From assembly GCA_022843925.1 (NCBI GenBank), contig JALHMS010000032.1, positions 4,620 to 49,492 of the forward strand: DNA of 44,873 nt, given 5' to 3'. The notes under the pieces were generated by a model. That model made no database searches. It had not been told where the DNA came from and was given only the letters and a program-made list of their open reading frames with translations. This DNA comes from Burkholderiales bacterium (GTDB lineage: Bacteria; Pseudomonadota; Gammaproteobacteria; Burkholderiales; Ga0077523). A program made the translations under genes and the position numbers. Below are positions 1 to 44,873 of this stretch, piece by piece; the first letter of the stretch is position 1, and every line of letters begins with the position of its first letter.

Positions 1-346
1 TTGGCCGCGGGGCGTACCAACAAGGGGAGGGCCCCTTGTATATCCCCCGTTGATGCGCCATCCGCCGTGGGAGTGGCCACGCTTTCTGTAGGAGCGGCCC
101 ATGGCCGCGAAAGCGATCGCTGCGGTCGAAACGCTTCCTTGCATCCACCGCTTTCGGGGCCATGGGCCGCCTCTCGGGCCTGACGGCCCGCGGCGGCTTG
201 GCCGCGGGGCGTACCAACAAGGGGAGGGCCCCTTGTATATCCCCCGTTGATGCGCCATCCGCCGTGGGAGTGGCCACGCTTTCTGTAGGAGCGGCCCATG
301 GCCGCGAAAGCGATCGTTCCGGTCGAAACGCTTCCCCGACATTCCC
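1..346. repeat. Composite dispersed repeat, two tandem copies with 197-bp period
   Basis: The block starting at position 1 restarts at 198; the first ~115 bases of the two copies are nearly identical and the second copy runs to the 3' end of the sensor kinase gene. Each copy holds two modules. The first is a perfect hairpin with stem ACAAGGGG/CCCCTTGT and loop AGGG, followed by TATATCCCCCG. The second is a REP-like palindrome (GTAGGAGCGGCCCATGGCCG) with an inverted partner near 150-175. The same modules recur at 36.5 kb and 38.55-39.1 kb, so this is a dispersed family. The open frames here (60 and 131 codons) are repeat translations, not genes. No other gene is seen in this stretch. Confidence 0.85.
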
Positions 347-3300
347 CTACGCAGCCTCCACCGGCAGCAGCAGGGTGAACACCGCGCCGCCGTCGGGATT
401 GTTCTCCGCCCATAGCCTGCCGCGATGCTGTTGCGTGATCTCGCGGCAGATGGCGAGGCCCAGACCCGTGCCGCCGGCGCCGCTCTTCGTCTTGCTGCTC
501 TGGACGAACTTGTCGAAGACCGCTTCCAGCTCGCCCTCGGGGATGCCGACGCCCTGATCGATGACGGCGAGACGGGCGCGCTCCGGGGTGTCTCCAGCGG
601 CTGGATCCGCCGCGAGCACCAGGCGCACACGGTTGCCGGCAGCGGAGAACTTCAGGGCGTTCGACAGCAGATTGCGCACGACCTGGACGATGCGCGCCTG
701 ATCGCACCATGCGTAGACCGGAGTGCCGGCCTCCTCGATCTCGACGGCGACACCGCGCTCCCGGGCGAGCGCCGCCAGTTCGCCGACGACCAGGTCCACG
801 ATGTCCGCGAGGCGGTGCCGCGCGAACTCGTAGGTCATCTTGCCCGCCTCGAGCTTCGAGAGATCCAGCAGGTCGTTCAGCAACGCGAGGAGGCGGGAGC
901 CGCTGTGATGGATCCGATCGAGATAGAGGCGGGTCCGTTCGGCATCGATGCGTCCGGTGGCGATGCGCTCGAGACCGAGCTGGGAGAACGAGAGGATGGC
1001 ATGCATGGGTGTGCGCAGCTCGTGCGACATGTTCGCGAGGAACTCCGACTTCGCGCGGTTCGCGCTCTCGGCCGCGTTCTTCGCCTCCAGCAACTCGGCG
1101 GTGCGTTCGCGCACCTGCTGTTCGAGATCGTCGCGGTGGCGGCGGAGCAGCTCCTGCGCCGCCCGCGATTCGGTGACGTCGATGTCGACTGCGATGATGT
1201 ACGCGGACCCGTCGTTCAGTCGCGTGGCGATCTTGCGGGTCACGAGCCAGCGCGGGGCACCCGACGGTGACGACACGTGCCATTCGCGGATCACCGACTT
1301 GTCCGTGGACAGCACGAGATCGTCCTCGGCGATGACCTGCGCCGCCAGGTCCGGGGGGAGGATCTCCGTCACGGCGCGACCGATGTACGTACCCTTCTCG
1401 CGCCCGTGGAGCGTCTCCACGGCGTCGTTCACGATCACCCAGCGATGCGCGGCATCCTTCACCGACACCGCCACGGGAATGGCCTGCAGCACCGCGTCGA
1501 GGAAGGTCCGGTAGCGCTCCGAGGCCGCCTGCGCCTCACGCCGGGCCGTCACGTCGACGCCCACCGCGAGCAGGAGCCGATGGCCGGCCGGGTCGATGAC
1601 GCGCTGCTTGGTCCGCAGGCGCCAGCCTTCGCTCCCGGACGCGAGCCTGTACGGCTCCTCGACCGACAGCGGCACGCCCGATTCGAGGATGGCGACATCC
1701 TGCGCGCGGTAGACGCCGCCGGCCTCCGGACCGAACACGTCGACGTCGGTGCGACCGAGCACGTCCTCCCGCCGCATCCCGATCACCGCCAGATAGGCCT
1801 CGTTGACGAGCAGCCAGCGCCCTGCCTCGTCCTTCGTGACGATGGCGACCGGCAGGGCGTCGAGCATCATCGTGAGGAATCGCTCGCTCTCCTCGGCCCG
1901 TCGCTGTGCCGCCCGCAGATCGTCGACCGGCATCGACATGCCGATCAGGTGCAGGCGTCCGCCACCGAGGTCGACCGCCGTCTTGCTGACCAGCACCTCG
2001 CCCGGCGCGTGGGGCAGACGGCCCTTGATGAGCGTCCGGAACAGCACCCCGGGCGAGGCGAGGGCCTGCGCATCCTCGGCGATCGCCACGCTGGCGGCCG
2101 CCTCTCCGACCAGTTCCGCGTCGGTGCGCCCCTCCACTGCCTCCTTCGGCAGTCCGAGCCAGCGCGCCCCTTCGCGATTGATCTTGAGGATGCGGTGTCC
2201 GGCGTCCTTCACGAACACGGGATGCGGCAGGGCGTCGAGGACCGCGTCGAGGAAATGGCGGCTCGCCGCCTCCTGACCGAACGCGGCATCGCGGGTCGCC
2301 CGCGCCTGCGAGAACTCCAGAGCGATGGCGATGGTGTCGCCGATCTCGCGAAGATCACGCAGCTGCGCGGCGGTCCACGCGGTCGGCGTGTCGACATCCA
2401 CACGCAGCGAGCCGCGCAGCCCGCCGCCCTGGTGGACCGGGACATCGACGAACGCCTGGACGCGCGCGGCCAGCATGCACTCGCGCACGCCCGCGACGAC
2501 CGGATCCTCGTGAACGTTCGCCACCACGACGAGACTGTTCGCACGGAGCAGTTCGAGGTACCCGGGGGCCGACGAAAGATCGGTTCCGCCCTCGGCCCGT
2601 CCGTCCGCCGAAGCGTTCCAGGCACCGCCATGGAGGCGCTCCCGGCGGTTGCCGACGTCGTCGACCGTCGACCACATCGCGCGGCACCCCGGCACGAACG
2701 ACTCTGCGCCTCGCAGCGCAATCGCGACCACGTCCTCGAACGGCGCACCCGTGACGAGCGCCAGGGAGATCTGCGACTGCAGGCGGGATCGCTCGCGCGA
2801 CAGGGCCAGCTCGCCGGCCTGGCGGCTGCGGACGGCGGCGTCCCGCCGGGACAGCCATTCGACGAGCGCATAGAGCAAGAGCGCCAGGGCGATCCCGGCG
2901 AACGGGATCCGCAGGTCCGCCCCGCCCGTCCGGTCGCCGAAGGCCGGCAGTGCCTCGACCCGCACTTCGAGGTCGATGCCGCCACGGTGCAGCGTTCGCA
3001 CCGTCGCCGGAAGGCGCGGCAAACGCGGCTGGCCGGGATGGGTATCGATGGTGACAGGACCCGCTTGGGCGGGACGGACGGTGACGACGAGCGCCGTGCC
3101 CGGCGCGCCGGCGACCATCTCGAGGCCCAGCTGCGCGACAGGAAGGGAGACGGCGACGACGCCGATCACACCCGGATCCGCCGCAACGCTGCTGGCGACG
3201 CGAGGGGCGGAGCCGACGCGGGGGACGGAGACAACCACCACCACGCGCGCTTCGGCGGCGGCTCCGGAGGCCTCCTCCGGCGTCGGGATCGTGACCGTGA

Positions 3301-3811
3301 TGGCGGGTTGCCGGGTCCGGATGGCACGATCGATCGCATCGAGGCGGGCTGGATCACCGGCGAGGTCGTAGCCCGGGGGAGTGCCGGGATCGTCGACGTC
3401 GGCGCGGACGACGGGATAGTGGACGGCCCGCTCCGCCGGCGGCCACACGCGGTATCGGGGAGACGCCGCACGCTGCTGCAGGACATGGCGGGAGAGGTCC
3501 GCGTGCGGAACGCGCAGGGCGAGCGCGGCACCGGGCCCGGCACCGGGCCCGGCACCGGCGGCCACGCCGGCGCTCGCGAACCCGGCCACGGCCGATGCCT
3601 GCCGCTCCGCCGCCGCCAGTCGACGGTCGAAGCCGGCGACGAGTTCGCTGGCGAGGCTGGCGAAACGTTGCTCGGCGGCACGATCCGACTCGACGCGGGA
3701 GAACACCCAGAAGGCCACGGTGATGCCCAGCGACAGCAGGAGCACGGCAAGCGGGGCCAATCGCATGGGCATGGACCGCCCCGGCACCCCGGAGGCGCCC
3801 GCATGTTCCAT
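347..3811 (-). CDS. Membrane-bound sensor histidine kinase (CHASE-GAF-PAS-PAS-PAS-HisKA-HATPase)
   Basis: A 1154-residue kinase from the chosen ATG. Visible in order: TM1 (~17-38), an extracytoplasmic CHASE-like region (~50-285), TM2 (~302-322), a GAF-like domain (~345-500), three PAS domains (~520-640, 645-765, 768-885, each with FLDAVL or FLTMML and VKDA/TKDE-type motifs), a coiled-coil linker, HisKA with phospho-acceptor His ~930 in MSHELRTP, and HATPase_c with N-box (NLLSNALKFS) and G-boxes (DQGVGIP, GTGLGLAI). There is no receiver domain and no response regulator gene beside it, so the partner is unknown. The start is uncertain: GTG at 3880 (AGGA just upstream), ATG at 3811 and ATG at 3772 are all possible; sequence upstream of 3880 in this frame is not protein-like. 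A GAGPGAGPGA stretch in the CHASE region reflects a 12-bp GC-rich tandem repeat near 3530-3560. The ligand cannot be inferred. Confidence 0.9.
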   Translation of the reverse strand: MEHAGASGVPGRSMPMRLAPLAVLLLSLGITVAFWVFSRVESDRAAEQRFASLASELVAGFDRRLAAAERQASAVAGFASAGVAAGAGPGAGPGAALALRVPHADLSRHVLQQRAASPRYRVWPPAERAVHYPVVRADVDDPGTPPGYDLAGDPARLDAIDRAIRTRQPAITVTIPTPEEASGAAAEARVVVVVSVPRVGSAPRVASSVAADPGVIGVVAVSLPVAQLGLEMVAGAPGTALVVTVRPAQAGPVTIDTHPGQPRLPRLPATVRTLHRGGIDLEVRVEALPAFGDRTGGADLRIPFAGIALALLLYALVEWLSRRDAAVRSRQAGELALSRERSRLQSQISLALVTGAPFEDVVAIALRGAESFVPGCRAMWSTVDDVGNRRERLHGGAWNASADGRAEGGTDLSSAPGYLELLRANSLVVVANVHEDPVVAGVRECMLAARVQAFVDVPVHQGGGLRGSLRVDVDTPTAWTAAQLRDLREIGDTIAIALEFSQARATRDAAFGQEAASRHFLDAVLDALPHPVFVKDAGHRILKINREGARWLGLPKEAVEGRTDAELVGEAAASVAIAEDAQALASPGVLFRTLIKGRLPHAPGEVLVSKTAVDLGGGRLHLIGMSMPVDDLRAAQRRAEESERFLTMMLDALPVAIVTKDEAGRWLLVNEAYLAVIGMRREDVLGRTDVDVFGPEAGGVYRAQDVAILESGVPLSVEEPYRLASGSEGWRLRTKQRVIDPAGHRLLLAVGVDVTARREAQAASERYRTFLDAVLQAIPVAVSVKDAAHRWVIVNDAVETLHGREKGTYIGRAVTEILPPDLAAQVIAEDDLVLSTDKSVIREWHVSSPSGAPRWLVTRKIATRLNDGSAYIIAVDIDVTESRAAQELLRRHRDDLEQQVRERTAELLEAKNAAESANRAKSEFLANMSHELRTPMHAILSFSQLGLERIATGRIDAERTRLYLDRIHHSGSRLLALLNDLLDLSKLEAGKMTYEFARHRLADIVDLVVGELAALARERGVAVEIEEAGTPVYAWCDQARIVQVVRNLLSNALKFSAAGNRVRLVLAADPAAGDTPERARLAVIDQGVGIPEGELEAVFDKFVQSSKTKSGAGGTGLGLAICREITQQHRGRLWAENNPDGGAVFTLLLPVEAA

Positions 3812-3950
3812 CGACCCGTCGGCTACCGCGTGATCCAGGTCAGGCTCCCCGTTCGTATCCGCCTCCAGGACTAACGGCACACATCCTGTCGGGTCGAGCG
3901 TACGCCCGGCGACGGGTCGCCAGAAACCCCCATGTCGCGCGGCACGCCGA

Positions 3951-4502
3951 TCAGGCGTCGCCCGGGGCCTCGTCGTCCGACTTGCGCCCGAACCATCCGC
4001 GGCGCTTCGGCGCCTCGGGCTGCGCGTCGGCGGCGTCCGGCTCCGGCGCGAGTCCGGCAGCGACGGTCGCCGCCGCGGTGAACTTCGTGAAGAACCCGTC
4101 GGCCATCTTGCGGGCCACGCCATCGATCAGGCGTGAACCGATCTGGGCGAGCTTGCCGCCGACGGTGGCCGTGGCCCGGTAGGTGAGGCAGGTGACGTCG
4201 TCGGATTCCTGCGTGAGCGAGACGTCGGCCGTGCCCTTGCCGAATCCGGCCACGCCGCCCGAGCCTTCGAAGGCGAGCCCGTACGAGTGGGGGGGCTGCG
4301 GATCGACGATGGTGAGCTTGCCGGTGAACTTCGCCTTCACCGGGCCGACGGCGGCCACCATCGAGATCTTGTATTCGTTGTCGGTGACCTTCTCGACGCT
4401 GTCGCAGCCGGGGATGCACTGCTTGAGGATGTCCGGATTGTTGAGCGCATCCCAGACTGCGCCTTGCGGCAGGGGGATGATCTGCTCGCCCATCATTTCC
4501 AT
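3951..4502 (-). CDS. CoxG-like SRPBCC protein (carbon monoxide dehydrogenase subunit G family)
   Basis: A 183-residue protein whose first ~145 residues match the CoxG/SRPBCC fold: start MEMMGEQIIP, then PQGAVWDALNNPDILKQCIP, GPVKAKFTGKL and a closing helix with GSRLIDGVARKMADGFF. The last ~35 residues are a charged tail ending near WFGRKSDDEAPGDA. CoxG of CO dehydrogenase clusters is linked to recruiting or maturing the molybdenum enzyme at the membrane; homologues occur with many Mo hydroxylases. Its ATG lies inside the end of the upstream coxE-like gene (10-bp overlap), so the two are translationally coupled. No Mo hydroxylase subunits adjoin; the only ones in the window lie at 40.6-43.6 kb. 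Family assignment is firm, role inferred. Confidence 0.9.
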   Translation of the reverse strand: MEMMGEQIIPLPQGAVWDALNNPDILKQCIPGCDSVEKVTDNEYKISMVAAVGPVKAKFTGKLTIVDPQPPHSYGLAFEGSGGVAGFGKGTADVSLTQESDDVTCLTYRATATVGGKLAQIGSRLIDGVARKMADGFFTKFTAAATVAAGLAPEPDAADAQPEAPKRRGWFGRKSDDEAPGDA

Positions 4503-5692
4503 GCGGGGGTGTTCCTTGTGTGCGAAGTTGTGTGCGGCGCGACGCGGCGGGAGGGGGCGAGCACGCGCGCCAGATCCTCGAGACTCTTCAGATTATGCGC
4601 CGGCAGGAAGGCATCGACGTGCGGAAGCAACGCGCGGATGCCGGCGGCCTTGGGCGCGAATCCGTCGAACCGCAGCAGCGGATTCAGCCAGAGCAGACGC
4701 CGGCAGGCCTTGCGGAGTCGGTCGGCCTCGACGTCGAGCTGGTCGACACCGTCGCGATCGAGTCCGTCGGTGATGAGCAGGAGCACGGCGTTCTGACCGA
4801 GGACGCGCCTCGCCCAGCGCAGGTTGAACTCTGCGAGGCTCGCCGAGATCCGCGTGCCGCCGGACCAGTCGGGAACGGCCTCGGCCACGGCACGCAGCGC
4901 GGCATCGACATCCCGATGCCGCAGTTGGCGCGTGACCGGCGTGAGACGGGTACCGAACAGGAACACGTGGACGCGATCTCGGTCGTTGGTCACCGCATGC
5001 AGGAAGTGCAGGAACATCCTCGCGTACTGCTGCATGGACCCGGACACGTCGCAGAGAACGACGAGCGGCGGCGGGCGGCGCCGCACCGCGCTGCGACGCA
5101 GGGTCGCGATCTCGCCACCCGTCCGGAGGCCGGCCCGCAAGGTTGCGCGGAGGTCGATGCGGGGGCCGTGGGGCGAGGCCCGCCGGCGACGCGTCGGTTG
5201 CTCCGGGATCGGCAGTCGCAGGCGGGCCATGAGGCGTCGGGCCTCCTGCATCTCCTCGAGTGTCATGGTGCCGAAATCCGCCCGCTGCAGCCGCTCCCGG
5301 GCCGAGGCATGGACCACCAGCGCCTCGGTCTCGTCGGCCTCTGCGACCGCGACTTCCGGGGGCGCCGCTTCCGCCGCCAGCGCATCGAGCACCCGGCGCG
5401 CGACATCGTCCGGGACTTCGTCCGCGGCGGTCGGTGCCCCAACACTGCCGGGCGCGGTGCTCGCAGCCGGGGGCCCGGACTCCCAGACCGCGCGGAACGC
5501 CTGATCGAAGATCTCCAGCTGCTCACGGCGGGACAGCAGAAGCGCGACGAGGGTCCAGTAGACGTCGTCGCGCCGCGCCACGCCGGTGAGGGCCAGCGCC
5601 CGCGCGGCAACGATGAGGCGGTCGGCCCCCACCGGGATGCCGGTGGCGCGCAGAACGCGCACGAGGCGGATCAGGGATTCGGCAAGGCTCAC
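4493..5692 (-). CDS. VWA-domain protein, CoxE-like
   Basis: About 399 residues with a C-terminal von Willebrand factor A domain. The MIDAS motif is VVLCDVSGSM (DxSxS), followed by GGTRISASL and LLITDGLD, so metal-binding residues look intact. The N-terminal half is helical and begins at SLAESLIRLVRVLRATGIPV, typical of CoxE/YehP-type VWA proteins. In CO dehydrogenase clusters CoxE works with the MoxR-type AAA ATPase CoxD to insert or sulfurate the Mo-Cu site. No MoxR gene is adjacent. Start chosen at GTG 5692, where family similarity begins; an open frame continues to 5833 but that stretch is not protein-like. The stop overlaps the coxG-like start. It is divergent from the small gene at 5865. 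Confidence 0.85.
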   Translation of the reverse strand: MSLAESLIRLVRVLRATGIPVGADRLIVAARALALTGVARRDDVYWTLVALLLSRREQLEIFDQAFRAVWESGPPAASTAPGSVGAPTAADEVPDDVARRVLDALAAEAAPPEVAVAEADETEALVVHASARERLQRADFGTMTLEEMQEARRLMARLRLPIPEQPTRRRRASPHGPRIDLRATLRAGLRTGGEIATLRRSAVRRRPPPLVVLCDVSGSMQQYARMFLHFLHAVTNDRDRVHVFLFGTRLTPVTRQLRHRDVDAALRAVAEAVPDWSGGTRISASLAEFNLRWARRVLGQNAVLLLITDGLDRDGVDQLDVEADRLRKACRRLLWLNPLLRFDGFAPKAAGIRALLPHVDAFLPAHNLKSLEDLARVLAPSRRVAPHTTSHTRNTPAWK

Positions 5693-5786
5693 GGGGTCGA
5701 CGGGATCGTGTCGGGAGGACTGCCGATCGGATCGGCGACCCGCGGAGGGTAACCGCCCGCCTTGCGCAACGCAGCATCGGATTCGG

Positions 5787-5816
5787 TTGTCACCGCCGAA
5801 AAACCGGGCGTAGGAT
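5787..5816 (+). promoter_or_regulatory. Putative sigma-70 promoter of the 61-aa protein gene
   Basis: TTGTCA (5787-5792) and TAGGAT (5811-5816) with an 18-bp spacer, about 49 bp upstream of the ATG at 5865. Prediction from consensus only. Confidence 0.4.
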
Positions 5817-5864
5817 TCCCTCGACAAGAACAAGACTGGTGCTCACACACTGCAGGAGGTGGCC

Positions 5865-6050
5865 ATGTGCTTCGAGTTCGAGTGGCTGTACTGGGCCCAG
5901 ATGGCCCAGGAGGAGGAGCAGCGTCGCAAGGACGCCGCGAACCGGGTCGACGCGCGGTCTACCCGATTGGACGACGACGCGATGGCGATCCCGTCGACCG
6001 CCCTGGCCGACGCGCAACGACAGGAGCAGCGAAAACCGCTGCACGCCTGA
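5865..6050 (+). CDS. Small conserved-type hypothetical protein (61 aa)
   Basis: Encodes MCFEFEWLYWAQMAQEEEQR..., an aromatic N-terminus followed by a charged helical stretch rich in Glu, Arg, Ala and Gln. ATG 5865 is chosen because AGGAGG (5854-5859) sits 5 nt upstream; the in-frame GTG at 5859 lies inside that ribosome binding site. A promoter-like pair upstream and an intrinsic terminator at 6163-6190 frame it as an independent small transcription unit. From memory, short proteins with an MCFE.E.LYWA-type start occur in other betaproteobacteria without known function; this could not be checked. No signal peptide, TM segment or metal motif is evident. Confidence 0.7.
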   Translation: MCFEFEWLYWAQMAQEEEQRRKDAANRVDARSTRLDDDAMAIPSTALADAQRQEQRKPLHA

Positions 6051-6162
6051 CCGAGCGGACCGAGGGCGCGTGCCGACATCCGTTCGGGCGTCGCGCCGCC
6101 CGGCGCTTTCCCGGAGCACTCCTCTCCGCCCCCGCGCGGCGAGCGACGGATCCGGAACCCCT

Positions 6163-6190
6163 GCCCCGCGTTCGCGGGGCTTTGTTTTTT
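6163..6190 (+). terminator. Rho-independent terminator
   Basis: Stem GCCCCGC/GCGGGGC with loop GTTC, followed by TTTGTTTTTT. It lies 113 bp after the 61-aa gene and 35 bp before the EEP-family gene, separating the two. Confidence 0.85.
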
Positions 6191-6224
6191 CCGGCCTCGG
6201 CATGCACTTGCCTCGGGATAGATC

Positions 6225-7073
6225 ATGCCGCTCACGCTGATCACCTGGAACACCCAGTGGTGCCGCGGCGTCGATGGCCGGGTGGACCCGGTCCGGATCG
6301 CGCGGCACGCGCTGTCCATGGCCGACTTCGATGTGCTCTGCCTGCAGGAGATCGCGGTGAACTTCGGAGGGCTCGCGGGCAGCGCGGGCGAGGACCAGAT
6401 GGCGTTGCTCGCCGCAGCGCTGCCGGACCATCGCGCGCTGTACGGCATCGCGACCGATCAGGACGACGGCCGTGGCGGACGTCGGCACTTCGGGAATGCG
6501 ATCTTCACGCGCCTGCCGGTCCATCAGGTCTACCGGCACCTCCTGCCATGGCCGGCCGACCCCGCGGTGCCGAGCATGCAGCGGCTAGCCCTGGAGGCCG
6601 TGATCGAGGCGCCGTCCGGGCCGGTCCGGATCCTGACGACGCACCTCGAGTACTACTCCGTCCGGCAGCGCGCAGCCCAGGTGGAGGCGCTGCGGACGTT
6701 GCATGCAGAAGCGTGCGGCCATGCACTCGCGCCACGCGTGGCGGGCTCCCCCGACGAACCCTTCGCATCGACACCGCGTCCGCCGTCGGCCGTGATCTGC
6801 GGTGACTTCAACTTCGTTCCCGAGGATCCCCTGCGGGCCCGGATGCAGGCACCGCTCGACAGCGGCATGCCGCGGTGGATCGATGCGTGGCCGCTCGCGA
6901 ACGGCGGCGCTCCACATCCGCCGACGGTGGGGGTGCACGACGGGCACCTGCCGCTCGGCACCTGGGACTACGCCTTCGTGACCGAGGATCTCGCGCCAGG
7001 CGTGCGTCGCGTGGCCGTGGACGCGCTCACGACCGCATCGGATCACCAGCCGCTGCTGCTGGTACTGGACTGA
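6225..7073 (+). CDS. Endonuclease/exonuclease/phosphatase (EEP) family hydrolase
   Basis: A 282-residue single-domain EEP protein (DNase I/ExoIII/sphingomyelinase fold). Motifs in order: ITWNTQWCRG (Asn), VLCLQEIAVN (metal-ligand Glu), TTHLEYYSVRQR (catalytic His region), ICGDFNFVPEDP (Asp/Asn pair) and TTASDHQPLLLVL (terminal Asp-His pair). These are the conserved catalytic and Mg-binding positions, so the enzyme looks active. There is no signal peptide, so it is cytoplasmic. Substrate (nucleic acid, phosphoinositide or other phosphodiester) cannot be told. It stands alone after a terminator and converges on the next gene. Confidence 0.9.
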   Translation: MPLTLITWNTQWCRGVDGRVDPVRIARHALSMADFDVLCLQEIAVNFGGLAGSAGEDQMALLAAALPDHRALYGIATDQDDGRGGRRHFGNAIFTRLPVHQVYRHLLPWPADPAVPSMQRLALEAVIEAPSGPVRILTTHLEYYSVRQRAAQVEALRTLHAEACGHALAPRVAGSPDEPFASTPRPPSAVICGDFNFVPEDPLRARMQAPLDSGMPRWIDAWPLANGGAPHPPTVGVHDGHLPLGTWDYAFVTEDLAPGVRRVAVDALTTASDHQPLLLVLD

Positions 7074-7112
7074 CCGACACGGCCCGCCCTCATTTGACCC
7101 GCCCTGCCCGCC

Positions 7113-7961
7113 TCAACGGGTGGCGAGCACCGTCTCGCGCGACGCGCGGCGCGCCTCGAGTTCCACCTCCAGACCCGCGACCGGCGGCCGCCCGAAGTGC
7201 CAGCGCAGGCCGCGGCGTCCGGCGGCGTCGATGGCCGGGATCAGCAGGTCGGTCACCAGCCCCTCGGCGGGCAACGCCGAGTAGAACTCGACGTGGCTCG
7301 CATCATCGAACCGGCGACCGAGGCCCTCCAGGCGCCGCGAGACGGCCTCGATCACGTGGCGCACCTTCTCACGCAGGCCGGCCGGGGACGTGTCGCCCAG
7401 GGCGATGACGCGTCCGCCCGGGCCGGTCTCGGTCATGCCGGCCATCACGAAGTCCCGGCGACCGTCGAGCCCCGGCGTCGAGAACGTGAAACCGTGCAGC
7501 ATGGGTTGCTCGGGCGGGTCCATGGCCGGCGCCACGTTGGTCCGCGACACGGGGTTGCGTCCCTCGACGAGGAGCCCCCACTCGATGAGGCGCTGGACGT
7601 AGGGCTGATTGAAGGCGTCGAACTCCTCCCGGCTGAGTTGCCTGGGCAGGCGAAGCTCCATGCCGCAGAGGGCCTGCATCGGCCGGCCGAGCGATCGGAG
7701 ATGGGCCTCGACGAAGGCATACGCCTCGTCCAGGGGCAGCCACGGGTCGAGAACCGCGTGAACCAGACCGTGACCCTCCGCAGCCACGGCACCGGCAGCG
7801 AACACCTGCCCACCCGGCGCAAAGCGCAGACCGCCGACGGGCTGCTCGATCAGCACAGGCAGCGGCTGACCGAACGCCGGTCCGCCGATCCCGACGGCGA
7901 TGCCTGCCAGGCCGGCACGCAGGAGTGCGCGCCGATACGCAGATCGCGTGAACATTTCCAT
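7113..7961 (-). CDS. Exported hypothetical protein, RidA/YjgF-like C-terminal part
   Basis: A 282-residue protein. Residues 1-32 look like a signal peptide (basic RRALLRAG, hydrophobic stretch, cleavage after AFG), possibly Tat-like. The remainder carries motifs typical of a RidA-like family: MELRLPRQ, NPVSRTNVAPA, MLHGFTFSTPG, RVIALGDTSP, EKVRHVIEAVSRRLEGLG, and a closing HFGRPPVAGLEVELEARR. RidA proteins deaminate reactive enamines/imines; whether this exported version does so is not known. It is transcribed divergently from the MATE gene with 99 bp between starts. The family call rests on motif spacing and is tentative. Confidence 0.65.
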   Translation of the reverse strand: MEMFTRSAYRRALLRAGLAGIAVGIGGPAFGQPLPVLIEQPVGGLRFAPGGQVFAAGAVAAEGHGLVHAVLDPWLPLDEAYAFVEAHLRSLGRPMQALCGMELRLPRQLSREEFDAFNQPYVQRLIEWGLLVEGRNPVSRTNVAPAMDPPEQPMLHGFTFSTPGLDGRRDFVMAGMTETGPGGRVIALGDTSPAGLREKVRHVIEAVSRRLEGLGRRFDDASHVEFYSALPAEGLVTDLLIPAIDAAGRRGLRWHFGRPPVAGLEVELEARRASRETVLATR

Positions 7962-8060
7962 TGCCGCCTTCTCCGAATCTGTTTAGCTTCCCGTCCCCGT
8001 CCCGGCGGGCCCGCCCTGCGGATGCGCCCGGACCGCCCCGCCGCACCCATCAAGACTCCC

Positions 8061-9494
8061 ATGGATACCCCCATCCCGTCACCGGTTCCCTCGCGCCTGC
8101 CGGCCATGCGGCACGACGCCCACGGGCATCGCCGGGTGGATCTGCGGGCCGTGATGGCACTGGCACTGCCGCTCATGCTGAACAGTGCGGTGCAACTGGT
8201 GCTGAACCTCACGGACACGTGGTTCGTGGGCCGGATCTCCGTCGAGGCGATGGCCGCGATGGGCGCGGTGCACTTCCTGGCGATCGTGTTCCTCCTGGGC
8301 TTCGGCGGTGTGGGGCTTGCCGTGCAGACGTTCGTGTCGCAGGCCTACGGCTCGAGACAGAGCGCCCGCGCGGCCCGCAGCACCTGGCTGGGTCTGTGGG
8401 CCACGCTCGCGACGGTGCCGTTCTTCGCGGTGCTCGCGACGCAGGGGGAATGGATCCTCGGGCGGTTCGGGCTGCCGCCCCAGGTGGTCGCGCTCGCGTC
8501 GGACTGGTGGATGCCACGCATGCTGGGCGGCCCGCTCTCCGTGATGCTGTGGGGTCTCGCCGGCTTCTTCAACGGCATCGGGAAACCCCGCGTCTCGCTC
8601 GCGGTGATGCTCGCCGTGGCCGTCGTGAACGCGGTGCTGAACGAGATACTCATCTTCGGACTCGGGCTCGGCATGGCCGGGTCGGCCTGGGCGACGACGG
8701 CGTCGATCGGACTCGGCTGCGCGCTGTCGATGTGGCTCTTCCTCTCGGCGCCATTCCAGTCACCCTATCGCACGCGGCGCACGTGGCGCCCCACCGCCCG
8801 CGGTCTGCGGAAGATGTTCGCCGTGGGGGTGCCGACGGGCCTCTTCCCCGCCGTCGACCTCGTGGCGATGTCCCTCTTCCAGCTGATGCAGGTCCGTCTG
8901 GGCGCGGTGGAGGGCGCCGCCACGCAGATCGTGATGATGCTGACGGCCATCGCCTATCTGCCCGCGATCGGGATCGCGATGGCGGGGACGACGTTGGTCG
9001 GACAGTCGATCGGCGCCGGGGATCGCGACTGGGCCAATCGCATGGGCAGCACGATCATCCGGCTCTCGGTGATCTACATGGGCGCAGTCGGCGTGGTCAT
9101 CGCGCTTGCCGGCCCCTGGCTGGTGCCGCTGTTCAGCGACAGCAGCCATCCGGGATCGGCCGAGGTCGTGCGGCTGGGCGTACGGCTCGTGTGGATCGCG
9201 GGCGCGTACCAGGTCTTCGATGCGCTGAACCTCGCGAGCGCGTTCTGCCTGCGCGGCGCCGGCGACGTGAAGACGCCGACGCTCTACCTGCTGCTGCTCG
9301 CTTGGGGCGTGTTCGTGCCGGTGGCCCACATGGCGTCCTTCGCACCGGGCGAAGGGTGGGTGCACTTCCTCCCGCAGTTCGGTTTCGGCACCACGGGCGG
9401 GTGGGCTGCAGCGTTGGGCTACGTCGTCCTGCTGGGGACTATGCTTTTCCTGCGATGGCGTTTCGGCGCATGGCGTAGCATCGTCCTGACGTAG
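8061..9494 (+). CDS. MATE family multidrug/Na+ efflux transporter
   Basis: A 477-residue inner-membrane protein with about 12 hydrophobic segments in two related halves. Family marks include LPLMLNSAVQLVLNLTDTWFVGRIS in the first helices, GVGLAVQTFVSQAYG, and VEGAATQIVMMLT with GTTLVGQSIGAGD in the second half. MATE proteins export cationic drugs and metabolites using H+ or Na+ gradients. ATG 8061 is taken as start; ATG 8106 is an alternative, and neither has a strong ribosome binding site. The same frame is open far upstream (to ~7197), but that part overlaps the RidA-like gene on the other strand. No regulator is adjacent. Confidence 0.92.
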   Translation: MDTPIPSPVPSRLPAMRHDAHGHRRVDLRAVMALALPLMLNSAVQLVLNLTDTWFVGRISVEAMAAMGAVHFLAIVFLLGFGGVGLAVQTFVSQAYGSRQSARAARSTWLGLWATLATVPFFAVLATQGEWILGRFGLPPQVVALASDWWMPRMLGGPLSVMLWGLAGFFNGIGKPRVSLAVMLAVAVVNAVLNEILIFGLGLGMAGSAWATTASIGLGCALSMWLFLSAPFQSPYRTRRTWRPTARGLRKMFAVGVPTGLFPAVDLVAMSLFQLMQVRLGAVEGAATQIVMMLTAIAYLPAIGIAMAGTTLVGQSIGAGDRDWANRMGSTIIRLSVIYMGAVGVVIALAGPWLVPLFSDSSHPGSAEVVRLGVRLVWIAGAYQVFDALNLASAFCLRGAGDVKTPTLYLLLLAWGVFVPVAHMASFAPGEGWVHFLPQFGFGTTGGWAAALGYVVLLGTMLFLRWRFGAWRSIVLT

Positions 9495-9524
9495 CACGTC
9501 ACACATTGCGCGCGCGGGGCGGGT

Positions 9525-9539
9525 TGGCACCGCGTTTGC
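9525..9539 (+). promoter_or_regulatory. Putative sigma-54 (RpoN) promoter
   Basis: TGGCAC-CGCGT-TTGC places GG (-24) and GC (-12) exactly 10 bases apart, a close match to the RpoN consensus TGGCAC-N5-TTGC. It lies 44 bp before the ATG of the 95-aa gene at 9583, giving a predicted transcription start near 9551 and a leader of about 30 nt. Pattern match only. Confidence 0.65.
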
Positions 9540-9582
9540 GTAAGTGTGAAGGGTGACGATCGAGACTCGACGGAAGGAGACC

Positions 9583-9870
9583 ATGATGCAAGGGCAATCG
9601 ACCTGGGAACCCCACCCGACCAACCTCACGCATTTCTCGCGGCCGATCGAGAGCGATCGCGACTACCGCGAAGCGAAGTCGCTCCTCGGACTCACCATGC
9701 GTGCCGCCCGGGACGACGAGACCGCGATCCGTGCCGAGGCGCTGCTGCGTCAGATCGTCGACTACGAGATGCGCATCGACGAGGAAGAGAACAGCGGATG
9801 GGATCTCTCCGGCGCCGACCGCGACTACGGAGGTCCGCGGCGACGCTGGTCGGATTTCCTGCACTGCTGA
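9583..9870 (+). CDS. Small hypothetical protein (95 aa) resembling the N-terminal region of HigA-type antitoxins
   Basis: ATG 9583 follows an AAGGAG ribosome binding site at 9574-9579. The region RPIESDRDYREAKSLL through LLRQIVDYEMRIDEEE has the pattern of the N-terminal helices of HigA2/XRE antitoxins (RPI-x(4)-DY-x-A, an acidic middle, then a helix ending in YE). The helix-turn-helix half is absent; the protein instead ends with a polar stretch and WSDFLHC. No toxin gene is beside it. It sits between a sigma-54-type promoter and an intrinsic terminator, so it forms a monocistronic unit. Function unknown; the HigA resemblance is inferred by eye. Confidence 0.7.
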   Translation: MMQGQSTWEPHPTNLTHFSRPIESDRDYREAKSLLGLTMRAARDDETAIRAEALLRQIVDYEMRIDEEENSGWDLSGADRDYGGPRRRWSDFLHC

Positions 9871-9973
9871 TTCCGCATACGGGCCGCCGGTCGCACCGGC
9901 ATCGACGACCTGCCCGGGTCGACGGTGCAGCCCCGGATTCGTCGGCCGACAACAGGTTCACCTCCCTTGCAGA

Positions 9974-9999
9974 AGCGCCCCGACGGGCGCTTTTTTTTT
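9974..9999 (+). terminator. Rho-independent terminator
   Basis: Perfect 7-bp stem AGCGCCC/GGGCGCT with loop CGAC, followed by a run of T to 9999. It ends the 95-aa gene unit and faces the convergent cytochrome gene ending at 10043. Confidence 0.92.
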
Positions 10000-10042
10000 C
10001 GCCCGCACTGTCGCCGCATCGCGACGCTCCGCACGCTGCGGT

Positions 10043-10552
10043 TCAGCGCAGCGTGATCAACCAGGTGATGAGATCGCCCTTCTCGAGCGCCGTGCAGGCC
10101 CGTTGCAACACCATCCGGCAGTTCACCTCGAAGTGGCGCTCGACGCGGTCGAAGTCGCGAAAGCGTTCGGGGTTCACGGCCGGCGAGAATGCGCCGAGAT
10201 GCCGCTTCTTCGCGTGGGCCGGATCGGGATGCTCCGACTCGTCGATCACGTGGCAGGCGCGACACAGCACCTTCGCACGATGCGCCCGGATGGCCTGCGT
10301 GGGATCGTCGAGATGACACGACGCGCAGTTCGCCTCCCCGAGACCGATGATCACCCGCGGCGCGAAGTAGAAGGCGCGTCCGCGCTCGGCAGAGAAGCGC
10401 TCGAAGGCGGGGTCCGCGGCCCGGGCAAGCTGGCCGTAGCGCTCCAGGAGATGGTCGGGCGATTGCGCCGTGGCCGGGGAGGCGGCTGCGCACAACGCGA
10501 TCAGCAGGCCCGCGGCGCAGCGCCGGGAACGACGATGGTGACGCACGGTCAT
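10043..10552 (-). CDS. DUF1924 (SHP-like) c-type cytochrome with two CXXCH motifs
   Basis: A 169-residue periplasmic protein with a signal peptide (basic MTVRHHRRSRR, hydrophobic core, cleavage near ATAQS). The C-terminal region matches the DUF1924/sphaeroides heme protein family: ANCASCHLDDP, FSPAVNPERFRDFDRVERHF, then CTALEKGDLITWL. A second haem motif, CRACH, lies in an inserted segment ~25 residues after the first and is followed by a His-rich stretch (SEHPDPAHAKKRH). Usual family members, as I know them, carry one haem. ATG 10552 is chosen because the signal peptide starts there. SHP-type proteins bind O2 or NO and exchange electrons with a diheme cytochrome; no b-type cytochrome partner is adjacent. 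Confidence 0.85.
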   Translation of the reverse strand: MTVRHHRRSRRCAAGLLIALCAAASPATAQSPDHLLERYGQLARAADPAFERFSAERGRAFYFAPRVIIGLGEANCASCHLDDPTQAIRAHRAKVLCRACHVIDESEHPDPAHAKKRHLGAFSPAVNPERFRDFDRVERHFEVNCRMVLQRACTALEKGDLITWLITLR

Positions 10553-10593
10553 GCCACACCTCCGGACGTATGCCCCGCATCGCGGCAGGGCGC

Positions 10594-11226
10594 TCAGGGC
10601 TGGAAACGCCGCTCCAGTTCCGCGACATCGACCTTCGAGAGCAGCCGCAGGCGCTCCCCGCGCAGCAGCAGGAAGAGCTTCGCGGTCTCCTCCAGTTCCT
10701 CCGTGGCGTAGATCGCCGATTCGAGGTCGGTTCCCGCGATCACCGGTCCGTGATTGCGCAGCAGGATGGCGTGATGCTTCGTCGCGACCTCGGCAACGGC
10801 ACCGGCGAGTCCGGCGTCGCCCGGCGGGAAATAGGGCACCAGGGCCAGCCTCCCGATCTTCATGACGTAGTAGGCGGTGATCGGAGGGATCGGCTCCACA
10901 TCGTCGAGACCCTCCAGAACCGACACGGCCACCGAATGCGTCGAATGGAGATGCACGACGGCACCGGCCGATGCGCGCTTCGCGTACATCGACAGATGCA
11001 GGAAAGCTTCCTTGGACGGCTTGTCGCCGGAGACGACGCGACCGTCGTGATCGAGCTTCGAGATGCGCGCGGGGTCGAGCCGGCCGAGGCACGCATTGGT
11101 CGGCGTGACGAGATAGCCGTCGTCGAGACGCACGGAAAAGTTTCCGGACGACCCATGGGTGAGACCGCGGTCGTAGAGCGAGCGGCCGAGGTCGACGATC
11201 TGTTCTCGGATCTGGGATTCGGTCAT
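10594..11226 (-). CDS. otnC: 3-oxo-tetronate 4-phosphate decarboxylase (class II aldolase family)
   Basis: A 210-residue class II aldolase/adducin-fold protein. Visible motifs: GLTHGSSGNFSVR (phosphate-binding loop), VVHLHSTHSVAVS (zinc-binding HxH and Glu region), LLRNHGPVIAG (third zinc His). OtnC decarboxylates 3-oxo-tetronate 4-phosphate to dihydroxyacetone phosphate. It follows the otnK-like kinase after an 83-bp gap on the same strand, the order seen in OtnK/OtnC pairs, which supports OtnC over fuculose-phosphate aldolase. Start at ATG 11226. Confidence 0.85.
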   Translation of the reverse strand: MTESQIREQIVDLGRSLYDRGLTHGSSGNFSVRLDDGYLVTPTNACLGRLDPARISKLDHDGRVVSGDKPSKEAFLHLSMYAKRASAGAVVHLHSTHSVAVSVLEGLDDVEPIPPITAYYVMKIGRLALVPYFPPGDAGLAGAVAEVATKHHAILLRNHGPVIAGTDLESAIYATEELEETAKLFLLLRGERLRLLSKVDVAELERRFQP

Positions 11227-11309
11227 CGCGGTCGATGCCCCGTTCAGTGGCCGGCGGCGCGCCGCACGGCGGGATTGGAATCGGGAGCGGGCGCGGGTCG
11301 CCCCGCTCT

Positions 11310-12578
11310 TCAGCCGTACTTCGCGAAGGCCTTCGTGAAGAAATCGGGCGTCCCGAAGTTGCCCGACTTCAGCGCGAGCGCGAGTCGCGGCTCGTCGAGG
11401 CTCGCGGTCCACGGCACGCCGGGGTCGATCTCGGCGCCGATCTGAAGACCCTCCACACCGAGCGCGCCGACGATGGCGCCGGAGGTCTCGCCACCCGCGA
11501 CGACGAGCCGCCGCACACCACGCGTCACCAGTCCCTTCGCGATCTTGGAGAGCGTCTCCTCCACGAGCGCCCCGGCATGTTCGCGACCGAGGCGGGACTG
11601 CACCGCGCTCACCTGCTCCGGCGAGCCGGTCGAGTAGATGAGGATCGGTCGGTCACCCAGCTTCGGCGCGGCCCAGGCGAGCGCCTCGCCGGCGACATCG
11701 CGTCCATCGGCGATCGCGACGGGGTCGATCTCCCAGGCGTCGTGCGTCTGCTTCATGAGCGCGACCTGACCCTGCGTCGCGGCGGAGCAGCTGCCCGCGA
11801 GGACCGCCGCATGGCCGCTCACGGCCGGCAGCCGGATCGCCTGGCCGGGCGTGAGCAGCCCCTGGCGCACGAAGTTCGCAGGCAGGCCCATCGCCATGCC
11901 CGAACCGCCGGTCACGAGCCGCATGTCGGCGCAGGCCTCGCCGAGCACGAGCAGATCGGCGTCGCCGATGGCATCGAGCACCGCGTGTCCGCAGCCGTCG
12001 CGCTTCAACTGCGCGATCGCGGCGCGGATCGCCTCGGCGCCCTTCGCCACCGTGGCGTGCGGGACGAGGCCCACCTTGCGCGGCGTCTGCCGGCCGAGCA
12101 CGCGCACGAGCGAGGCGTCGGTCATCGGGGTGAGCGGGTGATGCCGCATGCTCGACTCCGACAAGAGCACGTCGCCCACGAACAGATAGCCCTGATAGAC
12201 GGTGCGCTTGTTGGTCGGGAACGCGGGATTGAAGACCGTGAAGTCGGTGCCGAGCGCATCGCAGAGGGCGTCGGCGACCGGGCCGATATTGCCCTTGTCG
12301 GTCGAATCGAAGGTCGAGCAGTACTTGAAATAGAACTGCTGCGCGCCGGCCCTGCGCAGCCAGTCGAGGGCGGCGAGGGACGCAGCCACGGCCTCGGGCG
12401 CAGGATTGCTGCGGGACTTCAGCGCGACGATGACGCAGTCGGCGTCGGGCACCGCCATGTCCGGTCGCGGCACGCCGAGCAACTGGACCGTCCGCATGCC
12501 GGCCTTCACGAGCGTGCTCGCGAGATCGGTCGCGCCGGTGAAATCGTCGGCGACGCAGCCGAGGAGAATCTTGTTCAC
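11310..12578 (-). CDS. otnK: 3-oxo-tetronate kinase (DUF1537/four-carbon acid sugar kinase)
   Basis: A 422-residue protein covering the whole family. The N-terminal sugar-binding domain begins LGCVADDFTGATDLAS, with KYCSTFDSTDKGNIGP and FNPAFPTNKRTVYQGYLFV. The C-terminal nucleotide-binding domain has LAGSCSAATQGQV, STGSPEQV, VVAGGETSGAIV and LKSGNFGTPDFF. OtnK phosphorylates 3-oxo-tetronate (or the threonate/erythronate-derived keto acid) and hands it to OtnC. The usual NAD-dependent dehydrogenase (LtnD), isomerase (OtnI) and DeoR/GntR regulator are not next to the pair, so upstream steps must be encoded elsewhere. Confidence 0.93.
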   Translation of the reverse strand: MNKILLGCVADDFTGATDLASTLVKAGMRTVQLLGVPRPDMAVPDADCVIVALKSRSNPAPEAVAASLAALDWLRRAGAQQFYFKYCSTFDSTDKGNIGPVADALCDALGTDFTVFNPAFPTNKRTVYQGYLFVGDVLLSESSMRHHPLTPMTDASLVRVLGRQTPRKVGLVPHATVAKGAEAIRAAIAQLKRDGCGHAVLDAIGDADLLVLGEACADMRLVTGGSGMAMGLPANFVRQGLLTPGQAIRLPAVSGHAAVLAGSCSAATQGQVALMKQTHDAWEIDPVAIADGRDVAGEALAWAAPKLGDRPILIYSTGSPEQVSAVQSRLGREHAGALVEETLSKIAKGLVTRGVRRLVVAGGETSGAIVGALGVEGLQIGAEIDPGVPWTASLDEPRLALALKSGNFGTPDFFTKAFAKYG

Positions 12579-12693
12579 GATGCCCGCTCCAGTGGTTCTT
12601 CCAGGGTGACGGGCAATGGTATCGAAACCCCGGCGCGCGCGGCGCGTATCTCGCCGGCGCCCCGCACCGGCCGCGCGGCGGAGGACGCGCGGA

Positions 12694-12969
12694 CTACTGC
12701 GGAGCGATCGCCGACAGCATGTAGGCGATCACCGCCTCCCTGCCGGACGCATCGACCCCGGCCGCGTGCGAGGGCAGGAACTTGGCCCACTTGGCAGCCC
12801 GCTCGTCCTCGGGCGTGCGCTTCGCGATCTGCGCGATCCGCTCGATCTTGTGGCACATCTTGCAGCGCGCATCGAACACCGCGCGGCCTTCGTCGACGGC
12901 CTCGGCCGCGGACACGGAAAGGGCCAGCGGGCCCAGCATCGCCGCCGCGAGAATGCAGGTCTTCCACAC
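12694..12969 (-). CDS. Small periplasmic class I cytochrome c
   Basis: A 91-residue protein with a signal peptide (MWKTCILAAAMLGPLALSVS, cleavage near SAAEA) and one haem site CKMCH. The region before the C-terminus (REAVIAYMLSAI) is the usual final helix of cytochrome c domains. A likely axial Met is not obvious; the Lys/Glu-rich middle (KRTPEDERAAKWAKFLPSH) offers a His as alternative ligand. It could be an electron shuttle; no enzyme partner is adjacent. It is flanked by otnK downstream and a GST gene upstream, both separated by more than 110 bp. Confidence 0.85.
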   Translation of the reverse strand: MWKTCILAAAMLGPLALSVSAAEAVDEGRAVFDARCKMCHKIERIAQIAKRTPEDERAAKWAKFLPSHAAGVDASGREAVIAYMLSAIAPQ

Positions 12970-13086
12970 GATTCGTTCTCCTGTCGATGCCCCGGTGTGC
13001 CACGCACGCCGGCATGCCTCGATTGTGTCGCCCGACGGTCGTCGCGGTGGATGATCTGGATCAAGCGCGGGTGAGCTTCGGCGGCT

Positions 13087-13734
13087 TCAAGCCTTCCAGT
13101 GGGGCGGCAGCGTCTTCGCGAAGTACGGCAGCGCTTCCATCCGCGCCTGCCACGCGCCGAGCACGGGGCCCACGAGAGGCCGGATCGCGAGATCGGGCTT
13201 GCGCTTCTCCAGCCGGAGGGCGAGCGCGAGATGCGGATAGAGCGTGAAATCGGCGGCGGTCGGTGCGTCGGTGCCGGCTGCGAACGGCGCCCCGAGAAGG
13301 GCCTCCCATCGCACGATCTCGTTGGCGAAGCGTTCGAGTTCGCGCGCGACGACGTCGTCGTCCCACGGGCCCTTCGACGCGAACAGGGTGTCCCACAGGC
13401 CGTCGAACGACGGCCCGAAGTAGTGATCGGCTTCCAGCACGAGACGGCGGATGCACGCGCGCTGACGGGCATCGCCGGGGAAGAGCGCGACCGTGGCCGG
13501 GAACCGCTCGTCCAGATACTCCATGATCGCGGCCGACTCGTAGAGCGCGAAGTCGTCGTCCTGGAGGACGGGGATCTTCCCGCGCGGATTGAGCGCGAGG
13601 AACTCCGGTTTCTTGTGGTCGCGATCCGAGAACGAGATCATGCGCAGTTCGTACGGAACGCCCTTGCTCTCGAGGGCGAGCCACACGCGCCACGCGAACG
13701 GCGATCCGGATCCGTAGTGCAGAACTAGCGCCAT
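13087..13734 (-). CDS. Glutathione S-transferase family protein
   Basis: A 215-residue GST with an N-terminal thioredoxin-like domain (residues 1-80: LVLHYGSGSPFAWRVWLALE, then the cis-Pro motif GKIPVLQDD and ALYESAAIMEYL) and an all-helical C-terminal domain including TAADFTLYPHLAL. The Ser/Tyr-type active site (YGSGSPFAWR) fits beta/theta-like bacterial GSTs. Cytoplasmic, likely detoxifying electrophiles by glutathione conjugation; substrate unknown. It is divergent from the gene at 13821. Confidence 0.92.
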   Translation of the reverse strand: MALVLHYGSGSPFAWRVWLALESKGVPYELRMISFSDRDHKKPEFLALNPRGKIPVLQDDDFALYESAAIMEYLDERFPATVALFPGDARQRACIRRLVLEADHYFGPSFDGLWDTLFASKGPWDDDVVARELERFANEIVRWEALLGAPFAAGTDAPTAADFTLYPHLALALRLEKRKPDLAIRPLVGPVLGAWQARMEALPYFAKTLPPHWKA

Positions 13735-13820
13735 GGGATGAACTCCGACGGTGGGTGGATGGCCGGATCATACGGCGCCGGGATGGCAGTCACCCGACGA
13801 TTACGCACAGAGGACGGGGC

Positions 13821-14408
13821 ATGGACGAGATCGTGAGGAAGGCGATGGCGAAGTGGCCGGACGTCCCGTTCGCCTACGGCTGGCTCGCCCTGGACGCGCG
13901 CGGTAGATGGTTGCTGAAGGGCGATCCGATCACGAACCCGGCCGTCGTGGCGTTCATCGGCCGGAACTACGCGGTCGATGAACGCGGCCGCTGGTACTTC
14001 CAGAATGGGCCGCAACGGGTGTTCGTCACGCTGGATGCGACCCCGTGGATCCTCTCCCTCGATGAGGCCGGCCGACTCGCCACCCATGTCGGCACCCCCG
14101 CCGGCGCCGTGCGCGAAGCGTGGCTGGACGACGCCGGACGCGTGCTCTTCGTCACCGACGTCGGCCCGGGCATCCTGGTCGACCGGGACCTCGCGGCGCT
14201 CGTGCAACGGTTGGTCGATGCCGCGGGCCATCCTCTCGACGACGCTGCCATCACGCGCTGGATCGAGGGAGCGGGGCCCGACGAGGCGCCCTGGATTGCT
14301 CTGGCCGATGGGCGCCTCCGGCTCGGGCGACTGCCGCAGGGTCCGGCGGGCGCGCGCTTCGGGTTCGATCCCGATCCGCGTCCGGATGTCGGCGAGCCGG
14401 AGTGCTGA
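13821..14408 (+). CDS. Conserved betaproteobacterial protein of unknown function (DUF294x-type)
   Basis: A 195-residue soluble protein. It starts MDEIVRKAMAKWPDVPFAYG and contains WLALDARGRWLLKG, FIGRNYAVDERGRWYFQNGP and QRVFVTLDATPWIL, repeating a pattern G-R-W in two short strands. I recall this as an uncharacterised proteobacterial family, commonly labelled a DUF in the 2940s; the exact number is not certain. ATG 13821 follows AGGACGGGG. There is no signal peptide or TM segment, and the neighbours do not point to a role. Confidence 0.8.
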   Translation: MDEIVRKAMAKWPDVPFAYGWLALDARGRWLLKGDPITNPAVVAFIGRNYAVDERGRWYFQNGPQRVFVTLDATPWILSLDEAGRLATHVGTPAGAVREAWLDDAGRVLFVTDVGPGILVDRDLAALVQRLVDAAGHPLDDAAITRWIEGAGPDEAPWIALADGRLRLGRLPQGPAGARFGFDPDPRPDVGEPEC

Positions 14409-14421
14409 CAGCCCCCCAGCC

Positions 14422-14940
14422 TCAGCGGATGCGCCGCGCGGTGAACTCGTCCTCGATGCGATCCTGGAAGAAGCTTCCCGGGGAAGGCGCCGCCATCAGG
14501 CGGCGATGAAGCTCCGGCGACACCCGGCTGTACTGCACGATCGATCCGCCGGGAAACTCGATGTGCAGGGAGCCACTGCGTAGCCTGCGCGGTCGCGACG
14601 GAGGTCTTCCGGGCGGATGAGGCGAAGGACCAGGCCGACGTCGATGCTGGAGGCACTCGTGCAAGCCGGCCTGTGCCGACAATGTCAGCCGCCCGGAAGG
14701 CCCCGTCCCGGAGGGTTGCGCCGCTTGGGTTACGTGGAACTGCGATCGCTGGCCGCGTTGCTCGGCTTGTCGATATCCCGATATCGACTGCGCCTCGCGC
14801 GTTGCCACCGGTCGCAGTTGCGTGACTGTTCCGACTGCAACGCGATCCGCGCAGGCTATGCAGAGGCTCCCTAGCGTCTGCGACGACGGGTCATGGCCGA
14901 CCGAGCGGATCCGCGTACTGGTGAGGCGCTTGCGTTCCAT
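14422..14940 (-). pseudogene. KTSC-domain gene interrupted by a MITE-like insertion
   Basis: The two ends of this 172-codon frame together make one KTSC domain. Residues 1-23 read MERKRLTSTRIRSVGHDPSSQTL, here broken as MERKRLTSTRIRSVGH and DPSSQTL; the last 47 begin HIEFPGGSIVQYSRVSPEL and continue with MAAPSPGSFFQDRIEDEF. Joined they give ~70 residues, the size of a KTSC protein (I-x-x-V-G-Y-D ... L-x-I-x-F-x-G ... Y-x-x-V-P ... S-x-G-x-F). Between them lie 306 bp that are low in protein character and bounded by inverted repeats. The frame stays open, so a chimeric 172-aa product is possible, but the domain is split in mid-strand. The start lies 8 bp after the DUF302 stop, so it belongs to that transcript. 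Confidence 0.8.
14568..14871. mobile_element. MITE-like element (304 bp) with 25-bp terminal inverted repeats
   Basis: The left end 14568-14592 (GGGAGCCACTGCGTAGCCTG...) and the reverse complement of the right end 14847-14871 (GGGAGCCTCTGCATAGCCTG...) match at 23 of 25 positions, and the match extends inward with one indel (TCGCG). No transposase is encoded. Removing 306 bp (element plus 2 bp) restores an uninterrupted KTSC gene, so the borders are supported by the host gene. The flanks (CTA and TG on the host strand) fit an imperfect TA/TG or CT(A/G) target duplication. Inside is a perfect 9-bp palindrome at 14769-14788 (GTCGATATC, two C, GATATCGAC). The mobilising IS family is not determined. 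Confidence 0.85.
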
Positions 14941-14948
14941 GGCGCCCG

Positions 14949-15482
14949 CTACTCGATGGCCGAGGCGACGATAGCGGCGAGCAGCGCCTCGGCCCGCCGC
15001 AGGGCCTCTGCGAGCGCCGCATTCGCACCGGGCGCCAACGGCCGCCGGTATCCCACGTGCACGACACCGGGCTCCGCCTCGAGGCTGTAGAGCGAGATCG
15101 CGTACGGACAGAACGCCAGGTAACGGGGATCCGCGAGCGTGACGTCGCGCGACAGTCGCGCGGAGCAGAACTCGATCACCTCGGCCTCGGCGAAGGGCGG
15201 TGGGGGTTCCTTCAGTTCGGCGGCGGTGCGGCGGAGCATCTCGCCGATCTTCGCGACATTCGCGACCACCAGACCTTGCTCCTCGATGGCGAACACGACG
15301 CGCTCGCGAAGATCGGCGTACGTCCCGGTCACCCGGTGCGTCACGACCGCCTCGAGCATCTGGTTGTCTGCGTGGACGGCTGGAGAGACCAGGCCCACGA
15401 GGAAGACAAGGAGCACCAAAGGCCCGACCAGCTCACGGACGATGGCATGCGCGCCCACGGCGGCAGCGATGACAGGGTTCAT
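14949..15482 (-). CDS. Exported DUF302-family protein
   Basis: A 177-residue protein with a long hydrophobic N-terminus (LVGPLVLLVFLVGLVSPAVHA) that looks like a signal peptide cleaved after VHA. The mature part fits DUF302: TYADLRERVVFAIEEQGLVV, an acidic linker, then VIEFCSARLSRDVTLADPRY, FCPYAISLYSLE and VHVGYRRPL. The conserved Cys of the family is present. DUF302 proteins are small, often periplasmic and of unknown function. ATG 15482 has GGAG 9 nt upstream. It is first in a two-gene unit with the broken KTSC gene. Confidence 0.8.
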   Translation of the reverse strand: MNPVIAAAVGAHAIVRELVGPLVLLVFLVGLVSPAVHADNQMLEAVVTHRVTGTYADLRERVVFAIEEQGLVVANVAKIGEMLRRTAAELKEPPPPFAEAEVIEFCSARLSRDVTLADPRYLAFCPYAISLYSLEAEPGVVHVGYRRPLAPGANAALAEALRRAEALLAAIVASAIE

Positions 15483-15915
15483 GGCGAGACTCCACGCGGA
15501 TCCGCGAAGGGACATAGAGGCGGACCATACACGCAGTCGGACGCGCCCGGCACCAGGCTGCCGTCGTCGACGCATCCGTGAGGCGCGATGGCGCTGCGCG
15601 ACAGGTCACGCTCGGGGATCCGGGAGATGCAGTGCGGAAGGACTGCTGCGCGACCACACCATGCAAGGACCGGCGAAGGCCGGGACGGTGAGGACGGGGG
15701 CGGGAGGACGATACGGCGAGGACGGTACGGTGAGGACTGGAGACAGGGAACCGGAAGAGATTCCTTCGCCACCGCTGAACAACGGGGAAGCAGTACGGCG
15801 ATGGTGCGAACCGGCGGTGGGGACCGGCGTACGAACGAATCAGGCCAAGAGCCTGCGGATCAGAGACTGGTATCCATCACGGATGCAGGGCTGCCCGCAG
15901 GCATCTGGGTAGCTC
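15483..15915. other. 433-bp intergenic region without a supported gene
   Basis: This stretch holds the upstream region of the DUF302 gene and the downstream region of the H1-like gene. No frame has convincing protein character. From ~15660 to 15755 there is a purine-rich degenerate direct repeat in which GAGGACGG or GGACGATACG-like words recur at least four times. No T-run terminator was seen. Confidence 0.6.
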
Positions 15916-16617
15916 TTAGTTCGGCCTACCCGCTACTGGAAAGGGCCACGCTGCCGGTGCGGACACGGGCTTCGGCGCGGCGACCGCTGGGGCCGGGGCA
16001 ACAGCCGGCTTCGCGGGTGCGGCCTTCTTCACGGCCGGCTTCTTGGGTGCCGCCACCTTCTTCGGCGCAGCGACAGGCTTCTTCGCGACAGCAGGCTTCT
16101 TCGCGGCAGCCGGCTTCTTGGCGGCTACGACCTTCTTCGCGGGTGCAGCCTTCTTCGCGACGGGCTTCTTCGCGGCGACGGGCTTCTTCGCTGCGACGGC
16201 CTTCTTGGCGGCGACGGGCTTCTTCGCTGCAACCTTCTTTGCCGCCGGCTTCTTGGCGGCGACGGGCTTCTTGGCGGCAACCTTCTTCGCTGCCGGCTTC
16301 TTCGCCGCTGCCACCTTCTTCACTGCCGGCTTCTTGGCGGCAACCTTCTTCGCCACCGGCTTCTTGGCCGCAGCCTTCTTCACCGCCGGCTTCTTGGCTG
16401 CAGCAACCTTCTTTGCCGCCGGCTTCTTGGCGGCGACTTTCTTTGCCGCCGGCTTCTTCGCCGCCACCTTCTTCGCTGCCGGCTTCTTCGCCGCGGCGGC
16501 CTTCTTCACTGCCGGCTTCTTCGCCGCAGCAACCTTCTTCACCGCGGGCTTCTTCGCCGCGGCGACTTTCTTCGCAGCGGGCTTCTTCGCCGCAACCTTC
16601 TTCTTGGCAACTGCCAT
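15916..16617 (-). CDS. Histone H1-like Lys/Ala/Pro-rich DNA-binding protein
   Basis: A 233-residue low-complexity protein starting MAVAKKKVAAKKPAAKK. Almost the whole length is built of AAKKPAAKK / AVAKKPV type pentad-to-decad repeats; the last ~35 residues turn to PAVAPAPAVAAPKP and end WPFPVAGRPN. No globular domain is present. Such proteins (AlgP, HctB/BpH1 type) bind DNA non-specifically and compact the nucleoid. AGGAGGT lies 6 nt before ATG 16617, an unusually strong ribosome binding site here, so abundant expression is likely. Being a DNA repeat, its length probably varies between strains. The reverse strand shows a matching AATFFAAGFF pseudo-frame that is not a gene. Confidence 0.93.
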   Translation of the reverse strand: MAVAKKKVAAKKPAAKKVAAAKKPAVKKVAAAKKPAVKKAAAAKKPAAKKVAAKKPAAKKVAAKKPAAKKVAAAKKPAVKKAAAKKPVAKKVAAKKPAVKKVAAAKKPAAKKVAAKKPVAAKKPAAKKVAAKKPVAAKKAVAAKKPVAAKKPVAKKAAPAKKVVAAKKPAAAKKPAVAKKPVAAPKKVAAPKKPAVKKAAPAKPAVAPAPAVAAPKPVSAPAAWPFPVAGRPN

Positions 16618-17378
16618 GTCGCTACCTCCTGATGAGAGTTGAACTACGCATTCGCGCGCGAACACTCACGACATCGACTGCCCTCGCGCGACTGCAGGGA
16701 CGCGCCAACGCAAGAAACATGCTTATCGCGTTGCGTGCCCCGTGCAGCCGTTTCGCGTGCCGATGTCGGACATCGGCATGCGCTCGTCGCGACGCATCGG
16801 CAGCGCACGCGATGACGCGCTCGCCGATCGATGCACGGACGGGATTCGTGGTCGGTGGGACCTCGGTAAACGAACTCGGAGAACTGGAATGCGCAACACC
16901 GGCACGCCCCCGGGAGGGTGCCGGCGCAGACGACACGTTGAAGGACGATGCGGCGAGGCGCCCTGGCGGCACCCGCCTCCTTCGCTCGATCACGCGGCTT
17001 CGCGACGGGATGTTCAGTCGCTGCTTCCGCTTCGAATTGCTGCTGAAGCTCGCTGCTCCTTTCACTGATCGGACCGCGCCGGAGTGCGATGGCTGGCTCC
17101 GGATACGTCGGCATCGCAGGCGGAACACCATTGCCGGCCATCGCGGCGCCACCCGGTGAGTTCCGGGCGACCCACCGCACCGACCTTCCATGCGACGCCG
17201 CACACCGGGCGTCCGTTCCACACCACACGTCCCTGGGCGATGCCGACCTGCTGCCCGTACGTTCGACACCCCGTCGATCACCCGGGGAGCCCCTGCAAAC
17301 TCGTCCCGCCGGAGGCGATCCGAGGACTGCCATCGGGGCGCGCGATCCACACGGATCCGCGCCCGTCGTTCGAATCCG
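16618..17378. other. 761-bp region without a clear gene between nrdB and the H1-like gene
   Basis: The region holds the upstream sequence of the H1-like gene and the downstream sequence of nrdB. Several open frames exist on both strands but have Arg/Ser-rich, GC-driven composition. One minus-strand frame between ~17068 and 17280 looks more protein-like (YGQQVGIAQGRVVWNGRPV, ending near QWCSACDADVSG) but has no ATG and no ribosome binding site. It may be a decayed gene. GTTCGAATCC at 17368-17377 resembles a tRNA T-loop, but the flanking bases do not pair. No terminator was recognised after nrdB. Confidence 0.5.
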
Positions 17379-18614
17379 TCAGTCCCAGCTGAGTGCACCA
17401 CCGGTCTGGTACTCGATGACGCGGGTCTCGAAGAAGTTCTTTTCCTTCTTGAGATCGATCATCTCGGACATCCAAGGGAACGGATTGGTCGCGCCGGGAT
17501 ACAGCGCGTCGAGCCCGATCTGCTGGCACCTGCGGTTAGCGACAAAGCGGAGGTATTCCTTGAACATCGGCGCGTTCAATCCCAGGACGCCTCGCGGCAT
17601 CGTGTCCTCGGCGTAGCGGTACTCGAGCTCGACACCCCGTTGCATCAGCCCGCGGATCTCGTCGCGGAACTCGGCGGTCCAGAGCTGGGGGTTCTCCATC
17701 TTGATCTGGTTGATCAGATCGATGCCGAAGCTGCAGTGCATCGACTCGTCGCGGAGGATGTACTGGTACTGCTCCGCCGCGCCCGTCATCTTGTTCTGGC
17801 GACCCAGGGCCAGAATCTGCACGAAGCCGACGTAGAAGAACAGCCCTTCCATGATGCACGCGAACACGATGAGGCTGCGCAGCAGCTTCTGGTCGTTCTC
17901 GAGCGTGCCCGTCTGGAACTGCGGATCGGTCAGCGTCTCGATGAACGGGATCAGGAACTCGTCCTTCTCGCGGATGCTGGCGACTTCGCGATAGGCATTG
18001 AAGATCTCGCCTTCGTCGAGTCCCAGGCTTTCCACGATGTACTGATAGGCGTGGGTGTGGATCGCCTCTTCGAAGGCCTGGCGAAGCAGGTACTGGCGAC
18101 ACTCGGGCGCCGTGATGTGTCGATAGGTGCCGAGAACGATGTTGTTCGCCGCGAGACTGTCGGCCGTCACGAAGAATCCGAGGTTCCGCTTCACGAGCAG
18201 GCGCTCGTCGTCGGTGAGGCCATTGGGATCCTTCCATGTGCCGATGTCGCGGCTCATGTTGACCTCCTGCGGCATCCAGTGATTCGCGCAGCCGGCCAGG
18301 TACTTCTCCCACGCCCACTTGTATTTGAAGGGCACGAGCTGGTTCACGTCGGCGTCGCCGTTGATGACGCGCTTGTCCTCGACCCGGATGCGTCGGAACG
18401 GGACTTCCGCGTCGACCGCAGGCGCCGGCTGAACCAGGAAGTTGGGGGCCAGGATGTTCGGCGCCACGCTGTCGGTCGGTACTGGGCGGGACGGCCGGGA
18501 CACCGCCGGTCGCCCACCATCCGGGACGACCGACTGCAGGCCGAGCGCGGCGCCTGCCGGGAACGTGGGGACGGGCGCCGGGGTGGGAACGATGTCGTCT
18601 TCGAAACTAAGCAT
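17379..18614 (-). CDS. nrdB: Class Ia ribonucleotide reductase beta subunit
   Basis: A 411-residue radical-generating subunit. After a Pro-rich ~70-residue N-terminal extension the R2 fold follows. Iron ligands are visible in [13 protein letters not shown] (Asp), EEAIHTHAY (Glu, His), [11 protein letters not shown] (Glu) and [13 protein letters not shown] (Glu, His). The Tyr of AIHTHAY is at the radical-Tyr122 position of E. coli, so this is a tyrosyl-radical enzyme. The C-terminal tail, which docks to NrdA, ends [11 protein letters not shown]. It lies 79 bp after nrdA in the same operon. ATG 18614 is chosen; an AAGGAAGAAGAG stretch lies upstream at a somewhat long spacing. Confidence 0.96.
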
Positions 18615-18693
18615 GTAGGGCTCTTCTTCCTTTACCGGACCGCCCCGGTGGACCGTGGCCACCGGGTGCGATCGCAGAGTTGACGGAACCGCC

Positions 18694-21555
<2,862 letters not shown>

Positions 21556-21624
21556 GCGCTCTCCTCGATGGTTGCGGGGCCGCTTCCGACGGGCAGGAAA
21601 GCATCCCTCGCCGCCGAACTCGAC

Positions 21625-21640
21625 CCCCTAGATATAGTGC
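21625..21640. promoter_or_regulatory. NrdR box 1 (distal copy)
   Basis: On the minus strand GCACTATATCTAGGGG fits the 16-bp NrdR consensus at most conserved positions (C2, C4, A6, A8-T9, T11, G13). It lies in the nrdA leader, with its centre 52 bp (about five helical turns) downstream of box 2. Confidence 0.7.
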
Positions 21641-21676
21641 TGTGATGGGGACTCCTGCACTAGGCATCGGAGTCGA

Positions 21677-21692
21677 ACACAAGATGTTGTGT
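21677..21692. promoter_or_regulatory. NrdR box 2
   Basis: ACACAAGATGTTGTGT is a near-perfect 16-bp palindrome matching the NrdR consensus. It lies just downstream of the predicted nrdA transcription start. Confidence 0.85.
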
Positions 21693-21708
21693 CTTGTGCG
21701 TGTTCAGC

Positions 21709-21724
21709 AAACAAATTCTAGTGC
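21709..21724. promoter_or_regulatory. NrdR box 3, overlapping the nrdA -10 element
   Basis: On the minus strand GCACTAGAATTTGTTT matches one half of the NrdR consensus fully and the other half partly. Its centre is 32 bp from that of box 2, the usual three-turn spacing of paired NrdR boxes, and it contains the predicted -10 hexamer. Confidence 0.65.
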
Positions 21725-21742
21725 CAGCGATGGGAGAGTCAA
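21715..21742 (-). promoter_or_regulatory. Predicted sigma-70 promoter of nrdAB
   Basis: Minus-strand TTGACT (21742-21737), a 16-bp spacer and TAGAAT (21720-21715). Transcription would start near 21708 and leave a ~150-nt leader before nrdA. NrdR binding at boxes 2 and 3 would cover the -10 and start site, as expected for repression when dATP is plentiful. Confidence 0.75.
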
Positions 21743-21831
21743 GCGCTTTCAGACACCGGATATGTTGCGTGCGTATGTAAGAGTCAGCACCGCACGCCAG
21801 TCGCAACTCGGGTGCGGAAAGCCGCCTCCGG

Positions 21832-22737
21832 TCAGCGTCGGTCGAGGAACTCGCGGGCGATCGAGACGGTGGCGAAGTGGATGTCCACCGAGTCGTCGAT
21901 CTGGCGCGCATAGCCGCCGGCCATGGTGATGGCGATCGGCAGCCCGGCGTCGCGGACCAGCGTGAGAACCAGACGATCGCGTGCAGCCAGGCCTGCCTTG
22001 GTGAGCGCGAGCCGCCCGAGCCGGTCACCCTCGAAGGGATCGGCACCCGCCAGGTAGATCACCAGGTCGGGCTGACCGGCGGAGAGCGCGTGGCAGACCC
22101 CCTGCTCCAGCGCCGCTAGGTACGCCTCGTCGCCGGTGCCGTCCGGCAGTTCGATGTCGAGGTCGCTCTCTTCCTTGCGGAAGGGGAAGTTGTTCGCGCC
22201 GTGGATGGAGAACGTGAAGACCGAGGGGTCCCCTGCGAGAATCGCGGCGGTCCCGTTTCCCTGATGCACATCGCAGTCGATGACGGCAACGCGCCGCGCG
22301 CGCCCCTCGGCCTGCATCGCGAGGGCCGCGACCGCGCTGTCGTTGAAGACGCAGTAGCCCTCGCCCCGATCGCGGAACGCGTGATGGGTGCCGCCGGCGA
22401 GATTCACCGCGATGCCCCGTGCGAGCGCTGCGCGACAGGCCTCGAGCGTCGCCCCCGCCGAGCGCCGGGAGCGCTCGACCATCGCAGGCGTCCAGGGGAA
22501 GCCGATGCGCTTCATCTCCGCAGACGTGAGCGTCCCGGCCTGCACCTGCTGCACGTAGGCCCGATCGTGCGCCCGCTCCAGCTCGACGTCCGTGGCCGCT
22601 GCGGGCTCGCGCATACGCCCGCCGTCCGCCAACCCGGCGGCAGCCACACGCTCCCGCAACCGCGCGTACTTCTCCATGGGAAAGCGATGCCCGGGCGGAA
22701 GAGGCAGGACGAAGTGGTCGGTGTAGAAGATGTCCAT
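21832..22737 (-). CDS. Histone deacetylase/acetoin utilisation (AcuC/AphA-like) family deacetylase
   Basis: A 301-residue arginase/deacetylase-fold enzyme. Motifs in order: LAGGTHHAFRDRGEGYCVFND (the tandem catalytic His pair, here within GGTHHAF), VIDCDVHQGNGTA (zinc Asp and His), FSIHGANNFPF, and YLAGADPFEGDRLGRL (zinc Asp). A terminal TMAGGYAR loop supplies a Gly-Gly-Tyr active-site motif, so residues look intact. Family members remove acetyl or acyl groups from lysines, polyamines or small amides; substrate is not predictable here. It is the last gene of the pilS-pilR-ampD run, 29 bp after ampD. Confidence 0.88.
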   Translation of the reverse strand: MDIFYTDHFVLPLPPGHRFPMEKYARLRERVAAAGLADGGRMREPAAATDVELERAHDRAYVQQVQAGTLTSAEMKRIGFPWTPAMVERSRRSAGATLEACRAALARGIAVNLAGGTHHAFRDRGEGYCVFNDSAVAALAMQAEGRARRVAVIDCDVHQGNGTAAILAGDPSVFTFSIHGANNFPFRKEESDLDIELPDGTGDEAYLAALEQGVCHALSAGQPDLVIYLAGADPFEGDRLGRLALTKAGLAARDRLVLTLVRDAGLPIAITMAGGYARQIDDSVDIHFATVSIAREFLDRR

Positions 22738-22766
22738 GGCAGAGGGGCGGGGGCCCGGTGGAGCGA

Positions 22767-23324
22767 TCAGGGTCTCGGCGGCCACCCCGACACCCTGCCC
22801 CACTCGAAGCACGGCCCCGGATCCGTCTTCCGGCCCGGAGCGATGTCCGAATGGCCGGTGATGTCGACGATCGGATAGACCGCGCGCAGTCGTCCGACGA
22901 GCAGGTTCAGCGTGGCGTACTGCGCGTCCGTGAACGGGACTTCGTCGGTGCCTTCCAGCTCGATGCCGATCGAGAAGTCGTTGCATCGGGTGCGGTCGCG
23001 CCAGCGGGACTCCCCGGCGTGCCATGCGCGCTGACCGCATGCGACGAACTGGACCGCCCTGCCGTCGCGGCGGACGAGGAAATGCGCGGAGACGCGCACG
23101 CCGCGGAGACGCTCGTAGTAGGGATGGGCATCGCAATCGAGCCGCCCGAGGAAGAGATCAGCGATGGCCTCACCCGTGAATTCTCCGGGGGGCAGGCTGA
23201 TGTTGTGGATCACCAGCAGTTCGATCGGCATGCCGTCCGGCCGGGGATCGCAGTGGGGGGATGGGCAGCGTCGGATGCCCATCACCCATCCATCGGCGTC
23301 GACGCCCGCAGGCGGATCCACCAC
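22767..23324 (-). CDS. ampD: 1,6-anhydro-N-acetylmuramyl-L-alanine amidase
   Basis: About 185 residues, cytosolic zinc amidase of peptidoglycan recycling, which removes the peptide from anhydro-muropeptides. It has the AmpD signature: VDADGWVMGIRRCPSPHCD at the start, VIHNISLPPG (zinc His), HFLVRRDG, NDFSIGIELEG (catalytic Glu region), ITGHSDIAPGRKTDPG (zinc His and Asp). GTG 23324 is proposed as start, because the similarity begins there and no ATG is suitably placed; a TTG two codons upstream is an alternative. It lies 31 bp after pilR and 29 bp before the deacetylase gene, probably co-transcribed. Confidence 0.93.
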   Translation of the reverse strand: MVDPPAGVDADGWVMGIRRCPSPHCDPRPDGMPIELLVIHNISLPPGEFTGEAIADLFLGRLDCDAHPYYERLRGVRVSAHFLVRRDGRAVQFVACGQRAWHAGESRWRDRTRCNDFSIGIELEGTDEVPFTDAQYATLNLLVGRLRAVYPIVDITGHSDIAPGRKTDPGPCFEWGRVSGWPPRP

Positions 23325-23355
23325 GCTCAAGGACGATCTCCCACGCGTCAGGACA

Positions 23356-24723
23356 TCACTCGATGCCGAGCCGCTCCATCCGGTAGCGGATCGACCGGAA
23401 CGTGATCCCCAGCAGCTTGGCCGCCGCCGTGCGGTTGAAGCGCGTCTTCTCGAGGGCTTCGAGAATGGCTTCCTTCTCCACGCGATCGAGATAGTCCTGG
23501 AGCGGCCACTTGCCGTTGCTGCCGGAGGGCGCCGCCTCGCGCGAGACGATCTCGGGCGGCGTGATCTGGAGGTCGTCCTCGGTGATGCGACCACCGCTGC
23601 AGAGCGCGAGGGCCCGTTCGAGGATGTTCTCCAGTTCACGGACGTTGCCCGGGAAGTCGTACTGCTGGAGCGCCTTCATCGCCGAGGACTCGATCTCGGG
23701 GCGTGCGGTGCCCACGTGCCGGGCGAGGCGGTCGAGGATGAAGTTGGCGAACACCGGGACGTCCTCCCGGCGATCCCGCAGCGCCGGCATCCGCAGTTCG
23801 ATGACGTTCAGGCGGTAGTACAGGTCGTGCCGAAACTTGCCCGCCTCGACGCATTCGCTGAGGCTCTGATGCGTGGCACTGATGATCCGCACGTCGACCG
23901 CCTCTTCCTGCGTGTAGCCCACCTTCCGGACCTTCTTCTCCTGGATGGCACGCAGCAGCTTCACCTGCATCGGCAGGGGCAGGTCGGCCACCTCGTCGAG
24001 GAAGAGCGTGCCGCCGTGGGCCGCCTGGAAGAAACCGTCGCGATCGGCGTCGGCACCGGTGAAGGCGCCCTTGCGATAGCCGAAGAACTCGCTCTCCATC
24101 AGGTTCTCGGGGATCGCCCCGCAGTTCACGGGCACGAACGGCTTGTCCCGGCGGGCGCTCTGCTGATGGATGAGCCGGGCGGCGAGTTCCTTGCCGCTGC
24201 CGGATTCGCCGGTGACGTGCACCGGTGCCTCGCTGCGGGCGAGCTTCTCGATCATGTCGCGCACGTGCTGCATGATCGGCGAGCTGCCGATGAGCCCCTG
24301 GTCGGACGCCACCTTCGGCTGCGCCGAGGGCAGCGAGAGCGCCGATTTCACGAGCGAACGCAGTTGCTCGAGCGAGACCGGCTTCGCAAGATAGTCGAAG
24401 GCGCCCGCCTTCAGCGCGGCGACCGCGTTCTCCGTGTTCCCGTGGGCCGTGATGACCGCCACGGGAAGATCCCGCACGTTCTGCGACACGAACTCGACGA
24501 GCTTCAGCCCTTCGCCGTCGGGCAGACGCATGTCGGTCAGGCAGAGGTCGTAATGGCCGGCCTTCACCTTCTCGATGGCCTCCTCCACCCGCATGGCGCG
24601 CTCCACCTCGAGCCCCATGCGCAGCAGCGTGAGTTCGATCAGTTCGAGGATGTCCTCCTCGTCGTCCACGATGAGGACCGTGCGACTGATGACGCCGCTC
24701 GTGTTCGGCTCCCTGCGCTTCAA
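23356..24723 (-). CDS. pilR: Sigma-54-dependent response regulator of type IV pilus genes
   Basis: A 455-residue NtrC-class activator. Receiver domain: acidic DDEEDIL, phospho-Asp in CLTDMRLPDGEG, Thr in AVITAHGN and Lys in DYLAKPV. The AAA+ domain carries the Walker A GESGSGKELAA, GAFTGADADRDG (the sigma-54 contact loop), Walker B GGTLFLDEVADLP, and the R-finger region. A Fis-type HTH closes the protein (NRTAAAKLLGITFRSIRYRM). It lies 55 bp after the histidine kinase, and the pair matches PilS/PilR in size and order. Known PilR activates pilA transcription with RpoN; no pil structural genes are in this window. Confidence 0.93.
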   Translation of the reverse strand: MKRREPNTSGVISRTVLIVDDEEDILELIELTLLRMGLEVERAMRVEEAIEKVKAGHYDLCLTDMRLPDGEGLKLVEFVSQNVRDLPVAVITAHGNTENAVAALKAGAFDYLAKPVSLEQLRSLVKSALSLPSAQPKVASDQGLIGSSPIMQHVRDMIEKLARSEAPVHVTGESGSGKELAARLIHQQSARRDKPFVPVNCGAIPENLMESEFFGYRKGAFTGADADRDGFFQAAHGGTLFLDEVADLPLPMQVKLLRAIQEKKVRKVGYTQEEAVDVRIISATHQSLSECVEAGKFRHDLYYRLNVIELRMPALRDRREDVPVFANFILDRLARHVGTARPEIESSAMKALQQYDFPGNVRELENILERALALCSGGRITEDDLQITPPEIVSREAAPSGSNGKWPLQDYLDRVEKEAILEALEKTRFNRTAAAKLLGITFRSIRYRMERLGIE

Positions 24724-24778
24724 GGCGTTTCTCCCGGAGATGACCCGCCCGGCCGCTGGCGCGGGCCGGACATCGTGC

Positions 24779-26392
24779 TCATGTGTGTTTCATCACCACG
24801 GTGAACTGCGCGCCTGCCTGCCGTTCCACGTAGTTCAGGCTCGCCCCGTTCGCTTCGCAGACCTCGCGGGCGATGTAGAGGCCGAGGCCGGTGCCGCTGG
24901 ATGCCGTGGTGAAGAAGGGCTCGAACAGATGGGCGCGCAACGACTCCGCGACGCCCGGCCCGTCATCCACAACGGATAATTCGATTGTACCGGTCGCGGC
25001 CCCCGCTTCCACGATGACCGACACGCTGCCGGGCTCGCGCCTGCAATAGCGGAGCGCGTTGCGGCACAGGTTCCACATGATCTGGTTGAGGTGGCTGCGG
25101 TCGAAGCTCACCGACGGCAGCGTGCGGAGGTCGACGCGGATGACCTCCTCCGGGACCTTCTCGATCTGGCAGAACTGCAGCGCGAAGTTGCGGAGGAAAT
25201 CACCGAGCACGACGGTCTCGCGCACCGCGCGATCGCGCCGGTTGAGCCGCAGGACATCCTGCACCATGCGATCGAGGCGCTGGGCGTTGTCGTGGATGAT
25301 CTGCAGAAGTCGGCGATGCGTCTCGCCGATGCCGCTCTCCTCCTGCAGCAGCTCGGTGGCATGGTTGATCGCCGACAGCGGATTGCGGATCTCGTGGGCG
25401 ATGTTCGCCGTCAGCCGGCCGAGCGACACGAGCTTCATCTGCTGGGCCTGCATCTGGATGCGCGTGAGGTCCTCGATGAACACGACCACGCCCTGGTTGT
25501 CCTGGTGACCCACCGGCACGAAGCGCGCGGCGGTCACCTTCTGCGTGAGGATCGTGCGCATCGGATCGAAGCCCGCCTCGGGGTTCTCCTGCCAGCGGGC
25601 GAGCCGCGCGGCGAGGCCCGGGTTGTAGTCCTTCAGCAGCAGCTCCCGCGGGCGGGGCGCCGGGCCGAGCAGTTCCTCCGCACGGGGGTTCATCTGCCGC
25701 ACGACGCCGCGGGAGTCCACGACGATCACGCCGTCCTGCATGTCCTGCATCACGAGCTGGCTCACCTGCGCCATGCTCGCGAGATCCACCTCGCGCTGGG
25801 CAGCGAGCTGCTCGCTCGCCACGGCGCGCTTGGCGAGGGCGTGCGCCAGCCAAGCCGTCGCGAAGTAGCCGATCGAGAGCAGCCCCGCCTGCACGTACAT
25901 CGTGTAGCTGCCGTAGAAGAACAGCACCTCGTAGGTGTGTTCGAGGAGCACCGCCACCGAGGCGAGCGCGGCGAAGAATAGCGTGAGCCGGCCCCGGCTG
26001 ATGATGCCGGCGGCGGCGAGGTTAGCGAGCAGGAGCAGCGCGAGGCCGCTCGAGATGCCGCCGCTCGCGTGCAGGAGCAGGACGATGAAGAGGATGTCCC
26101 CGCAGACCTGGATGGCGAGCTGGACGGGGAAGCCCGGCCGCCGCGCGACGATGGTCGCGAAGCTCATCGCCGAGAAGAGCACGTACGCGACGCTGACCGA
26201 GATGAAGAGGGGCTGATTCCACGAGCCCAGGAGCAGGCTCTTCCCGAGGGCGGTTGTGGCGACGAGCAGGACGAACGCGACCGCGATGCGGTAGGTGTTG
26301 AAGTAGGTGAGGGAGCGCCAGTGGCTGTCGGGGTATTCGAGCGCGCCGGAAAGGCCGTCCAGCGAACGCTTGCCGTCGTCGGGCGGGCCCAT
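24779..26392 (-). CDS. pilS: Sensor histidine kinase PilS
   Basis: A 537-residue polytopic kinase. About six TM helices lie between residues 30 and 200 (for example AFVLLVATTALG, GDILFIVLLLHASGG). A PAS domain follows (MQDMQDGVIVVDSRGVVRQM), then HisKA with phospho-acceptor His in IAHEIRNPLSAINHA and HATPase_c with NLCRNALRYC, VDDGPGV and GTGLGLYIARE. In known PilS the membrane domain senses the level of pilin in the inner membrane. ATG 26392 is chosen; the frame stays open upstream through the PP0621-type gene in another frame. It lies 32 bp after the PP0621-type gene and is followed by pilR. Confidence 0.92.
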   Translation of the reverse strand: MGPPDDGKRSLDGLSGALEYPDSHWRSLTYFNTYRIAVAFVLLVATTALGKSLLLGSWNQPLFISVSVAYVLFSAMSFATIVARRPGFPVQLAIQVCGDILFIVLLLHASGGISSGLALLLLANLAAAGIISRGRLTLFFAALASVAVLLEHTYEVLFFYGSYTMYVQAGLLSIGYFATAWLAHALAKRAVASEQLAAQREVDLASMAQVSQLVMQDMQDGVIVVDSRGVVRQMNPRAEELLGPAPRPRELLLKDYNPGLAARLARWQENPEAGFDPMRTILTQKVTAARFVPVGHQDNQGVVVFIEDLTRIQMQAQQMKLVSLGRLTANIAHEIRNPLSAINHATELLQEESGIGETHRRLLQIIHDNAQRLDRMVQDVLRLNRRDRAVRETVVLGDFLRNFALQFCQIEKVPEEVIRVDLRTLPSVSFDRSHLNQIMWNLCRNALRYCRREPGSVSVIVEAGAATGTIELSVVDDGPGVAESLRAHLFEPFFTTASSGTGLGLYIAREVCEANGASLNYVERQAGAQFTVVMKHT

Positions 26393-26424
26393 GCGTCTCG
26401 ACGCGGTCTCGATGACGGTCCGCT

Positions 26425-26673
26425 TCAGCGGTCGGGCCCGGAGGCGCCGAGACGACGATGGTCGTCGGAGCAGAAATAGCGCCCCTGGGAGAGGAAGCTC
26501 TCGCTCTTGGGAAGATGGACGCCGCAACGATCGCAACGGACCATGTCCTCGGATTTCGCCGGAGCCGGCTGGTCCGCGGTCTTCTCGTCCTGGCGCGCGA
26601 GCGATCGCTGGTAGTTCTTGACGAGAAGCACCACGGCGACGATCACGCCGATCAACATCAGGAACTTGGCCAT
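26425..26673 (-). CDS. PP0621-type membrane-anchored zinc-ribbon protein
   Basis: An 82-residue protein: one N-terminal TM helix (MAKFLMLIGVIVAVVLLVKN), a basic/acidic linker, and a C-terminal treble-clef-like motif MVRCDRCGVHLPKSES ... YFCSDDHR (C-x2-C ... C-x3-H) for one zinc. This family regularly precedes pilS in betaproteobacteria, as here (32-bp gap). Function unknown. ATG 26673 begins the TM helix. Confidence 0.85.
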   Translation of the reverse strand: MAKFLMLIGVIVAVVLLVKNYQRSLARQDEKTADQPAPAKSEDMVRCDRCGVHLPKSESFLSQGRYFCSDDHRRLGASGPDR

Positions 26674-26740
26674 GGCTCGCGGGCGGGAAGTGGAGGGGTC
26701 GGTCGGTGACGGCGGCATGGCCGTCTCCGGACGCGCCCGG

Positions 26741-26770
26741 ATTGTCCCAGATTAGGCAGGCGTTGCCCAA
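26741..26770 (-). promoter_or_regulatory. Possible promoter of the PP0621-pilS-pilR operon
   Basis: Minus-strand TTGGGC (26770-26765), an 18-bp spacer and GACAAT (26746-26741). It lies 67 bp upstream of the PP0621-type start. Weak -35 match; prediction only. Confidence 0.35.
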
Positions 26771-26825
26771 TGCCGGGAGCGTCGTGCGGGCGTCCTGCCG
26801 CAACGATCGCCGACCACGCGGGTCG

Positions 26826-26900
26826 GCGGACCATCAGTCAGCGGAACGGCAGTCAGCGGAACAGCAGTCAGCAGGCCATCAGTCAGCGGACCATCAGGTA
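26826..26900. repeat. Five 15-bp tandem repeats across the CNP1 stop codon
   Basis: On the plus strand five units of the form GCGGACCATCAGTCA fill 26826-26900 without gaps. Read with the CNP1-like gene on the minus strand, the first unit codes the last residues YLMVR and each of the four following units begins with an in-frame TGA. The repeat thus seems to have grown by copying the gene's last codons together with the stop. Confidence 0.9.
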
Positions 26901-27482
26901 GAGGCGACCTTCGTTCGAGGCGCGAATGCGGGCGGAAATCGTCTTCGCATCGTACGACCGCACCCCGTCTCCCACGCAGATGTAGTCCTTGGACAGCGAG
27001 AACCGGGCCGCATTGAGGCTCGCGAGGGTGATCGGGCGCCACACGGGATCCGGAAGGCGGGACCACTCGCCGTTGTCGCGGCCGATCGCATAGAGCTTCC
27101 AGGTCTTGGTGGCGCAGCGCATGCCTTCATGCGTGATGTTGTCGACGCCACCCGCGGTGCGGACGAGCAGGGTGTAGCGCACGATGCCGTCGCTGCCCTG
27201 GGTCACCGAGTTGGGGGCTATCGCGAATCGATGAACCCCCAGGTTTCGCACCTTGAACGATAGCCACTCGTCGGGAAGCGATGTCGCCGGCAGGTCGACA
27301 TGGGGGTTCTCGCGCGGCACGTCCTTGGTGATGCTGAACCGCTCGTCGACCTCGTTCGTCCGGACGTACCCCTGCTGGGCACGCTCCTCCGGCGTGTCTT
27401 CGCGCGGCTTCATGTTCGAACAACCCTCCGTCGCCGCAACGGCAACGAGTGCGACGATCGCGGGCCATGCGGATATCTGCAT
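26883..27482 (-). CDS. CNP1-like family (probable lipoprotein)
   Basis: A 199-residue exported protein. A hydrophobic leader (MQISAWPAIVALVAVAA) is followed by TEGCSN, a non-canonical but possible lipobox. The rest matches the CNP1-like family: PDEWLSFKVRNLGVHRFAIA, GIVRYTLLVRTAGGVDNITHEG, CATKTWKLYAIGRDNGEW, WRPITLASLNAARFSLSKDY. The function is unknown; the family takes its name from a cryptic neisserial protein. It starts 5 bp after the DUF3501 stop, so it is last in the rubrerythrin operon. The final five codons are the first unit of a 15-bp tandem repeat. Confidence 0.87.
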   Translation of the reverse strand: MQISAWPAIVALVAVAATEGCSNMKPREDTPEERAQQGYVRTNEVDERFSITKDVPRENPHVDLPATSLPDEWLSFKVRNLGVHRFAIAPNSVTQGSDGIVRYTLLVRTAGGVDNITHEGMRCATKTWKLYAIGRDNGEWSRLPDPVWRPITLASLNAARFSLSKDYICVGDGVRSYDAKTISARIRASNEGRLYLMVR

Positions 27483-27487
27483 GTTCT

Positions 27488-28075
27488 TCAGAACGAGAGA
27501 TCCCCAAGAAGCGATTCGCGGATCGCGGACGGCACCGGCTCCAGGGCCGTGGCGTACTCGGGATGATCGACGCCGATCCCCAGGGCCGCACCGTCGCGCA
27601 ACGATGTCTTCATCGTCGGCGTGAGTTCGAATCGGAGGAAATGCACGGAGGACGTCTTCTCGTCGTTCTCGCGTTCGAGATCCTCGTCGGCCAACGCGTA
27701 AACCTTGTCGTGCCCGGCCACCCGCACCCACACCTTGTCTTCGACGCCCTTCAGCACCGCGAGGCGGCGCCTGCGCTCCTCCACCTCGGGGTACTCGATG
27801 AGCATCGTCGCCTTCCAGTTGCTACCGTCGGGCACCAACGGATTGTACGCGTCGAGCTCGCCCTGGATGCCCTCCTCCTCGAAGATCTTCTCGATGCGCA
27901 GCATCTCCTGGATCTGGTATCGGAGCGTCAGCTCGTCCTCGAAGATCAGCGTGAGGTTGTCGCCCAGGTAGACCTTGCGGGCCTTTTTGTGCGTCATGAC
28001 CTTCGCGCGGAACTCGTTGCGGTTGCGGGCGTAGGCCTCGAGGGTCATCAGACTTTCGCGGGTGATCGATGGCAT
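27488..28075 (-). CDS. DUF3501 family protein
   Basis: A 195-residue soluble protein with the DUF3501 pattern: MPSITRESLMTLEAYARNR, HKKARKVYLGDNLTLIFEDE, TLRYQIQEMLRIEKIFEEEG, ELDAYNPLVPDGSNWKATM and FLRFELTPTMKTSLRDGAA. Biochemical role unknown. It is 37 bp after the Fe-S oxidoreductase gene; rubrerythrin, Fe-S oxidoreductase and DUF3501 recur together in proteobacteria (from general knowledge), which suggests one pathway, probably peroxide or metal redox related. ATG 28075 is preferred over ATG 28084 because AAGAGA is correctly spaced before it. Confidence 0.88.
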   Translation of the reverse strand: MPSITRESLMTLEAYARNRNEFRAKVMTHKKARKVYLGDNLTLIFEDELTLRYQIQEMLRIEKIFEEEGIQGELDAYNPLVPDGSNWKATMLIEYPEVEERRRRLAVLKGVEDKVWVRVAGHDKVYALADEDLERENDEKTSSVHFLRFELTPTMKTSLRDGAALGIGVDHPEYATALEPVPSAIRESLLGDLSF

Positions 28076-28112
28076 GGCGTGCATTCTCTTGGTTCCGGAT
28101 GGGCAGGCAGGG

Positions 28113-29435
28113 TCAGAGACCGTAGGCGATGCGGACCAGCGTGAGCGGATGCTGCTTGTCCGCGGATGTCTTGCCCATGCCCTGCATGATGTGGCGGCCG
28201 GCGATGGCGCAGTCGGAGCTGACATAGTCGGGAGCGGGTGCGGCCATCGCCTTGAACACCGGACGGCCGATCTTCATCGACCCTTCGAAGTATTCCGACT
28301 TCACGCCCCAGGTCCCGTCGTGACCGGAGCATCGCTCCACGACAGTGACCTTGGTGTCCGGCACGAGTTCGAACATCTCGCGCGTCTTCTGACCCATGTT
28401 CTGCACCCGGAGATGGCAGGGGATGTGGTACGACACCTTGCCGAGGGGCTTCGAGAAGTCGGTCTTCAACAGACCGTCCTTGTGCCTCAGGACCAGGTAC
28501 TCGAACGGATCGAACATCGCGTCCTTCACGAGCTGCACGTCGGCGTCGTCCGGGAACATGAGCGGCAGTTCCTGCTTGAACATCAACGTACAGGACGGGA
28601 CCGCGGTCAGGATCGCGTAGCCCTCCCTCGCGAGCTTCGCGAGCACGGGGATGTTGCCGTTCTTCAGGCGCTCCACCGCGTCGAGATCGCCCAGCTCCAG
28701 CTTGGGCATGCCGCAGCAGTTCTCCTTCTCGACGACGACGTGCGGAATCTCGTTGTGCTTGAGGATGCGGATGAGATCGTGTCCGATGCCGGGTTCGTTG
28801 TAGTTCACGTAGCAGGTCGAGAAGATCGCCACCTTGCCTGGCGTCTGCTTGCCGGGCTTCACCGGGAAGGAGGCATCGGGCTTCGCCGTGCTGCGGAACT
28901 TCGCGCTGTCGTACTCCGGCAGCTGACGGTCCTTGTGGATGTGCAGCACGTCGTCCATCAACTTCCGCGTGGCCGGCGTGCGGTTCACCTTGTTCACGAT
29001 CTCGACGACGACCGGGATCGACGCGAGCTTGCCCAGGGTGTCGGTGGACGAGAGCAGCTTGTCGCGGAAGGTGACCTCGCCCTTCTTGAACTTCACCGCC
29101 TTGGCCCGGAGCATCAGGTGCGGGAAGTCCACGTTCCATTCGTGCGGCGGCACGTACGGACACTTCGTCATGTAACAGAGGTCGCACAGGAAGCACTGGT
29201 CGACGACCTTCCAGTAGTCGGCCTTTGCCACACCTTCGACTTCCATGGTCGGGTTGTCGTCGACCAGATCGAAGAGGGTCGGAAAGGAATTGCACAGGCT
29301 CACGCAGCGGCGGCAGCCGTGGCAGATGTCGTACACGCGCTCCAACTCGCCGAAGAGATCCTCTTCGTCGAAGAACTTGGGATTCTTCCAGTCGATGGGG
29401 TGGCGGGTCGGGGCTTCGAGGCTGCCTTCACGCAT
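28113..29435 (-). CDS. GlpC/HdrD-like Fe-S oxidoreductase
   Basis: A 440-residue protein with an N-terminal pair of [4Fe-4S] motifs, [15 protein letters not shown] (residues ~40-55) and [17 protein letters not shown] (~82-98), and two C-terminal CCG-type domains ([13 protein letters not shown] and [11 protein letters not shown], with partner cysteines [11 protein letters not shown] and [11 protein letters not shown]). The second CCG motif reads CSG, so one cysteine is replaced. The layout is that of glycerol-3-phosphate dehydrogenase subunit C and heterodisulfide reductase D, which pass electrons to or from quinones or disulfides. No TM segment is seen. Between rubrerythrin and DUF3501 it may feed electrons to rubrerythrin, which here lacks its own rubredoxin domain. 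That role is inferred. Confidence 0.9.
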
Positions 29436-29480
29436 GGCGGGAATCCTGGGAAGAATCGGGGCAGGAAAGGAAATCATGGG

Positions 29481-29515
29481 CGCCGCGGGCCGGCAGGACG
29501 CCGGCCATCGCGGCG
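29481..29515 (-). promoter_or_regulatory. Strong intercistronic hairpin after rubrerythrin
   Basis: CGCCGCG-GGCCGGC / GCCGGCC-AT-CGCGGCG forms two 7-bp stems, a 5-nt loop (AGGAC) and a 2-nt bulge, inside the 126-bp gap between rubrerythrin and the Fe-S oxidoreductase gene. There is no T-run, so it is more likely an mRNA processing or stability hairpin than a terminator. Confidence 0.6.
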
Positions 29516-29561
29516 GAGGAGACGCGCAGCGCCCCCTCCATCACTGCGGCTGCGGTCGGGC

Positions 29562-29981
29562 TCAGTCGGCCAGCGCGTCCAGGGCCTTCTGGAAGCGGTT
29601 GGCATGGGAGCGTTCCGCCTTCGCGAGGGTCTCGAACCAGTCGGCGATCTCGTCGAAGCCTTCGCCGCGGGCCGTCTTCGCCATGCCCGGGTACATGTCG
29701 GTGTACTCGTGCGTCTCGCCGGCAACGGCGGCCTTCAGGTTGTCGCGCGAGGCGCCGATCGGGAGGCCCGTGGCGGGGTCGCCCACCTGCTCCAGGTACT
29801 CCAGATGGCCGTGGGCGTGGCCGGTCTCGCCTTCCGCGGTGGAGCGGAACAGCGCGGCGACGTCGTTCTGGCCTTCGATGTCGGCCTTGTTTGCGAAGTA
29901 CAGGTAGCGACGGTTGGCCTGGGATTCGCCGGCGAATGCCGCCTTCAGATTGTCTTCGGTCTTGGAACCCTTGAGTTGCAT
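29562..29981 (-). CDS. Rubrerythrin (diiron domain only)
   Basis: A 139-residue four-helix-bundle diiron protein. Ligand motifs: [44 protein letters not shown] and [15 protein letters not shown]. The C-terminal rubredoxin domain of classical rubrerythrin (two CxxC) is missing, so it needs an external electron donor, perhaps the Fe-S oxidoreductase encoded next. Rubrerythrins reduce H2O2 to water in the cytoplasm. GGAGGCAAG precedes ATG 29981. The gene has a near-consensus promoter ~200 bp upstream with an inverted repeat at the start of the transcript. Confidence 0.93.
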
Positions 29982-30159
29982 GGCTGCTTGCCTCCGGATT
30001 GCATTCTTGGAACGGGATCGCCGGACACAGGGAAGATGGGCCCGGCGCGAAAAGCGCGGTCGAGAACCAATGAATCGCCGGACGGGGTGTCTCGAAACGC
30101 CTACCCACGAAGCACTGGTGGGCGAAAGCGCACGTCTCGTAGCACTCCGCTGCGATAAA

Positions 30160-30174
30160 TTAGACTAAATCTAA
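30160..30174. promoter_or_regulatory. Operator-like 7-1-7 inverted repeat (Fur/PerR-box-like)
   Basis: TTAGACT-A-AATCTAA is a 15-bp 7-1-7 inverted repeat with 6 of 7 pairs matching. It lies in the first ~20 nt of the predicted rubrerythrin transcript. The geometry recalls Fur/PerR-family boxes; the binding protein is not known. Confidence 0.55.
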
Positions 30175-30185
30175 ACCGTGAACGA

Positions 30186-30215
30186 AGTATAGACAGCGCG
30201 TCCGACGAGTGTCAA
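30186..30215 (-). promoter_or_regulatory. Near-consensus sigma-70 promoter of the rubrerythrin operon
   Basis: Minus-strand TTGACA (30215-30210), an 18-bp spacer and TATACT (30191-30186). Transcription would start near 30179, giving a leader of about 195 nt before rubrerythrin. It is the best -35/-10 pair noticed in the window. Confidence 0.8.
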
Positions 30216-30263
30216 ACCTCCCGATTCGACAATCGCCCCCCGGAGGCGGCGATGCGGACGACC

Positions 30264-31046
30264 TCAGGGGAATGCGACGAAGACCTGCGATCCGAGCGGC
30301 AGGAATGCCCGCTCGACGACCGCAAGCGCCACGTCGCAGCGGCCATCGCGATCGACGGGTCCGATCCGATGGACGAGCCCGTGGAGCGGAACACCCGGTG
30401 CGCCCACGGGCGACACGCCAGCCCGCCGACCCGGCCGCAAGCCGGGCACGGCGCGACAAGACACCGACGCCACGACCTCGAGTCGGGCGTCGTCCTCCAC
30501 TTCCACTGCCGGGTCTCCGGCGCGGACGATGTCTCCGGTTTGCACGGCGACCCGCGCAATGCGCCCGCGCGCCGGTGCCCGCAGCGCCGCGGCATCGCGG
30601 GAGAGCGTGGCGAAGCGGGCCCGCGTACCGGCGTCCGCGCGGACGATCTCCGCCTCCAGCACGGCGGTTCTCAGCGCCGCCATCGATTCGTCCGCCGTCA
30701 CGGAGGGGGAGAACGCCCGGAGTTCATCGGTGCGCATGTAGTTCCCGATCTCGGCGAGGCGCCGCTCGGCCGCGCCCAGATCGTCTGCGGCATCCGCGAG
30801 GGCTGCCTCGTAGGGGGCCGGATCGACGACGGCGATCACCTGATCGGCGATCACCCGGCCGCCGGGTGCGACCAGCACTTCGCGCACCTGCCCGCCCACC
30901 GCGAACCGCGCGGTCCAGCGCACCGCCGCCCGCACTTCGCCTGGCCACGCGGTAGGCACGGCGGCAGACGGACGCCCGCCGGCGGCGCACGCGGACAACG
31001 ACAGGATGGCGATCAGGCAGACGGACTGCCGGTGGAAGCGGAACAT
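30264..31046 (-). CDS. HlyD-like periplasmic adaptor lipoprotein (orphan)
   Basis: A 260-residue protein with a lipoprotein signal (LIAILSLSACAAG). It shows the membrane-fusion protein layout: the first lipoyl half (FAVGGQVREVLVAPGGRVIA, VVDPAPYEAAL), a helical hairpin (~90-165, ALADAADDLGAAERRL ... EIVRADAGTRARFATLS), the second lipoyl half (LRAPARGRIARVAVQTGDIV) and a beta-barrel with FLPLGSQVFVAF at the end. Such adaptors link RND, ABC or MFS pumps to the outer membrane channel. Neither pump nor channel gene is adjacent and the protein is shorter than typical RND adaptors. ATG 31046 chosen by the signal peptide. Confidence 0.8.
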   Translation of the reverse strand: MFRFHRQSVCLIAILSLSACAAGGRPSAAVPTAWPGEVRAAVRWTARFAVGGQVREVLVAPGGRVIADQVIAVVDPAPYEAALADAADDLGAAERRLAEIGNYMRTDELRAFSPSVTADESMAALRTAVLEAEIVRADAGTRARFATLSRDAAALRAPARGRIARVAVQTGDIVRAGDPAVEVEDDARLEVVASVSCRAVPGLRPGRRAGVSPVGAPGVPLHGLVHRIGPVDRDGRCDVALAVVERAFLPLGSQVFVAFP

Positions 31047-31296
31047 GGTTGGCACAGGGAGATTCGCGACGGATGGAGCGCGCGGATGATGGCACCGCGG
31101 CGCATCGCAACGCAAAGCCGTTGTCGGCGGCTGCACGCCCACGGGCACCGTCCGGCCCATCGATGCAGACCGTGCCTGACGGATCGACGGGCCGGCGATC
31201 GTCGACGCACAGCCGCAACCCTGCGCTGCTACCCTCGGGGTCACGTGATCGCCCGGCATTCCGTCCGTGGCGTCGCTCGAAATGGAGTGTGACTCG

Positions 31297-32244
31297 ATGC
31301 AGAAGCGCAAGCTCGGACGATCCGGACTCACCGTCGCCCCCCTCGCCTTCGGCGGCAACGTGCTCGGCTGGACGGCCGACGAGACCACGTCGTTCGCCCT
31401 GCTCGACGCGTTCGTCGACGCAGGCTTCGACCTGATCGACACCGCCGACATGTACTCCGCCTGGGTGCCCGGTCACACGGGTGGCGAGTCCGAGACCGTG
31501 CTCGGGCGCTGGCTCGCGAAGCGCGGCCGCCGCGACGACGTCGTGATCGCAACGAAGGTCGGGATGGCGATGGGCGACGGCAGCAAGGGGCTCTCGCGCG
31601 ATCACATCCTGCGATCCGCCGAAGCCTCGTTGCGACGCCTGCAGACGGACCACATCGACCTCTACCAGTCGCACATCGACGATGCGGACGTGCCGCTCGA
31701 CGAAACGCTGGAGGCGCACGCGCGCCTCGTCCACGACGGCAAGGTGCGCGTGATCGGCGCGTCCAACCACACCGGGCCGCGCCTCACGGAGGCCCTCGCC
31801 GTCAGTGCCCGCCTCGGGCTCCCGCGGTACGAGGCGCTGCAGCCGCACTACAACTTGCTGGAACGCACCGAGTACGAGAAGAACCTGGCCCCCGTCGCCG
31901 TCGCCGAGGACGTCGGCGTCATCGCGTACTTCCCGCTCGCCAGCGGCTTCCTCACCGGCAAGTACCGGACGGAGGCCGACTTCGCGAAGAGCCCGCGCGG
32001 CGCGTGGGTGCAGAAGTACCTCGACGATCGCGGCCGCCTCGTGCTGGCAGCCCTCGATGCGGTGGCCGCCAAACACACCGCGACGCCGGCGCAGGTGGCG
32101 CTCGCGTGGCTGATGACCCGGCCGGGCATCGTCGCGCCGATCGCCAGCGCCACCTCCGTGGCGCAGCTCATCGAGATCCTCGGGGCAGCGACGCTGCAAC
32201 TCGATACCGCGGACATCGTCGCACTCGAGACCGCGAGCGCCTGA
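31297..32244 (+). CDS. Aldo/keto reductase
   Basis: A 315-residue TIM-barrel NADPH oxidoreductase of the YajO/Tas-like group. It starts MQKRKLGRSGLTVAPLAFGG. Catalytic tetrad residues are visible: Asp and Tyr in LIDTADMYSAW, Lys in VIATKVG, His in DLYQSHIDD. The cofactor end is seen in VAPIASATSVAQLIEI. It reduces aldehydes or ketones; substrate unknown. GGAGTG precedes ATG 31297. It is divergent from the HlyD-like gene and convergent with the MFS gene. Confidence 0.94.
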   Translation: MQKRKLGRSGLTVAPLAFGGNVLGWTADETTSFALLDAFVDAGFDLIDTADMYSAWVPGHTGGESETVLGRWLAKRGRRDDVVIATKVGMAMGDGSKGLSRDHILRSAEASLRRLQTDHIDLYQSHIDDADVPLDETLEAHARLVHDGKVRVIGASNHTGPRLTEALAVSARLGLPRYEALQPHYNLLERTEYEKNLAPVAVAEDVGVIAYFPLASGFLTGKYRTEADFAKSPRGAWVQKYLDDRGRLVLAALDAVAAKHTATPAQVALAWLMTRPGIVAPIASATSVAQLIEILGAATLQLDTADIVALETASA

Positions 32245-32328
32245 GCACCGGCGGCAGCCCCGTCGACCGTCGTCGCCACGCGGACTTCGGCGAGCCGGCG
32301 GTGCACCGCGCTCAGGCGGCCTGCGGAT

Positions 32329-33549
32329 TCACGCCGCCGCCGTCCGCGCCCGGAGCGGCGCCTCCACGATGGGCAGGTTCACGACGGCCGCGCCCAGGGC
32401 CAATGCGATGTCGGCGTACCACATCCACGCGTAGCTGCCGGTGTTCACGACCGCGAGCCCGCCCAGCCACGCGCCGAAGAAGCCTCCGGTCTGGTGCGAG
32501 AGCAGCGTGAGCCCGAAGAGCGTGGCGAGGTACCGGGTGCCGAACAGCTTGCCGACGAGCCCGGCCGTGGGTGGCACGGTGGAGAGCCATGTGAAACCCA
32601 GCACGAGCGCGAACGCGTAGAAGGTGAGCGACGTCTTCGGCGCGGCGAGGTAGATGCCGATGGCGACGGCGCGCGTGGCGTACATCCAGAAGAGCAGATG
32701 CTTCATGCGGTAGACGTTGCCCAGCGCACCGGCCGTCAGGCTTCCCGCGATGTTCGCGAGGCCGATGATCGCGAGGGACGTCGCGGCCACGCCCGCGGAA
32801 AGCCCGCAGAGCTGGACCTCCCCCGGCAGATGCGTGACCAGGAACGCGACGTGGAAGCCGCAGGTGAAGAACCCGGCATGCAGGCACCAGTAGCTTCGAT
32901 CGCGCAGCGCGATGCGGAGCTGCTCGCGCATGCCCGGCCCCGGCGGCAGCGCCGCGTTCGACGAGGCCGCCTGGGCCGGCGTCTGGCGCAGCAGGCGCGC
33001 GAGCGGGATGGTCGCGAGCGTCGTCGCCGCCATGGTGAGCAGCGCCGAGACCCAGCCGAAGGCAGCGATGAGCACCTGGTTGAGCGGCGCGAACACGAAC
33101 TGCCCGAAGCTGCCGCCCGCATTGATGAAACCCGCCGCGAAGGCCCGCTTCTCCGGCGGCAGGCGGCGCGCGGTGGCGCCGATCAGGATCGAGAAGCTCC
33201 CGGCCCCCGCGCCGGCCGCGCTCATGAAACCCAGCGTGAGCAACAGGGCCCACTCGCCCTTCACGAACGGCGTGAGCGCCATGCCGAGCGCGAGCAGCAC
33301 GCCGCCCAGGGCCACGACGCGCGCCGTCCCGAAGCGATCCGCGACGGCGCCGAAGATCGGTTGCGACGCCCCCCAGGTGAACTGCCCCACCGCCATCGCG
33401 AAGCTGATCGCCACGACACCGAGGCCCGTCGACGTATTGAGCGGCGAGATGAAGAGACCCATGGACTGCCGGGTGCCCATCGTGATCATCAGGATGGCCG
33501 CCGAGGTGAGCATCACCGGCCAGATGGAGCGTGCGACAGTCGGATTCAT
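32329..33549 (-). CDS. MFS transporter (OFA/oxalate-formate antiporter-like)
   Basis: A 406-residue inner-membrane carrier with 12 predicted TM helices. MFS marks include GQFTWGASQPIFGAVADRFG (the loop 2-3 motif, here GAVADRFG) and GSFGQFVFAPLNQVLIA in the fifth helix region. The N-terminus MNPTVARSIWPVML and the SMGLFISPLN pattern recall monocarboxylate-type or OFA MFS proteins. Substrate unknown. Its ATG overlaps the marR stop (ATGA), so it is the second gene of a marR-transporter operon and probably under MarR control. Confidence 0.9.
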   Translation of the reverse strand: MNPTVARSIWPVMLTSAAILMITMGTRQSMGLFISPLNTSTGLGVVAISFAMAVGQFTWGASQPIFGAVADRFGTARVVALGGVLLALGMALTPFVKGEWALLLTLGFMSAAGAGAGSFSILIGATARRLPPEKRAFAAGFINAGGSFGQFVFAPLNQVLIAAFGWVSALLTMAATTLATIPLARLLRQTPAQAASSNAALPPGPGMREQLRIALRDRSYWCLHAGFFTCGFHVAFLVTHLPGEVQLCGLSAGVAATSLAIIGLANIAGSLTAGALGNVYRMKHLLFWMYATRAVAIGIYLAAPKTSLTFYAFALVLGFTWLSTVPPTAGLVGKLFGTRYLATLFGLTLLSHQTGGFFGAWLGGLAVVNTGSYAWMWYADIALALGAAVVNLPIVEAPLRARTAAA

Positions 33550-34025
33550 TCGTGGTCTCCCGGGCCCTCGGCGGGCCGGAACAGTGGCAGGGTGTCGTCG
33601 ACGAGTCGATGCAGCACGGCGAGCGATTCGTCGCCGATGGTCGACCGCACCTCCCCCTGGGCGCGGCGCCAGTGCGTCCGCGCAGCACGCCATGTCTCCT
33701 CGCCTGATGCCGTGATGCGGACGAGCCGACGGCGGGCGTCCTCCGGACTCGGCGTGACCTCCACCCAACCGGCCGCGATGAGCGGTGCGAGGTTGCGCGT
33801 CAGCGTGGTCCTGTCCATGTCGAGGCGACCCGCCAGATCGGTCATCGCAAGACCAGGATGGCCGCGCAGATTGGCGAGCAGCGAGAACTGCGTGACCCGC
33901 AGGCCGACGGCGGCAAGCGCATGGTCGTACACCGCGGTGACGCGGCGCGTGAGCCGGCGCAGACGGGAGCAGGTGCAGCCGGACAGACGGTCGTCGGCGT
34001 CGGGGATGGGGGATGGCGCTGCCAT
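33546..34025 (-). CDS. MarR family transcriptional regulator
   Basis: A 159-residue winged-helix regulator: CTCSRLRRLTRRVTAVYDHA (dimer helix), LRVTQFSLLANLRGHPGLA, the recognition helix MDRTTLTRNLAPL and the wing SPEDARRRLVRITASG. Two cysteines near the N-terminus (GCTCS) could sense oxidants, but this is speculative. It overlaps the MFS gene by 4 bp and sits 12 bp after a perfect 14-bp palindrome, so autorepression of the marR-MFS operon is likely. Confidence 0.93.
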   Translation of the reverse strand: MAAPSPIPDADDRLSGCTCSRLRRLTRRVTAVYDHALAAVGLRVTQFSLLANLRGHPGLAMTDLAGRLDMDRTTLTRNLAPLIAAGWVEVTPSPEDARRRLVRITASGEETWRAARTHWRRAQGEVRSTIGDESLAVLHRLVDDTLPLFRPAEGPGDHE

Positions 34026-34037
34026 GTCGCGGATTCT

Positions 34038-34051
34038 AGTGCATATGCACT
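34038..34051. promoter_or_regulatory. Perfect palindrome, likely MarR operator
   Basis: AGTGCATATGCACT is a perfect 14-bp palindrome ending 12 bp before the marR start codon. Its size, position and ATGCA core suit MarR-family autoregulation. Confidence 0.75.
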
Positions 34052-34148
34052 GATTCCGGCGACCGCGAACCTGCCGGACGCTGCCGCCGACGGGAATTTC
34101 GGACGGCGTCGATCCGAAGCCTGAGCTGCCGGACTTCCGAGGGCCGAC

Positions 34149-34754
34149 TCAATCGTCGGGCAGCAGATGCCCGAGCTTCACGCGCTTGGTGTCGAGGTAG
34201 CGCTCCGACTCGTCGTCGGCCGCGATGATGTGGGGAAGCCGCTGCGCCACTTCGATGCCGAGCGCCCGCAGGGCGGACACCTTCGCGGGATTGTTGGTGA
34301 GAAGGGCCACGCGCGTGATGCCTAGACCCCGCAGGATCTGCACCGCGGCATCGTAGGTGCGGAGGTCGGCGGGGAAGCCCAGCGCGTGATTCGCCTCGAC
34401 GGTGTCGTGGCCGGCGTCCTGCAGCCCGTACGCGCGGAGCTTGTGCGCGAGACCGATGCCGCGCCCTTCATGGTCGCGCAAGTAGACCACCGCGCCACGC
34501 CCCTCGGCCGCGATCCGGGCAAGGGCCAGATCGAGCTGCGGCCCGCAGTCGCAGCGGCGGGACCCGAAGACGTCGCCCGTCAGGCACTCGGAGTGCACGC
34601 GCACGAGCACCGGCGCCGCATCGAAGTCGTGGCCCATCGTGAGCGCGACGTGCTCGACCCCGGTGCCCACCACGCGCCAGACCTGCATGTCGAACTCGCC
34701 GTGCGGCGTGGGCAGCCGGGCGCTGGCCACCTGCTCCACCGCCGCCGACACCAT
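34149..34754 (-). CDS. ribA: GTP cyclohydrolase II
   Basis: A 201-residue single-domain RibA, first enzyme of riboflavin synthesis (GTP to 2,5-diamino-6-ribosylamino-pyrimidinone phosphate). Zinc-site cysteines: ECLTGDVFGSRRCDCGPQ. Catalytic region: YLRDHEGRGIGLAHKLRAY and DTVEANHALGF; GTP-binding LLTNNPAKVSAL. It is not fused to a RibB domain. It starts 17 bp after the fccB stop and is probably co-transcribed with the sulfide dehydrogenase genes rather than with other rib genes. Confidence 0.96.
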   Translation of the reverse strand: MVSAAVEQVASARLPTPHGEFDMQVWRVVGTGVEHVALTMGHDFDAAPVLVRVHSECLTGDVFGSRRCDCGPQLDLALARIAAEGRGAVVYLRDHEGRGIGLAHKLRAYGLQDAGHDTVEANHALGFPADLRTYDAAVQILRGLGITRVALLTNNPAKVSALRALGIEVAQRLPHIIAADDESERYLDTKRVKLGHLLPDD

Positions 34755-34771
34755 CGGATCGGATTCGGAGG

Positions 34772-36037
34772 TCAACGGAACCCGAGCGTGTCTCGCCAGA
34801 TGTTCGCAGCCCACGCATGGGCGTAGTCGGCCTCGAGCGCAGTGCGCTCGTTCGAGACCCCGAGGGTGCCCTCGACTGTGACGAGTGCGCGCTTCGCGGC
34901 GTCGAACCGGTACACGCCCGCGACGTGCACGGCCTCCGACGAGGAGACGAAGCTGTAGCAGGTGTTGGCGGACACCGGCACGGCGTTGGGCGCCTCTCCG
35001 CGGATCGCCGCGATGATGGCGCTTGCGGCGACCTTCGCCTGGTTGTTGGCGGTGTGCGCGGACTTGGGCGTGGGCGACGCCGACGTGGCGTCTCCGAGGA
35101 CGTGGATGCCCGGCACGACAGTGGACTCGTACGTCTGGAAGTCGACGCCGGCCCAGCGCTGGTCGACGTTCACCACCCCCGCCAGATGCGCGATGCGGCC
35201 GGCGCCATGGGGCGGGATCACGTTGAGCAGATCGGCCTCGACCGTGTCGAAGTCGGTGGTCACGCCACCGCGCTTCGCATCGACCTCCAGCACGGCGGCG
35301 TTGGGCCGGTAGTCGACGATCCCGGGATACAGCTCCGACCACGCCTTCAGGAAGAGTCCCTTCTTGGACACGATGTCGGGGTTGGCATCCAGCACGAGGA
35401 CCTTCGACCTCGGCTTCTCGCGCTTGAAGTACGAGGCGACGAGACTCACGCGCTCGTACGGCCCGGGCGGGCATCGGTACGGCGACTTCGGGATCGACAG
35501 CAGATAGCTGCCGCCGTCGGGCAGCGCTTCGAGCATCGCGCGGAGGCGTACCGTCTGCGGCCCGGCCTTCCAGGCGTGCGGCACCGTCCTCTCGGCGATT
35601 TCGGCGTCGAGACCGGCCACCGTGTCCCACAGAAAATCGATGCCGGGCGACAGCACGAGGCGGTCGTACCGGATGCGCTGGCCGCCCGCGACGATCTCGT
35701 GGCGCTCGTGGTCGATCGCCGTGACCTCCGCCCGCAGGCGGGTCACGCCGAGCTTCTCGAGCGCGGTGTAGGCGAACGTGTTCTCGGCGAGCGTCCGGTC
35801 GCCGCTCAGGATCAGGTTGCTCATCGGGCACGAGACGAACTGCGCCTGACGCTCGACGAGCAGGACATCGATGCCCGGGTCCCACAGGCGAAGATACCGT
35901 GCGACGGTGCAGCCCCCGAAGCCACCGCCCACGACGACCACGACAGGCCGTGCAGCACCGAGCACGGCCGGCGCTCCGGACACGAGGGGCATGCCGGCGA
36001 GCCCGGCCACCGCCTTGACGAACGATCTGCGATCCAT
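34772..36037 (-). CDS. fccB: Flavocytochrome c sulfide dehydrogenase, flavoprotein subunit
   Basis: A 421-residue FAD protein with a Tat-type leader (MDRRSFVKAVAGLAGMPLVSG). The Rossmann motif is VVVVGGGFGGCTVARYL; a second FAD contact is VPGIHVLGDATSASPTPKS. Cysteines match the family's redox centre: SPYRCPPGPYER and ANTCYSFVSSS; another lies in FVSCPMSNLI at the covalent-FAD region. FccB oxidises sulfide in the periplasm and passes electrons to the cytochrome subunit encoded 12 bp upstream. A SoxF-type role is possible. No other sox genes are in view. Confidence 0.93.
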   Translation of the reverse strand: MDRRSFVKAVAGLAGMPLVSGAPAVLGAARPVVVVVGGGFGGCTVARYLRLWDPGIDVLLVERQAQFVSCPMSNLILSGDRTLAENTFAYTALEKLGVTRLRAEVTAIDHERHEIVAGGQRIRYDRLVLSPGIDFLWDTVAGLDAEIAERTVPHAWKAGPQTVRLRAMLEALPDGGSYLLSIPKSPYRCPPGPYERVSLVASYFKREKPRSKVLVLDANPDIVSKKGLFLKAWSELYPGIVDYRPNAAVLEVDAKRGGVTTDFDTVEADLLNVIPPHGAGRIAHLAGVVNVDQRWAGVDFQTYESTVVPGIHVLGDATSASPTPKSAHTANNQAKVAASAIIAAIRGEAPNAVPVSANTCYSFVSSSEAVHVAGVYRFDAAKRALVTVEGTLGVSNERTALEADYAHAWAANIWRDTLGFR

Positions 36038-36049
36038 GATGGCTCCGGC

Positions 36050-36367
36050 TCAGCGGCCTGTGGCGGATTGTCGGGAAAAGAAGTCGGCGATGAGGGCGAA
36101 CTCGTCGTCGGTGTAGCCCTTCGCGTGCTGGTGCATCACGGACGCGGGCCTGGTGCCGTCGCGGAACGCCTTCAGGCTCTCGACGAGCTTCGCGGCGTCC
36201 TGGCCCGCAAGCGCCGCGAACTTGCCGACGCTGCGGCCTTCGGTGCCGTGGCAGGCGGCACAACTGGCCGAGAGGTCACGGGCCACGCGGCCATCCGACC
36301 CGTCGGCCAGAACGGCGCCCGCCGGGGCGATCAGGCAAAAAGCCAGTACGAGGAGTGCAGTCTTCAA
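36050..36367 (-). CDS. fccA: Cytochrome c subunit paired with sulfide dehydrogenase (monoheme)
   Basis: A 105-residue periplasmic cytochrome. Signal peptide KTALLVLAFCLIAPAGAVLA, one haem site CAACHG, and the late motif FALIADFFSRQ. The only sensible start is TTG 36367 with GGAG 10-13 nt upstream; in-frame ATG codons lie far upstream in sequence that is not protein-like. Its size fits monoheme FccA/SoxE-type subunits rather than diheme FccA. It lies 12 bp before fccB and would take electrons from its FAD. Confidence 0.87.
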   Translation of the reverse strand: MKTALLVLAFCLIAPAGAVLADGSDGRVARDLSASCAACHGTEGRSVGKFAALAGQDAAKLVESLKAFRDGTRPASVMHQHAKGYTDDEFALIADFFSRQSATGR

Positions 36368-36514
36368 TCGGAAAGTCTCCGGTGACGGGGGATGGCCCAC
36401 TCGATTCTCGCGACCCGCCGGCCGGGAGGCAAGCTGCCATCGCAAGCGCGCGGTCACCCCCGGCCAACGGCCGCGACCGAAGTGACGGTTCCGGTAGCAG
36501 CGGTCCATGGCGTT

Positions 36515-36668
36515 GCAGGAGGGGCCCGTGGCCCTGTAGGAGGGGCCCATGGCCCTGTAGGAGGGGCCCATGGACCTGTAGGAGGGGCCCATGGCCCCGA
36601 AAGCGGTTGATGCAAGGCAGCGCCTAACCCGGAACCATCCCTTTCGCGGGCATGGCCCGCTCCTACAA
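36515..36668. repeat. REP-like array: four 21-bp units and an inverted partner
   Basis: Four tandem copies of G(T/C)AGGAGGGGCCCATGGCCCT fill 36515-36598 (period 21). Then CGAAAGCGGTTGATGC follows, and an inverted copy (CTTTCGCGGGCATGGCCCGC then TCCTAC) ends at ~36668, so the outer arms pair as a ~26-bp imperfect hairpin. The family is that of 1-346 and 38553-39126. The repeat lies between divergent fccA and the PEP-CTERM gene; the rest of the 443-bp gap (36368-36810) shows no gene. Confidence 0.85.
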
Positions 36669-36810
36669 GGACTGGCCGATCCACCACGGGTGGTGCACCA
36701 CGGGGGTATCGATCGCGTACGCGCCATGTGCCGAACGCATCATCGTCCGATTTGTTCGCGCAATGCTCGGCTCGCATCCTTGCGGGCTTGCTCAACGCGG
36801 AAGCCATCCC

Positions 36811-37722
36811 ATGTCCTTTCGAACGATCTTTCTTGCGCTCGGACTCGTCGCTTCCGGTCCGACCGTTGCCGCGGTGTCGGCTCTCGACCTCGCCGACTAT
36901 CGACACGTGGCGACCTACAGCCTGCCTACGCTCACGGCATCCGAAGCCTCCGCCGTCACCTGGAACTGGGACACCGGCAGCCTGTTCGTGCTCGGCGACG
37001 AGGGGGACTACGTGGTCGAGGTCGACAAACAGGGGCGCCAGCTGAGCGTGATGAATCTCTTCGGCTTCGATGACACGGAAGGCCTGACCTATGTGGGCAA
37101 TGGCCGTTTCGTCATCACGGAGGAGCGTCTGCAGGATGCCTACCTCTTCACGTACCAGGCGGGTTCCGCGATCGGGCGCAGCACCCTCCCCTCGGTGTCG
37201 GTCGGACCGACGGTGGGCAATGTCGGCATCGAGGGCGTCTCCTACGACCCACTCACCGGGCGCTTCCTCATGGTGAAGGAGAAGACGCCCCAGGCCGTGT
37301 ACGACGTCGCGCTCGACTTCGCGACCGGCGCGGCGACGATCACGGAACTGGTCCCGCCCGCGAACCTCTTCGCCACGCTGTTCGGCACGCTGGATCTCTC
37401 CGAGGTCCAGGTGCTCACGACGGTCCCGGCGCTGCGCGGCTCGGCCGACCAGGACAACCTTCTGATCTACAGCCAGGAGTCGGCGAAGCTGCTCGAAGTG
37501 AGCCGCAGCGGTCAGATCCTCGGCCAGTTCGATTTCCGCGGCATCGCCGACGACGCCGAGGGCGTCACGATCGATGCGGACGGCGTCATCTACATCGTCG
37601 GCGAAACCCCGAGCCTCTATGTGCTCGCACCCGTCGCGGCCGTGCCCGAACCCGGCACGTGGGCGTTGCTGCTGGCCGGCCTCGGGCTGGTCGGCGCGGG
37701 CGCACGTCGCCGTGCTTCCTGA
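36811..37722 (+). CDS. SdiA-regulated-domain PEP-CTERM protein
   Basis: A 303-residue exported protein. Signal peptide (IFLALGLVASGPTVAA), then a beta-propeller-like region of the SdiA-regulated family: SAVTWNWDTGSLFVLGDEGD, GFDDTEGLTYVGNGRFVITE, VGIEGVSYDPLTGRFLMVKE and ADDAEGVTIDADGVIYIVGE. The C-terminus is a PEP-CTERM sorting signal: VPEPGTWALLLAGLGLVG followed by ARRR. It is thus processed by an exosortase and likely exported to the surface with exopolysaccharide. No exosortase gene is in the window. ATG 36811 with GGAAG upstream. Confidence 0.9.
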   Translation: MSFRTIFLALGLVASGPTVAAVSALDLADYRHVATYSLPTLTASEASAVTWNWDTGSLFVLGDEGDYVVEVDKQGRQLSVMNLFGFDDTEGLTYVGNGRFVITEERLQDAYLFTYQAGSAIGRSTLPSVSVGPTVGNVGIEGVSYDPLTGRFLMVKEKTPQAVYDVALDFATGAATITELVPPANLFATLFGTLDLSEVQVLTTVPALRGSADQDNLLIYSQESAKLLEVSRSGQILGQFDFRGIADDAEGVTIDADGVIYIVGETPSLYVLAPVAAVPEPGTWALLLAGLGLVGAGARRRAS

Positions 37723-37758
37723 CCTGTGCAGTTCGATTCCAAAAAGGAGACCCACACC

Positions 37759-38406
37759 ATGAACAAACTTCTCGCAGCACTGCTCGTCGCCGGCTTCGCC
37801 TCGCAGGCGCAGGCCGAAGTCCGCATCACCGAATGGATGTACTCCGGTGGCAGCGGCGAGTTCATCGAGTTCACGAACCTCGGCGCCACGGCAGTGAACT
37901 TCGCCGGCTGGAGCTACGACGACGACAGCCGCACGCCCGGCGTCTTTAACCTGTCCGGCTTCGGCATGGTCGCGAGCGGCGAGTCGGTCGTCATCACCGA
38001 GACGAGCGCCGACACGTTCCGCCTCGACTGGGGTCTGGCCGCCACGGTGAAGGTGCTCGGCGGCTACACCAACAACATCGGGCGCGCCGACGAACTGAAC
38101 CTGTTCGACGGCACGGGTGCGCTCGTCGATCGTCTGACCTACGGCGACAACACCGCTGCCGGCGGCCCGCGTACCCAGAACGTCAGCGGCCGCGCGATGT
38201 CCGTCGCCGCGCTGGGTGCCAACGATGCGAAGCAATGGGTCCTGTCGTCGGTCGGCGATGTCGAGGGGTCCTATGCCTCCCTGAGCGCCGCGGTCGGCAG
38301 CCCGGGCACGACGGCCTTCGCCGCAGCGGTACCGGAACCCGAGACCTACGCGATGCTGCTCGCCGGTCTCGGCCTCATCGGTTTCATGGCGCGTCGCCGC
38401 GCCTGA
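37759..38406 (+). CDS. PEP-CTERM protein with a lamin-tail-like domain
   Basis: A 215-residue exported protein. Signal peptide MNKLLAALLVAGFASQAQA; then a lamin-tail-like (LTD) beta-sandwich, ITEWMYSGGSGEFIEFTNLG, NFAGWSYDDDSRTP and GESVVITETSADTF; the C-terminal sorting signal VPEPETYAMLLAGLGLIG is followed by a basic end. AAAGGAGA lies 8 nt before ATG 37759. It follows the previous PEP-CTERM gene by 36 bp, so both probably share a transcript and an exosortase. The role at the cell surface is unknown. Confidence 0.9.
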   Translation: MNKLLAALLVAGFASQAQAEVRITEWMYSGGSGEFIEFTNLGATAVNFAGWSYDDDSRTPGVFNLSGFGMVASGESVVITETSADTFRLDWGLAATVKVLGGYTNNIGRADELNLFDGTGALVDRLTYGDNTAAGGPRTQNVSGRAMSVAALGANDAKQWVLSSVGDVEGSYASLSAAVGSPGTTAFAAAVPEPETYAMLLAGLGLIGFMARRRA

Positions 38407-38552
38407 CTGCAGGTAAACATCGCAGGTCGGGCGGCGAGCTCGTCTGACCTGCGGTCGACGCGCCTCGACGGCATCTGCCGCTTTCGGGGCCATGTGTTCC
38501 TCGAACAGGGGCAGTGGATCCACGACTCACAGCAGGATCAAGCCACGCTTTT

Positions 38553-39126
38553 GTAGGAGCGGGCCATGCCCGCCTCTCGGGCCGGTGGCCCGCGGCGGGG
38601 GGCCCGCAGGAAGTACCAACAAGGGGTGGACCCCTTGTATATCCCCCGGGTGGATGCGCCACCCGCCTCGGGAATGGGCCGAGCTTTTGTAGGAGCGGGC
38701 CATGCCCGCCTCTCGGGCCGGTGGCCCGCGGCGGGGGGCCCGCAGGGAGTACCAACAAGGGGTGGACCCCTTGTATATCCCCCGGGTGGATACGCCACCC
38801 ATTTCGGAAATGGGCCAAGCTTTTGTAGGAGCGGGCCATGCCCGCCTCTCGGGCCGGTGGCCCGCGGCGGGGGGCCCGCAGGGTGTACGAACAAGGGGAG
38901 GACCCCTTGTATATCCCCCGGGTGGATACGCCACCCATTTCGGGAATGGGCCAAGCTTTTGTAGGAGCGGGCCATGCCTGCCTCTCGGGCCGGTGGCCCG
39001 CGGCGGGGGGCCCGCAGGGAGTACCAACAAGGGGTGGACCCCTTGTACATCCCCCGGGTGGATACGCCACCCATTTCGGAAATGGGCCAAGCTTTTGTAG
39101 GAGCGGGCCATGGGCCCCTCCTACCA
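38553..39126. repeat. Tandem array of four 136-bp repeats with hairpin modules
   Basis: Copies start at 38553, 38689, 38825 and 38961, with a partial fifth at 39097 that ends as a short hairpin (GTAGGAG ... CTCCTAC). Each has GTAGGAGCGGGCCATGCCCG, a GC-rich palindrome, then the hairpin ACAAGGGG/CCCCTTGT with loop TGGA or AGGA, TATATCCCCCGGGTGGAT and GCGCCACCC or ACGCCACCC. The copies differ at only a few positions. Because 136 is not a multiple of three, long open frames appear in all frames on both strands (MPASRAGG..., VGAGHARLSG...), which are not genes. The array fills the gap between the convergent PEP-CTERM and amidase genes; a further family fragment is near 38480. Nothing else is seen from 38407 to 39161. 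Confidence 0.93.
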
Positions 39127-39161
39127 GGCCACGCCCTCACCTACACGGACATCGACCGGTC

Positions 39162-40571
39162 CTACGACACCATCGGCGGCAGCGGCGGCCTGCGGAACGG
39201 ATGTACCCGCTCGTACGCGCGCGCCGCGCGCAGCACAATCTGCTCCGCGAATCGCGGCCCCACGACCTGCATCGCCACCGGCAGACCGTTCGAAGCAAAG
39301 CCGCAGGGGACGGTCGCGGCGGGTTGCTGGGTGAGGTTGAACGGGTAGGTGAACGGCGACCATTCCCACCAGCGCTTCAGATCGCTGTTCGGCGGCACCT
39401 CGTGGTTCACCTCGAATGCCGTCGTCGCGAGCTGCGGGGTGATGAGCAGGTCGTACGTCTGGTGGAGCGCGTTCATCCGCCGCGCCAGAACCTCGCGGGC
39501 GCGCTCGACGGCGCGGTACTCCAGAGCCGACATCTCGAAGCCCGGGGCCGCCAACGCATTGATCGGCGGATCGAGCAGGCCGCGCTGCGCCTGCGACATC
39601 GGTTCGAGCGCGATCGCGAGCGCCACGGCCCAGAGCGGTTGCATGATCGAGATCGGATCCTCGAGCGTGAGGTCGACCTCCTCGACGATCGCGCCCTGGT
39701 CGGCGAGCACACCGACGGCGCGTTCCACCAGCGCGGCCACTTCGGCGTCGACGCGTGCGTAGCCGAGCGTGCGGCTGTATGCGATGCGCAGCCCTGCGAC
39801 CCCATCGTCGAGACCCTTGCGGTAGTCGATGCCCTGGAGCGGCACGGCGTAGAAGTCGCGCGGGTCGGGTTGGGCGATCACGGTGAGCATCAAGGCGGCG
39901 TCCTCCACCGTTCGGGAGATCGGACCCTGATGCCAGAGCGTGAGCGGCGGCGGATGCGGATGCACGGGCACGAGTCCGAAGGTGGGCTTGAAGCCGAACA
40001 TGCCGCAGAAGCCGGCGGGAATTCGGATGGAACCGCCGCCGTCGGTGGCCACGTGCATCACGCCGAGCCCGAAGGCCGCCGCGACCGCAGCACCGCCGCT
40101 GCTGCCGCCCGGTGTCATGCGCGCATTCCAGGGGTTCGACGTCACGCCGGTGAGCGGACTGTCGGTGACGCCCTTCCAGCCGAACTCGGGCGTGGTGGTC
40201 TTGCCGAGGAACACGGCGCCGTGTTCGCGCATGCGCGCGACGGAGGCGCTGTCGTCCGCCCAGGGCTGATCGGGGTTGACGGTACGCGAGCCGCGCCGCG
40301 TGGGCCAGCCCCTGCACAGCAGGAGATCCTTGACGGTGGTGGGCAGGCCATCGACAAGACCGAGCGGTTCGCCGCGCGTCCAGCGCTTCTCGGATTCGTA
40401 CGCCGCCTCGAGGGCAACCTCGGCGTCGAGCACGACGAACGGATTGTGGATGGGCTGGATCTTGGCAGCACGGTCGAGCGCCGCTTGCGCGACTTCCACG
40501 GGCGACAACTGCCTGGATCGGTAACCCGCCGTCAGCTCCGCAGCCGACAGCGAGAGGATGTCTTGGGACAT
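39162..40571 (-). CDS. Amidase signature family amidase
   Basis: A 469-residue amidase. The Ser-cisSer-Lys triad is visible: Lys in GLPTTVKDLLLC, cis-Ser in MTPGGSSGGAAVA, nucleophile Ser in ATDGGGSIRIPAGFCG. The family hydrolyses amides or lactams in the cytoplasm; substrate not predictable from sequence. It starts 65 bp after the molybdenum hydroxylase large subunit and is probably the last gene of that operon, which suggests hydrolysis of an amide made or exposed by hydroxylation. Its 3' end abuts the repeat array. Confidence 0.94.
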   Translation of the reverse strand: MSQDILSLSAAELTAGYRSRQLSPVEVAQAALDRAAKIQPIHNPFVVLDAEVALEAAYESEKRWTRGEPLGLVDGLPTTVKDLLLCRGWPTRRGSRTVNPDQPWADDSASVARMREHGAVFLGKTTTPEFGWKGVTDSPLTGVTSNPWNARMTPGGSSGGAAVAAAFGLGVMHVATDGGGSIRIPAGFCGMFGFKPTFGLVPVHPHPPPLTLWHQGPISRTVEDAALMLTVIAQPDPRDFYAVPLQGIDYRKGLDDGVAGLRIAYSRTLGYARVDAEVAALVERAVGVLADQGAIVEEVDLTLEDPISIMQPLWAVALAIALEPMSQAQRGLLDPPINALAAPGFEMSALEYRAVERAREVLARRMNALHQTYDLLITPQLATTAFEVNHEVPPNSDLKRWWEWSPFTYPFNLTQQPAATVPCGFASNGLPVAMQVVGPRFAEQIVLRAARAYERVHPFRRPPLPPMVS

Positions 40572-40636
40572 GAGGGGTCCGTGAACTGGGGGAGAAAGGC
40601 CGGAGGCGGCGGACCGCCCCCGACCCGAGGGCTACG

Positions 40637-43099
40637 TCAGGCCTTGGCCGCCTTCAGCGCTTCGAGCACCGCCTCCGGCGTGATCGGCATGTGCCGCACG
40701 CGCGCACCGCACGCGGCGAAGATGGCGTTCGCCACCGCCGGCGCCACGATGGTCGACGCGGGTTCGCCGACCCCCATCGGATGCCGACCCGACTGGATCA
40801 GCTCGATGTCGAACTCCGGCACATCCACCTGCCGGACCGGCTTGTACTCGTGGAAGTTGGACTGCGTCAACAGGCCGTTCTCGAAGTCGAGCCGCTCGGA
40901 CAACACCTGACCCGCACCCCAGAGCGCGGAGCCCATGATCTGGGCCTTCACGTTCTCGGGGTTGATCGCGATGCCCATGTCCATCGCGATGGTCAGCTTG
41001 TTGATCTTGTACACGCCGGTCGTGGTGTCGACCGTGACTTCGGCCACCCCCGCGACCCACGTCGGGCTCTGCCGCTCTTCCGCCGACGAGACCGCGAGGC
41101 CCATGCCGGTGCCCTTCGGCAACTTCTTGGAACCCCAGCCGGCCTTGCCCGCCGCGACGCGCAGGCAGTTGGCGAGCCGGAGCGCGCCGCCCACCGTGCC
41201 GGATTCGTATTCGGGCCAGGACTTGTCGGTCGGCCAGGGCAGCGAGATCCAGATCTGGTCGAGGTAGTAGTCCGACGGCGTCCCGGGCGCGTAACCCGTG
41301 TTCGGAATGCCGCGATTGCCGCCCTTGCCGTTCAACATCGAGAGCCGGAACTCGAGCGGATCGCGACCCGCCGCGTGCGCCGCTTCGTCCATGAACGACT
41401 CGACCACGAACATGTTGTACGAGTTGGACACGGTGCGCAGCGCGCTCGCCTGGATCGCCCAAGTGGTGCGGTCGCTGTTCCACGCCCGGACGCGATGGTT
41501 CGGCACGTGGTACCAGTGATCGCTGCCGCCCACGGACCACTGGTCGATGTCCTGCTTCTTGTCGTCCCAGGAATCGAGCTGCAGCCAGTCGGTGCCGTTG
41601 TTGAACTTCTTGCCCACGGCGAAGCGCGGACCCATCCAGCCGCTCACCATGTCGTGGCTCATCGCCGTCAGCTTGCCGTCCTCGATGCCGGCCTTCAGGC
41701 GGTGCAGCGTCGGCGTGCGCGGATGCGAGATGGCGAACTGCGACTCGCGCGACTGGATGAACTTCACCGGGCGCCCAAGCTCGTGCGCGCAGTAGGCCGC
41801 GGCCAGCACGTCGTCGTAGTCCTGCTTGCCGCCGAAGCCACCGCCCACGAGGTACTGATGCACGAAGACCGACAGCTCCTCCTGCTTCCTGCCGGTGACC
41901 ATCGAGAGGTACGCGGTCAGCGTCATGCGGGCGAACGAGGTGCTCTGGGTGCCCACGTGCACGTGCCAGCTGCCGTCGGCGGCCTGCATCACCGTGCAGT
42001 TGATGGGTTCCATGAACGCGTGACAGATCATGTCGCTCGAGTACTCGACGTCGAGCGTCTTGTCGGCGCCGGTCATGGACCCTTCGACATCACCTTCGAG
42101 CACCCAGTTGGCCGCCTCTTCGGGCTTGTCCAGCAGCTCCGCGAACTCCGCCTTGATGTCCGCGAGGCTGAGGTTGCCGTACGGACCCGGGTCGGTCTCG
42201 ATAATCAGTGCCTTCGAGGCCGCGAGCGCGGCGGGATACGTCTCGGCGAGCGCCACGACCCAGCCCATGCACTTGTTCATGTGATCGGCGATCACCACGG
42301 ACTTCAGATAGCCCGGGATGCTCTTCGCCGCGCTGTCGTCGACCGAAAGCACCTTCGACATGTGACGGGTGCGCGGAATCGCGAGCGCGCCGTACGCCAT
42401 GTTCGGCAGGAAGACGTCCATCGCGTACTTGGCGGAGCCGTTGGTCTTGGCGGGGATGTCGAGCGCCGGGACCGACTTGCCGATGATCTTGTACTCGCTG
42501 CGGGCCTTCAGCTTCACGGCCTTGAAATCGTTGGGGTACGAGAACGACTTCTCGAGCTTCACCTTCTGGAGGATGTCGCCGTAGCCGACCGAGCGCTTCG
42601 ACGCCTTGTCGATCACGCGGCCCGCCGAGGCGTGGCAGTTGGCGAGCTTGGCACCGAGCAGCTTCGCACCCGCTTCGACGAGCACCATGCGACCGAGCGC
42701 ACCGGCGCGCGACAGACGGTCGAACTCGGTGGTCACGCTGCCGCTGTTCACGGTGTACGCGAGCCCGTAGATGCCGAAGTTCTCGTTGCTCTCCAGCGGC
42801 ATGTCGAGACGGACCTTCTCCCATGGCACTTCGAGTTCTTCGGCGATGATCTGCGCGAAGGCGGTGCCGATGTGCTGGCCCATCTCGGCCTTCACGATGT
42901 GCATCGTCGTGACGCCGTCGGGCGTGATCGTGAACCAGATCGACGGCGTGTAGGCCGGCGTCGCGGAGATCGCGGCCTCGGCGTCGCTGCCGCCGAGTGC
43001 GGGGGGCAGCGCGATGCTTAGGAATCCGGCTCCGGCCATCGTGGTGGAGCGGACGAGGAAACTGCGGCGGCCGGCGTTCGGCAGGAGTTCGTCAGGCAT
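40637..43099 (-). CDS. Molybdenum hydroxylase large subunit (isoquinoline 1-oxidoreductase beta-like)
   Basis: An 820-residue xanthine-oxidase-family molybdopterin subunit. A Tat leader (NAGRRSFLVRSTTMAGAGFL) is typical of the IorB/aldehyde dehydrogenase type. Mo-cofactor motifs: VGGGFGGKQDYDDV, GTQSTSFARMTL and near the end MGVGEPASTIVAPAVANAI, with the catalytic Glu in GVGE. It pairs with the 2Fe-2S subunit whose stop overlaps its start by 8 bp. No FAD subunit is present, as expected for Ior-type enzymes that pass electrons to cytochromes or quinones. Substrate unknown: isoquinoline, other N-heterocycles or aldehydes are all possible. Confidence 0.93.
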   Translation of the reverse strand: MPDELLPNAGRRSFLVRSTTMAGAGFLSIALPPALGGSDAEAAISATPAYTPSIWFTITPDGVTTMHIVKAEMGQHIGTAFAQIIAEELEVPWEKVRLDMPLESNENFGIYGLAYTVNSGSVTTEFDRLSRAGALGRMVLVEAGAKLLGAKLANCHASAGRVIDKASKRSVGYGDILQKVKLEKSFSYPNDFKAVKLKARSEYKIIGKSVPALDIPAKTNGSAKYAMDVFLPNMAYGALAIPRTRHMSKVLSVDDSAAKSIPGYLKSVVIADHMNKCMGWVVALAETYPAALAASKALIIETDPGPYGNLSLADIKAEFAELLDKPEEAANWVLEGDVEGSMTGADKTLDVEYSSDMICHAFMEPINCTVMQAADGSWHVHVGTQSTSFARMTLTAYLSMVTGRKQEELSVFVHQYLVGGGFGGKQDYDDVLAAAYCAHELGRPVKFIQSRESQFAISHPRTPTLHRLKAGIEDGKLTAMSHDMVSGWMGPRFAVGKKFNNGTDWLQLDSWDDKKQDIDQWSVGGSDHWYHVPNHRVRAWNSDRTTWAIQASALRTVSNSYNMFVVESFMDEAAHAAGRDPLEFRLSMLNGKGGNRGIPNTGYAPGTPSDYYLDQIWISLPWPTDKSWPEYESGTVGGALRLANCLRVAAGKAGWGSKKLPKGTGMGLAVSSAEERQSPTWVAGVAEVTVDTTTGVYKINKLTIAMDMGIAINPENVKAQIMGSALWGAGQVLSERLDFENGLLTQSNFHEYKPVRQVDVPEFDIELIQSGRHPMGVGEPASTIVAPAVANAIFAACGARVRHMPITPEAVLEALKAAKA

Positions 43100-43562
43100 T
43101 CTTCTTCTCCTTCATCATCTGGGCGGCACGCTTCACGGCGCCGGCGATGCGGGGGTACGTGGCACAGCGGCAGAGGTTGCCGTTCATGGCTTCCTGGATC
43201 TGCTTGTCGCTGGGGGAAGGGTTCTGCGCGAGCAGCGAGGCCGCCTGCATGATCTGGCCCGACTGGCAGTAGCCGCACTGCGGCACCTGGATCTCGATCC
43301 AGGCCTTCTGCACCGGATGGGCGTTCGACGGGTGCAGACCTTCGATCGTCGTGATGGCGCCGGTGCCCACCTGCTCGAGCTTCACCTGACAGGAGCGGAC
43401 CGCCTGCCCATTGATGTGCACGGTGCAGGCACCGCACACGCCGAGACCACAGCCGAAGCGGGTGCCGGTCATGCGCAGTTCCTCCCGCAATACCCAGAGC
43501 AGCGGTGTGTCGGGTGGGGAGTCGGAGGCGAGGCTCCGACCGTTGATGGTCAGATTCGTCAT
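43092..43562 (-). CDS. Molybdenum hydroxylase 2Fe-2S subunit (isoquinoline 1-oxidoreductase alpha-like)
   Basis: A 156-residue protein with a plant-type ferredoxin site (GCGLGVCGACTVHINGQAV) and a second [2Fe-2S] helical domain (CGYCQSGQIMQAASLL and NGNLCRCATYPRI). These are the two clusters that carry electrons from the molybdenum site. It has no Tat leader and would be co-exported with the large subunit. ATG 43562; the stop overlaps the next gene by 8 bp. It lies 118 bp after the TRAP binding protein gene. Confidence 0.95.
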   Translation of the reverse strand: MTNLTINGRSLASDSPPDTPLLWVLREELRMTGTRFGCGLGVCGACTVHINGQAVRSCQVKLEQVGTGAITTIEGLHPSNAHPVQKAWIEIQVPQCGYCQSGQIMQAASLLAQNPSPSDKQIQEAMNGNLCRCATYPRIAGAVKRAAQMMKEKKNA

Positions 43563-43680
43563 GGGAGGTGCTCCTTCGGTTCGTGAGGAAGAGAAAGCGG
43601 TGCCGCGCAGCCCCGTCGGGGACCACCGCACCTTTGGCGGAAAACACGGGACGGGGCCACGCACGGCATGGTGGCGGCCC

Positions 43681-44787
43681 TCACTTCTGGACCAGCGACT
43701 GGCTGGCCATGAAGTTGTTGAACGTGGCCTCGGCGATGCGATACCACTGGTTCTGTTCATAGCGGAACTTCCGCCAGGGCCCGAGGAAGCGGCGGAACAC
43801 CGGGTTGCGGGCAGCCTCCTCGTCGTAGAGCGCCTCGGCGGCGGCGTGGGCCGCCTTCAGGATGTCCTTCGGATACGGATGCAGTTGCACACCCTTCGAC
43901 ACGAGCCGGGCAAGCGCCTGCGGATTCTTCGCGTCGTACGCCGCGACCATCCGCACATTCGACTCCCCGGCCGCCACCTCGAACGCTTCGCGATAGGCCG
44001 CGGGCAGGGCGTTCCATTCCTTCAGGTTCACGATGTACGACAGGCACGAACTGCCCTCCCACCAGCCCGGGAAGTAGTAGTGCGGTGCGACGCGGTAGAA
44101 GCCCAGCTTCTCGTCGTCGTACGGGCCCACCCATTCGGCCGCGTCGATCGTCCCCTTCTCGAGTGCCGGGTAGATGTCGGCCCCGGGGATCGTCTGCGGC
44201 ACCGCACCGAGGCGCGACACGATCTCTCCGGCGATGCCGGGGATGCGCAGTTTCATCCCCTTCAGGTCGGTGAGGCTGCCGATCTCGCGGCGATACCAGC
44301 CGCCCATCTGCGCGCCGCTGTTGCCGCCGGGGAAGATGACGCAGCCGTGCTCGCGGTACAGCTCGCGCACGAGTTCGACCCCGCCGCCGTAGTACATCCA
44401 CGCGTTGTGCTGTCGCGAGTTGAGACCGAACGGCAGCGCGCTGTCGAAGGCGAACGCCTTGTTCTTGCCGATGTAGTAGAAGCCCTGCGTCTGCCCGCAC
44501 TCGATGGTCCCCTGCTCGCAGGCGTCGAGCACCTGCAGGCCGGGCACCAGTTCACCCGAGGCGAACACGCGGATGTCGAACCGGCCCTCGGTCATCGCCC
44601 GCACGCGCTGCGCGAGCAACTCCGCGCCGCCGAAGATGTTGTCGAGGCTCTTCGGGAAACTCGACGCCATCCGCCAGCGGATACTGGGGTTGCTCTGGGC
44701 GACCGCCGGCGCGGCACACGTGACGGCGCCGGCGGCACCGACGGAGGCGGCAGTGAGGAAACGGCGGCGCGAGCGGTCAGCGTTCAT
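43681..44787 (-). CDS. TRAP transporter substrate-binding protein, DctP family
   Basis: A 368-residue periplasmic binding protein with a Tat-type leader (RSRRRFLTAASVGAAGAV). DctP marks: WRMASSFPKSLDNIFGGAEL, ERVR-like AQRVRAMTEGRFDIRVF, LKGMKLRIPGIAGEIVSRLG with the carboxylate-binding Arg in LRIPG, and ALEKGTIDAAEWVGPYDDEKLG. It captures a carboxylated or other small organic acid for uptake. Tat export and the W-V-G-P motif are typical of the TakP/FcbT-like subgroup. Its start overlaps the stop of the upstream partial gene. Membrane subunits DctQ/DctM are not visible in the window. Confidence 0.93.
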   Translation of the reverse strand: MNADRSRRRFLTAASVGAAGAVTCAAPAVAQSNPSIRWRMASSFPKSLDNIFGGAELLAQRVRAMTEGRFDIRVFASGELVPGLQVLDACEQGTIECGQTQGFYYIGKNKAFAFDSALPFGLNSRQHNAWMYYGGGVELVRELYREHGCVIFPGGNSGAQMGGWYRREIGSLTDLKGMKLRIPGIAGEIVSRLGAVPQTIPGADIYPALEKGTIDAAEWVGPYDDEKLGFYRVAPHYYFPGWWEGSSCLSYIVNLKEWNALPAAYREAFEVAAGESNVRMVAAYDAKNPQALARLVSKGVQLHPYPKDILKAAHAAAEALYDEEAARNPVFRRFLGPWRKFRYEQNQWYRIAEATFNNFMASQSLVQK

Positions 44788-44873
44788 CGGCGGGGCGCCC
44801 TGCGGGAGGATCGGGCTTCAGTTCGAACACGGTGGGTGGGTACTCCGGGTTGTCGAGGAATGGCGCGAGGTCC
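44777..44873 (-). CDS. Partial gene, C-terminal end only
   Basis: The last ~31 codons of a gene that continues beyond the window: DLAPFLDNPEYPPTVFELKP followed by DPPAGRPADER and TGA at 44779-44777. It overlaps the dctP start by 11 bp, so it is translationally coupled and in the same operon. The tail is Pro-rich and hydrophilic. A TRAP permease or another enzyme of the pathway is possible, but the fragment is too short to tell. Confidence 0.6.
   Translation of the reverse strand, partial: DLAPFLDNPEYPPTVFELKPDPPAGRPADER

Follow-up and report, generated by a model that had tools for sequence, protein, structure and literature searches.

The interiors of MITEs are usually taken to drift, and the layout of a REPIN is that of a mobile unit made of two inverted hairpin copies. 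REPINs are a published system (PMC3116915), and REPs are given a length of 20-40 bp (PMC3733652). Among the IS-derived MITEs of bacteria, QMITE1 of Coxiella has a fold of -193 kcal/mol and is reported to have no orthologues in other genomes (PMC5896051). Bacterial MITEs can also fuse in frame with genes, according to two papers (PMC2229807; PMC10969869). The DNA analyzed here, a stretch of 44,873 nucleotides from a Burkholderiales bacterium (hereafter, the window), contains at positions 14568-14871 of the plus strand a 304-bp element that represents what we call the double-hairpin family. It resembles IS-derived MITEs such as QMITE1 (PMC5896051) in being short and multi-copy, in having terminal inverted repeats (TIRs) and short target duplications but no transposase, and in its very stable fold; it differs from QMITE1 in the recurrence, across a class, of a single double-hairpin architecture whose junction is invariant. 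With REPINs it shares the inverted hairpin pair, found in 41 of 62 double-hairpin loci, although the second hairpin of the window copy was not detected by the covariance model; in contrast to REPINs, the module is about 119 nt long rather than the 20-40 bp stated for a REP (PMC3733652), and the family has TIRs of 25-32 bp and duplications of the CTAG/YTAR type. Similarly to the Rickettsia palindromic elements (PMC10969869), the window element is a palindromic element within a protein gene whose frame is open; in contrast to them, three stops interrupt the host frame at its orthologous copy in a sister species (G003), so that this frame is not open across orthologues, and there was no sign of kept host frames. 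No description of the double-hairpin family was found in the literature consulted, which consisted mostly of papers available without subscription; the Polaromonas JS666 MITE paper (cited in PMC10969869) might hold one. An Rfam scan of 15 loci returned no match on the elements, and in E-value mode the sole match in the window segment 14300-15100 was mir-2576, at 22 bits against a gathering score of 83. The family is a kind of MITE that is apparently undescribed; it is widespread, and its fold is conserved across many bacteria. The same scan recorded an anti-hemB sRNA (RF02837, 66.5 bits) at positions 61-148 of locus L188, about 1.3 kb from the element and outside it.

The borders of the window element were given by its inverted arms (14567-14592 and 14847-14872; 26 nt, 92% complementary), its copies and its fold. 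The left TIR, an IS5-like end, occupies 14568-14592 on the plus strand and the right TIR 14847-14871 on the minus strand; both were recovered by the arm search and by the end-pattern search, and the left one also by comparison with ISs. The coordinates and repeat quality given in the earlier note for the 304-bp block and its 25-bp inverted ends were indeed correct. In the genome of origin (G000; 5.57 Mb in 64 contigs), the element had eight near-full matches including the window copy, the other seven being 80-88% identical to it, and the end pattern occurred 25 times at three or fewer mismatches, against two occurrences for a reversed-pattern control, which together argue that the repeat pair is not a product of chance. 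Among 12 genomes of the genus, matches were obtained in four (own included) at an E-value of 1e-3 or better and in three at 1e-6, and G003 also holds several copies; the outcome that the earlier note had named as fatal to its reading, namely that no other copies of the ends exist anywhere, is therefore contradicted by copies in the own genome and in G003. The insertion point of the window copy is flanked by TGCA (14564-14567), a decayed target duplication, and by TAGC (14872-14875); the duplication of the window copy was scored with two mismatches in four. The orthologous copy in G003, with which the flanks were compared, is flanked by CTAG and CTGG. Flanks were readable for 18 genus copies, and in seven of these the 4-mers on the two sides were identical, being CTAG in five cases and CTTG in two. 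In a larger set of 74 elements, 21 had identical flanking 4-mers and a further 18 had 4-mers that differed by a single mismatch, counts that are biased upward since the offset was chosen to favor YTAR, whereas the adjoining outer 4-mers were identical in none of the 74.

Eight pairs of occupied and unoccupied sites were compared, of which one was clean: a G003 copy (L104) lies between two CTTG, while the unoccupied site in the own genome (L128) has a single CTTG. Two further pairs (L105/L124 and L105/L118) had CTTG-like targets with altered flanks, L104/L119 had diverged, and L095/L117, L099/L143 and L096/L145 were uninformative. In the eighth pair, another G003 copy (L102) corresponds to a remnant in the own genome (L116; G000:C12:54550-54810), in which the final ~14 bp of the element are left; the L102 insertion thus predates the split of the two species and was later lost by partial deletion, the footprint suggesting a deletion at short homology. 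The 304-bp block is, then, a non-autonomous transposable element, a MITE with 25-bp TIRs: it is short, has no transposase gene, exists in multiple dispersed copies, and belongs to a family with target-site duplications and one clean empty site, even though the duplication has decayed in the window copy itself. The MITE-like nature claimed by the earlier note is thereby supported. As to the surroundings of other copies, two lie in the same orientation 3.8 kb apart in locus L094 (3465-3730 and 7251-7516), the latter (L094b) splitting a joined frame of 418 codons, and the copy at L096 sits inside a ~95-bp REP-like repeat (TAGGAGCGGGCCATGCCCGCGA...), which is of high copy number, often clustered, and present at dozens of places in G000 and G003 among the matches listed.

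Folding of the window element gave -190 kcal/mol (z -9.7), a value that none of 100 shuffles reached. All six elements that were folded adopted a Y shape, comprising the TIR stem, a first arm, a short hinge hairpin and a second arm. In the window, the predicted Y has arm 1 at 14595-14709 (plus strand; GCGACGG to CCGTCCC), which is also matched at 14590-14719 with 82.8 bits by R2, a covariance model of 119 positions built from 28 diverse arms of the order; the hinge, a short conserved hairpin of the form CCC nnn GGG seen in the fold and in the alignments, at 14707-14715 (plus strand); and arm 2 at 14713-14843 (plus strand; GGGTTGC to GCAACGC), identified by the fold and by the inverted module copy in relatives, including L096 in the own genome. 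R2, which was built from arm 1, also detected arm 2 at 42 of 63 loci, and every one of the 42 matches lay on the opposite strand; L232 and L263 are one place, which makes the count 41 of 62. At an E-value of 0.01, R2 found no second arm in 21 of the 63 loci, the window included. In most cases, therefore, the element consists of two inverted copies of a hairpin module of about 119 nt arranged around a conserved junction. The G002 elements and a second subfamily of the own genome and G003 have a common interior and different ends. Both kinds of arm retained, at 90% or more, GCG..G at the foot and CCC nnn GGG in the hinge, together with a G and an unpaired C of the inner 5' strand and AC...G of the inner 3' strand, in which the A and the last G are unpaired. 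These three unpaired positions (C at 32, A at 79 and G at 84 of the module) were 94-100% kept in 105 arms of both kinds, class-wide.

Conservation of the pairing itself was then evaluated on alignments of increasing breadth. In the 17 genus elements that were aligned, two-sided change was seen at 38 of 88 pairs. In a hand-chosen alignment of 39 elements of the order (genus included), from which elements at contig ends, with unclear TIRs or of unusual length had been excluded along with several near-duplicates, 68 of 78 pairs had two-sided change, and 92.1% of the cells paired, compared to 67.3% after shuffling and 37-42% for slid structures, although the structure had been predicted from this very alignment, which favors it. 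Double-change cells numbered 741, against 229.6 in shuffles (sd 14.2; reached in 0 of 500), it being noted that these are sequence-by-pair cells rather than events and that they include the TIR stem. Agreement of the two ends in a TIR stem is to be expected of any transposon; nonetheless, with this stem removed, helices 2-9 retained two-sided changes in 42 of 50 pairs. In the 105 arm matches, which were fitted to the model and thus lean towards it, 93.4% of the cells paired compared to 62.8% in shuffles, and double-change cells numbered 860 compared to 273, while pairs with any two-sided change were in no excess in this set (25 against 23.9, with 96 of 500 shuffles at least as high).

The distribution of the module was surveyed with two covariance models. 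R1, built from arm 1 alone in 16 genus sequences, matched 34 of 399 genomes of the order at an E-value of 1e-4 or better (21 of 159 genera), E-values of such models being rough, and three of the 34 belong to the own genus, the source of the model. R2 matched 55 of 369 genomes of the class (48 of 272 genera), of which 52 belong to other orders and had no part in building the model; it also detected an element in G011 that R1 had missed. The spread is patchy even at short range, since R1 matched three of the 12 genus genomes and nine were without a match. TIRs are absent from both models and therefore offer an independent check, which was performed on the best-scoring genomes, one locus each (27 of 31 in the order outside the genus, and 19 of 52 in the class). 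Sufficient flank was available at 40 of these 46 loci, and TIRs scoring at least 30 were found at 38 of the 40, as opposed to one of 800 random positions in the same loci; the two misses were L171 (score 13) and L188 (score 26), the latter having a TIR, albeit a weaker one, and CTAG on either side. Most of the measured elements were 265-298 bp long, and some were longer or shorter. These results show that the Y-shaped doublet, complete with TIRs, is a recurring structure of the order and the class, and that its pairing is strongly conserved. Representatives include Halomonas sp. PA16-9 (NZ_CP040452.1; both arms, CTAG on either side), Azotobacter chroococcum (NZ_CP010421.1; both arms), Methylophaga frappieri (NC_017858.1; one arm) and Candidatus Magnetococcus massalia (NZ_LO017728.1; 39.6 bits), which is listed as an alphaproteobacterium. 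The one-armed Methylophaga match (18676-18805) is carried by a conjugative IncP plasmid, which might serve as a vehicle between species. In a search of plasmids, two elements of the class gave partial matches to plasmids of Methylophaga, Azotobacter, Halomonas and Magnetococcus, whereas the window element and two order elements gave none; a search of phages with one query returned no match. In one subfamily, the core of L209 (G055) is 91-93% identical to those of L168 (G153) and L224 (G248), although the host genomes belong to different families, which hints at transfer.

The ends of the element point to its candidate mover. DDE_Tnp_1 had a single match in G000, which lies inside an IS with MITE-like ends (1218 bp; G000:C14:70873-72090, corresponding to L093 2874-4091; ends GGGAACCTCTGCACAGCC and GGGAAGCTCTGCAGAGCC; flanks CTA/TAG, i.e., CTAG). 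Its protein belongs to the IS5 family (NF033581 at 344.3 bits, cut-off 140), also matches PF01609 and PF05598, and its end agrees with that of the MITE at 18 of 21 positions. G003 has a broken relative of this IS in three pieces of 92-93% identity, one of them with TAG. Elsewhere in the genus, the element ends of G002 (GGGAAGGACTG and GGAAGGTCCG) resemble those of the ISs of G007 and G011, which start with GGAAGGTCTG. Across the order, a transposase close to the resident IS was found in two of 16 element-bearing genomes; the IS ends of L229 (TAGGGAACCCCTGAACAAGTCC) are similar to those of other subfamilies, and the IS in L230 had no clear TIR around it. Transposases of the IS5 family would bind the TIRs and move the MITE in trans, and in the window genome the mover would be the resident IS. 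The likeness to IS5-family ISs (NF033581) comprises ends of the type GGGA[AG]CCTCTGCA and CTAG flanks, but the interior is unrelated, since R2 found no arm inside the IS at any of nine IS loci. Its single match there (60.6 bits, in L149 of G011) lies beyond the IS end and was for this reason rejected as an autonomous, arm-carrying form: at ~583-2040 of L149 (G011:C257), an IS5-type IS with GGAAGGTCTG ends has inserted at TTAA within the TIR of a GGGCCTGTT-type double-hairpin element.

What holds the core constant was approached by comparing identity between families over 648 pairs. The junction, whose columns were picked after viewing the alignment, was 80.9% identical, compared to 60.8% for the outer and 43.3% for the inner part of the TIR, 47.4% for the arm-1 stem, 52.1% for the arm-1 inner part and 51.1% for arm 2. 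An interior more conserved than the ends suggests a function of the core, or at least something other than pure drift, and, together with the two-sided changes of the arms, it makes directly testable the question of whether the core of a MITE does something. The fold and the invariant junction would then be kept by selection, most likely because both help the element to persist or move, either as a transcript whose structure insulates or undergoes processing or as a cruciform bound by protein; the data appear compatible with action as RNA or as DNA. Mutation might, however, maintain the arms by itself, because imperfect palindromes are known substrates of template switching, and correction of quasi-palindromes could alone yield conserved pairing, with two-sided changes arising in the absence of selection; the 13-bp segment of some copies, which lies in an arm-2 strand and by eye complements the opposite strand, would fit this process. 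Repeated switching should nevertheless erase mismatches, so that the class-wide retention of the three unpaired positions speaks against it, as does the junction, 81% identical where the arm-1 stem is at 47%, albeit in columns picked post hoc; we consider mutation as the only cause unlikely. The stability of the fold and the conserved unpaired letters would equally suit a structured RNA or DNA site that serves the host (e.g., a terminator, an RNase III substrate or a site for a nucleoid protein) and spreads by means of transposon ends. Such a service is very unlikely in our estimation, considering that copies also split genes, namely KTSC and the joined frame at L094b, and that some of the sites differ between sister species.

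A related question is whether one conserved core repeatedly gains the ends of different IS families, in the manner of SINEs. Several end types do occur within one genome, the genus subfamilies resemble the ends of different IS5-type ISs, and the best exception to joint descent, L175/L228 of G324, is 70% identical in the core but 32% in the TIR. On the other hand, all ten cross-family pairs with a core identity of at least 75% had TIRs that were 71-90% identical; close cores have close ends, indicating that ends and core mostly travel together. As a general rule, end swapping was therefore mostly unsupported, and we hold it to be decidedly improbable. A broader proposal, which we put forward tentatively, is that of a lineage of selfish DNA spanning the class within the Proteobacteria, in which an inverted doublet of ~119-nt modules with a selected folded core (RNA or cruciform) borrows the transposases of IS5-type and perhaps other elements through its ends.

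The remaining alternative concerns the host gene. The window has a stop-free ORF of 172 amino acids at 14422-14940 on the minus strand, in which Pfam KTSC (PF13619; 59.5 bits, cut-off 25) matches in two stretches. The 5' part of the gene (14872-14940, minus strand; 23 codons), delimited by Pfam and by alignment with G003, ends at the insertion point, and the 3' part (14422-14567, minus strand) carries the Pfam match at residues 123-166 and was recognized also from the intact KTSC of four relatives. The host gene has about 70 codons, to which the 304-bp element adds 306 bp (102 codons), in phase. All this bears out the earlier note, which had described two KTSC halves around the block and a 172-codon frame open across it. 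KTSC was present in six of the 12 genus genomes, complete in four (G002, G004, G007 and G008), an uninterrupted gene being what the earlier note had suggested looking for in relatives, and split in the window genome and G003. In G003, whose DUF302 neighbor proteins are 86-92% identical to those of the window species, the element is inserted at the identical base of KTSC; it is thereby shown that the element entered the gene before the two species split, and that the knock-out is old. Indels of 13, 5 and 34 bp separate the two orthologous copies; the 5-bp and 34-bp segments occur in other element copies and were therefore lost in evolution. The ancestral net insertion was then 311 or 298 bp, depending on which 13-bp state is older, and neither is divisible by three. 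With such a length, the KTSC frame was shifted at birth and the gene broken at the moment of insertion, leaving an old pseudogene, after which indels in the window lineage led to an in-phase, stop-free frame and those in G003 to an in-phase frame with three stops.

Considering this history, it is extremely improbable that the element has been recruited to supply a new segment of protein and that the 172-residue chimera is made and selected, as has been proposed for the Rickettsia elements. The window frame is open and in phase over the 102 added codons, in-frame fusions of bacterial MITEs are on record in the two papers cited (PMC2229807; PMC10969869), and both orthologous insertions ended as multiples of three (chance about 1/9), which could be called selection. 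However, the sister copy has its stops in the same frame, the ancestral length shifts the frame, and the two other copies with a plausible joined protein frame (L094a and L094b) have a net length indivisible by three. Moreover, the host frame stayed open in 1002 of 5000 dinucleotide shuffles of the element (20%), and at least one of the six frames was open across the element in nine of 13 copies examined; an open frame in the window is thus unremarkable and requires no selection to explain it. More generally, when a frame runs through a MITE in GC-rich DNA without a stop, this is to be taken as weak evidence of a new protein. A domain insertion with a selected chimera was therefore rejected, on the G003 stops, the ancestral frameshift, the 20% of open shuffles and the four intact relatives. 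Of the two readings that the earlier note had offered, the domain insertion caught in the act accordingly falls, in view of the G003 stops, the frame-shifting ancestral length and the chance openness, while the recent knock-out stands as a knock-out but not as recent, G003 having the insertion at the identical base; conservation of the middle as protein in relatives, which the note had named as evidence against itself, was not seen in G003. Between the two species, the KTSC halves have five synonymous and nine non-synonymous changes (omega 0.56), whereas omega for the neighboring DUF302 and DUF2944 genes was 0.14 and 0.30; the halves thus look more relaxed than either, on small numbers of changes. 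The window locus is of an ordinary kind, an old knock-out by a MITE with a reading frame that is open by chance. Taken as a whole, the evidence is very probably best explained by an old knock-out by a MITE that was mobilized in trans and folds as a Y, of an architecture that recurs in the order and the class. Downstream in the window coordinates, at 15916-16665 on the minus strand, there is an ORF of 249 amino acids with lysine/alanine repeats (AAKKPAAKK...), which we take to be typical of histone H1-like proteins.
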